A stretch of DNA of 36,683 bases from a virus, in IMG/VR virus record IMGVR_UViG_3300046812_000756, positions 1-36,683 of that record; one strand, given 5' to 3'. A model generated the notes under the pieces. The model searched no databases. It was not told the DNA's origin and was given only the letters and a program-made list of their open reading frames with translations. The position numbers and the translations under genes are program-made. Shown piece by piece: positions 1 through 36,683 of the stretch; the stretch's first letter is position 1; each line of letters opens with the position of its first letter.

Positions 1-78
1 GACGCGGTGCTGGACGCGATCCCGCCGAGTATCCTGGAGCGGCACCTGGCGAAGCGCCGGAAGGAACGGGATCTGTGA
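1..78 (+). CDS. terS: Small terminase subunit, C-terminal fragment
   Basis: Only the last 25 codons and the TGA stop are present, in frame 1. The peptide is charged, ending in LAKRRKERDL, as many TerS C-termini do. Third codon positions are strongly G/C in this frame and not in the alternative frames. The other end of the window (36353-36683) holds the N-terminal 110 codons of a TerS, so both are probably halves of one gene split by the contig cut. A direct end-to-end join is off by one base (the last codon has one base left over), so a few bases are missing or the join is indirect. Assignment to terS rests on that linkage and on position. Confidence 0.6.
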   Translation, partial: DAVLDAIPPSILERHLAKRRKERDL

Positions 79-80
79 AG

Positions 81-193
81 GTGCCCGCCCGAGTGGTGCC
101 GCCGATGACCGGAGTCGAACCGGCTGAGCTCGAGTATGAATCGAACGTCCCCACCTGGAGACAGCGTGTAGGCGGCGCGCGGTGGGCGGGCAC
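81..193. repeat. 10-bp inverted repeat enclosing the tRNA-like element
   Basis: GTGCCCGCCC at 81-90 is the exact reverse complement of GGGCGGGCAC at 184-193. The pair sits just after the terS stop (78) and just before the terL stop (209) and brackets the tRNA-like element. It could act as a convergent transcript terminator or as a processing stem. There is no T-run on either side, so it is not a canonical intrinsic terminator. Confidence 0.45.
94..176 (-). tRNA. tRNA-Met-like element (CAU anticodon), non-canonical
   Basis: Read on the minus strand this 83-base element has a 5-bp anticodon stem (TTCGA/TCGAG) around the 7-base loop TTCATAC, giving anticodon CAU with U33 and A37. A T-arm follows (GCCGG, loop TTCGACT, CCGGT). 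A 6-bp acceptor stem (GCCGCC/GGCGGC) is followed by A and an encoded CCA. A weak D-stem (GTCT/GGAC) can be drawn. The distance from acceptor to D-arm is about five bases too long and that from T-arm to acceptor about three too long, so it is either an unusual phage tRNA or a decayed one. It lies in the gap between convergent terS and terL. An outer 10-bp inverted repeat (81-90 with 184-193) encloses it. Confidence 0.5.
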
Positions 194-208
194 AAGGGAC
201 GTAACCGG

Positions 209-1639
209 TCAAGCCGCCTCGGCGAGCAGCCGCACGAACACGTAGCCGGACGCGTGCACGATCGCCTCGACGCCGTAGCGGAAGGCGTCGGCAGCGTGCT
301 TGAGGTCATCGTCCTTGCCGCACCAGTGCTGCAGCGAGCGGACGACGCCTTTGCACCCCTCGGCGACCTGCAGCGCGGGCAGCGTGCCGATCCGCTCGTC
401 GAGGAGCTGGTTGCAGCACACCACGCCGCGGTCGATGCTGTCCGGCCCCTTGCGCGCCGGGCGGAAGCTGACCCGCGGATCGTCGCGCGGGAAGCCCATC
501 ATCGCGGCGAACTCCTGCTCGAACAGCTCGTTCAGCGTCCGCGCCATCGTGGACTTCGTCGTGGCGTTCGTGTCGCCCACCACGAAGGCGAGCTGCGAGG
601 GCTCGATGCCGAGGCCCTCGACCATCCGCAGCACGGCGTGCGCCTCGCCGCGGGCCGACATGCGCTCGGGGTTCGTCCACTCCCCCAACGCACGGATCGC
701 GAGCCGCACGCGCTTGTTGACCTCCTTCGTCTGCCAGCCCCAGAGCAACCAGTGCGAGTGTCCGGGCCCTTCGCCGTGGTCGACGCTCAGCGCGAGGTGG
801 ATCGGCTCGCGCACCCAGGGCCAGCCCTGCGTCCACCGCGGGCCCGCGCGCACGAGGTTGGGCTCGCCGAAGCCCACGAACCGCCGCGCGTCGCTGACCC
901 CTTCCCAGGCGCCCAAGATCCGCTGGTGGTACTGCCACGGCGTGCGGTTCGCCTCCCGCACGCGCTCCTCGATCTGGGCCGGCGTGTACCAGGGGCAGTT
1001 CTCGGCGGTGAGCGCTACCTGGTAGAAGCTCCACCCGTCGCCCCGCCCCGCCGCGCGGTCGGCGACGCCCTGCTCGACGACCTCCTTCAACCAGTCGACG
1101 GGCCGGTCCACGGCGGTGAGCAGCACCCACACGCGACCCTGGCGGCTGAACACGCGCGCCTCGGCGGCCGTGAACCACGCCGACGGCGGGGGCTCGTCGA
1201 GCAGCACCACGTCGAACTCGTCGCCTTCGCCGGACTGCGGGTGCATCTCGTAGGACATGAACTCGCAGGACGAGCCGTTCACGAGCACCGCGATCCCGTT
1301 GCCGTTGAACCCGCGGCCGTCCTGCCACAGACAGCCCGCCGTCAGCAGGTCCCGCGCGAAGTGCGCGAAGTAGCCCGAGTGCACGCGGTTCACGCGCTTC
1401 GTGGTCGGCCCGACGACGCGTGCCCGGGTGCCCGGGTGGTCGGCGAGGAACTGCACGAGCTTGTAGATCCCCTGCCACGTCTTCCCGGTGCGGTTCGCCG
1501 CCAGCACGCAGATCCGCGTGTGGTCGTCGTCGACGAAGGCCGAGAGCGCCGGGCTCGGCTCGAAGAACAGCCGAGGCCGCTCCCGCCGCGCGCGGTCCAG
1601 CCGTCGCAGCGCGCGCCGGGTCCCGGCGGACAGCTTCAC
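209..1639 (-). CDS. terL: Terminase large subunit (packaging ATPase/nuclease)
   Basis: Motor that pumps DNA into the prohead and cuts the concatemer; it works with TerS and the portal. The 476 residues carry an N-terminal ATPase with Walker A AANRTGKT (47-54), Walker B VVLLDE (144-149) and a coupling motif LLTAV (173-177). A C-terminal RNase H-like nuclease follows, with acidic residues in SVDHGEG (D287), VVGDTNA (D356) and HAADAF (about D451). The length is normal for the family. The ATG overlaps the portal stop by four bases (ATGA), so the two genes form one leftward operon. It is oddly oriented: terL and portal run against terS and against all other head and tail genes. Confidence 0.93.
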   Translation of the reverse strand: MKLSAGTRRALRRLDRARRERPRLFFEPSPALSAFVDDDHTRICVLAANRTGKTWQGIYKLVQFLADHPGTRARVVGPTTKRVNRVHSGYFAHFARDLLTAGCLWQDGRGFNGNGIAVLVNGSSCEFMSYEMHPQSGEGDEFDVVLLDEPPPSAWFTAAEARVFSRQGRVWVLLTAVDRPVDWLKEVVEQGVADRAAGRGDGWSFYQVALTAENCPWYTPAQIEERVREANRTPWQYHQRILGAWEGVSDARRFVGFGEPNLVRAGPRWTQGWPWVREPIHLALSVDHGEGPGHSHWLLWGWQTKEVNKRVRLAIRALGEWTNPERMSARGEAHAVLRMVEGLGIEPSQLAFVVGDTNATTKSTMARTLNELFEQEFAAMMGFPRDDPRVSFRPARKGPDSIDRGVVCCNQLLDERIGTLPALQVAEGCKGVVRSLQHWCGKDDDLKHAADAFRYGVEAIVHASGYVFVRLLAEAA

Positions 1640-3195
1640 TCGGCCGCCGGCTCGCCCCCGCTGCCCGGGCCGTCGGCGGCCCCGACCGCCGTGCTGCCCT
1701 CGGTGGGCTTGGGGGCGCCGTCGGTGGGCGGGGTGGTACCGGGCGGGGGCAGCCCGAGCGCCGCGTTGCGGGCGGCCTGCGCGTCCTCCTCGGCCTGTCG
1801 CCGCTCGTCCTGCACCGCGAGGTCGGCCTCCGCGTCCTCGAGCGACGTACCGGGGTGGAGCTCCTGGTAGGCGACGACGCGATCCAGCAGCTTCGCCTCC
1901 ATCTCGAGGAACAGCGTGGGAACGAGCTTCTGGCGCTCGTCGATCGTGAGCGCCACGCCGTGGTAGCGGGTGCGCGCGTTCTTCGCGGAGACGTTCGAGA
2001 CGCCCGCGCGCCCACGCAGCACCGCCGCCACGACCCGGTAGAGCTGGTCATCGCCGCGCCGGAAGTTGACCACGTCGCGCTTGGCGATCGCGCGCTTGCC
2101 CGCCTGCGACACGATGAGCGCCGCGCCGCTGGACGGGTTCAGCGACTCGACCACCACGTCGCTCTGCGGGATCCCGAAGTGGACGGCCAACTGGTTGCCG
2201 TACATCCGCACGAACCGCTCGGCCTTGTCCAGATCGATGCTCGCCGACCAGGTCCCGATCCCGACCTGCTCGCCGGTCACCTGCAGCACCGACGTCGGGT
2301 CGAGCGGGATCGTGCGTACGCCGTGGCCCATCAACGTCGCGTTCTGGGTGGCGGAGCCCTTGACCTGGCCGTTCATCAGTACGTGCTGGTCCCACGAAGC
2401 CCGCAGCGCACCGTGGACGGTCGCGGTCCACAGCAGGCCGACCTGCAAGGTGCCTGTGGTCATACCGGAGTCGCGCGACCAGGGCGACCACAGGCCGTTC
2501 GCGCCGCGGTCGTGGTACAGCGCGAAGGGCAGGATCGGCTTGCCGCCGTCGTCGAGGTAGGGGTAGGTCGATCCGGACCACAGCGCCGGATCGACGAACG
2601 CCGAGGTCATCTCGCGCGCGCGGTCGTTCGTCCAGATCCCGAACGTGCCGACCCCGTTCGCGATGCTCCACCGATCCCAGAACCACGCGCTCTCGTTGTC
2701 GCCGGGCAGCGTGCGACGACGCGCCCACCAGATCGTCTCGGGGCGCGACTCGTTCGTCGGCGCCGCCTCGATCCACATCTCGTCGGGCGTCACGAGCTTG
2801 AAGGTGCACACCTCGCCGGGCTCGTCGTAGCCGACGTAGACGGTCGACTCGTGCAGCCCGCGCACGTACTGCTGGTGCTGTCGCGCGAGCGTCCACCAAC
2901 CGCCCTGTTCGAGCGCGTCGGCGATCGCCTGCGACGACGCCCCCTCGATCGTCGGCGGATCGTCGTACATCGCGCACGTCTGCTCGAGGACGTTCAAGAA
3001 CAGGCAGGTCGACGTATCGACCGTGCCCATCATCCGCGCGCGCACGGGGCCGAGTTGCCGGATCGCATGGGCGAGCAGCAACGGCTCCCAGCACCCGTCC
3101 ACGAACGAGCGGCGCTCCCAGGCCACGCGCACGCGCCGCTGCTCGTCGGGCGGGAACTGAGGCCCGCTGATCCGCTCGATCCCGGGCTCCTCCAC
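1636..3195 (-). CDS. Portal protein
   Basis: Likely dodecameric portal at the capsid vertex through which terminase loads DNA. The chosen start is the GTG at 3195, six bases after a GGAGG; the frame stays open to 3366 but the upstream part has no better ribosome site and would cross the divergent promoter. The 519-residue product has the aromatic-rich body and the late SSGAALIVSQAGKR segment seen in many portals, and an acidic/proline-rich C-terminal tail (roughly residues 470-519). Its place immediately upstream of terL, overlapping by four bases, and opposite the scaffold and capsid genes supports the call. The family was recognised by general pattern and context, not by a catalytic motif. 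Confidence 0.8.
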   Translation of the reverse strand: MEEPGIERISGPQFPPDEQRRVRVAWERRSFVDGCWEPLLLAHAIRQLGPVRARMMGTVDTSTCLFLNVLEQTCAMYDDPPTIEGASSQAIADALEQGGWWTLARQHQQYVRGLHESTVYVGYDEPGEVCTFKLVTPDEMWIEAAPTNESRPETIWWARRRTLPGDNESAWFWDRWSIANGVGTFGIWTNDRAREMTSAFVDPALWSGSTYPYLDDGGKPILPFALYHDRGANGLWSPWSRDSGMTTGTLQVGLLWTATVHGALRASWDQHVLMNGQVKGSATQNATLMGHGVRTIPLDPTSVLQVTGEQVGIGTWSASIDLDKAERFVRMYGNQLAVHFGIPQSDVVVESLNPSSGAALIVSQAGKRAIAKRDVVNFRRGDDQLYRVVAAVLRGRAGVSNVSAKNARTRYHGVALTIDERQKLVPTLFLEMEAKLLDRVVAYQELHPGTSLEDAEADLAVQDERRQAEEDAQAARNAALGLPPPGTTPPTDGAPKPTEGSTAVGAADGPGSGGEPAAE

Positions 3196-3229
3196 GCGCG
3201 CCTCCGTGACTACAGAGTAGCACGCTCGG

Positions 3230-3258
3230 TTGATATCTCGACAACGCTCTGGTATGTG
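3230..3258 (+). promoter_or_regulatory. Candidate rightward late promoter in the portal/scaffold divergent gap
   Basis: TTGATA (3230-3235) and TATGTG (3253-3258) are separated by 17 bases, a good sigma70-like arrangement in an AT-richer patch between the divergent portal and scaffold genes. The block GATATCTCGACA (3232-3243) recurs with one change at 20166-20177 before another rightward unit, so it may be a late-promoter element. A leftward promoter for portal-terL is less clear; TACTCT (complement of 3214-3219) could be its -10, with TTGTCG (complement of 3239-3244) at a 19-base spacing. Confidence 0.5.
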
Positions 3259-3323
3259 AACGGCACGACCGCCGTAGACCCGCCGCGTTGGGCGAAAAAC
3301 ACGAAGGTTCGAGGAGTCGTCGA

Positions 3324-3935
3324 GTGGCTGACCAGAGTTCGACCCCGGCCGCACCGCCTGCTGCACCGCCCCCGCCGAGCGTCTCGCCGACGCCGGAGCC
3401 CGGACCGGTGCCGTACCAGCGGTTCCATGAGGTCAACACCCGGGCTCAGGCGCTCGAAGCCGAGAAGGCACAGCTCCAGGCGCAGATCGAGGGACACAAG
3501 CAGTCCGTGGCGCAACACCTCGCGAACCAGGCCAGCAAGCTCAGCGCGGAGCGTCAGCTCCACGTCGCGCTCGCCCGCGCCGGGGTCGCCGAGGGCTACG
3601 CGGATCTGCTCGCCGAGCGCTACCAGACGCTCGGCAAGGACGCCCCTCCGGTCGGCGACTGGATCGCGAGTCAGAAGGCCGCGATCCCCGGCGTGTTCGC
3701 GCAGAACACGACCCCGCCGCCGGTCGCCCCTGCTCCTGTGCCGACCCCTCCCGCCGCACCGCCGCCTGCCCGGGGCAATCCCGACGCGGGCGCGAACGGA
3801 GCCGCGGCTCACCCCAACGCACAGGACCCGCCGCTCACGCAAGAGCTGATCGAGGCGATGGACGCCAAGACCTACGCCCGCCGCCGGACGGAGATCAAGG
3901 CGTTCCTCCTCGAGCAGCGCACTTCGCGGAGGTAG
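3324..3935 (+). CDS. Probable capsid scaffolding protein
   Basis: First gene of the rightward late operon, immediately before the major capsid protein, the usual place for a scaffold. The GTG start at 3324 lies seven bases after GAGGAG; an in-frame TTG at 3288 lacks a ribosome site. The 203-residue protein has a proline-rich N-terminus, a predicted coiled coil around residues 30-75 (rich in Ala, Gln, Glu, Lys), a second Pro/Ala-rich linker (about 120-160), and a basic helical C-terminus (ARRRTEIKAFLLEQRTSRR). Such a basic tail is how many scaffolds contact the coat protein. No protease gene is seen nearby. The role is inferred from composition and location. Confidence 0.7.
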   Translation: MADQSSTPAAPPAAPPPPSVSPTPEPGPVPYQRFHEVNTRAQALEAEKAQLQAQIEGHKQSVAQHLANQASKLSAERQLHVALARAGVAEGYADLLAERYQTLGKDAPPVGDWIASQKAAIPGVFAQNTTPPPVAPAPVPTPPAAPPPARGNPDAGANGAAAHPNAQDPPLTQELIEAMDAKTYARRRTEIKAFLLEQRTSRR

Positions 3936-3954
3936 CGGGCCCGGGAGTTCTCCC

Positions 3955-4923
3955 GTGGCGAACGAAGTCTACGTCTCCGCCCAGGGCGACACGCTGCAGA
4001 CCAACGTGCTGCGGCGTGAGCTCGAGGCGCTGCTGTTCCAGCGCCCCTTCATGCGGCGGCTGATCTCCTACCGTGGCTCGACGTTCCGCAGCGGCGCGGA
4101 CACGATCAAGGTCGGGCAGGTCGACTACGACGACGTGGCCGCGTCCGTGTCGGAAGGCTCCGGCGTCAGCGGCAACACCGCGATCACCGACGGCAGCTAC
4201 ACGCTGACGCCGGGCCGCATCGCGATCAAGCGCGTGCTCTCCGACCTGCTCGCCGGGATCGATAGCACGGGCATGATGGCCGAGGAGGCCCTCGCCCAGT
4301 ACAACGCGACGGCGATCAACAAGAAGATCGACGCCCTCGTTGGGACCGCGATGGCGAGCCTCACCGGGACCGCGGGCACGAGCGGCGCGGCGATGATCGT
4401 GTCCGACTACTACACCGCGTTGCAGACGCTCCGGACGCGCCGGGTGCGCGGGAAGAAGGCGCTGGTGCTGTACCCCGTGCAGTTCAACAACTTCCAGAGC
4501 GACATGCGCGGCGAGACGGGCCCGCTGATGTTCTGGCAGCCGGCCGTGGCCACCGCGACGACGACGCTGGGCGACGACTACCTCGGCACCCTGGGCGACA
4601 TCCAGGTCTGGACGAGCGACGCGGTGCCGACGGCGAACACCGGCACCGACTCGGGCGGCGCGCTGATGCAGATCCCCGCCGACTCGCCGGACGGCGCGGC
4701 CCCGGGAGACGGCTTCTACCAGGGCGACGCGGCGATCGCGATCGCCACCGGATCGCCGGCCCCGGTCACGATGCTCGGCAACCGCATCCAGCAGGGCGGC
4801 CTCGTCTACACCGCGCTGTACGGGGATGTCGACAAGGCCGACACGCAGCTCGTGACCAACATGTTCGTGGCCGTGGGCGTGGCCCTCGCCGGTCGCGGGA
4901 TCAAGGTCGTCACCCTGCGCTGA
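3955..4923 (+). CDS. Major capsid protein (HK97-type fold likely)
   Basis: Builds the icosahedral head. The GTG start at 3955 follows GGGAG with seven bases spacing. The 322 residues look like coat proteins of the SU10-like branch: an N-terminal helical stretch ending in FQRPFMRRLISYRG, a segment with acidic and Gly-rich turns (E-loop region, residues about 55-85), a long helix with KKIDALVGTAMASLTG, then LYPVQFNNFQ and a C-terminal beta-rich part ending in GIKVVTLR. There is no N-terminal delta domain, which fits a separate scaffold gene just upstream. The assignment rests on size, position and general pattern. Confidence 0.82.
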   Translation: MANEVYVSAQGDTLQTNVLRRELEALLFQRPFMRRLISYRGSTFRSGADTIKVGQVDYDDVAASVSEGSGVSGNTAITDGSYTLTPGRIAIKRVLSDLLAGIDSTGMMAEEALAQYNATAINKKIDALVGTAMASLTGTAGTSGAAMIVSDYYTALQTLRTRRVRGKKALVLYPVQFNNFQSDMRGETGPLMFWQPAVATATTTLGDDYLGTLGDIQVWTSDAVPTANTGTDSGGALMQIPADSPDGAAPGDGFYQGDAAIAIATGSPAPVTMLGNRIQQGGLVYTALYGDVDKADTQLVTNMFVAVGVALAGRGIKVVTLR

Positions 4924-4941
4924 GGCGCAGCCGGAGTCCTC

Positions 4942-5787
4942 GTGTCGCAGTACGTCGCCGAGTCCAGCGGGAACCTCGCCCCCGACGCCGTGGAAGGCGG
5001 TCGGGTCAAGGAGTTCCCCTACGGCAACTTCATGCTGATGGTGCACCCGCTCGACTGGCAGATGCACGCGAGCGGCCAGCTTCGTCCGGTGATCGTGCAG
5101 ATCGGCAAGGAGGTCGGCAACGGCGCCGTGTCGCGGCGGGGCAACGCGAACGCGCACCGGCTCGAGCACGAGCAGCGCGGCTACGTGATGATCCCGCACG
5201 ACCTGCTCGGCGACGACTACGTGCAGGTCTACCGCAACGAGCACGGGAAGAAGGTGCACGTCACCGTGTTCCAGGTGCCGGTCCCGGGGTTGGACGGCAC
5301 CACGTGGGAGTTCCGCGCGGAGGCGTACGAGAAGTTCCTCAAACTCCTCAAGCTCCGCGGGATCGTCAAGGCTCCCCAGCCCCAGGTCGTGCGGAAGCTC
5401 CTCAACGACCAGCGGCACCTCCAGAGCGAGGAGCTGAAGCGGGGCCCGCGCGCGCAGACGGCCGAGATGGTCGACAAGTACGAGCGGACGATGCGCAAGC
5501 TCACCGAGACGATCGCCTACCTGGAGGGCGAGCTCGCCGCGTCGATCCGGATCTACGGGGACACCCGCGGCGAGATCGACGACCGCCTCGACGCCCTGCT
5601 CGACGCCGAGGTGGAGACCGAGACCGAGGCGCAGGACGCGACCCGGGCCGTGCAGGCCGCAGTCGGACGCAAGCCTCGGAAGCCCCGGGCCCCGAAGGCC
5701 GAGCGGCCCCGCTCTCCCGTCGCCGAGCCCCCCGCGGGCGAGGACGGGGAGATCGACGGGGACCACGTCGACGAGGACGACGAATGA
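4942..5787 (+). CDS. Head-associated protein of unknown function, coiled coil
   Basis: GTG start ten bases downstream of CCGGAG, 18 bases after the capsid gene. The 281-residue protein has a globular N-terminal half (to about residue 150) with several aromatic residues, then a long charged helical region (about 150-235) likely to form a coiled coil, then a basic Pro/Lys/Arg-rich stretch (RKPRKPRAPK) and a very acidic C-terminus (EDGEIDGDHVDEDDE). Its location between the capsid gene and connector-size genes suggests a head accessory or completion protein. No specific family is recognised. Confidence 0.75.
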   Translation: MSQYVAESSGNLAPDAVEGGRVKEFPYGNFMLMVHPLDWQMHASGQLRPVIVQIGKEVGNGAVSRRGNANAHRLEHEQRGYVMIPHDLLGDDYVQVYRNEHGKKVHVTVFQVPVPGLDGTTWEFRAEAYEKFLKLLKLRGIVKAPQPQVVRKLLNDQRHLQSEELKRGPRAQTAEMVDKYERTMRKLTETIAYLEGELAASIRIYGDTRGEIDDRLDALLDAEVETETEAQDATRAVQAAVGRKPRKPRAPKAERPRSPVAEPPAGEDGEIDGDHVDEDDE

Positions 5788-6155
5788 CCGCCGATCCGAT
5801 CGTCCCGGCCGCGCTCGTCGCGCTGACCCCCGTCGATTCCGTCGGCGACTACTTCGCCGCGCTGCGGGCCACGCGCTCGGGTGGCTACCGGTTCGAGCGG
5901 CTGCGCGCGGTCGAGGGTGCCGAGGCCCGCGCCGAGGTGATCGACTTCGCGGTCGAGGACCTGTACCAGCCGAACCTCACCGCCTGGGAGCGCGCGTGCG
6001 TCGAGGCCGCGCGCCTCGGCAAGCCCGCACCCCAGAAGCCCCGGCTCGCGTTCGACCTCGCCCTCTGCCGCGCCGAGTCGCGCCGGATCCGCGTGAAGCG
6101 CGAGCGCGACGCCACCTACTTCAACCAGCTCGTGAACCCGACCCCTCAGTACTGA
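5784..6155 (+). CDS. Hypothetical head-region protein
   Basis: The ATG overlaps the previous stop by four bases (ATGA), so translation is probably coupled. The 123-residue protein is highly charged and helical, with VDSVGDYFAALRATRSGGYRF near residues 16-36 and a basic C-terminal third (AESRRIRVKRERDATYF). It has no membrane segment. Position within the head module suggests a structural or assembly role; no family recognised. Confidence 0.7.
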   Translation: MTADPIVPAALVALTPVDSVGDYFAALRATRSGGYRFERLRAVEGAEARAEVIDFAVEDLYQPNLTAWERACVEAARLGKPAPQKPRLAFDLALCRAESRRIRVKRERDATYFNQLVNPTPQY

Positions 6156-6192
6156 CCTCGCACCCGGGCCCTGACCCGGCAGGAGATCGACG

Positions 6193-6966
6193 ATGAGCGC
6201 CAGTGGCCACGACGTGAGCACGGCGAACGTCACCCGGTTCGGCCGGAACGTGTACCTCAAGGAGGATCCGAACACCCGGATCGGTGGCGCGCTGATCGCC
6301 GACCGCGGTCTCGCGATGGACGAGAACTGCTCGATCTTCACGGACTTCCTGCAGAAGGCGGCGTCCACCGCGGTGCTGCCGTGGACCGTCACCAAGACCG
6401 GGACCGACGAGACGGCGGACTACGTCGCCAACGCGGTGGACGGGATCCTGCGGTTCACCTGCGGCGGCACGTCCGAGGCGCAGACGATGCGCGTCGACCA
6501 CGGCGACCAGCTCATGATCAACGTGAGCAAGCAGCCGCGGTTCGAGTGCAAGATCAAGCCCGCGCCCGCCGGGGCGAACTACGGCACGACGACGCGGCTC
6601 GTGGTCGGGCTCGCGAGCGCCTACAACGCCACGCTCGACAACGTGGTCACCAACGCATGGTTCCGGTTGGGCGACCACGCCGACCTGAACATCTACTGCG
6701 AGGCCGACGACGGCACGACCGACACCGACGACTCGGACACGGGCGCCGACTGGGTTGCGGCCACCGATCTGGCCCTGATGGTCGCGATCGACTCGGCGCT
6801 GGTCGCTCACTTCTACGTGAACGGCACCGAGGTCAAGACGGCCTCGCTGGCCGCCCTCGCCGCGAACACCGCCGTGCAGCCGATCATCGCCTTCCAGCGC
6901 GCCAGCGGCACCGTGCTCGACGTCGTCAACATCGACTGGATCAAGGTCACCTGGAAGCGGAGCTGA
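6193..6966 (+). CDS. Structural protein with lectin-like beta-sandwich pattern
   Basis: The ATG lies six bases after AGGAGA. The 257-residue protein has alternating hydrophobic strands and no long helices. The stretch from FECKIKPAPAGANYG to the C-terminal WIKVTWKRS resembles the concanavalin/LamG-like fold found in some phage decoration or tail proteins, with an Asp-rich loop (DDGTTDTDDSDTGADW, about residues 176-191) that could bind metal. It probably decorates the capsid, given its location before the connector genes. This is a fold guess from strand pattern, not from a defining motif. Confidence 0.7.
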   Translation: MSASGHDVSTANVTRFGRNVYLKEDPNTRIGGALIADRGLAMDENCSIFTDFLQKAASTAVLPWTVTKTGTDETADYVANAVDGILRFTCGGTSEAQTMRVDHGDQLMINVSKQPRFECKIKPAPAGANYGTTTRLVVGLASAYNATLDNVVTNAWFRLGDHADLNIYCEADDGTTDTDDSDTGADWVAATDLALMVAIDSALVAHFYVNGTEVKTASLAALAANTAVQPIIAFQRASGTVLDVVNIDWIKVTWKRS

Positions 6967-6968
6967 TC

Positions 6969-7391
6969 ATGCAGAACCCCATCGCCATGCCGCCCGCCCG
7001 GGCCCGCACGTCCGCCGAGATCGCGGGCTTCCACGAGACCCGCGACGCCGCGCTCGAGGCCGCGCGCGCCAAGGTCGCCAAGGCGGTCGGCACGCTGGGC
7101 CTGTCCGCGCTGGTGGTCGAGGTGCTCCAGGTCGGCGTGCCCGTGCTCGTCGACACCGCGTCGGTCCTCGACCGCGCGCTGCACGTCGAGGCGCCGGGCG
7201 GTCCCGGACTGACGCGGGGCGAGCTCTCGCAGCTCGCGCGAGGCGCGGGGCACGAGTTGGAGCGGCGCATCAACGAAGGGCTCGCCCACCTCGTCACCGC
7301 GGACCCGATCCCCTCGGTCGGCCCCGACGAGACGCCGACCGCGCCCGCCCCGGTCACGCCGCCCGCGGCCCCGACCACGCCGGCCGCCTGA
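6969..7391 (+). CDS. Hypothetical protein with Pro/Ala-rich tail
   Basis: ATG start two bases after the previous stop. The 140-residue product is mostly helical up to about residue 110 (ARAKVAKAVGTLGLSALVVEVLQVGVPVLVD has a hydrophobic helix but charged flanks), then ends in a low-complexity Pro/Thr/Ala tail. It could be a minor head or head-tail joining component. No recognised family. Confidence 0.68.
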   Translation: MQNPIAMPPARARTSAEIAGFHETRDAALEAARAKVAKAVGTLGLSALVVEVLQVGVPVLVDTASVLDRALHVEAPGGPGLTRGELSQLARGAGHELERRINEGLAHLVTADPIPSVGPDETPTAPAPVTPPAAPTTPAA

Positions 7392-7394
7392 CCG

Positions 7395-8168
7395 GTGCCC
7401 ACCGCCTCCCCGTCGCCGCGCTGGCCGCTGCCTCGGTTCGTCCAGAAGGGACGCGCCGAGACGGTGGACTGTCCGCTGTACGACGGGCGGGGACAGCCGG
7501 TGGCCGTGACGGCGGGTACCTACTCGCTGCTGGATCCGAACGGCGCCGCAGTGATCGACGCGGCGACGGCGACGATCACCGCGGGCGTCGCCTCGTACGC
7601 GCTCGGCTCGACCTTCGCCGACGCCTACACGCTGCCTCAGACGCCCTGGCGAGAGCGGTGGGTCCTCGACGGCGCGACGTTCGAGAACGAGGTTCACGTC
7701 TGCCGGGTGGCGCCCGTGCAGCACGTGACCGCCGAGGACCTGTTCCGGCTGCACCCGCAATGGCGGATGCAACTCCCGCGGTCGCGCACGTCCTCCACCT
7801 ACGACGAGCCGATCGCGGTCGCGTGGGAGGAGACGATCCAGCGGCTGATCGCCGACGGTCACCTCCCGCAGCGGGTGCTCAACTGGTGGGCCGTCGCGGT
7901 GATCCACAAGTACCGCGCCGCCGCGCTCGTCTGCCGCGACTTCACCGCCGACAACCCCAACGACAACCGCTGGCAGGCGTTGGGCCTCCAGTACGACGCG
8001 CGGGCCGAAGCAGAGTACACGGAGCGTCTCGCGTTCCAGGCCGACGCCGACGAGGACGGGATCGCCGAGACGCCCGGTCTGACCGAGGCCGCGGAGCCCC
8101 CGCTCTACCTGACCGACCTGCCGGTGCCCGACTGGCACTGGCCCGGCTACACGCGGCGGTCCTGGTGA
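7395..8168 (+). CDS. Probable head-tail connector protein
   Basis: GTG start, three bases after the previous stop. The 257-residue protein has an N-terminal beta domain (residues 15-110, ending in FENEVHVCRVAPV) and a helical second part with LFRLHPQWRMQLP, WEETIQRLIADGHLPQRVLNWWAV and RAAALVCRDF, then an acidic tail. A helical domain containing ETIQRLIADG-type sequence is common in adaptor/connector proteins that sit below the portal. The gene order (head, this gene, a neck-size protein, tail tube) agrees. Exact family unknown. Confidence 0.7.
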   Translation: MPTASPSPRWPLPRFVQKGRAETVDCPLYDGRGQPVAVTAGTYSLLDPNGAAVIDAATATITAGVASYALGSTFADAYTLPQTPWRERWVLDGATFENEVHVCRVAPVQHVTAEDLFRLHPQWRMQLPRSRTSSTYDEPIAVAWEETIQRLIADGHLPQRVLNWWAVAVIHKYRAAALVCRDFTADNPNDNRWQALGLQYDARAEAEYTERLAFQADADEDGIAETPGLTEAAEPPLYLTDLPVPDWHWPGYTRRSW

Positions 8169-8605
8169 GCACCCCCCGCACCCAGCACGACCAGTTGCAG
8201 CGGATCCGCCAGCAGATCGAGACGGACACCGAGCTGCGCGCGATGGAGACGCTGTTCAGCCTCGGCCAGCCGGGGAGCCTCCAGCACCGGCGGTTCCGCT
8301 TCGAGCTGCCGAGCAGCAACTACGGCGCCCCGGGCCAGTCGCCCAATGCGGATCTGCAGCTCGACGTGATCGACGACCTCGTGATCGTGGTGGCCCACGA
8401 CGTGGACCCGCACCAGGAGGACGCCTCGTGGCGCCTCGCCTCTGACGACGTCGCCAAGCTGCTGATCGGCCTGATGGCGTCAGACGTGGGCCAGGAGATC
8501 CGCATCCCCGGCGGCGGGTCGACGCCGTCGCTCCGCGGCCAGACGATCGAGCAGCGGATCCGGCTGCAGTACCGGTACTACCTCACGCTCCCGGAGCCGA
8601 CATGA
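8165..8605 (+). CDS. Probable neck/tail-terminator-size protein
   Basis: GTG start overlapping the upstream stop by four bases. The 146-residue protein is alpha/beta, with an Arg/Gln-rich N-terminal helix and beta segments LQLDVIDDLVIVVAHDVD and QRIRLQYRYYLTLPE. Size and position directly before the tail tube gene match tail-terminator or head-closure proteins of siphoviruses. The similarity is positional; no motif defines it. Confidence 0.65.
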   Translation: MSTPRTQHDQLQRIRQQIETDTELRAMETLFSLGQPGSLQHRRFRFELPSSNYGAPGQSPNADLQLDVIDDLVIVVAHDVDPHQEDASWRLASDDVAKLLIGLMASDVGQEIRIPGGGSTPSLRGQTIEQRIRLQYRYYLTLPEPT

Positions 8606-9174
8606 CCGCTGAATCCTGGGCGTTGTTCGAGAACAACGGTTATCTCAACGCCTACGACGGTAGCGGCGCGAGCTTGCTGCGCCTGAAGTACGTCGTCGGC
8701 GACGTCAAGATCAGCGGCCTGATGCGGATCTGCAACACGCCCGTGGACGCGATGATCCGCGGCGGGTTCTTCGGGACGGGCTACGGTGAGGCGACGATCC
8801 CGACGGTCACGCTGTCCGAGCGGCTGATGCAGCTCGCCGCGGCTGCGGCCCCCGGCACGGTGGGAGAGTTCCTCGGCGGCACGGGCGCGTACAGCGGGAA
8901 CTACTCGACGTTCGGCAACGGCTTCCCGTACGCCGTCCACCTGGAATTCATCGCGAAGGGCTCGGCGCTCGGCAAGCCCGACAACACGCTGAAGCTCTGG
9001 CACGTCCAGTTCCCGAGCTTCGAGCTCGCGCAGGGTAGTCCGTGGACGCGATCGTGGACGGGCCGGGTGCTCGGCGTGCCCGGGTTCTGGGCCAGCAGCG
9101 TCGGCGGCGCGGGCACGGTCGCGAGCCTCGACGGCGCGATCTACAGCCGGAGGATCGACCAGGATGGGAACTGA
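8602..9174 (+). CDS. Probable major tail tube protein
   Basis: ATG start in a four-base overlap with the previous stop. The 190-residue protein is beta-rich with many Gly residues and segments such as YVVGDVKISGLMRIC, GGFFGTGYGEATIPTVTLSE and TLKLWHVQFPSFELAQ. A strong beta content, this size, and location immediately upstream of a frameshifting tail chaperone pair support a tail tube role. No alternative tube candidate is present between neck and chaperones. Confidence 0.7.
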   Translation: MTAESWALFENNGYLNAYDGSGASLLRLKYVVGDVKISGLMRICNTPVDAMIRGGFFGTGYGEATIPTVTLSERLMQLAAAAAPGTVGEFLGGTGAYSGNYSTFGNGFPYAVHLEFIAKGSALGKPDNTLKLWHVQFPSFELAQGSPWTRSWTGRVLGVPGFWASSVGGAGTVASLDGAIYSRRIDQDGN

Positions 9175-9661
9175 CCCGAAGCCCGTGCAGACGGCCTGGC
9201 CGATCGGTGGTGGGTACACCACGAAGCTGGCGGCGCCGAAGAAGTTCTCCGACCGGTGGGCGGTGCAGCTCGCGCTGCAGGACACCGCCAACCGGACCGA
9301 TCTGTACGTGTTCGTCTGCGCCGCCGCGATCGCCGTCTGCGATCCGGAGGTCGCAGGCTTCGTCGACGAGGCGGCCCGCTTCGCGCGTCGGGAAGGACTC
9401 GCCGCGTACGGGGCGGTCGTGATCGACTACCTGACCTCCCTCGACCCGCCCGCGACGCCTCAGCAGATCGTCGACGCCGGGCAGGCGGCCGTCGCGCTGT
9501 GCCGGGAGAAGGCCGTCACCCAGGCCGCGATCCAGGAGGCGGCGGATTTTTCGAGTCCCCAGCCGGCCGCTTCGACCTCGAACAACTCGACGTCGAGCGC
9601 GACTGGGGACAGCAGCCTGGTTGGCTGGGTACCCTCGACCCCGCCGACGCCGCCCCGCTGA
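9164..9661 (+). CDS. Tail assembly chaperone, short (unshifted) form
   Basis: Counterpart of lambda gpG, which helps load the tape measure for tube polymerisation. The zero-frame product is 165 residues; the compact part runs to about residue 130 (VDAGQAAVALCREKAVTQAAIQEAADF). The remainder after the slippery site is low-complexity Ser/Thr/Pro, as expected for a tail read only when no shift occurs. The start overlaps the tube gene by 11 bases. It precedes the tape measure by one gene. The call rests on the frameshift architecture and gene order. Confidence 0.75.
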   Translation: MGTDPKPVQTAWPIGGGYTTKLAAPKKFSDRWAVQLALQDTANRTDLYVFVCAAAIAVCDPEVAGFVDEAARFARREGLAAYGAVVIDYLTSLDPPATPQQIVDAGQAAVALCREKAVTQAAIQEAADFSSPQPAASTSNNSTSSATGDSSLVGWVPSTPPTPPR

Positions 9662-9717
9662 TCGCGCGGCACCGCAGGAGGCAGCGTGAGCAGCACGATC
9701 GCCACCGTAAGTCTTGA
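9164..9717 (+). CDS. Tail assembly chaperone, -1 frameshift fusion (G-T type)
   Basis: Ribosomes shifting by -1 at 9547-9551 leave the G-like frame and continue to the TGA at 9715-9717. This adds about 57 residues (GFFESPAGRFDLEQLDVERD then GQQPGWLGTLDPADAAPLIARHRRR). The segment LDPADAAPLIARHR resembles the closing motif of T-extensions in other phages, in which Pro-x-Asp-Gln-Ala is followed by Leu-Leu/Ile and Arg. The shifted reading therefore looks more protein-like than the unshifted tail. The end overlaps the next gene (start 9686). Total about 184 residues. Coordinates are given as a span; the real reading changes frame at about 9550. Confidence 0.78.
9546..9610 (+). promoter_or_regulatory. 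Programmed -1 frameshift site with stimulatory stem
   Basis: The site is GGATTTTTC (T-run 9547-9551). A Phe-tRNA on zero-frame TTT can re-pair perfectly on TTT one base back, and the next -1 codon is TTC. Three bases after the T-run, GTCCCCAG (9555-9562) pairs exactly with CTGGGGAC (9603-9610). Inside that loop TCGACCTCGA (9572-9581) pairs with TCGACGTCGA (9587-9596), nine pairs around one C-C mismatch, closed by ACAAC. A slippery run closely followed by a strong stem is the standard arrangement for ribosomal frameshifting. Confidence 0.8.
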
Positions 9718-10066
9718 CCTGCGCCCGCTCGTGGCCCGCTGGGGCGAGGCCGCACGACAGGCGGCGATCGACCAGCTCCAGTTCGACGCCCTGAAGATCG
9801 TCGCCGACGCCAAGCGCCCGGGGCAGTGGCCGGTGGACACGGGACGGAGTCGCGGCCTGCTGTTCGCGACGGAGCCGTTCGTCAACGGGGACCGCGTCAC
9901 GATCAAGATCCTGGACGCCGCGCCGTACGCCTCGTACATCCACCAGCGCGGCTCGGCGACGCTCGTCTGGGACGCCCTGATCTTGCAACCGCTCCAGGCG
10001 CTCTCGGGCCGGCGGTTCGTCCAAGCGATCGCCGCGCGGATCCGGTCGCTGCAGCGTGCCGCGTGA
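9686..10066 (+). CDS. HK97 gp10-like tail completion protein
   Basis: GTG start five bases after an AGGAGG. The 126-residue protein has an N-terminal helix, then the pattern WPVDTGRSRGLL followed by FVNGDRVTIKILDAAPYASYIHQRG. 'VDTG-x-SR-x-L ... A-x-YA-x-Y-x-x-x-G' is characteristic of the gp10/minor tail family that joins tail and head. Unusually, it lies between the chaperone gene and the tape measure rather than before the tail tube. Confidence 0.75.
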   Translation: MSSTIATVSLDLRPLVARWGEAARQAAIDQLQFDALKIVADAKRPGQWPVDTGRSRGLLFATEPFVNGDRVTIKILDAAPYASYIHQRGSATLVWDALILQPLQALSGRRFVQAIAARIRSLQRAA

Positions 10067-11676
10067 GCGGCGAGGACGCGACCGCAACCGTCGGCGTCAA
10101 CGTCCAGCCGTTCGTCACCGGGATCCAGCAACTCGTCCCGGCCGGACAGGACGCCGCGAACAAGTCCGCCAAGGTGATGTCGGACACGTACTCGGCGGAG
10201 TTCGGCAAGATCGTGCAGGTGGGCGCCGCCGCCGCGCGCCGGGTGGGCGGTGAGTTCGGCAGCCTCGGCACCGACATCAGTCGGGTGATCCGCCCGCTGG
10301 CCTCGATCTCCCCCGAACTCGCGGCGATCGGGGCCTCGGCCGTCGCGGTCGGCGCGGTGGGGATCGCGATCGACAGCATGGCGACCGCGGCGCAGTCGGC
10401 CGCGCAGCAACTCGACAAGCTCGGAGTCGTGTTCGATCCGACGGCCCGAGCCGACATCGATGCGTACACCAAGGCGCAGCAGGATCTGTCGATCGCTCTC
10501 GACAACACGAAGATCACGATGGGATCAGGCTTCGCCGAAGCCCTCGGGATCGTCGACTCCGCGTTCGCGCAGGATCTCAACTACCTGACACGGTTCGTGG
10601 ACAAGATCGGCACCGCCACGCTCGACGTAACGGGGCTCCGCGGCGAGCTCGACAAGCTCGCGAAGGCGGTGGGCGCCGATCCGACCGCCGCGTCGAACCA
10701 GAACGCGTTCACGGCCATGCTCCAGGACCAGATCAAGGCGCAGCCCGCGGTCGACGCGGCGTTCACAGCGCAGATCAACGGCCAGAAGCGGCTGAACGAC
10801 ACCGTTCGCGAGGGGGTCCTCGCCCGCGATCGGCTGGCGCAGGCCGACAACGCCTGGGCGTTGAAGGACATGCTCCAGACCGCCGATGCGGTGGTCGCGC
10901 AGGACAAGTACGTCCAGGCGGCCAAGGACGCCGCTCTCGCGCAGCAGAAGTCCCTGTCGGACGCCGGCCGGTATTGGGACGACTTCACCGCACAGGTCGA
11001 TTCGGACCTTGGCGACCTCAAGACGGCGATCACCGACGTCGACCGCCAGATCGGCCAGTCCCTCGACGAGTGGGAGCGGCAGCGCGCGCAAGCCTTCCTC
11101 GACGTCGCCAACCAGAACGTCAACTCCATCACCTCTGTGACGCAGCTCGAGATCGACTCGATCCAGCAGCGGGTCGACGCCGGGCAGAAGCTGACCGTGG
11201 CACAGGCGGCGCAGGGGAACGCGGCGCTCGATCTGCAAGAGGGCCTCGCGATCGCGCAGGCGGGGATCCAGGCCACGATGGCGGGCCTCGGCACGTACGC
11301 CGAACTCGCGCCGTTCCTGACGCCGCTCGGGGCCGCGGCAGTCGCGACCGCCACGTCCGCCGCAGCCTACGCCGCTGCGGTGGCGGGGATCGTGGCGCAC
11401 GAGCCCGCGCAGTTCCACGCCGGCTCGTCCCCCTACGCCGTCGACCCGCAGGGTGCGGCGGACTCCGCGATCGCAGCGAAGGGCGGATCCGTCGACACGA
11501 GCCACGGCTCGGACTCGGGCGTCGGCCGCGCGGGCCAGGGACCCCAAGCGCCGGGCGGCAAGGGCAACGTGGACCGCACCCGGGGCGGCGGTCAGATCGA
11601 CTTCAGCCCGGAAGCCAGCCGCCTCCTCCGCTGGAAGCACCGCGCGGGCAAGCGCGATCCGAGGGGGCGCCGGTGA
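10063..11676 (+). CDS. Tail tape measure protein
   Basis: Sets tail length and is ejected with DNA. GTG start in a four-base overlap with the gp10-like gene. The 537 residues are largely helical: a DATATVGVNVQPFVTGIQQL opening, a hydrophobic Ala/Gly/Ile segment (about residues 80-115, ASISPELAAIGASAVAVGAV) that could cross a membrane, long helical heptads (about 120-370), and a second Ala-rich hydrophobic region (about 420-460, TPLGAAAVATATSAAAYAAA). The C-terminus is Gly-rich and basic. At about 1.5 angstroms per residue it predicts a short tail, near 80 nm. Confidence 0.85.
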   Translation: MSGEDATATVGVNVQPFVTGIQQLVPAGQDAANKSAKVMSDTYSAEFGKIVQVGAAAARRVGGEFGSLGTDISRVIRPLASISPELAAIGASAVAVGAVGIAIDSMATAAQSAAQQLDKLGVVFDPTARADIDAYTKAQQDLSIALDNTKITMGSGFAEALGIVDSAFAQDLNYLTRFVDKIGTATLDVTGLRGELDKLAKAVGADPTAASNQNAFTAMLQDQIKAQPAVDAAFTAQINGQKRLNDTVREGVLARDRLAQADNAWALKDMLQTADAVVAQDKYVQAAKDAALAQQKSLSDAGRYWDDFTAQVDSDLGDLKTAITDVDRQIGQSLDEWERQRAQAFLDVANQNVNSITSVTQLEIDSIQQRVDAGQKLTVAQAAQGNAALDLQEGLAIAQAGIQATMAGLGTYAELAPFLTPLGAAAVATATSAAAYAAAVAGIVAHEPAQFHAGSSPYAVDPQGAADSAIAAKGGSVDTSHGSDSGVGRAGQGPQAPGGKGNVDRTRGGGQIDFSPEASRLLRWKHRAGKRDPRGRR

Positions 11677-14600
11677 GCGCGCTCTCGCCCCGCTTCACGC
11701 TCGCCCTGCTGTCGCGGGACCTGAGCTCCACCACGCTCGCCGCGGTGGGCGCGGGCACGTTCGACTCCTCCTACACCGAGGACGGCGCCGGGCCCGGGAC
11801 GCCCGAGCCACAGGAGGACGGCTCGACGTGGCGGGTCCAGATCGGGCAGGCGCAGTCGGTGGGCCTGACGGTGGGCACGGCGCGCGGCGGCTACCCCGGC
11901 CTCGACGGCGCGCAGGTGGTGTACCGCCTCGCCTCCGACAGCGCGTCCACCGACTACCGGAGCTGGCAGGACCCGGTCCTGATCACGGGCTGGTCGGCCC
12001 CGACCGGCGGGTGGGCAAGTAACGCCGACTGGGACCAGATCGCCGTCACCGTGATCGCCGAGACCGGGGTCATCGTGATCGTGGCGGTCGACCAGGACGA
12101 GAACGACGCGCAGACGTTCTCGTGGGACCCGCGCACCGACACCTGGACGTCGCTGTACGACTGGGACGCGGGCGCGGCAGACGGGCTCGTGCTTCCCGTG
12201 GGCCTCGCCTACGACGCCGCCCGGGCCCGGCTCCTGCTCTGGTCCGGCTACAACGCCGCGGGGGTGCGCCAGCAGACCGCCTACGAGTCGACCGACGGTG
12301 GCACGACGTGGACGATCTACAGCCGGGGCTTCGCCGAGGGCTTCACCGACGACAGCGGCACGGGCGTCGGCACCTACAGCACGACGGGCAGCTTCTACCC
12401 GGTGATCGGCGATGACCTCGACTGGCTCATGATCGCCAACGAGGACCTCTCCGACCTCACCCTCACGATGACGACGCCGGACGCTGCGAACGGCGTCCAC
12501 CTCGCGAGCAGCGACGCGGGCGTCACCTGGGACCTGATCACGGACCTGTCGGCGGTGGGCCCCGGGCAGCCGCTCAAGAGCCCGGCCGGGTTCGTGTACT
12601 GCAAGGTCGATCTCGCCGACTCGAACCACCTCAAGGCCGTGATCACCGCGAGCGCGCGGGCCCGGTTCAGCACCTCGGTCACGATCAGCAGCGCGCGCAG
12701 CTACTCGGGCTGTTGGGCCTGCGCGGACGCCGACGGGACGCTGTACGTCGTGGGTCGAGGGGCCAGCGGCGCGGCGACGATCGGCAAGCTCCACCTCTTC
12801 CGCAGCCTCGACGGCGGGCTCACCTGGGACGACTACGGCTGGCTGCTCTGGGACTCGGGTAGCTCGAGCCACTACCTCGACCCGCGCGCGCTCGTCGCAG
12901 CTCAGGGGAAGCTGCACCTCGTCTGCACGTCGCAGGGCACCGGGACCCCGAACAGCATCCAGGTGGTGTCGCTCGGCGGGTGGTCGCAGGTTGCGCACGG
13001 GTCGGGCGCCACGAACTACGTGCGCAACCCGACGCACCGCTTCGGCTGGGGCGGCACGGACAGCACCGCCACGAACGGCTACGCGCTCGGGTACCTCCCG
13101 TTCGCGCTGCCGGCCAACGTGGGCTGGACCGGGGTCACGACCACCGGGACCACGTCGCTCGCCGCAGCGACCCCAGCGCTGCTGCTGACGACAACCGCGG
13201 GGCAGGGGGAGCGGTTCTCGGCGCAGTCGAGCAACAACGCGACCTATGCCGCGTGCGACATCGACGTCAAGCTGGACGCGAGCGGCAACGTCACGCTCGC
13301 GACCCTCGGCACCGCAGGGGGCGGCGTCGGGATCCTGATGTCGATGTCCAAGGCCGGCGGCGCGGGCTGGTTCTACGAGCTCGGGATCGACATCGGCACC
13401 GACGGGATCCAGGTCCGGGACGCGATCACGAGCGGCACGCCGACGATCCGGTCGACCGTCGCGCTCGACATGACCTCGCAGTTCACCCGGATCCGCGCCC
13501 ACTTGACGAAGGGCACGGCCACCGTCTGGTACAGTCGCGACTACGGCGTCACCTGGACCCGGCTCTCGAACGGCGTCACGATCACCGACAACGGGACCGG
13601 CGTGGCGTCGGGCGGGGACATCCTGCTCTGGGGCAACGGGACCACCCAGGTGGGGAAATCGTACTGGCGGCTCGTGGGCTTCGCCGCGGCGGCGGACTGG
13701 CAGTACGGCGTCGACGGGATCAACGCGGTGGGGGACAGCCCGGCCAGCGGTCCCCTCGGCCACGCGTTCGGCAAAGCGGTCGCCCCACCCAGCAGCGGCG
13801 GCTACCCGATCCCCGAGGGCACGGCGTCCGGTGCCGATCTGGCGCTGCTGTCGGCGACGGGCGGGCCGACGCACACGGGCGAGATCGTCTCGCTCCCGGT
13901 GGCGCACCAGTACGGGGCCGAGAACATCGACCCGATCGTGAGCCCGAGCCCGCGTCGGACGTGGCGGTCGTTGGCCAACACCGCGGCGGCGTTCGTCTGG
14001 GACCAGGGCGCCAACGAGGAGAAGTCGTTCGGCGGGGCGCTGGCGCTCGTCGTCTCGTCGACCGTCCGGCAGTGGGTGCTCCAGATCGACGACGGCGCCT
14101 CGCCCCCCGTCGGCTGGACGACGCTGGGTACCCTCGACCTCGCGGCGGGCACCGGGCTCACCTTCACCCGCACGGGCCGCACGATCGCACCGGACACCGG
14201 CACCGCCACCCTCTCGCGCCGGTTCGCCGAGAACGAGTTCGCGGGCGGGACGTGGACCTTCGACGACGGGACCTGTTGCAAGATCGCGTCGTCGACCGGC
14301 GGCTTCTGGACGGACTCCACCAGCGTCAAGCAGATGACGATCACGCTGGAAGCCGTGGCGGGCACCGAGCCCTCGTCGGGCAGCGCCGGTATCCTGTGCG
14401 CGCCCGCCGGTGTGCTGGTCGTCTACCCGTCGAGCCAGCTCCGGCGCCGGTACGTCCGGGCCCGCGCCGCGGCGTCGCAGCCCTGCGTCGGAGGCCAGTA
14501 CGAGGCCGGGTGCGTCGCGGTGGGGCGGCTCGTGGCGCTGTCCGACCCCGAGTGGACGTGGTCGGCGACGACCGGGCTCGTGCGCCAGTTCGCCACCTCC

Positions 14601-14981
14601 AGCGATGGCGTCACGACCGCCACCGAGCTCGGCCCGGCGGTACGGACGCTGACCTACACCTGGGGCACGGCCCCGCTCGCGTACGCCCAGACGCTCGCGA
14701 CGGCGCCCGACATGTTCAAGGGCACCGGCGGCGTCGGGATCGGCTCGGCACTCAATGCGCCTGTCGACCTCCCCGGGCTCGTGGCGCAGCTCGAGTCGGG
14801 CGCGATCCCGTGCGTCGTGATCCCGCGCGCCCCGGCGGCAGCGGCGAGCACGACCGACCCGCGGCGGTTCCTCCTCGGGCGCGTCTCCTCCGGGAGCCTG
14901 TCCGTGGGCGCGTCGAGCGGCACGGAGGGCACCAACGAGTTCGCGACAGGGCCGAGCCTGTCTGTGGTCGAGCTCAAGTGA
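11673..14981 (+). CDS. Large tail protein with Asp-box (BNR) repeats
   Basis: GTG start in a four-base overlap with the tape measure gene. The 1102-residue protein has four Asp-box motifs (S-x-D-x-G-x-T-W): STDGGTTW near residue 206, SSDAGVTW near 279, SLDGGLTW near 378, and SRDYGVTW near 621. Asp-boxes mark beta-propellers of the sialidase type, so the N-terminal half probably folds as a propeller that may bind or cleave a surface glycan. A laminin-G-like part follows (about 500-660), then a beta-rich C-terminal half of unknown fold. Its place right after the tape measure is that of a distal-tail or tip protein. Whether it is an enzyme cannot be told; the Arg triad of sialidases was not identified. 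Confidence 0.8.
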   Translation: MSALSPRFTLALLSRDLSSTTLAAVGAGTFDSSYTEDGAGPGTPEPQEDGSTWRVQIGQAQSVGLTVGTARGGYPGLDGAQVVYRLASDSASTDYRSWQDPVLITGWSAPTGGWASNADWDQIAVTVIAETGVIVIVAVDQDENDAQTFSWDPRTDTWTSLYDWDAGAADGLVLPVGLAYDAARARLLLWSGYNAAGVRQQTAYESTDGGTTWTIYSRGFAEGFTDDSGTGVGTYSTTGSFYPVIGDDLDWLMIANEDLSDLTLTMTTPDAANGVHLASSDAGVTWDLITDLSAVGPGQPLKSPAGFVYCKVDLADSNHLKAVITASARARFSTSVTISSARSYSGCWACADADGTLYVVGRGASGAATIGKLHLFRSLDGGLTWDDYGWLLWDSGSSSHYLDPRALVAAQGKLHLVCTSQGTGTPNSIQVVSLGGWSQVAHGSGATNYVRNPTHRFGWGGTDSTATNGYALGYLPFALPANVGWTGVTTTGTTSLAAATPALLLTTTAGQGERFSAQSSNNATYAACDIDVKLDASGNVTLATLGTAGGGVGILMSMSKAGGAGWFYELGIDIGTDGIQVRDAITSGTPTIRSTVALDMTSQFTRIRAHLTKGTATVWYSRDYGVTWTRLSNGVTITDNGTGVASGGDILLWGNGTTQVGKSYWRLVGFAAAADWQYGVDGINAVGDSPASGPLGHAFGKAVAPPSSGGYPIPEGTASGADLALLSATGGPTHTGEIVSLPVAHQYGAENIDPIVSPSPRRTWRSLANTAAAFVWDQGANEEKSFGGALALVVSSTVRQWVLQIDDGASPPVGWTTLGTLDLAAGTGLTFTRTGRTIAPDTGTATLSRRFAENEFAGGTWTFDDGTCCKIASSTGGFWTDSTSVKQMTITLEAVAGTEPSSGSAGILCAPAGVLVVYPSSQLRRRYVRARAAASQPCVGGQYEAGCVAVGRLVALSDPEWTWSATTGLVRQFATSSDGVTTATELGPAVRTLTYTWGTAPLAYAQTLATAPDMFKGTGGVGIGSALNAPVDLPGLVAQLESGAIPCVVIPRAPAAAASTTDPRRFLLGRVSSGSLSVGASSGTEGTNEFATGPSLSVVELK

Positions 14982-16510
14982 CCCCGGCCTACTGGCTGCT
15001 CGAGGTCACGATCGACGGACGGGTGTTCCGCTGGTCGACGACCCGGGTCGTGGTTGAGGGGACGACCTACTTCGCCGGGCTCCAGGATCTCACCACCGAG
15101 GCGGGCGCCGATCAGGTGTCGTTCTCGATCGTCGATCCGTCCGTCGACTGGCCCGCCCTCGCGCCTCAGGCCGACGGTGGATCGGCGGTCCTCCGGCGCT
15201 GGCGGACCGACCAGGCGCTCGACCAGGCGCTCGCGGTGACGTCGGGCGAGCTGCGCGTGGGCTCGTGGGGCGCCCGTGACGACCCCTTCGCCGCTACGAT
15301 CTGGCGGACCGTCGGCACCTCGCTCGGGACCGCGGTGCCCGACACGACCGCCCGGATCGCCGACGACACCTGGCCCGACACCGATCCGGACTCCGTGATC
15401 GGCGACGAAGGGCGCAGCTACCCGGTGATCCTCGGCTACCCGGGCCGGATCGACGAGTCGACGCTGGTGCCCGTAGTGCCGCTGCCGTTGGCGCAGTGGA
15501 ACACGAGTGCCACGCTCACGATCGCGATCGTCGCCGAGGACGGGGCGCAGGCGATCACCTCGATCGCCGTCTACAACGCTGCGACGCTCGCGACGACCAA
15601 CGAGACCGCGTCGGCGGGCACCGACCAACTCGGCCACGACCTGCGGTACTGCGGGTTCCAGGCCGACAGCGCCGCATGGCCGCTCACCGCCGACCAGCCG
15701 CGCGAGCTGTACGCGGCGTACTCGGTCGCCGGTGGCGGGGGGCCGCGGACCGCCTACGACGTGCTCGTGTACGGGCTGCGTCGGTGGGCCCGCGACTCGG
15801 CGGACTGGGCGCGGCTGCCCGAGTCGAAGGCCGGGCTCGAGCGGTTCCTCGTCGACACCTGGATCGACGACCCGCAGTCGGACTGGTGGGCCTGGTACGA
15901 GTCCGCGCTGCTGCCGTTCGTGCCCTTCCAGATCCGCACCTCGGACCGGGGCCGGTACCTCGTCGAGCAGCGCTACGCGAGCGACCCGCGCCGTCGGGTG
16001 CGGTCGATCGACGCCGACCGGGGCGAGGCGGCGATCACGAGTGCTATCCAGCTCTCGGACACCGGCCCGTACAACGAGTTCACGGCGAACTACCGCCCCG
16101 ATCGCGAGGGAGACTGGCTCGGGCGGATCCTGCTCACCGGGCGCTCGGGGGTGGTCTCGGCGCGCGCGCTGGGCGCGGACGTGACGGCGCTCGTCACCAC
16201 CGCCGACCGCTCGGCGCTCTGCTCGCGGTCCGAGGCGCGGTACGGCGCGCGCCCAGCCCCGTCCGTCGACCTCGACTGGTGCTGGGACGAGGGGACGGCC
16301 CGCGCGGTGCTGGCGTGGCAGGCCGAGCGGGACGCGCTGCCTGCCCGGATCGCCACCTACCTCGTCCGCGACGGCGACACGCTGCGCGAGGGGGACGAGG
16401 TGCTCCTGACGGACACCGCGCGGGGGCTGGACGAGGCGGCGGCGATCGTCACCACCCCGCCGACGCTGACGGCGACGGGCACAGCGATCGACTTCCGGAT
16501 CCCGGCATGA
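14978..16510 (+). CDS. Probable tail hub/baseplate protein
   Basis: GTG start in a four-base overlap with the Asp-box gene. The 510-residue protein opens with a beta-barrel-like domain (YWLLEVTIDGRVFRWSTTRV ... DQVSFSIVDPSVDW). This resembles the first domain of phage tail tip proteins that close the tube. A central region with WWAWYESALLPFVPFQIRTSDRGRYLVEQRYASD and a C-terminal beta domain follow. It probably joins tube and fibre. The stop TGA (16508-16510) nearly meets the stop of the minus-strand lipoprotein gene, within a TGACGTCA palindrome. Confidence 0.72.
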   Translation: MTPAYWLLEVTIDGRVFRWSTTRVVVEGTTYFAGLQDLTTEAGADQVSFSIVDPSVDWPALAPQADGGSAVLRRWRTDQALDQALAVTSGELRVGSWGARDDPFAATIWRTVGTSLGTAVPDTTARIADDTWPDTDPDSVIGDEGRSYPVILGYPGRIDESTLVPVVPLPLAQWNTSATLTIAIVAEDGAQAITSIAVYNAATLATTNETASAGTDQLGHDLRYCGFQADSAAWPLTADQPRELYAAYSVAGGGGPRTAYDVLVYGLRRWARDSADWARLPESKAGLERFLVDTWIDDPQSDWWAWYESALLPFVPFQIRTSDRGRYLVEQRYASDPRRRVRSIDADRGEAAITSAIQLSDTGPYNEFTANYRPDREGDWLGRILLTGRSGVVSARALGADVTALVTTADRSALCSRSEARYGARPAPSVDLDWCWDEGTARAVLAWQAERDALPARIATYLVRDGDTLREGDEVLLTDTARGLDEAAAIVTTPPTLTATGTAIDFRIPA

Positions 16511-16512
16511 CG

Positions 16513-16773
16513 TCACGCAGCCCCGGGACACGTCTCCTTGACGACCTCCTGCTCCTTCTCGGCGCAGGCCGTGGGACTGCTGCACGGCCCCGAGCGGATG
16601 TCGAACTCCTTCCCGTTCCAGCCCGCTGCGAAGGTGTACTGCACGAGCCCGTTTGGGATCGTCTCCCAGCACTCCCAGATCGAGCACCCATTACCGACCT
16701 CGACGGGGATGCAGCCCGAGTCGGCTGGGACGCCTTGTTCTGGCTTGCACGCGACCAGCACCAACACCAGCAT
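16513..16773 (-). CDS. Small cysteine-rich lipoprotein, candidate moron
   Basis: Opposite-strand gene inserted between tail genes. The ATG is four bases after a perfect GGAGG. The 86-residue product starts MLVLVLVACKPEQG: a very short hydrophobic stretch with lipobox LVAC, so Cys9 would be lipidated and the rest lie outside the inner membrane. Six further cysteines (21, 30, 35, 64, 70, 82) could form three disulfides. The signal segment is short and lacks an N-terminal Lys/Arg, which lowers certainty of export. The coding strand is less GC-rich than its neighbours, suggesting separate acquisition. Such genes in late operons often protect a lysogen from superinfection or change its surface; that role is inferred. 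Confidence 0.7.
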   Translation of the reverse strand: MLVLVLVACKPEQGVPADSGCIPVEVGNGCSIWECWETIPNGLVQYTFAAGWNGKEFDIRSGPCSSPTACAEKEQEVVKETCPGAA

Positions 16774-16828
16774 GCGACCTCCGTCGAGAGGTTCGCTCAG
16801 ACCGCCCTTTCTATTCCAGAGGTGACCC

Positions 16829-17344
16829 ATGGCGCGTGAGGCGAGCGGAACGCTCAAGATCGAGGCGCTGTTCGAGGAGCGCCTCACGGGGCGCGGGGTG
16901 GGCAACGACACCGCCCGGATGCCCCACAACCTGACGATCGTCGATGCCTTGACCACCACCGGGACCGCATCGGGGCAGATCGACCGCGTCTACTCCGTCA
17001 AGGACGGCTCGGTCGACGGCACCGGCACCACGATCGATCTGGTCGGCACCTCGATCACCGACGCGCTCGACACCGGGCTGACGTGCAACTTCACCAAGAT
17101 CAAGGTCTTGGTGATCACGAACACCCACGCCACGAACAACCTCCTCATCGGCGGTTCGACGCACGTGCTGCCGATCCTGTCGGGTGGCACCGACCACCTG
17201 GTGCTGGCGCCCGGTGAAACGTTCGCGTGGGACTTCGGGGCGGGCGGGCGCACGCTGACGAACTCGAGCACCGACGAGCTCAAGCTGGCGAGCAGCGGCA
17301 GCGCCACCACCTACTCCGTCGTGATCGCCGGCACGAGCGCCTGA
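16829..17344 (+). CDS. Beta-rich minor tail/fibre-associated protein
   Basis: ATG five bases after GAGGTGA. The 171-residue protein is beta-rich, with repeats of Thr/Gly/Ser and hydrophobic strands (IKVLVITNTHATNNLLIGG, HLVLAPGETFAWDFG). These patterns occur in small trimeric tail or decoration proteins. It lies between the hub protein and the fibre. No family is recognised. Confidence 0.7.
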   Translation: MAREASGTLKIEALFEERLTGRGVGNDTARMPHNLTIVDALTTTGTASGQIDRVYSVKDGSVDGTGTTIDLVGTSITDALDTGLTCNFTKIKVLVITNTHATNNLLIGGSTHVLPILSGGTDHLVLAPGETFAWDFGAGGRTLTNSSTDELKLASSGSATTYSVVIAGTSA

Positions 17345-17345
17345 C

Positions 17346-19007
17346 GTGCCCAACCGTGCCGCCGCGTCCGGGCCCTGGCTCACCGACGTCGACCCGACGT
17401 CGGGCGAGGACCGGACCGCGGGCTACACGACGGGCGACACGTGGGTCAACACCGCCACGCCCTCGATCTGGGAGCTGGTCGACCACACGACGGGCGACTG
17501 GCGGCAGGTGTACCCGGGCGGCGGCGGCTCCGGCACCCCGGCCAGCACCGTCGTCGACGAGCGGACGCTCAACCACGCCGCGTCCGCCGTCGGCGTGTCG
17601 ACGGACTATGCGCGGGCCGACCACACCCACGGGGCGCCCGCGATGCCGTCGGCCTCCGACGTGGGCGCGGTCCCCACGACCCGCACGCTGACAGGCACCG
17701 CGCCGATCACGATCGCCGGCGACAACGCCGCGCACGATCTGAGCGCCGACCGGACGATCGCGGTCGCGACGGCGACGACGGGAGCGCTCGGCGTCGTGAT
17801 CCTCGCGACGCCGAGCGCAGACACCACGGCCGGCCACGTGGTGCAGGCCAGCGACGCGCGGCTGTCCGACTCCCGGGCTCCGAGCGGCTCGGCGGGCGGC
17901 GACCTCACCGGCACCTACCCGAACCCGACGATCGCGTCGCATGCCGTCACCGACGCGAAGTTCCGCCAGAGCGCCGGCTACTCGCTGGTCGGCGTCACGG
18001 GCAGCTCGACGGCGGACGTCGCCGACATCACGGCCGCGGCCGACAACACGATCGCCGGACGCAAGGGCACGGTCGGGTTCTACACCATGGCCGCCTGGCT
18101 CGCTGTTCTGCTGACCGTCGCCGGCGACATGCTGACGTACGACGGGACGAACGTGATCCAGAGCGCGTTCATCAACCCGGGCTTCGGGAACGCATCCGAC
18201 GGGAACGTGACGTACTCGGCGAACACGACGCTGGCCGCCAATGTCAACGCCGGAAACATCACGGTCAACTCGGCCGTCCGCGTCACGGCCGCGGGGTTCC
18301 TGATCCGGGCGACGGGTACGTTGACGCTCACGGATAATACGAGCTTCATCTCGAACAACGGCGGCGCGGCTTCGGGCGCCACCGGTGGGACGCAGGGCGC
18401 GACCGCCACCCTCGGAGGCGGATCGGTCGGCGGGAACGGCAAGTCGATCGCCGCCGCTGGCGACGCGTCGGGGAGCCGGACCAACTCGTGGCCGTTTTCG
18501 ACCTCGGCCACGAACACCGGCAAGGGGGGCGACGGGGGCAGCGACGGCGCGGGCCACGCGGGGGGTGCGGGGACGACCCCGGGCGCGGTCTCCGCGAACT
18601 CCAAGAGCTTCGGGTTCGCCTCCTACGACTTCGGGAGTACGGGCGGCGCGGGCGCGCTCACGAACCTCACCGGCGGCTCGGGCGGCGGCGGCGGGGGCAG
18701 TCCCGGCTCCGGCTCGACGTCGGGCGGCGGCGGTGGAGGCGGCGGGGTGCTGATCGTGTGGGCGTATATCGTGACCGGCGCAGGCCTCATCGAGGCGAAC
18801 GGTGGCACGGGCGCCGACGCGACGGGGACCAACGCGGGCGGTGGTGGTGGTGGGGGTGGAGGCGCCGCGATCCTGGTGACGCACCTGATCCAGGGGTCTG
18901 CGCCCACCGTGAGGGCGTCGGGCGGCACCCACGGCGGCAAGGTCGGAACCGGTAGTGTCGGCAGCGACGGCGCAGCCGGCTACGCTGAAACCCGGTTGAT
19001 CGCATGA
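17346..19007 (+). CDS. Tail fibre protein with glycine-rich C-terminus
   Basis: GTG start one base after the previous stop. The 553 residues have fibre signatures: ADHTHG near residue 95, GGDLTGTYPNPTI near 185-197 and VQASDARLSDSR just before it. The C-terminal 200 residues are strongly glycine-rich, with runs of six to nine Gly (GGSGGGGGGSPGSG, TSGGGGGGGGVL, NAGGGGGGGGGAA). Such Gly-rich tips occur in fibre adhesins that form polyglycine-II sandwiches and bind receptors. It is likely the host-range determinant. The following gene overlaps its stop by four bases and could be a fibre chaperone. Confidence 0.82.
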   Translation: MPNRAAASGPWLTDVDPTSGEDRTAGYTTGDTWVNTATPSIWELVDHTTGDWRQVYPGGGGSGTPASTVVDERTLNHAASAVGVSTDYARADHTHGAPAMPSASDVGAVPTTRTLTGTAPITIAGDNAAHDLSADRTIAVATATTGALGVVILATPSADTTAGHVVQASDARLSDSRAPSGSAGGDLTGTYPNPTIASHAVTDAKFRQSAGYSLVGVTGSSTADVADITAAADNTIAGRKGTVGFYTMAAWLAVLLTVAGDMLTYDGTNVIQSAFINPGFGNASDGNVTYSANTTLAANVNAGNITVNSAVRVTAAGFLIRATGTLTLTDNTSFISNNGGAASGATGGTQGATATLGGGSVGGNGKSIAAAGDASGSRTNSWPFSTSATNTGKGGDGGSDGAGHAGGAGTTPGAVSANSKSFGFASYDFGSTGGAGALTNLTGGSGGGGGGSPGSGSTSGGGGGGGGVLIVWAYIVTGAGLIEANGGTGADATGTNAGGGGGGGGGAAILVTHLIQGSAPTVRASGGTHGGKVGTGSVGSDGAAGYAETRLIA

Positions 19008-19363
19008 GCGAGAGGCAGGCCAAGGCCGAGATCCGGACGCTGCGGGAGCAGGTGCGGGCGCTGTCCCCCGTCGAGCCCGCGGGAGAGGGGGAGATCGTCT
19101 ACCTGCTGATCCCGCATCCGGCGCCCCACGACGACGCCGAGATCTGCAGGCTCTCGGTGGCACTGGGCTGCAACGCGGTGATCAGCGGGACCGCGGCGCA
19201 CACCTACCACGCGCAGGCGCTCGTCGCGGGGCTGGACCTCAGCCGGCCCGTGATCTGGCGTCACCGGCGAGCGCCCGAGTCGCCGCGGGCGCTCGACCCC
19301 GCCGAACTGCTCGCCCGGATCGAGGAGCTCGAGCGGCAGATCCGCTCCTACCCCAAGCTCTGA
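19004..19363 (+). CDS. Hypothetical protein after the fibre, possible fibre accessory
   Basis: ATG start in a four-base overlap with the fibre stop. The 119-residue product has charged helices at both ends (SERQAKAEIRTLREQVRALS and AELLARIEELERQIRSYPKL) around a small alpha/beta core with IVYLLIPHPAPHDDAEIC. Flanking coiled coils and the coupling to the fibre gene would suit a fibre assembly factor or an attached tip protein. Unknown family. Confidence 0.68.
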   Translation: MSERQAKAEIRTLREQVRALSPVEPAGEGEIVYLLIPHPAPHDDAEICRLSVALGCNAVISGTAAHTYHAQALVAGLDLSRPVIWRHRRAPESPRALDPAELLARIEELERQIRSYPKL

Positions 19364-19376
19364 CCCAGGAGATCCC

Positions 19377-19727
19377 GTGCCCAGTCGTCCCGTGTCCTAC
19401 GACTACAGCGAGGCCACCGACTACAGCGCCAAGTCGACACTGACCTTCGTATACGGCACCACGCCGACCTACCAGATCGACGGACAGGCCGTCACCGTCG
19501 TGACCGACCTCGGTGGCGCCGGTGGGCTCCGCGCGACGTTGCAGGAGTTCATCGCCGACGACGCGGATGGCCAGACCGACGTCACGGACCTGCAGAAGCG
19601 CACCCAGGGCGGGATCGTCGTGACTCGGTCCTCCGACCTCTCGACGGTCGTGATCGGCCCTCGACCCGGCGTCCCGTGGGTGCGCGCCGTCGCGCTGCAC
19701 GACCTGCTCGTAGCCCTCGGCTACTGA
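19377..19727 (+). CDS. Hypothetical small structural protein
   Basis: GTG start five bases after AGGAGA. The 116-residue protein has a beta-rich first half (STLTFVYGTTPTYQIDGQAVTVV) and ends in WVRAVALHDLLVALGY. It is the last gene of the tail block before two minus-strand genes. No family recognised. Confidence 0.65.
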   Translation: MPSRPVSYDYSEATDYSAKSTLTFVYGTTPTYQIDGQAVTVVTDLGGAGGLRATLQEFIADDADGQTDVTDLQKRTQGGIVVTRSSDLSTVVIGPRPGVPWVRAVALHDLLVALGY

Positions 19728-19734
19728 CGCGCCG

Positions 19735-19836
19735 TCACGGGGTGAGGCCGAGCGACACGTACGTGTACAGCGCGGCCACGATCACGAGCCACCCGACGAC
19801 CACGACGGTCAGGTGTTCGGCCTTCTCGTCGCTCAC
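19735..19836 (-). CDS. 33-residue single-membrane-segment protein
   Basis: Its GTG overlaps the stop of the upstream minus-strand gene by four bases. The product has one membrane helix (TVVVVGWLVIVAALYTYVSLGL) after a short charged N-terminus (SDEKAEH). It forms a two-gene unit with 19833-20123, opposite to the late operon. Function unknown; a moron pair or a lysis modulator is possible. Confidence 0.5.
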   Translation of the reverse strand: MSDEKAEHLTVVVVGWLVIVAALYTYVSLGLTP

Positions 19837-20123
19837 GGACGCTCCGGACCGTACGTCCCCACGACGTACCCGTCGAGGCGGTCGAACAGCGGCGCCTCGG
19901 TGGGCTCCCCGAGGGCGCAGGCGCAGGTGCCCTGCTCGACGTCGACGACCCCGCGGCCTCCCTGGCCCGGGTGCTCGACCTCGACTGAGGCGCAGTGGTC
20001 TGCACAGGCCAACTGCACCGCCGCGCCGTACCCGGTGGCCTGTCGCCAGAGCCAGTAGGGCACCGTCGAAGCAACCGTTAGAATCAGGAAGATCCGGACC
20101 ACAGGCATCGGGTGTCGATCCAT
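19833..20123 (-). CDS. Small secreted or membrane-anchored protein, possible moron
   Basis: The 96-residue product has an N-terminal hydrophobic segment (VVRIFLILTVASTVPYWLW) after a basic start, and downstream cysteines in CADHCASVEVEH and GTCACALGE. The ATG at 20123 has no strong ribosome site; an internal ATG at 20108 is an alternative. It lies opposite the late genes and shares an AT-rich upstream region (20124-20210) with the rightward gene at 20211. TATAAT on the minus strand (complement of 20186-20191) could be its -10. Anchoring plus paired cysteines suggest a periplasmic or outer-face role in the lysogen. Unknown family. Confidence 0.55.
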   Translation of the reverse strand: MDRHPMPVVRIFLILTVASTVPYWLWRQATGYGAAVQLACADHCASVEVEHPGQGGRGVVDVEQGTCACALGEPTEAPLFDRLDGYVVGTYGPERP

Positions 20124-20165
20124 CGACCAATCTGCTAACCGATCGACTGCCGGATCCGCACTAAC

Positions 20166-20196
20166 GATATATCGACAGTTCGGCTATTATATCGAC
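20166..20196 (+). promoter_or_regulatory. AT-rich late regulatory site with repeated ATATCGAC
   Basis: ATATCGAC occurs at 20169-20176 and 20189-20196, 20 bases (two helical turns) apart. GATATATCGACA (20166-20177) matches the 3232-3243 late-promoter block in 11 of 12 bases. TATTAT at 20185-20190 could be a rightward -10 for the gene at 20211; the matching -35 is poor, so an activator may be needed. TATAAT on the complementary strand could serve the leftward pair. Confidence 0.45.
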
Positions 20197-20210
20197 CAGC
20201 GGAGGTCAGC

Positions 20211-20492
20211 GTGGAATCTGCGATCCTGTCCGTGATCCCGGTCGAGTTCCTCCAGGAGTTGGCCGCACACGCGCTCCAGGACCCGAAGCTCACGGTCGAG
20301 GGGGTCGTTGACGAGCTTGTGGCGGTCGTCCAGAAGCTCGGGGTTCTCAAGCGGATCAAGGAGCCCTGGCGCTCGATCGTTTCCAAGTGCGAAAAGCCGC
20401 TCCTGACCTTCCTGGTCACGGAGATCGTCAAGGTGGCCGAGGACAAGCTGATCGAGGCGGGCGTGCTCCCGGCCCCCGCGCTGGCGGCCTGA
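20211..20492 (+). CDS. Hypothetical helical protein, first gene of the lysis block
   Basis: GTG start four bases after GGAGGT. The 93-residue protein is helical and moderately hydrophobic without a clear membrane segment (EFLQELAAHALQD, VDELVAVVQKLGVLKRIKEP, LLTFLVTEIVKVAEDKLIEAGVL). It begins the rightward group that ends with the endolysin. Role unknown; possibly holin-associated. Confidence 0.62.
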   Translation: MESAILSVIPVEFLQELAAHALQDPKLTVEGVVDELVAVVQKLGVLKRIKEPWRSIVSKCEKPLLTFLVTEIVKVAEDKLIEAGVLPAPALAA

Positions 20493-20493
20493 C

Positions 20494-20586
20494 GTGGCGC
20501 TGGCCACCCTCCTCGGCTGGGGTGTTGTCGCGGGGGTCGTGGGCGCCTTCGCGGGGCTCGTCTACGCCCACCTGAGGGGGCTCTGA
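20494..20586 (+). CDS. 30-residue membrane protein
   Basis: GTG start one base after the previous stop, ending in an overlap with the next ATG. The product is nearly all one membrane helix (ATLLGWGVVAGVVGAFAGLV) with a basic C-terminus (AHLRGL). It is too short for a classical holin, but several short membrane proteins in a row precede the endolysin here. Confidence 0.5.
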   Translation: MALATLLGWGVVAGVVGAFAGLVYAHLRGL

Positions 20587-20693
20587 TGGACAGCACGGCG
20601 CTGGAGCGCTGGGTCGCCTCGATCGTGGTCCTGTGCCTGGGCGTGGCGCTCGGCGTCGGCGTCACCTGCGGCATCGTGTGGCTGCTGACGTGA
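20586..20693 (+). CDS. 35-residue membrane protein
   Basis: The ATG shares a base with the previous stop. One membrane helix (ASIVVLCLGVALGVGVTCGI, residues 11-30) follows a short charged start (DSTALERW), ending VWLLT. The next gene overlaps by four bases. Likely part of the lysis cassette; no family. Confidence 0.5.
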   Translation: MDSTALERWVASIVVLCLGVALGVGVTCGIVWLLT

Positions 20694-21250
20694 GGCGCTG
20701 GGTCGCCATCGTGGGGATCGTCGCGGGCATGCTCGCGCTGCTCGTCGCGATGTCGACGCTCGCGGCCCCGCCGGCTCCGGTGCCGTCGGTCGCGGCCCCA
20801 CCGGCCCCGGTGCCGACGTGGCCTCCCGCGGAGGTCTCGGACCACGGTCCCCTGCCGGTGGACCCTTCTTCGCCTCCTCCGACGTCCGAGCCGCCTGCCC
20901 GTGCGACCAGCGACGCTCCGTCGGAGGGGGCGGACACCGTCGGGACCGACTTCCTCGCGTGGGTCTCGGCGCTGCTCAAGCTCGCGACCGCGTTCGGCCT
21001 CGGCGCCGGCGGGACGCACGCCTACCACCTCACCTGCCGACGGGACCAGCTCTCGCTCTCCCGGGGCCCGATGGATTTCGCGAACCTGCGGTCCGACCTC
21101 GACGAGACCCGGGCGTTGCTGCGTGAGGTCCAGCCTCTTCTGGAGGCGATACAACCCGCTCCTTCGATCCCACCAGGCCCTTCCGGATCGTCTCCGAGAC
21201 CGCCGAAGCCGCCGGACACGCTCACGCCGCCCGACGTGGTCCCGCTGTGA
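20690..21250 (+). CDS. Membrane protein with Pro-rich linker, spanin- or holin-like candidate
   Basis: GTG start in a four-base overlap. The 186-residue protein has an N-terminal signal-anchor (RRWVAIVGIVAGMLALLVAM, residues 2-21), a long Pro/Ala/Ser-rich extended region (about 25-80), a weak second hydrophobic segment (WVSALLKLATAFGLGAGG, about 92-110), a helical part (NLRSDLDETRALLREVQPLLEA), and a Pro-rich end. An anchored protein with an extended Pro-rich part could span the periplasm, as spanins do. This is inference. Confidence 0.6.
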   Translation: MRRWVAIVGIVAGMLALLVAMSTLAAPPAPVPSVAAPPAPVPTWPPAEVSDHGPLPVDPSSPPPTSEPPARATSDAPSEGADTVGTDFLAWVSALLKLATAFGLGAGGTHAYHLTCRRDQLSLSRGPMDFANLRSDLDETRALLREVQPLLEAIQPAPSIPPGPSGSSPRPPKPPDTLTPPDVVPL

Positions 21251-21603
21251 GCCCGAGCCCGGACGTGCTGCAGCGACTCCGGGACCGTCTCAACGCCGGG
21301 CTCCTTCCGGCGGCCGGCGGCGCCTTGCACCGCGGGCCGATGATCGCCCCCGACGGCCGACAGGTCAGCGAGGCCGAGGCGCTGGTGCTGCGGGCCTACC
21401 GGCTCGACTGCGAGCTCGAGATCCTGATCGAGCTCGGCCGGGGGCCCGACAACGTGCTCGACCTGGACCGGCCGATCCCGCCCTGGGCGCCCGTCGTGGT
21501 GCTGTCGCTGGCCGTCGGGCTGCTGGTCGTCCACGTCGTCTCGCTGGCCTTCGAGTCGCTCTCGCTGCTGGTGGTCCTGGCGCTGATCTGGGCGAGGACC
21601 TGA
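21247..21603 (+). CDS. Membrane protein with two C-terminal helices, candidate holin
   Basis: GTG start in a four-base overlap. The 118-residue protein has a soluble N-terminal part (residues 1-75) and two closely spaced hydrophobic helices near the end (WAPVVVLSLAVGLLVVHVVS and FESLSLLVVLALIWA). It directly precedes the endolysin gene (ATG nine bases after its stop), the standard place for a holin. The topology (long cytoplasmic N-terminus) is unusual for holins, so it is only a candidate. Confidence 0.6.
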   Translation: MSPSPDVLQRLRDRLNAGLLPAAGGALHRGPMIAPDGRQVSEAEALVLRAYRLDCELEILIELGRGPDNVLDLDRPIPPWAPVVVLSLAVGLLVVHVVSLAFESLSLLVVLALIWART

Positions 21604-21612
21604 GGGATGTGC

Positions 21613-22287
21613 ATGTCTCGCTGGTGGCAACGCCATGTCGGAGCCGTCGATCCGCTGGTCGGGGCGCCCGTGCTCGTGTCGACGTCCGATCCGCATCCTG
21701 ATGCGGTTGAGACGACCACCACGACCCCACCGGCTCCGACTCCCACACCCGCGCCGGTGCCGGTGATCCCACCCCCCGTGGCGCCGGCACCGGCGTTGGT
21801 CCCGACGCCGGCCGGGGTGTGGTGGTGCTCCCAGTTCCCGGGGAGCGACCGGATCGCGGCGCTCGCGAGCCCGTTCCGCGAGTGCGTCGACGCGTTTGTC
21901 AAGGACCTGCGGGGGCGCGGGTGCACGGTCGAGATCACCGCGACGCTGCGGCCTCCCGAGCGCGCCTGGCTGATGTACTGGGTCTGGATGATCGTCCGCG
22001 AGCGGTTCCGGCTCGACGACATCCCGGTCCACCCCGGCATCCCGATCGTCTGGACGCTGTCGGGGGCAATCGACATGTTCTTGTGCTACGGGCTCGTCCA
22101 CAAGCCGGCGGAGCCCCCCGATCCGGAGAAGCCGGGCTCGGGCTCTCGGCACCTCTACGGGCTCGCGGTCGACATGCACGTCGGCAACTGGATGGTCGCT
22201 GACGAGGAGCTGGTGAAGCTCGGGGCGTCGTTCGGCGTCCACAAGCTCGCCGGGGACGCGGTGCACTGGAGCATCGATGGGCACTAG
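21613..22287 (+). CDS. M15-family peptidase endolysin (D-Ala-D-Ala carboxypeptidase fold)
   Basis: Cuts peptide bonds in peptidoglycan at lysis. The ATG at 21613 lies six bases after GAGGG; an in-frame ATG at 21607 is directly against that site and less likely. The 224-residue product has a long Pro/Thr linker (about residues 35-65) and a C-terminal M15 domain. Zinc ligands are seen in SRHLYGLAVDMH (His180, Asp187) and in AVHWS (His218). No signal peptide is visible, so release would depend on a holin. It is flanked on both sides by small membrane proteins, as in a lysis cassette. Confidence 0.82.
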   Translation: MSRWWQRHVGAVDPLVGAPVLVSTSDPHPDAVETTTTTPPAPTPTPAPVPVIPPPVAPAPALVPTPAGVWWCSQFPGSDRIAALASPFRECVDAFVKDLRGRGCTVEITATLRPPERAWLMYWVWMIVRERFRLDDIPVHPGIPIVWTLSGAIDMFLCYGLVHKPAEPPDPEKPGSGSRHLYGLAVDMHVGNWMVADEELVKLGASFGVHKLAGDAVHWSIDGH

Positions 22288-22594
22288 CACCGGCCCCGAG
22301 GGCACCGAGCCCGACCCGGGGCCCACCTACTCCTCGGAGGTGACGCTCTCGGACGAGGGGCCGGCCCCCGACGATGCGGCGGAGGGCGTACTGCTCCACC
22401 GCCGCGTCCCGAGCCGGGCCGGGCTGCCGCTGACCGAGGCGGTGGGTCGGCTCGTCGAGCGGCTGGGCAAGGCCGAGGTGAGGCTCCACCGGCTGGAGGT
22501 CGCCGGCGGGGTCGTGGCCGGCGTACTGCTCGGGGTCGTGGGGCTGGCGCTCGCGGAGGCGGTGCTGCTCGTCGTACTGTGGAGGGGGCTGTGA
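22277..22594 (+). CDS. Small membrane protein after the endolysin
   Basis: The ATG lies inside the end of the endolysin gene (11-base overlap). The 105-residue protein has an acidic, Pro-rich start, an amphipathic helix with LVERLGKAEVRLHRLEV, and one C-terminal hydrophobic region (VAGGVVAGVLLGVVGLALAE, about residues 75-94, continuing to LLVVLW). Helix plus C-terminal anchor resembles some Rz/spanin or holin-regulator proteins. Assignment uncertain. Confidence 0.62.
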   Translation: MGTSTGPEGTEPDPGPTYSSEVTLSDEGPAPDDAAEGVLLHRRVPSRAGLPLTEAVGRLVERLGKAEVRLHRLEVAGGVVAGVLLGVVGLALAEAVLLVVLWRGL

Positions 22595-22926
22595 CCAGCG
22601 GGACCGTCGCCTACCTGAAGAAGCACCTGGACCCGCGCCCACTGTCGATCACGGCCAACTCCGAGGCCGAGGGCGTCTTCGACCGAGACAGCGCGTACCG
22701 CGACCAGACCCAGAGGACCCGCAACGTCGTCCGCGGGATCCTCGAGGAGTTCGAGCGGCAGGCGGTCCCGGACGACACCCTCGTGCCTGCGCTGCCGACG
22801 CCCGAGGACCGGTGGGCGTGGCTGTCGAACGCGGTCAAGGGCGGGATCGTCGGCGCGGCGCTGGCGCTCCATCTCGTCGAGGTGACCGTGATCGCGTGGC
22901 TGGTCCTCGACGCGGCGCGGCGCTAG
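22591..22926 (+). CDS. Small membrane protein, last gene of the late operon
   Basis: The GTG at 22591 follows GGAGGGGG and overlaps the previous stop by four bases; an in-frame GTG at 22579 lacks its own site. The 111-residue protein is mostly soluble and charged up to residue 80, with a C-terminal membrane helix (GGIVGAALALHLVEVTVIAW, about 85-104). It is followed at once by a hairpin and by convergent minus-strand genes. Possibly a lysis or head-to-membrane accessory; unknown family. Confidence 0.62.
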   Translation: MTSGTVAYLKKHLDPRPLSITANSEAEGVFDRDSAYRDQTQRTRNVVRGILEEFERQAVPDDTLVPALPTPEDRWAWLSNAVKGGIVGAALALHLVEVTVIAWLVLDAARR

Positions 22927-22944
22927 CCCCTCTCGGGGCGCTCG
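22926..22944. terminator. Hairpin repeat copy 1, possible convergent terminator
   Basis: GCCCC-TCTC-GGGGC hairpin followed by GCTCG, overlapping the stop of the last late gene and lying just after the stop (22949) of the minus-strand gene that converges on it. An identical 19-base copy is at 23154-23172. It has a tight GC stem but no T-run, so it is at best a non-canonical terminator. Confidence 0.45.
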
Positions 22945-22948
22945 ACCC

Positions 22949-23137
22949 TCAGGCAGTACGCACGATCCGATAGAAGTGGACCGCCGTGCGGCCCTCCTCC
23001 ATCCACTCTCCGTTCCGGAGTCGGACGGCGCCGAGCTCGCGGAGCCTCGTGTGCGCTTCGCGCTTCGAGTCGACGACGATCTCCGACCGCCACTCGAACC
23101 CGCCCGCCCGCAACGTCTGCTTCTCGATCGTGTACAC
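22949..23137 (-). CDS. 62-residue hypothetical protein, end of minus operon B
   Basis: GTG three bases after GGAGGT. The product is basic and looks like a small beta-alpha domain: YTIEKQTLRAGGFEWRSEIVV, then a helix (SKREAHTRLRELGAV) and a C-terminal strand ending HFYRIVRTA. It follows 23173-23367 in the unit read from the operator at 23387-23418. Unknown function. Confidence 0.65.
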   Translation of the reverse strand: MYTIEKQTLRAGGFEWRSEIVVDSKREAHTRLRELGAVRLRNGEWMEEGRTAVHFYRIVRTA

Positions 23138-23153
23138 GACACCTCCTTAAATT

Positions 23154-23172
23154 GCCCCTCTCGGGGCGCTCG
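23154..23172. repeat. Hairpin repeat copy 2 between minus-strand genes
   Basis: Exact second copy of the 19-base GCCCCTCTCGGGGCGCTCG element. It abuts the stop codon of the gene at 23173-23367 and lies just upstream of the AATTTAAGGAGG leader of the gene at 22949-23137. On the transcript the stem would have a GAGA tetraloop. Placement after a stop in both copies suggests an RNA stability or attenuation role. Confidence 0.55.
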
Positions 23173-23367
23173 TCAGAACAGGACCACTCCGACCAGGTCC
23201 GAGGCGCCGACGACCCGCAGGTCGGTCCGCCACGCGCGGGGCAGCGTCGACAGGGTCTGGACCCGGGCCCAGATGTGCGCCTCGTGCTGGCGGCGGGCGA
23301 GGGTGGCGGCGTTCGCGAGGGTCACGAGGCGGGTGTAGGCGGCGCGGGTCACGGTCAGGGTGCGCAT
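23173..23367 (-). CDS. 64-residue hypothetical protein, start of minus operon B
   Basis: ATG five bases after GGAGGA and about 20 bases downstream of the double operator (23387-23418). The product is basic and helical (RAAYTRLVTLANAATLARRQHEAHIWARVQTLSTL), ending LRVVGASDLVGVVLF. A small nucleic-acid-binding or regulatory role is possible from its charge, but no family is recognised. Confidence 0.62.
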   Translation of the reverse strand: MRTLTVTRAAYTRLVTLANAATLARRQHEAHIWARVQTLSTLPRAWRTDLRVVGASDLVGVVLF

Positions 23368-23386
23368 CTCGTCCTCCGATGCTTAT

Positions 23387-23418
23387 ACTCTATCAGAGTC
23401 TCTGTACTCTGCAAGAGT
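23387..23418 (-). promoter_or_regulatory. Double operator/promoter copy 1 (ACTCT-N3-AGAGT)
   Basis: Two 13-base palindromes, ACTCTATCAGAGT (23387-23399) and ACTCTGCAAGAGT (23406-23418), have centres 19 bases apart. On the minus strand TTGCAG (complement of 23409-23414) and TAGAGT (complement of 23387-23392) at a 16-base spacing could be -35 and -10, so each hexamer sits inside one palindrome. A dimeric repressor bound to both would cover the promoter of the 23367 operon. A near-identical copy is at 23931-23962. Confidence 0.7.
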
Positions 23419-23444
23419 ATTTGTAGAGGCGAAGATCGTGCCAA

Positions 23445-23654
23445 CTACTCCGAGCCGCCGCGGGGTCCGGAGAACCGCTTGCGAGCCCGCTCCCGGGCGG
23501 CGTCGGTCGATCGGCCGTCCGGCTCGACCTCTCCCCCGAGCGCGGCGGTCCGGAGGTACTCGGACCGGGGCACCTCGCCGCGGCGCTCGTCGAGCAGCGC
23601 GGCTTCCGCCTCGGTCAGCCAGGTGGTGACGCAGACCGAGCGCCGCTGGCTCAC
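23445..23654 (-). CDS. Ribbon-helix-helix protein (MobC/CopG-like)
   Basis: GTG start overlapping the upstream stop by four bases. The 69-residue protein has the short beta strand SVCVTTWL followed by two helices (TEAEAALLDERRGE and PRSEYLRTAALGGE), the layout of ribbon-helix-helix proteins; SEYLRTAAL is typical of MobC-like members. These dimers bind short inverted repeats and often repress their own operon. It is the second gene behind the double operator at 23931-23962, so it may be the protein that binds both operator copies. The basic C-terminus (RERARKRFSGPRGG) could add DNA contacts. Confidence 0.68.
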   Translation of the reverse strand: MSQRRSVCVTTWLTEAEAALLDERRGEVPRSEYLRTAALGGEVEPDGRSTDAARERARKRFSGPRGGSE

Positions 23655-23884
23655 CGGGGGCGTTCCGCGGCGTCGCGGGCCACCTGCATCTCCTCCCGGT
23701 CGATCGGCTGGCCATCGATCCGCTCGGCGCAGATCGCGACCCTGTTGCTCCCGGCCGGGATCTTCCGGCTCCGGCGCTGGGCCTCACGGACCGCGATCTC
23801 CAGCGTGGCGTGGGTGCTGAAGACCTGCACCCGCTCGCTCCCGTTGTACTGGGCCACCTGGAACACTGCTTCCGACGGGTTCAT
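23651..23884 (-). CDS. 77-residue hypothetical protein, start of minus operon A
   Basis: ATG five bases after GGGAGA. The frame is open further upstream but that part runs through the operator. The product has VFQVAQYNGSERVQVFSTHA (strands), a helix ATLEIAVREAQRRSRKI, a strand NRVAICAERID and a charged C-terminus. This alpha/beta alternation is like a small ferredoxin-type fold. First gene behind operator copy 2; coupled to the RHH gene. Function unknown. Confidence 0.64.
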   Translation of the reverse strand: MNPSEAVFQVAQYNGSERVQVFSTHATLEIAVREAQRRSRKIPAGSNRVAICAERIDGQPIDREEMQVARDAAERPR

Positions 23885-23930
23885 CTCGTCTCCCGGTGTC
23901 GGTCGGCGTCCATCGCCTCCCGACACCAAT

Positions 23931-23962
23931 ACTCTATCAGAGTCTCTGGACTCTGCAAGGGT
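23931..23962 (-). promoter_or_regulatory. Double operator/promoter copy 2 (ACTCT-N3-AGAGT)
   Basis: ACTCTATCAGAGT (23931-23943) and ACTCTGCAAGGGT (23950-23962) repeat copy 1 with identical 19-base spacing. About 38 of 41 bases match across the full block including flanking TACT and ATTTGT. It precedes the 23884 operon on the minus strand. The second palindrome has one mismatch and may bind more weakly, which would give the two operons different settings. Confidence 0.7.
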
Positions 23963-23993
23963 ATTTGTGGTTACGCGGGGCGTGTAACTGAGG

Positions 23994-24165
23994 CTGGGCC
24001 AGGCCTTGGGCCAGATGGGGGTGGCTGGGGGTGGAATGCCTGGCCCAGCCACCCCGGCGATCAGCCTACCGCCTGCCTTCTACGGGGCTCCGGCTCCCCT
24101 TGGGAGTACTCTCGACACAGCCCGGAGCGCGATCCTGTAGCGGTCTGGGCCAGAGGTTGGGCCAG
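23994..24165. other. attP: Candidate attP region with TGGGCCAG arm-site array
   Basis: In the only long gene-free stretch of the window (23885-24167), CTGGGCCAG (23994-24002) and TTGGGCCAG (24006-24014) start 12 bases apart. The same pair, with the same spacing, recurs at 24145-24153 and 24157-24165. An inverted copy CTGGCCCAG lies at 24040-24048, within a perfect 12-bp inverted repeat (24017-24028 with 24044-24055). Paired direct repeats flanking a central core, one gene away from the integrase, is the layout of integrase arm sites around an attP core. The core itself (somewhere in 24056-24144) cannot be identified without the host sequence. Confidence 0.55.
24017..24055. repeat. Perfect 12-bp inverted repeat in the attP candidate
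   Basis: GGGGTGGCTGGG (24017-24028) and CCCAGCCACCCC (24044-24055) are exact complements around a 15-base loop. The stem could terminate the leftward transcript after 24168 or be a protein site within attP. The flanking gene-free DNA shows no coding signal. Confidence 0.6.
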
Positions 24166-24167
24166 GG

Positions 24168-24500
24168 TCACGAAGGCTGAGTCCAAGGGACGCCGATCGA
24201 GAACTGACCGAGAACTTCTTCCCCGGACCGGTCCCGGCTGTATTCGCCACCCCAGCGCGCAGCGCCACGGGTCGGATCGGCGAGGTGAACCATCCGCCAG
24301 GGGAGCTGAGTCCCGGCAGCCTTCGCAGCGGGGTCGTCGTCCGTCCGCTCGTAGCGGTCGACCTTCCCGTCGAGGTAGTCCCGCACGAACTCGGTGCGGG
24401 TGCAGACGATGAGTCCAGCCTTGTCGCAGTTCATCCGACCTCCTCCTTCGACCAGCTCGGTCCACTCGACGCGGTACGTCAGCGCTGCCTTCCTCTTCAT
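24168..24500 (-). CDS. Hypothetical protein downstream of integrase
   Basis: ATG overlaps the integrase stop by four bases and follows GAGGAGG three bases upstream. The 110-residue product is mixed alpha/beta: a basic start (KRKAALTYRVEWTELVEG), CDKAGLIVCTRTEFVRDYLDGKVDRYER, then an acidic part and a Trp/Gly-rich end. Two cysteines (25 and 33) are eight apart. It lies between the integrase and the attP candidate and is the last gene of the leftward operon. No family recognised. Confidence 0.68.
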   Translation of the reverse strand: MKRKAALTYRVEWTELVEGGGRMNCDKAGLIVCTRTEFVRDYLDGKVDRYERTDDDPAAKAAGTQLPWRMVHLADPTRGAARWGGEYSRDRSGEEVLGQFSIGVPWTQPS

Positions 24501-25582
24501 CCGACCTCCTCGAGTTTCCGGGTCGACGGGAACGCGAGCACCACGCCCAGCGCCGACCCCTCGACCACCTCGCGCTTCCTGTCCTCCGACACCTGCCGGT
24601 AGTGCGTGATCGCGGTCTGCTCGGAGTGCCCGAGCTGGGCCCCGGCGGCCTTGGGGTCCGCGCCCGCCGACTCGTACAGCGCGTCGACGACGTGCCGGCG
24701 GAGGCTGTTCGGGCTGCACCGGCCGATCCCCAACTCCTCGCTCCTCCGGGCCAGCGCGAGCCGCACCCGGTTCTGCGAGACCCCGACCACGCGGCCCGTC
24801 CCGCGCTCCCACCGCCGGATCTCCGCGGCCACTGGTCCGGGCACGATCACCCGACGCGGCCCCGTCTTGCCGTCGACGTCGAGCGTGGCCCCGTCGAGGG
24901 CGACGCGGTCCCACGTCAGCGAGTCGATCTCCCCGATCCGGCAGCCCGTCGCGGCGAGCAGGATCAGCCCCCGGCGCACGGGCGGCGACACCCCGACCAG
25001 CAGTTGCGCCACCTCGCGGGCCGAGGGCGTGTAGCGGGTCGTGGTGGGCGTCACCTTCACGCGGAAGCTGGGGAGCCGGCGGAGCGGCACCTGCGGGGGG
25101 TCGAGCTCCTGCGCCCACCTCCACGCCTGCCTCAGATACTTCAGGTCCCGGGCGATCGTCCCGCTCGAGTAGCCGGCCGCCTCCGCCGCGAACGCGTACA
25201 GCGCGAGCCCCTCCCGGCCGAGCGAGCGCGCCGGGTGGTCGGCGGGTCCGTGCTCGACGAGCCGCTTCACCGCGCCCTCGATCGCGAGCCGGGTCCGCGT
25301 CCCCTCCCGGATCGTCGCCTGGACCGAGGCGAGCCAGCAGTCGAGCAGGTCCCCCACGCGATCGATCTCGGGGCCGGCGTCGGGCGCGGGGGCCTCGGAG
25401 AGTTTGGCGCGGACGGCGTCGGCGGCCTCCTCCTTGGTGCCCCACCCCAGCCAGACGTCGACGCGACCGCCTCGCCCGTCGGGACGATCCGCGCGCCAGT
25501 ACCACCGCCCGTCCCGATCGGGACCCCTCCGAACCCGCACCCGTGCAGGGTGCACCTCGAACGCCGCAGGTCGCTTCGCCAC
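24497..25582 (-). CDS. int: Tyrosine integrase
   Basis: Site-specific recombinase for integration and excision. The GTG start at 25582 is five bases after GGAGG. The 361-residue protein has an N-terminal arm-binding part, a SAM-like core-binding domain (about residues 70-170) and a catalytic domain (about 185-345). Catalytic residues: Arg215 in ATGCRIGEID, Lys239 in DGKTGPRR, Arg295 in NSLRRH, His319 in QLGHS, and the Tyr328 nucleophile in THYRQV. The first His of the H-x-x-R box is Asn292 here, a notable change. The upstream neighbour is an Xis-like gene and the downstream DNA carries the attP candidate. Confidence 0.9.
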   Translation of the reverse strand: MAKRPAAFEVHPARVRVRRGPDRDGRWYWRADRPDGRGGRVDVWLGWGTKEEAADAVRAKLSEAPAPDAGPEIDRVGDLLDCWLASVQATIREGTRTRLAIEGAVKRLVEHGPADHPARSLGREGLALYAFAAEAAGYSSGTIARDLKYLRQAWRWAQELDPPQVPLRRLPSFRVKVTPTTTRYTPSAREVAQLLVGVSPPVRRGLILLAATGCRIGEIDSLTWDRVALDGATLDVDGKTGPRRVIVPGPVAAEIRRWERGTGRVVGVSQNRVRLALARRSEELGIGRCSPNSLRRHVVDALYESAGADPKAAGAQLGHSEQTAITHYRQVSEDRKREVVEGSALGVVLAFPSTRKLEEVG

Positions 25583-25584
25583 GC

Positions 25585-25866
25585 TCACCTCCCCTTCGGC
25601 CGGTACACACCGGCGCGGGGCAGCGTACCGCCCTCGGGCTTCGGGGTCGGCTTGGGCTTGCGCGCCTCGCCAGCGAGCGCGGCGAGGACCTCGCCCCAGA
25701 TCACGTACTTCCCGAGCTCGGGTCGCTCGCGCACGAGCCCGGAGGACCGGAGCCACGCGAGCGCGTCGTCGTCGCGGAACGGGAGCAGTTCGGCGGCGAC
25801 GCCCTCCGAGAACACGGCGTCGGCACCCTGGGCGAGTCGGGCGGCCTGGCGTTCCTCGCGCGTCAC
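25585..25866 (-). CDS. Probable excisionase/recombination directionality factor
   Basis: GTG in a four-base overlap with a small membrane gene. The 93-residue product has the pattern SEGVAAELLPFRDDDALAWL followed by a GLVRERPELGKYVIWGEVL segment, which resembles the winged-helix layout of Xis/MerR-type DNA-binding proteins (recognition helix then a wing ending in a hydrophobic strand-helix). A basic, Pro-rich tail follows. It is transcribed directly before int, the usual Xis position. A role in excision is inferred. Confidence 0.65.
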   Translation of the reverse strand: MTREERQAARLAQGADAVFSEGVAAELLPFRDDDALAWLRSSGLVRERPELGKYVIWGEVLAALAGEARKPKPTPKPEGGTLPRAGVYRPKGR

Positions 25867-25946
25867 GTCGTCCACCAGCCGACGAGTGCGATCCCGACCA
25901 CGACGATCAGCACCGCGAGGCCGCACGCGGGGTCCTGGCGGATCAC
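25863..25946 (-). CDS. 27-residue membrane protein
   Basis: GTG overlapping the previous stop by four bases, and its own stop overlapping the next start by four. Almost the whole protein is one membrane helix (CGLAVLIVVVGIALVGWW). The double coupling suggests it is truly translated. Function unknown. Confidence 0.45.
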   Translation of the reverse strand: MIRQDPACGLAVLIVVVGIALVGWWTT

Positions 25947-26131
25947 GCCCGCACCCGCGCCGGCACCGTCAGCCGCTCGAGGTCGCGCTCCGACGCGAGC
26001 CAGGTCCGCTGACTCTCGGCCCAGCGGACGAGGTAGCCGCCGAACGAGTAGCCGACGACCACGAGGATCCCGGTGAAGCGGCCCGCGGCGTCGACCGCGC
26101 GCAGGCGGGTGTTGAGCTCGGGAACGTTCAT
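25943..26131 (-). CDS. 62-residue hypothetical protein
   Basis: ATG five bases after GGGAGG. The product has a mildly hydrophobic middle (RFTGILVVVGYSFGGYLVRW) and charged ends (NVPELNTRLRAVDAA and SERDLERLTVPARVRA). Possibly membrane-associated. Part of the coupled left operon. Unknown. Confidence 0.6.
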   Translation of the reverse strand: MNVPELNTRLRAVDAAGRFTGILVVVGYSFGGYLVRWAESQRTWLASERDLERLTVPARVRA

Positions 26132-26328
26132 GGCGCCCTCCCGAGCCCGTCACGCAGGCGACCCCACCGGACCAGCTCCTCCTCCAGCACCAGCGCCGCG
26201 CGCTCGGCCTCCAGTACCGCTTCGGCGGCAGCGCGACGGGCGTGGTGCAGCTCGGCGGCAGCCTCCTCGACGCGCCACTGCGCCTCCTCGAGCATGTCGA
26301 GCGGAGTGAGGATCGGCAGGGCGCTCAC
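26128..26328 (-). CDS. 66-residue helical protein, coiled coil
   Basis: GTG in a four-base overlap. After a short start (SALPILTPLDMLEEAQW) the product is one long Ala/Glu-rich helix (RVEEAAAELHHARRAAAEAV, continuing to EEELVRWGRLRDGLGR), likely a coiled coil. Left early operon. Unknown function. Confidence 0.58.
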   Translation of the reverse strand: MSALPILTPLDMLEEAQWRVEEAAAELHHARRAAAEAVLEAERAALVLEEELVRWGRLRDGLGRAP

Positions 26329-26672
26329 GGCTGCACCCCCAGCTCGGCGCACAACTCCTCGACCAGCTCGCGCGCGAGCCGCATCCGCCGCGTGGCGGTG
26401 CAGACCTCGCCACGCTCGATGTGCTCCTGAGCGGCGTAGAGGTAGAGGTCGACCGCCTCCTGGAGTTGGTCGACGCGGGCATCGCGGCCGTTGTCGACCT
26501 CGAGCTCCGTCCCGTACCGCTCGCGCCCCTGCCCCCGGCGGACCCGGAGCAGCGAGGCGAGTCGACCGTCGCTCTCGCCCCAGTAGTCCAACGAGGTGAG
26601 GAGCCAGTCGGTGACCGACTCCTCGCCCGGGACCGGAGCGGGCTGGGGTGCCAGGGCCTCGGCCGGCGTCAC
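26325..26672 (-). CDS. Hypothetical helical protein downstream of ERF gene
   Basis: GTG overlaps the ERF-family stop by four bases. The 115-residue protein is acidic and helical, with VTDWLLTSLDYWGESDGRLA, then QLQEAVDLYLYAAQEHIERG and MRLARELVEELCAELGV. Its tight coupling to the annealing protein suggests a recombination accessory role, but no family is recognised. Confidence 0.65.
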   Translation of the reverse strand: MTPAEALAPQPAPVPGEESVTDWLLTSLDYWGESDGRLASLLRVRRGQGRERYGTELEVDNGRDARVDQLQEAVDLYLYAAQEHIERGEVCTATRRMRLARELVEELCAELGVQP

Positions 26673-27415
26673 GCCGCACCTCCCGCCGTCTGCTCGTCGC
26701 GCCCGGCCCACTCCAGGATCGCGACCCGCAGCGACGGATCGGCGAGGCGGCGGAGGAGTTCGGCCCGCTGCTCCGGCGACAGGTACGCCGGTGTGGTCTT
26801 GCCCTGCGCTTCGCGGTACGCCGAGAGCACCTCGAGCGGTACCGCGGGCTCCACGAGCTGCCCGAGCAGCCCCTCGAACCGCTCGCGCTCCACCGTCGTC
26901 CACCGCTGGCCTCCCCCGCTCGACCCCTCAGGGCCTGCACCACGAGCAGCCGAGGACGCGCCCGACACTCCGGACGCCGACGTCGAGGGGGGAGGCGAAG
27001 GGCGGCGCTGGTCGTGGTGCTGCTGCGCCGAGTCGGCGTCGTCATCTTCGGTCGCGGCGACCCCCACAAGGGCCTCCAGCGTGTAGCGCCGCCCGTACGT
27101 GATCTCCGAGCCGCGCTCCTGCGGCCCGCCCGTCCACGCGAGCGGCCAGACCGACTCGAGCACCTCGCCCGAGCCGTGGCGGAGCTGCGTCACGAGCACC
27201 GGGCCGCCGTCGACGAGCCGGATCGGCTGGGAGATCGCGATCCCGTGGCGCGCGAGCACCGGACGGATCGCCCGCAGCAGGTCGTCGAGACCGGCGTACC
27301 GGTAGTCGGCACGGCCTCGGACCTGCCCGCTCTTGTTGCGCTCCGGGTCGCGGAGCTCTACCTGCGCCGCGGCGAGTGCGGCGGACAGGGGACTCGTGGT
27401 CGTATCGTCAGCCAC
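26669..27415 (-). CDS. erf: ERF-family single-strand annealing protein
   Basis: Anneals complementary single strands during phage recombination and genome circularisation. GTG start six bases after GGAGGT. The 248 residues begin with the ERF domain: SAALAAAQVEL, YRYAGLDDLLRAIRPVLARHGI (about residues 38-59), LVTQLRHGSGE, then GPQERGSEITYGRRYTLEAL (about 96-115) with VGVAATEDDDAD. A Ser/Gly-rich linker (about 135-165) leads to a helical C-terminal domain ending near ILEWAGRDEQ. The family match is clear. No exonuclease or SSB gene is obvious beside it. Confidence 0.88.
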   Translation of the reverse strand: MADDTTTSPLSAALAAAQVELRDPERNKSGQVRGRADYRYAGLDDLLRAIRPVLARHGIAISQPIRLVDGGPVLVTQLRHGSGEVLESVWPLAWTGGPQERGSEITYGRRYTLEALVGVAATEDDDADSAQQHHDQRRPSPPPSTSASGVSGASSAARGAGPEGSSGGGQRWTTVERERFEGLLGQLVEPAVPLEVLSAYREAQGKTTPAYLSPEQRAELLRRLADPSLRVAILEWAGRDEQTAGGAA

Positions 27416-27470
27416 GTCGAACCTCCAGATTGAGCAGATCGCACCACTGCGACAGGGACCTGCGGCTCAC
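27408..27470 (-). CDS. 20-residue coupling peptide ORF
   Basis: GTG overlapping the upstream stop by four bases and ending eight bases inside the ERF start. The product is SRRSLSQWCDLLNLEVRRG after the initiator. It contains the ribosome site of the ERF gene. Its value may be only to carry ribosomes to the ERF start; whether the peptide has a role is unknown. Confidence 0.35.
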   Translation of the reverse strand: MSRRSLSQWCDLLNLEVRRG

Positions 27471-27895
27471 GGCTGCACCTCCTGCCCGTCGAGCACCACG
27501 CGCCACCCAGCCTCGACCAGCGCGGCGGCGGCCCAGCACCGGTGGCAGCGCCCCTCGGCGGCAGCCGCCCGAGAGCAGGCGCAGACGAGCGTGTCTCCGT
27601 CGGTGACGAGGGCGGGCTGCAACGTGGCGTCGGCGGGCGCGAACCACAGTCGACCGGGCTGGATCGCGCGCCTGCTCAGCAGGAGGAGGTACTGGGACCG
27701 GTAGACCTCGACCAGCATGCGTCCGGCCTTTGCGTCCCGCACCCAGACGAGCGGCGGCACCAGCGGGTGCGCTGTGCCCTCTCCGGCCTCTCCGTACTGC
27801 GGGCGCGGCGCGGCCATGATCGTGAGGACCCGGCCGGGACCACGGAACGGCGCCGACCGGGACGCAGCGTTTGTCAGGTAGATCGTGGGGCTCAC
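27467..27895 (-). CDS. DUF488-like conserved phage protein
   Basis: GTG in a four-base overlap. The 142-residue product has TIYLTNAASRSAPFRGPGRV, VWVRDAKAGRMLVEVYRSQYL, then DGDTLVCACSRAAAAEGRCH and a helix AAALVEAGWRVVLDG. The late Cys-x-Cys ... Cys-His element followed by a helix and strand resembles the ending of DUF488-type proteins. The two or three cysteines could bind metal. Biochemical function not known. It lies two genes upstream of ERF. Confidence 0.65.
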   Translation of the reverse strand: MSPTIYLTNAASRSAPFRGPGRVLTIMAAPRPQYGEAGEGTAHPLVPPLVWVRDAKAGRMLVEVYRSQYLLLLSRRAIQPGRLWFAPADATLQPALVTDGDTLVCACSRAAAAEGRCHRCWAAAALVEAGWRVVLDGQEVQP

Positions 27896-28119
27896 GGCGT
27901 CCTCCCCGGCGTCCAGTCCTCGAGCACGCGGCCGTCGGGGTCCAGCACCGCGAGCCGACACCGGGCGTCCCACTGGATCGCGCGGCGGGTCAGCGCGGCC
28001 GCCAGCACCTCCGCCGGCACCCACCGGAGCGCCGCGAGCGCGACCCTGCGCATCGTCTCCTCGTCGACGGGAGCCACGGGGCGGAGGGCCTCCAGCGTCT
28101 CGCGGAAGGGGAGCGTCAC
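27892..28119 (-). CDS. 75-residue hypothetical protein
   Basis: GTG in a four-base overlap on both ends of the gene. The product is helical in its first half (ETLEALRPVAPVDEETMRRV, ALAALRWVPAEVLAAAL) then has strands CRLAVLDPDGRVLEDW. Unknown family; left early operon. Confidence 0.6.
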   Translation of the reverse strand: MTLPFRETLEALRPVAPVDEETMRRVALAALRWVPAEVLAAALTRRAIQWDARCRLAVLDPDGRVLEDWTPGRTP

Positions 28120-28346
28120 GGCCGCCCCCACCAGCACCCGCAGCGCGGGCACGGCTCGGAGCCGACGTGCAGCCCGCACCCGTCGCACCGGGGTGGGGCG
28201 AGGAAACCCGTGAGGGCCTTGTCGGGCGGACGGAGAGGGCCCACGACCCCGAGGCCCGTCAGCGCGACGACCGTGCCCACGCAGGTCAGCACCGCCCCGA
28301 CCAGGGCGAGGCCGCAGGTCGACAGATCCGAGAGCAGGGCGATCAC
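28116..28346 (-). CDS. Small membrane protein with zinc-ribbon-like tail
   Basis: GTG in a four-base overlap. The 76-residue product has a membrane helix (GLALVGAVLTCVGTVVALTG, about residues 12-31) and a C-terminal CDGCG ... CPRCGC pattern, a likely zinc ribbon. This arrangement (anchor plus zinc ribbon) is common in small regulatory or assembly proteins. Function unknown. Confidence 0.6.
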   Translation of the reverse strand: MIALLSDLSTCGLALVGAVLTCVGTVVALTGLGVVGPLRPPDKALTGFLAPPRCDGCGLHVGSEPCPRCGCWWGRP

Positions 28347-28573
28347 GGCGTGCCTCCGAGATGGGTGGCGACGAGCGCGAGGGCGAGGCGGTCGATCCAG
28401 CGCGCGCCGTCGGGGAGGAGGCGGGCGTCGGTGGGGTCGAGGTCGGCGAGGGCGGGGACGACGTTCTCCACAGCCCGGGAGTAGGCCCAGCCGGTGAGCG
28501 GAGGGTCGCGCCTCGGTTGGTTCGCGAAGACCCGGGCGTCGCCGGGCTCGCCAAGCAACCACGTCAACGTCAC
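28343..28573 (-). CDS. 76-residue hypothetical protein
   Basis: GTG in a four-base overlap. The product contains LTWLLGEPGDARVFANQ, AYSRAVENVVPALADLDPTD and IDRLALALVATHLG. Mostly helical, acidic. Unknown; left early operon. Confidence 0.58.
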   Translation of the reverse strand: MTLTWLLGEPGDARVFANQPRRDPPLTGWAYSRAVENVVPALADLDPTDARLLPDGARWIDRLALALVATHLGGTP

Positions 28574-28992
28574 GGGGCACCTCCGGCCCACTGGGCTTGC
28601 ACATTGCGCCAGTAGATCCACTGTCCATCGACCAGGAAGCCCCACGAGCGGCGGCGCGGGCCGGTCCACACCAGCGTCCAGACCGGACGGTCGAGGACGA
28701 GTCGGTGGAGGTCTTCGGCCCGTCGACGGACCAGCGAGCACCACGGCCACCGGCGTGTCCCGGTCGGCGTGATCTCGGTGTACCCGCCGGTCAACAGCAG
28801 CGACCAGAAGTCCCACGGGTGGTCGTGCAGCGCCCGCGCCTCATCGGATCGGAGGATGTGGTGCAAACGAACCGTGAACCACGGGGTCTGCAGGTACCAG
28901 CGGCTCATGTAGGAGCCGATGTGGTTTGGGCCGAGGAACCACCGACTCGTGGTGCGGGCCCACGGCAGTCGACTGCGATCGAACAGCTTCAC
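28570..28992 (-). CDS. Cupin-fold phage protein
   Basis: GTG in a four-base overlap. The 140-residue protein has the cupin pattern LHHILRSDEARALHDHPWDF with SLLLTGGYTEITP: a His-x-His pair inside a Gly-bearing strand motif, as in RmlC-like cupins that bind a metal. The rest is rich in Trp and Arg. Cupin proteins of this length occur in phages of GC-rich hosts with unknown substrate. The second cupin motif is not clear, so the enzyme role is open. Confidence 0.65.
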   Translation of the reverse strand: MKLFDRSRLPWARTTSRWFLGPNHIGSYMSRWYLQTPWFTVRLHHILRSDEARALHDHPWDFWSLLLTGGYTEITPTGTRRWPWCSLVRRRAEDLHRLVLDRPVWTLVWTGPRRRSWGFLVDGQWIYWRNVQAQWAGGAP

Positions 28993-29195
28993 GGCTCCTC
29001 CTCGGGCGCGTCGAGCACGACGACGCCCAGCAGACGGTGGGTGGGGTCGGACGCCCGGACCGCGTCCAGGCAGGGCAGGACGGGCACGCCCTGGCTCCGC
29101 AGGAGGTCGAGCTCGGTGCGGCCGATCCTCCTGCGAGGCCAGACGTCTCCGTCGGGCGGGGAGAGGCAGACGGCGATGAGCGGGTGGGCGGTCAC
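28989..29195 (-). CDS. 68-residue hypothetical protein
   Basis: GTG in a four-base overlap. The product (HPLIAVCLSPPDGDVWPRRR, TELDLLRSQGVPVLPCLDAV, LLGVVVLDAPEEEP) has strand-helix-strand character and an acidic end. Unknown family. Confidence 0.58.
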   Translation of the reverse strand: MTAHPLIAVCLSPPDGDVWPRRRIGRTELDLLRSQGVPVLPCLDAVRASDPTHRLLGVVVLDAPEEEP

Positions 29196-29506
29196 GGCTC
29201 CACCAGGTCGGGATAGGCCCCGAAGTCGAAGCGCTCGACGAAGTCCACGCACGCGAGGGGCAGACGGACGGGCTGGATCGTCCCGCTCGTCACGCCCGTC
29301 GCGTAGTGGCCGCTGACGAACCAGCGGTATCCGTGGTCGTGCAGGTAGGCGGCCAGGGGGCAGGCGGCGATCTCGTAGGGCTTGCCCCGGATCCCGAGGT
29401 CGTGCAGGCGTCCGGCGACCTCGCCCGCGGTGTCGCCGAGCCGACGGAGCAGCTCGAGCGGGGTGGGCGGCGCCACGGGGCGGAGCGTGGTGGGGATCAG
29501 GGTCAT
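29192..29506 (-). CDS. 104-residue hypothetical protein
   Basis: ATG in a four-base overlap with the Ala-rich gene. The product has a helical N-terminus (TPLELLRRLGDTAGEVAGRL), then CPLAAYLHDHGYRWFVSGHY and strands up to CVDFVERFDFGAYPDLVEP. Gene-product type unknown. Left early operon. Confidence 0.6.
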   Translation of the reverse strand: MTLIPTTLRPVAPPTPLELLRRLGDTAGEVAGRLHDLGIRGKPYEIAACPLAAYLHDHGYRWFVSGHYATGVTSGTIQPVRLPLACVDFVERFDFGAYPDLVEP

Positions 29507-30090
29507 GCGGCCTCCAGCACGGGCGGCGACGGGAAGTGGCGGCGGATCGTCTCGCACGAGCGCAGGCGCGAGGCCCGACGAGCGTCGGCGTCGGCGGCGG
29601 CGTCGGCGGCGGCGGCGTAGGCGGCGTAGGCGGCGGCGTCGGCGGCGGCGTAGGCGGCGTAGGCGGCGGCGGCGTAGGCGGCGGCGTAGGCGGCGTAGGC
29701 GGCGGCGGCGGCGGCGTAGGCGGCGGCGGCGGCGTCGGCGGCGGCGGCGGCGTCGGCGGCGGCGGCGTCGGCGGCGTCGGCGGCCTGTCGTGCGCGCCTC
29801 ACCTCCTCGATCGTCGCCTCGCCACGGGCCCACGCACGCGCCGTCTCGATCGCCAGGCGCGGGCGGTCCTCTCCGGCCGGGACGTGCACGAGGGCCGGCT
29901 CGGCGCAGTCGCACGCGGCGAGGACGAGGAGCCGACGCTCAGCGCCCGTGCGACCGAGAAGCCAGAACAGCCAGTCCGGGCGCTCGCACGCAGCCCACGC
30001 GGTCTCGGCGTCGGGCTGGGTTCGGCACCAGACCACGGCCTCCGCACAGGGGCGGAGCGGCAGCAAAGCGTCGGACCAGTGGGCGATCAT
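29503..30090 (-). CDS. Imm-5-like 'putative immunity protein' with Ala-rich repeat
   Basis: ATG in a four-base overlap. The 195-residue protein opens with a compact domain (LRPCAEAVVWCRTQPDAETA, WAACERPDWLFWLLGRTGAE, LLVLAACDCAEPALVHVPAG) resembling the small domain annotated as 'putative immunity protein' in many phages and bacteria. Then WARGEATIEEVRRAR leads into about 70 residues of Ala broken by Asp and Tyr every three or four positions (AAYAAYAAADAA type), a long helix. A charged tail follows. Known members occur in both toxin-immunity and phage settings; a role here is not established. The underlying DNA is a trinucleotide-like repeat. Confidence 0.65.
   Translation of the reverse strand: MIAHWSDALLPLRPCAEAVVWCRTQPDAETAWAACERPDWLFWLLGRTGAERRLLVLAACDCAEPALVHVPAGEDRPRLAIETARAWARGEATIEEVRRARQAADAADAAAADAAAAADAAAAAYAAAAAAYAAYAAAYAAAAYAAYAAADAAAYAAYAAAADAAADADARRASRLRSCETIRRHFPSPPVLEAA
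29584..29784. repeat. GGC-based microsatellite inside the Ala-rich gene
   Basis: About 200 bases are built almost only from GGC units interrupted by GTA or GTC (for example GGCGGCGTAGGCGGCG). On the coding (minus) strand they read GCC (Ala), TAC (Tyr) and GAC (Asp). The array has slippage potential in units of three, so length could vary without breaking the frame. Confidence 0.85.
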
Positions 30091-30515
30091 GCGGCCTCCA
30101 GGGACTCGCCCTCGGCGATCAGCTCCACGATCCGGGTCTGGTCCAGCAGCGCCTCCAGCTCGCCGAGGCGGAGGTCCGGGGTGCTCCGGCGCAGGTCCAG
30201 CAGCGAGCGGGCCTGACGGACCGCCTTGGGGTCCCGCTCCGCCAGCGTCTCGAGCAGGTAGGTGCGGCGGTCCCGCACCGTCGCGAGGGCCGCCTGGAGC
30301 TCCGGGCTCTCGAGGTTGTGGTGGGCCTGCGCCCGGTCGGCGGGGCTGGCCTCGGACAACCGCGGGAAGCCCAGCAGCTCGCGGGCGTCCGACAGGTCGA
30401 GGATCGTGGTGCCGAGGCGCTTGAGGCGGTCGGCGAGGTCGCGACGCTGCCCGGGCATCCACGTCGACGGGGCGGCGTGGCGCTGCAGCGGGACGACCGG
30501 GATCGGGGCGGTCAC
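30087..30515 (-). CDS. 142-residue hypothetical helical protein
   Basis: GTG in a four-base overlap. The product is helical and charged: WMPGQRRDLADRLKRLGTTI, DARELLGFPRLSEASPADRA, ELQAALATVRDRRTYLLETL, LGELEALLDQTRIVELIAEG. It resembles no family I can name. Second gene of the left early operon. Confidence 0.65.
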   Translation of the reverse strand: MTAPIPVVPLQRHAAPSTWMPGQRRDLADRLKRLGTTILDLSDARELLGFPRLSEASPADRAQAHHNLESPELQAALATVRDRRTYLLETLAERDPKAVRQARSLLDLRRSTPDLRLGELEALLDQTRIVELIAEGESLEAA

Positions 30516-30859
30516 TTCCGCACCCCGATCTCGACGTCGAACAGGCGATCGGCTTCGGCCTCGTCGATGAACCAGAGGCCCGTGATGATCGTGGGCTCGG
30601 GGTCGGCCTGGCGCTCCATCGAGGTCGCGTCCTCGTCGTCGCGCTCCTGCTGCGCGACCGGATCGAGGTACGGCCACCCGTCGGCCGCGAGCCGGGCGCG
30701 GGCCGCGGCCTCGAGGTCGAGGATCCGCTGGTAGTACTCGGTCTGGGCGCGCAGCCCGGCGCAGGTCGGCGGCGGCGCGGGGGAGCGGCGGCCGCTCGGG
30801 AAGGCGGCGCGATCGGGGGCGGGCGAGGGGGTGGGATCGCGCTCGTCGGGGGTCTGCAT
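30512..30859 (-). CDS. Hypothetical protein, first gene of the left early operon
   Basis: ATG preceded by GAGGTGCACCG; a longer in-frame start at 30919 would sit in the operator region and is rejected. The 115-residue product has a Pro-rich N-terminal third, helix LRAQTEYYQRILDLEAAARA and C-terminal WFIDEAEADRLFDVEIGVRK. First gene after the leftward promoter/operator region. Unknown. Confidence 0.65.
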   Translation of the reverse strand: MQTPDERDPTPSPAPDRAAFPSGRRSPAPPPTCAGLRAQTEYYQRILDLEAAARARLAADGWPYLDPVAQQERDDEDATSMERQADPEPTIITGLWFIDEAEADRLFDVEIGVRK

Positions 30860-30868
30860 CGGTGCACC

Positions 30869-30887
30869 TCTAAACTGTGTGTTTAGA
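30869..30887. promoter_or_regulatory. Palindromic operator TCTAAAC-TGTGT-GTTTAGA
   Basis: A perfect 7+7 inverted repeat in the 5' leader of the left early operon, ten bases upstream of its first start codon. It differs from the CAAC-N5-GTTG sites, so it is probably read by another regulator, possibly the Cro-like or winged-helix protein of the right operon. It could also fold as an RNA stem over the ribosome site. Confidence 0.6.
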
Positions 30888-30909
30888 GTGTGCCCCAGTC
30901 CCGTTCCGC

Positions 30910-30925
30910 GGTCAACCACATGTTG
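30910..30925 (-). promoter_or_regulatory. Leftward promoter -35 overlapped by repressor operator
   Basis: CAACCACATGTTG (30913-30925) has the same CAAC-N5-GTTG design as two sites on the far side of the repressor gene. It overlaps TTGACC on the minus strand (complement of 30910-30915), a good -35. The -10 is unclear (CACACT, complement of 30887-30892, at 17 bases). Repressor bound here would block the left early operon. Confidence 0.55.
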
Positions 30926-30941
30926 AGCGATTCTCGAAGAT

Positions 30942-31331
30942 TCAGATTCGACGTCTAGTAAACCGCGAGACGGTCGCCTCGATCGCTTCCCGATCCTCGG
31001 GGCTCAGGAGGTCGATGGCGCGCGCGAGGTCCGCGATCTCGGGGTGGACCAGAACCGCGATCCGGTCACCCTGCGAATCGTCCAGTTGGACAAGGATCCG
31101 GCGGCCGAGCACTGCGGCCCATGCCCTCATCACGTTGATCGGCGGGTGCCGACCGAACCGCTCCCACTCGGAGACCGCTGCCCCGGTCAGCGGGCGCTCG
31201 AGCTGCAGACGGCTCGTGATCCGATCTGCGACCTGCTGTTGCGTCAGCTGCGCCGCGTCGCGTGCGGAACGAAGCGCCGCCCGGATCGCCCGGTCGTGTT
31301 CGTCCACGGTAACCCCTTGTACATCCGCCAT
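30942..31331 (-). CDS. XRE-family phage repressor (CI-like role)
   Basis: Likely maintains lysogeny. ATG seven bases after GGAGGG. The 129-residue protein has an HTH in residues about 18-72: ARDAAQLTQQQVADRITSRL, then GAAVSEWERFGRHPPINVMR and AWAAVLGRRILVQL. The C-terminal part (about 80-129) is a short helical region (EIADLARAIDLLSPEDREAI) without a LexA-type Ser/Lys protease, so induction is not by RecA-driven self-cleavage. CAAC-N5-GTTG sites lie just downstream (30913-30925) and upstream (31369-31381, 31408-31420), and these are likely its operators, including in its own promoter region. Confidence 0.78.
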   Translation of the reverse strand: MADVQGVTVDEHDRAIRAALRSARDAAQLTQQQVADRITSRLQLERPLTGAAVSEWERFGRHPPINVMRAWAAVLGRRILVQLDDSQGDRIAVLVHPEIADLARAIDLLSPEDREAIEATVSRFTRRRI

Positions 31332-31368
31332 GGCTTCCCTCCTTCGCGCCCACGTATAACGACGTACT

Positions 31369-31420
31369 CAACCGTATGTTGCACGCAGACGACCAGGGAG
31401 GTACAATCAACGGGACGTTG
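31369..31420 (+). promoter_or_regulatory. Rightward early promoter bracketed by two operators
   Basis: TTGCAC (31379-31384), 17 bases, TACAAT (31402-31407): a strong sigma70-like promoter reading right. CAACCGTATGTTG (31369-31381) overlaps its -35, and CAACGGGACGTTG (31408-31420) abuts its -10. Both share the 4+4 arms CAAC/GTTG and five-base centre of the 30913 site; their centres are 39 bases apart. Binding at either would block polymerase; binding at the left one would also touch the repressor's own promoter. Start of transcription would be near 31414. Confidence 0.75.
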
Positions 31421-31431
31421 TAGGAGTTGCC

Positions 31432-31740
31432 CTGACGAACCCCCTTCTGGGCGCGAGACTCACGGCGGTAGCGAGGCGGGCCGGCTACCAGACCCGCGCG
31501 CACCTCGGCGCCCTGCTGGGCGTGCTCCAGACCGTGCACGGGGTGAAGGTCACCTCGATCCAGGCCGTGCAGTACTGGCTCTCGGGCGACCGGATCCCCG
31601 AGCCGCACCACCTGATCGCCCTGCTGGACGCGCTCGGGGTCTTCGGGGACGAGCGGCGCGAGATCGTCGGGATCGCCTACCCGGCGCTCCAGTCGGTGAT
31701 CGACGCGAACCGCCCCCCGACGCCGACGGAAGGCGCATGA
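31432..31740 (+). CDS. Cro-like HTH protein with probable CTG start
   Basis: First gene of the right early operon. Reading from CTG at 31432, five bases after AGGAG, gives a 102-residue protein with a full HTH: LLGARLTAVARRAGYQTRAH, LGALLGVLQ, then SIQAVQYWLSGDRIPEPHHL and LIALLDALGVFGDERREIVG. No ATG, GTG or TTG occurs in this frame upstream of 31522, and a start at the GTG 31522 would remove the first HTH helices. A CTG start is rare but the ribosome site fits only here. Position opposite the repressor, directly behind the operators, is that of Cro. Confidence 0.62.
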   Translation: MTNPLLGARLTAVARRAGYQTRAHLGALLGVLQTVHGVKVTSIQAVQYWLSGDRIPEPHHLIALLDALGVFGDERREIVGIAYPALQSVIDANRPPTPTEGA

Positions 31741-31895
31741 CCCGCCTCCGCGTCTCCCGGGCCTCGCTCGCGGCGCTCGTCGCCAAGTCCTCGGCCGCTC
31801 CCTCCGCGCCTCGCCCGAGCAGCACCTCCCGGGACGTGGATCGGAGCGGTCCTCGAGCGTGGACGTCGGTCGGACCCGACACGGAGGTCGCGTGA
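31737..31895 (+). CDS. 52-residue hypothetical protein
   Basis: ATG in a four-base overlap. Ser/Ala/Arg-rich and basic at the start (TRLRVSRASLAALVAKSSAA), with no clear fold. The coupled start and the coupled next gene support translation. Unknown. Confidence 0.5.
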   Translation: MTRLRVSRASLAALVAKSSAAPSAPRPSSTSRDVDRSGPRAWTSVGPDTEVA

Positions 31896-32095
31896 CGGTC
31901 ACCCGCTCGGGGGCGCAGGTGCTCGAGGCGGACCTACTCCGCCTGCTCGCCGATGGTCGGCCGCGCTGGGCGGAGGATCTGGCCTCGTCGACGGGTCGGG
32001 CGGCGCTGTCCGTCCGGAACCAGCTCCGGGCCATGGTTCGGCGAGGGCTCGTGCGCGTCACCTGCCGGCGCCCGTTCACCGTGGTGCGGACGTGA
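31892..32095 (+). CDS. Small winged-helix DNA-binding protein
   Basis: GTG in a four-base overlap. The 67-residue product reads as a winged helix: helix 1 AQVLEADLLRLLADG, helix 2 WAEDLASST, recognition helix ALSVRNQLRAMVRRG, then the wing LVRVTCRRPFTVVRT. This is the size and order of MarR/ArsR-like minimal domains. In the right early operon it may regulate early or late promoters. Confidence 0.65.
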   Translation: MTVTRSGAQVLEADLLRLLADGRPRWAEDLASSTGRAALSVRNQLRAMVRRGLVRVTCRRPFTVVRT

Positions 32096-32331
32096 TCCGC
32101 GGCGCTCACACCAACCTCGTCCCGCCGCGACTCCGGTACGTTGGGACGCCCGCGGCGGTCGACGTCCGGATCGAGGGCTGGGAGCGGCTCGTCCGCCTGT
32201 ACGGCTGGGAGGACGGGTCGTCGCTGCGGCGTCCGGACCTGACGCCTCGCGCTGGTCCGCACGCGGCGGGCTGCGACTGCTGCGCGTGTCTCGGTCGGGT
32301 CGGCGTGGGGCTGGCGGGGGTGCGGCCGTGA
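32092..32331 (+). CDS. 79-residue hypothetical protein with Cys cluster
   Basis: GTG in a four-base overlap. The product has strands (AAVDVRIEGWERLVRLYGWE) and a C-terminal AAGCDCCACLG, four cysteines in six residues after a His, which could bind zinc. Unknown family. Confidence 0.58.
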   Translation: MIRGAHTNLVPPRLRYVGTPAAVDVRIEGWERLVRLYGWEDGSSLRRPDLTPRAGPHAAGCDCCACLGRVGVGLAGVRP

Positions 32332-32353
32332 GCGTGCTCGTCGAGCTCTGCGC

Positions 32354-32488
32354 TTGATCCCGATCCTCCTCCGCCTCCGCCTCGGGGCCGAGCTGCGCCT
32401 CGTGACGGTCGACCCAGAGCTGGCCCTCGCGCTGCGGGACCAGCCGGGCGTTGCTCGGAGCTGGGTCGTGCGGTGGAGGCGGTGGTGA
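32354..32488 (+). CDS. 44-residue ORF, possible small protein
   Basis: A TTG at 32354 overlaps the stop of a nine-codon reading frame (32328-32357) that itself begins in a four-base overlap with the previous gene. The product LIPILLRLRLGAELRLVTVD, then PELALALRDQPGVARSWVV, then RWRRW, is basic. An alternative start is GTG at 32402. Support is only the chained overlaps and the absence of another gene here. Confidence 0.35.
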   Translation: MIPILLRLRLGAELRLVTVDPELALALRDQPGVARSWVVRWRRW

Positions 32489-33120
32489 TCGACACCGTGT
32501 CGGCGCTGTTCGTGATGCCCGACGGGCCCTATCCCCGGCTCGTCGCAGACTGGTGGGACGAGGTCCGCGATGCGCGGACCTACGCCGGCCCGAATCCCGT
32601 CGTCGAGCACCCGCCGTGTGCGCGCTGGGGGCGGTTCTGGTGGTCGGACGGGTCGACGGAGCCCGGCCACGACGACGGGTGCTTCGCCGCGGCGATCGAG
32701 CACCTCCGGCGGTGGGGTGGGGTCCTCGAGCACCCGGAGGGATCGTTCGCGTGGGAGCGTCACGGGATCCGCCGCCCCGAGCCCGGGTGCTGGTCCTCCA
32801 CGCTGCTGCGCCCCGACGAGTGGGTCGCGACGGTCGATCAACAGTGCTGGGGACACCGCGCGCGCAAGCGGACCTGGCTCGTGGCCGTCGGGTGCCGCGA
32901 GCTCCCCGAGGCGCGGCGTTCGACGGGTCGGCAGTCCGCCTACCTGTGTACGCCGCGCCTCGGTCGGAAGGTGTACGTCAGCAGCGGACAAGGCCCGAGT
33001 CCGACTCGGGCCTTGCGGGTGGCGCACGGGATCGAGCTGATGGGTCGGCGTGAGCGCAGCCTCACGCCGACCCCGTTCGCGGAGTTGCTCGTGCGGATGG
33101 CCGCGTCGGTGCGCCGATGA
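32473..33120 (+). CDS. Conserved phage protein with PPC-type motif
   Basis: The 215-residue protein has VVEHPPCARWGRFWWSD (about residues 41-57), GHDDGCFAAAIEHLRRWGGV with LEHPEGSFAW, then WVATVDQQCWGHRARKRTWL and VAVGC. I recall this combination as a conserved phage protein of unknown role. The HPPCARWG element recalls the Pro-Cys loop of cytosine-5 DNA methyltransferases, and the EHPEGS segment their neighbouring loop, but a clear AdoMet motif is not seen. GTG start; overlaps the previous small frame by 16 bases. Confidence 0.68.
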   Translation: MEAVVIDTVSALFVMPDGPYPRLVADWWDEVRDARTYAGPNPVVEHPPCARWGRFWWSDGSTEPGHDDGCFAAAIEHLRRWGGVLEHPEGSFAWERHGIRRPEPGCWSSTLLRPDEWVATVDQQCWGHRARKRTWLVAVGCRELPEARRSTGRQSAYLCTPRLGRKVYVSSGQGPSPTRALRVAHGIELMGRRERSLTPTPFAELLVRMAASVRR

Positions 33121-33284
33121 CGCGCTGGTGGCGGATCGACGGTCGGTACTTCGTGGCTGGGCTGCGGGTCGAGGGCGGCACGGTGGTCGAGGCCGCGCCG
33201 ATCCTCGCGTGGACCGTGGGCCGAGTGTGGACAGAGCTGCGAGCGCACTTCCGCCGGCGGGGCTGGCACGGGGAGCCGTTGTGA
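33117..33284 (+). CDS. 55-residue hypothetical protein
   Basis: ATG in a four-base overlap. The product (TRWWRIDGRYFVAGLRVEGG, APILAWTVGRVWTELRAHFR) looks like two or three strands and a basic helix. It resembles small phage proteins of unknown function in replication operons. Unknown. Confidence 0.6.
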   Translation: MTRWWRIDGRYFVAGLRVEGGTVVEAAPILAWTVGRVWTELRAHFRRRGWHGEPL

Positions 33285-33634
33285 GCGACGACTACGACGC
33301 GATCCGCGAGGCCATCGCGAGCATCGAGATCGACCCGAACGATCTCGAGCTGGTGGAGCTGGCTCGACAGATCGCCGAGCCCGTCGAACCGATCGTGTAC
33401 GAGGCGCACCCCACCGACGAGGGCGAGGGGGCGTGGTGGCTCGCGCCCCCCGACCCGTGGCGTGCGTACCTCGACGAGCCCCGCGAGCCGTCGAACGACT
33501 GGTGGGCGGGCTGTCTCGAGGGGATCCGGATCGGGATCGAGCTCGCGCGACAGGGCGAGCCCCCCGTCGAGGGGACCGTCGATCCGGTCGCTGGGATCCC
33601 GCGACCGGTCCTGCCGGGCCGGAGGCTCCGGTGA
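33281..33634 (+). CDS. 117-residue acidic hypothetical protein
   Basis: GTG in a four-base overlap. Very acidic N-terminal half (DDYDAIREAIASIEIDPNDL), several Trp residues (GAWWLAPPDPWRAYL, NDWWAGCLEGIRIGIE) and a basic end. It directly precedes the helicase gene, with coupled stop/start, so a replication accessory role is possible. Unknown family. Confidence 0.6.
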   Translation: MSDDYDAIREAIASIEIDPNDLELVELARQIAEPVEPIVYEAHPTDEGEGAWWLAPPDPWRAYLDEPREPSNDWWAGCLEGIRIGIELARQGEPPVEGTVDPVAGIPRPVLPGRRLR

Positions 33635-35157
33635 AGGCGGAGCAGGTCGAGGAAGGGGCGGTCGCCGTCAAGGCGCTCCGCCAGGCGCTCGAGGCGAGCG
33701 AGTACGCGCCGCTGTTCAGCAACAGCCCGGCGCTCTACGGGATCGCGCGGCCAGGGATCTGGGCGGGCGAGATCGAGGGGTTGCTCCGCCGCGTCCCGCA
33801 CACCGATCGGCTGGCGCTGCGCCGGGCGGCAAAGGCGATCGCGGCGTCTGTCGTCGAGGAGCGCGGACGGCGTCCGGTGCGGGAGGTGCCGGTGTTGCCC
33901 CTGATCGTGGTCCACGGCAAGACGTGGCGGGTGCTGGGCGACGGGGAGTACCTCGTCGTGGAGCGCGAGCTCGTGGTCGTGGAGCTCGGCCGACTGCAAG
34001 CGGTCGAGACCCGGATCCCGGTCGGCGAGACGGGCTCGCGGGTGCTCAAGCCAGCCGAGGCGTACGAGGTGCACGGGGTCACGGCGCAGCGGGTGCGGTG
34101 GACGTACGGTGCCGGCGCGCTCGCCTGGGATCCGGTGACGGGGACGCTCGACCTGCCCGGGGCGAGGGTGCGCGAGGGCACGGCCGTCTACTCGAAGCGG
34201 TGCGACGAGTGGTTGTTCCGGCTCGGCGGGGAGTTGCTGCTCGACTGGATCGCGACGGCGCCTCAGCTCCAGCGACCGACGTCGGCGATCCAGCTCCGGG
34301 GACCGCCCGGGATCGGCAAGGGCTTGTTCACCGCCGCGATGGCCTGTTGGCTCGGCGGACGCACCGACTACCAGGACGCGACCGGCGAAGCGAACGCGGG
34401 GCTCGCGCACGCGCCGCTCGTGGTGCTCGACGAAGGCGTGGCCGAGAGCAAGCCCGACGAGTTCCGCAAGATCACGGGCGGTCGGGACCTGCGGGTCCGC
34501 GCGCTGTACCGCATGCCCGAGGACCTGATCGGCTGCCCCCGGGTGCTGATCACGAGCAACGAGTACGACCCGTTGCGGCTCGGGCGCGAGGACCTCTCGA
34601 GCGACTCTCAGCACGCGCTCGGGCAGCGGATCGTGGTGCTGGAGGCGGACCACGCGGCGGGGGCGCTGCTCGAGGCGCTCGGCGGGTGGAACGGGACCGA
34701 CGGCTGGACGGAGCCCGAGGGCGAGCTCGTGCGTCACTTCCGGTGGCTCGCCGAGCACCGGAAGGTGACGCCGGGGACTCGGTTCATCGTCCAGGGCGAC
34801 TCGGCGGCGTGGGTGGCGACGGCCCACCTCCGCAGCGGGGTCGGCGCCAACGTGCTCGCGGCGTACCGGACCTACCAGGAGGACGCGGGGCTCCGGAAGC
34901 GGTGCGAGAGCCGCGACGAGCCCGATCCGTTCCAGTGCGTCGACGGCCAGGTCGGGATCTCGGCGGGCGCGCTCCAGCGGTGCTGGCGACTGCTGATCGG
35001 TCCCCACGAGAAGGTTCCCGCCTCCCAGGTGCTCGCGAAGGCGCTGAAGAACCTGTCCGGCCAGAAGACCCCCACCCGCAGCGGGCGCGAGGGCGACCGC
35101 GGCCCGCGCCGGTACTGGGTCCCCATCGAACGTCTGCAAGAGGAGGACGACCCGTGA
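33631..35157 (+). CDS. Primase/helicase-type replication ATPase (SF3/D5-like)
   Basis: Likely replicative helicase. GTG in a four-base overlap. The 508-residue protein has an N-terminal region of about 200 residues without clear primase motifs and a C-terminal NTPase: Walker A GPPGIGKG (224-231), Walker B LVVLDEG (263-269), and sensor/motif C VLITSN (305-310), the spacing of superfamily 3 or D5-type helicases. A basic C-terminal domain follows (SGQKTPTRSGREGDRGPRRY). The iteron region starting five bases after its stop is the probable origin on which it acts. Confidence 0.83.
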   Translation: MKAEQVEEGAVAVKALRQALEASEYAPLFSNSPALYGIARPGIWAGEIEGLLRRVPHTDRLALRRAAKAIAASVVEERGRRPVREVPVLPLIVVHGKTWRVLGDGEYLVVERELVVVELGRLQAVETRIPVGETGSRVLKPAEAYEVHGVTAQRVRWTYGAGALAWDPVTGTLDLPGARVREGTAVYSKRCDEWLFRLGGELLLDWIATAPQLQRPTSAIQLRGPPGIGKGLFTAAMACWLGGRTDYQDATGEANAGLAHAPLVVLDEGVAESKPDEFRKITGGRDLRVRALYRMPEDLIGCPRVLITSNEYDPLRLGREDLSSDSQHALGQRIVVLEADHAAGALLEALGGWNGTDGWTEPEGELVRHFRWLAEHRKVTPGTRFIVQGDSAAWVATAHLRSGVGANVLAAYRTYQEDAGLRKRCESRDEPDPFQCVDGQVGISAGALQRCWRLLIGPHEKVPASQVLAKALKNLSGQKTPTRSGREGDRGPRRYWVPIERLQEEDDP

Positions 35158-35411
35158 CCGATCCACCCTGTCCAGCGCGTCCACCCCCTGTCCGGCCTCC
35201 TGTCCACCCGGAAACGCAGTCCTGTGGCCTACTGTCCACCCTGTCCGGCCTTCCGAGTCGGGAAGAGTTCTATACAACGGTACTACCCGAGAGGACAGAA
35301 TCTCTTCACTCTAGTTCTACTTTGGGTGGACAGGGTGGACAGTGTAGTCTAGGCGCTGGTTCTTGCTCGGACAGACAGGACGGACAGACCCCAGACAGGG
35401 GTTGGCCATGA
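35154..35411 (+). CDS. 85-residue reading frame across the origin repeats, doubtful
   Basis: GTG overlapping the helicase stop by four bases opens a frame of 85 residues (TDPPCPARPPPVRPPVHPET onward). Its sequence simply reflects the CTGTCC and GGACAG iterons and the AT-rich centre, with low-complexity Pro, Cys, Gly and Ser. The overlap suggests translation may enter it, but it is more likely non-coding origin DNA. Confidence 0.25.
   Translation: MTDPPCPARPPPVRPPVHPETQSCGLLSTLSGLPSREEFYTTVLPERTESLHSSSTLGGQGGQCSLGAGSCSDRQDGQTPDRGWP
35163..35400. other. Iteron-rich candidate origin of replication
   Basis: Five copies of CTGTCC (35168, 35188, 35200, 35233, 35242) lie left, and five copies of its complement GGACAG (35294, 35329, 35338, 35370, 35383) right, of an AT-richer centre (about 35255-35325). 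The inner pairs form a perfect 16-bp inverted repeat: 35232-35247 with 35329-35344. CTGTCCACCCTGTCC has a nine-base period, so the repeats occur in tandem. Iterons flanking an AT-rich stretch, immediately after a helicase gene, is a classical origin layout. Confidence 0.7.
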
Positions 35412-35947
35412 TCCTCGCCATCGACCCGGGCCACGAAGGTGGCGCCGTCCTGCTCGACGGGCGCGGGCTCCCCGTCGCGTGGTGGAGCTGGAAGCCCCTC
35501 GATCGCAAGAGCGGGCGCGTGTACGCGATCGACCGCTCCGACGCCGCGTGGGACCGCATCACGGTCCGCACCCTCGCGGGCGTCGGTGCCGAGCTGGTGC
35601 TCTCGCTGCGGGAGGAGCGGCAATCCGGCCTCCATCTCGTCGCCGAGGGGCTGTTCGTACACCCCGGCGCGCGAGGAGGTCGGGCGCACGCCGCGATCGA
35701 GCTCGGGAAGTCGGTCGGGTGGCTCACCGCCCCTCTGCTGGAGTCGGCGCTCAGCTACGAGGAGCCCCGCTCTGCGGTGTGGCGTCCTGCGGTGCTGGGT
35801 CCAGGGTCGAACGCCTCGAGCGACATCGCCGAGGCGCGGGCGCTGGCGCTGTGGTCGAGGCGGTGGACCGGTCCACCATGCCCCGACCCGCACGTCGCGG
35901 AAGCCTACTGTATCGGGTGGTGGCGACACACGAGGAGGGCGGCGTGA
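35408..35947 (+). CDS. RuvC-like Holliday junction resolvase
   Basis: Likely resolves branched DNA before packaging. The ATG at 35408 begins MILAIDPGHEGGAVLLD, the first catalytic strand with Asp6. Glu80 in LVAEGLF and Asp160/Glu165 in DPHVAEAYCIGWW complete the acidic set of RNase H-fold resolvases. In between, IELGKSVGWLTAPLLE is the usual helix with a Gly turn. The length of 179 residues is normal. It lies between the origin and the terS block. Only a weak ribosome site (GGGG) is present. Confidence 0.75.
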   Translation: MILAIDPGHEGGAVLLDGRGLPVAWWSWKPLDRKSGRVYAIDRSDAAWDRITVRTLAGVGAELVLSLREERQSGLHLVAEGLFVHPGARGGRAHAAIELGKSVGWLTAPLLESALSYEEPRSAVWRPAVLGPGSNASSDIAEARALALWSRRWTGPPCPDPHVAEAYCIGWWRHTRRAA

Positions 35948-35984
35948 CGTCGTCCTCCAGCATCCGGCGACACCCAGGACTCCC

Positions 35985-36065
35985 ATGACACGTCAAGAGT
36001 TCTTGAAACGACTGCGCACTCAGGCCCGAGCCGACGGGCTCTCAGCCACCTACGAGGAGGACGAC
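35985..36065 (+). pseudogene. HicA-like N-terminal remnant or GroES leader extension
   Basis: ATG at 35985 opens TRQEFLKRLRTQARADGLSA then TYEEDD and stays in frame with the GroES-like gene. The start resembles the opening of HicA-type mRNA interferases of phages (M-x-x-x-EFLRRLRR-x-AR-x-x-GL), but the catalytic GKGSH part is absent. Either a toxin gene was cut and fused to the co-chaperonin, or this is just an N-terminal extension. The latter part contains the ribosome site of the shorter GroES start. Confidence 0.35.
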
Positions 36066-36353
36066 GTGCCCGTGTTCCGACCGATCGACGACCAGGTGCT
36101 CGTCAGACGTGCCCATTCCGAGCCCGCTAGCCGCCTTGTGGTGCCCGATCGGGCGAAGGAGCACCCGCTGGTCGGGGAAGTGCTTGCCGTCGGTCCTGGG
36201 GCCTGCAGACGCGACGGGAGCCGCCAGCCCATGCCGGTCGCGCCGGGGCAGGTCGTCGCGTTCGGGAAGTACGCGGGCGAGGAGGTCGAGCTCGACGGCA
36301 CCGACTGTCTCGTGCTGCGGGCTGCTGACCTGCTCGGCGTGATCGAGCCCTGA
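36066..36353 (+). CDS. GroES-like co-chaperonin (Cpn10)
   Basis: Caps a GroEL-type chaperonin, as T4 gp31 does for capsid folding. The GTG at 36066 lies five bases after GAGGAGG and gives a 95-residue protein, the normal Cpn10 length; a longer frame from 35985 is possible. It has VFRPIDDQVLVRRAHSEPAS at the start, the mobile-loop region (about 15-30), HPLVGEVLAVGPGACRRDGS, VAPGQVVAFGKYAGEEVELD and LVLRAADLLGVIE at the end, which follow the Cpn10 order. No groEL gene is in the window, so it must use the host one. It is coupled to terS (TGATG). Confidence 0.82.
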   Translation: MPVFRPIDDQVLVRRAHSEPASRLVVPDRAKEHPLVGEVLAVGPGACRRDGSRQPMPVAPGQVVAFGKYAGEEVELDGTDCLVLRAADLLGVIEP

Positions 36354-36683
36354 TGCGCTCGGGCCGCCAAACCGCACGGGACCGCGCCGTGGAGTTGATC
36401 GTCTCGGGTCGCACCTCGTCCGAGGTGGCGAAGGAGCTCGGGATCCACCGCGCCACCGTGAACGGCTGGCGCCACGAGCCGGAGTTCGCCGAGCAGTTGC
36501 GTGCGCTGCAGGACGAGATCCGCACCGGCGTGTACGACCGACTCGTCGGTGGGGCCGACGATGCGCTCTCCGTGCTGCGCGACCTGATGCTCGACGAGGA
36601 CGAGTCAGGCTTCACCCGACTGGGCGCCGTCAAGCTGTGGCTGGAGCTGATCGGGCTGCACAAGCAGTCGCCCGCGCAGGCGC
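36353..36683 (+). CDS. terS: Small terminase subunit, N-terminal fragment
   Basis: Recognises the packaging site and regulates TerL. ATG shares its A with the upstream TGA stop. The 110 residues seen begin with an HTH (RDRAVELIVSGRTSSEVAKE, LGIHRATVNGWRHEPEFAEQ), the DNA-binding domain of TerS, followed by a helical oligomerisation region (LQDEIRTGVYDRLVGGADDA, LWLELIGLHKQ). The window stops inside the gene; its end is most likely at 1-78 on the other side of the cut. Confidence 0.8.
   Translation, partial: MRSGRQTARDRAVELIVSGRTSSEVAKELGIHRATVNGWRHEPEFAEQLRALQDEIRTGVYDRLVGGADDALSVLRDLMLDEDESGFTRLGAVKLWLELIGLHKQSPAQA

Follow-up and report, generated by a model that had tools for sequence, protein, structure and literature searches.

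In phage lambda, a short and a long tail assembly chaperone, G and GT, are made from one gene through a frameshift at an A-rich site. The same two-product output (Levin et al. 1993; Xu et al. 2004, 2013, 2014, as cited in PMC5009743) is predicted for the locus described here, which lies in a window of viral DNA (the whole analysed stretch of 36,683 nt). The window differs from lambda in its heptamer, G_GAT_TTT, in its strong 3' stem-loop, in the lack of a family match, and in a small extra gene that separates the fusion from the tape measure gene. Tail chaperone frameshifts are also annotated in 2,397 of 3,679 SEA-PHAGES genomes of actinobacteriophages (PMC10885494), and these share gene position and the two-product scheme with the window. 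The lineage of the window, in contrast, gave no match when 50,697 phage records were searched with its chaperone, T domain, terminase, portal, and tube proteins; bacterial genome contigs were scanned as well, again without a match.

The heptamer is known from RNA viruses. Pea enation mosaic virus 2 shifts at G_GAU_UUU, and G_GA-type sites occur in insect-specific flaviviruses, dianthoviruses, and mesoniviruses (PMC5009743). Heptamer, phase, and 3' structure are common to the G_GAU_UUU sites and the window, but the RNA-virus sites are used by eukaryotic ribosomes and lie in unrelated genes. On the bacterial ribosome, E. coli dnaX combines a heptamer with a hairpin that stimulates the -1 shift after a 5-nt spacer (PMC8861025); the spacer in the window is 4 nt. 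The dnaX system differs in its site (A_AAA_AAG), in its Shine-Dalgarno (SD)-like stimulator at the spacing for -1 shifts, in its efficiency of 50-80%, and in being a cellular gene (PMC8861025).

In the window, the 0-frame product, a putative G-like tail assembly chaperone of 165 aa, is encoded at 9164..9661 (+) from an ATG and consists of a conserved helical domain to residue 129 followed by a low-complexity tail. The slippery heptamer G_GAT_TTT occupies 9544..9550 (+) as part of GGATTTTTC, located at 9544-9552, where the 0 frame reads GCG|GAT|TTT|TCG and then AGT CCC; this is the phase required for a -1 shift site. The A site, T_TTT, conforms fully to the X_XXY_YYZ rule, and the P site, G_GAT, is of the G_GA type, classed as 'intermediate' in the review of Atkins et al. 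(PMC5009743). The -1 frame reads GGA TTT TTC GAG TCC..., giving the peptide GFFESPAGRFDLEQLDVERDWGQQPGWLGTLDPADAAPLIARHR..., and runs without a stop until the TGA at 9715-9717. Slippage on the heptamer is predicted to yield a fusion of 184 residues ending ...EAADFFESPAGRFDLEQLDVERDWGQQPGWLGTLDPADAAPLIARHRRRQREQHDRHRKS, the length proposed in a sequence-only reading of this DNA, with the T-like extension encoded at 9551..9717 (+). The unshifted tail, SSPQPAASTSNNSTSSATGDSSLVGWVPSTPPTPPR, is Ser/Thr/Pro-rich and ends at 9661, and had rightly been called low-complexity.

That reading had also singled out a T5 run in a GC-rich genome, and composition bears this out: G+C of the window is 72%, TTTTT occurs once on the + strand, and GGATTTT occurs once in all. 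In-frame T_TTT is found at 1 of 4,183 late-gene codons, at the slip site; the other Phe codons of the late genes comprise 1 TTT and 99 TTC. Further slippery-looking overlaps in the scan were set aside because they lie in ORFs without coding sign or on the strand opposite the tail genes. Taken singly, the chance statistics of T-run, heptamer, stem, and fold would each be weak, and it is the comparative evidence that decides.

The -1 frame is open and selected from the slip site onward, as seen in G+C phase, silent-site pattern, and homologous T domains. Codon-position G+C of the 0 frame upstream of the site is 0.71/0.50/0.90. Past the site, the values are 0.49/0.81/0.84 for the 0 frame and 0.84/0.49/0.81 for the -1 frame; the pattern rotates by one base at the site, and therefore the coding signature passes to the -1 frame. 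The same rotation is seen in the related contigs L004 and L006. Codon changes in the overlap between the window and L004 are 5 silent and 1 not in the -1 frame, against 1 silent and 5 not in the 0 frame; the comparison with L006 gives 7 silent and 5 not in the -1 frame, against 0 silent and 11 not in the 0 frame. The +1 frame was dismissed as a target of the shift, since the conserved peptide is carried by the -1 frame only.

The close relatives are four IMG/VR contigs of two further lineages, L003 with L004 and L006 with L007. L003 and L004 are 74-75% identical to the window over the fusion, and the 57-aa extension has 82% identity over 51 residues to L006 and L007. T-run, stem, and -1 peptide are preserved in all four, as an alignment proposed in the sequence-only reading was meant to reveal, and TTTTTCGAGTCCCCAG and CTGGGGAC stand the same distance apart in each. 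The heptamer is G_GAT_TTT in L003/L004 and the canonical G_GGT_TTT in L006/L007. In L006, a -1-frame TGA lies 9 nt upstream of the T-run, and no ATG, GTG, or TTG is present between it and the conserved peptide; initiation at a usual start is therefore excluded, and ribosomes must cross from the 0 to the -1 frame at the heptamer or very close to it. A further contig, L021, found with the 16-base pattern TTTTTCGAGTCCCCAG, proved to be a chance match in unrelated DNA. Comparison of window 9164-14981 with L010/L011 reveals sharp mosaicism: the chaperone N domain is about 64% identical, the T domain and next gene 97-98%, the tape measure about 52%, and the distal tail about 95%.

Distant contigs were reached through terminase and portal searches, and their portals are 26-33% identical to that of the window (about 26-27% in L016, L033, and L036). 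The two-frame architecture recurs at the homologous place in these three. L016 has an ORF at 7012-7434 with an in-phase G_GAT_TTT at 7398-7404 and the -1 extension GFYRGRGGLDLLALHLGLTHFGDPDGFYRLEPEAQVRVLAHHR; the ORFs of L033 and L036 are 119 aa long, carry A_AAT_TTT, and are extended by KFYRTTRAGNVERQAFAISRFWGRDPDWYSSLSTDLQARLYVDY and similar peptides. The T-run is only four T's long in the distant relatives, and every lineage preserves the 0-frame phase NNT_TTT. In L033, a -1-frame TGA directly adjoins the heptamer and a 0-frame stop comes 24 nt after it, leaving only the heptamer and the short stretch of codons up to that stop for the shift; its -1 frame has no start codon (ATG/GTG/TTG) between the upstream stop and the T domain. 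When the profiles of the window group and the L033 group are compared (hhalign), the probability is 94% and E 1.2e-7, and the alignment spans the slip site; Phe at the slip and Phe/Tyr after it are invariant. The shifted frame, read early on as a pattern of T-extensions, has homologous T-like counterparts in close and distant relatives alike.

Downstream of the site, the 5' arm GTCCCCAG at 9555..9562 (+), invariant in five contigs, and the 3' arm CTGGGGAC at 9603..9610 (+) are exact reverse complements, and a nested hairpin occupies the loop at 9564..9601 (+), just as the sequence-only reading had described. It had placed the stem three bases downstream, which needs correction: the stem starts 2 nt after GGATTTTTC and 4 nt after the heptamer. 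Perfect 8-bp stems with a loop of up to 50 nt start at 0.47% of positions. The downstream RNA fold of the window has z = -3.35 against dinucleotide shuffles, and the stem-loop has z of about -3 to -4.6 across three lineages. Against 1,000 random synonymous versions of the -1 frame that follow the codon usage of the phage itself, z comes to -2.6 in the window, -2.9 in L004, and -3.05 in L006. By itself, the 60-nt segment ranks only among the most stable 1-2.5% of the genome, and the comparative evidence therefore weighs more than the fold.

Among three distinct sequences, 21 of 23 stem pairs are invariant. The innermost pair is unpaired in the window, and one pair in the nested hairpin is C-G in the window group but U-A in L006/L007; this double change replaces two -1 residues (Arg by Cys and Arg by His) and retains pairing. 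A covariation control with three distinct rows was not significant (171/500 shuffles). An Rfam scan returned only a sub-threshold malK-III match, taken as chance. Downstream of the L016 site there is no significant structure (z about -1), so the stem is not essential to the general scheme and looks like a clade-specific addition outside the core design. A 3' structure a few nt past the slip site is a frequent, not obligatory, companion of such sites; it is present here and probably stimulates the shift.

Upstream of the site lies AGGAGG, an SD-like hexamer at 9534..9539 (+), 4 nt before the heptamer, which may act as a pause element. SD-like stimulation of -1 shifts has been reported at a spacing of 9-14 nt (PMC5009743), and AGGAGG was rejected as a -1 stimulator, its 4-nt spacing being outside this range. 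AGGAGG or GGAGG stands 4 nt before the weak G_GAT_TTT sites of both the window (9534-9539) and L016 (7390-7397). The sequence contexts of L016, L033, and L036 also contain GAGG about 13 nt upstream of the heptamer, and in L006, whose G_GGT_TTT site is strong, GAGG is the only such element upstream. These elements could be a compensating stimulator or chance, and are a lead, not a result.

Gene order supports the chaperone assignment. The chaperone gene follows a putative tail tube (major tail) gene at 8602..9174 (+), whose 190-aa product is identified by position only (codon-position G+C 0.58/0.52/0.93). This tube candidate is 90% identical in L003 and 55% in L006 and has weak similarity to the syntenic L016 ORF (E 0.006); it has no family match, and its structure model has a pLDDT of 29.8. 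A small gene at 9686..10066 (+; 126 aa) overlaps the end of the -1 frame; by inspection only, its product is like HK97 gp10-type small tail proteins, and it gave no family match. The putative tape measure gene, at 10063..11676 (+; 537 aa from GTG 10063), is named from synteny and weak similarity. It is 37% identical to its L006 counterpart and weakly similar to the L033 tape measure (E 6e-9 without composition correction). ORFs at the equivalent position in L016, L033, and L036 were assigned by PHROG search to tail length tape measure families (E 1e-18 to 4e-26), whereas the window's own candidate matches no PHROG tape measure family. The chaperone thus has its expected position between tube and tape measure, the tube being placed by position and the tape measure by relatives and weak similarity.

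The name "tail chaperone gene", given from the start, is supported by gene order and architecture and not by a family match. Searches of the chaperone against PHROG and Pfam profiles gave no match, and small divergent proteins are easily missed by such searches. Its structure model is mainly helical (pLDDT 59.8, with residues 128-158 under 50), and it retrieved unrelated weak matches only, none useful, from PDB and viral folds. Because the tape measure is recognised in relatives and not in the window by family match, the assignment rests on synteny and architecture, from which the product is probably a tail assembly chaperone. The extended second product is likewise predicted, from sequence and conservation.

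The surroundings show further features. Two very long ORFs, at 10974-14981 and 12980-16510, overlap in different frames and are both highly identical in relatives. Terminase and portal genes lie at 209-3366 (-), on the strand opposite the head and tail genes that run from 3955 onward (+); portal and tail genes of L016, unlike those of the window, are on one strand. The - strand encodes a phage integrase at 24497-25756 (Pfam E 5e-9) and, at 26669-27415, an ERF-family recombination protein, and the phage is therefore probably temperate.

Several other explanations of the two-frame layout have been weighed. A T5 homopolymer in a metagenome contig of 72% G+C is a likely place for a sequencing or assembly error, and one wrong base in it would disguise a single-frame gene, a refutation that the sequence-only reading had itself named. 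The layout is repeated, however, in contigs from several datasets, and distant relatives show it with shorter T-runs; a single error is therefore insufficient, and this explanation has practically no probability left. The -1 frame might instead be a separately initiated small gene, with no fusion made. AGGAGG lies close upstream, and two chaperone ORFs are reported to be expressed apart in some Microbacterium phages (PMC7302621), but the window has no ATG, GTG, or TTG in the -1 frame from 9544 to the frame end, and L006 and L033 lack a start codon between upstream stop and T domain, which makes separate initiation very improbable. Transcriptional slippage on T5 would give a mixed mRNA pool, each message translated normally. 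Polymerase slips on T tracts and a stem can help it (PMC5009743), yet the T4 of distant relatives is short for slippage, and the phase NNT_TTT is maintained throughout, though slippage needs no phase; this origin is very unlikely.

A narrower doubt concerns the stem, which could be a by-product of two overlapping codings, with the heptamer alone driving the shift and no structural stimulator at work. The overlap of two reading frames may be a partial source of the nucleotide conservation here, synonymous-codon identity being raised but not absolute (83-94% in the stem region vs 64-70% in the N domain), and the weak fold of L016 also speaks for this explanation. Against it, the fold stands out (z -2.6 to -3.05) under a null that preserves the -1 protein and codon usage, the 8-bp arms are identical in three lineages, and the C-G to U-A change keeps the pair at the cost of both -1 residues. 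A stem without function is accordingly unlikely, with a real chance of being right nonetheless.

Programmed -1 ribosomal frameshifting in a tail assembly chaperone gene, with G-like and GT-like products, is thus the preferred reading, with a probability of roughly 93%. The proposal of a programmed -1 frameshift, made originally from the letters of the window, gains from the in-phase heptamer, the selected -1 frame, and the architecture that recurs in distant relatives. Translation of 9164-9661 would mostly end in the 165-aa G-like protein. A smaller share of the ribosomes, paused by the stem-loop while GAU occupies the P site and UUU the A site, would slip back one base. The tRNA-Phe would re-pair fully, from UUU to the overlapping UUU, and the tRNA-Asp probably in part, from GAU to GGA (a first-position match, a G.U pair, and a mismatch); this poor re-pairing in the P site is a point against frameshifting. 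Shifted ribosomes would continue in the -1 frame to produce the 184-aa GT-like fusion with its conserved T-like domain. If the parallel with lambda holds, the portion shared by both products would cover the tape measure protein and the T domain would bring in tail tube subunits, at a chaperone ratio set by a low frameshift rate.

A broader and tentative idea, which is rather improbable as a whole, is that one lineage forms a natural series of compensating signals: the P site would drift between weak (G_GAT) and strong (G_GGT, A_AAT) slipperiness while the A-site T_TTT stays fixed, and 3' stem and 5' SD-like elements would be gained and lost to hold the chaperone ratio.

As read here, the locus is another tail-chaperone frameshift of known type, in a lineage without match in the phage records searched. 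It indicates that the tail-chaperone frameshift persists in an uncultured lineage, at a homologous site in phages whose portals are only about a quarter identical. It also adds a phage case, with a well-formed stem-loop, to the G_GAU_UUU shift sites of eukaryotic RNA viruses. Both frames should be joined when these genomes are annotated.
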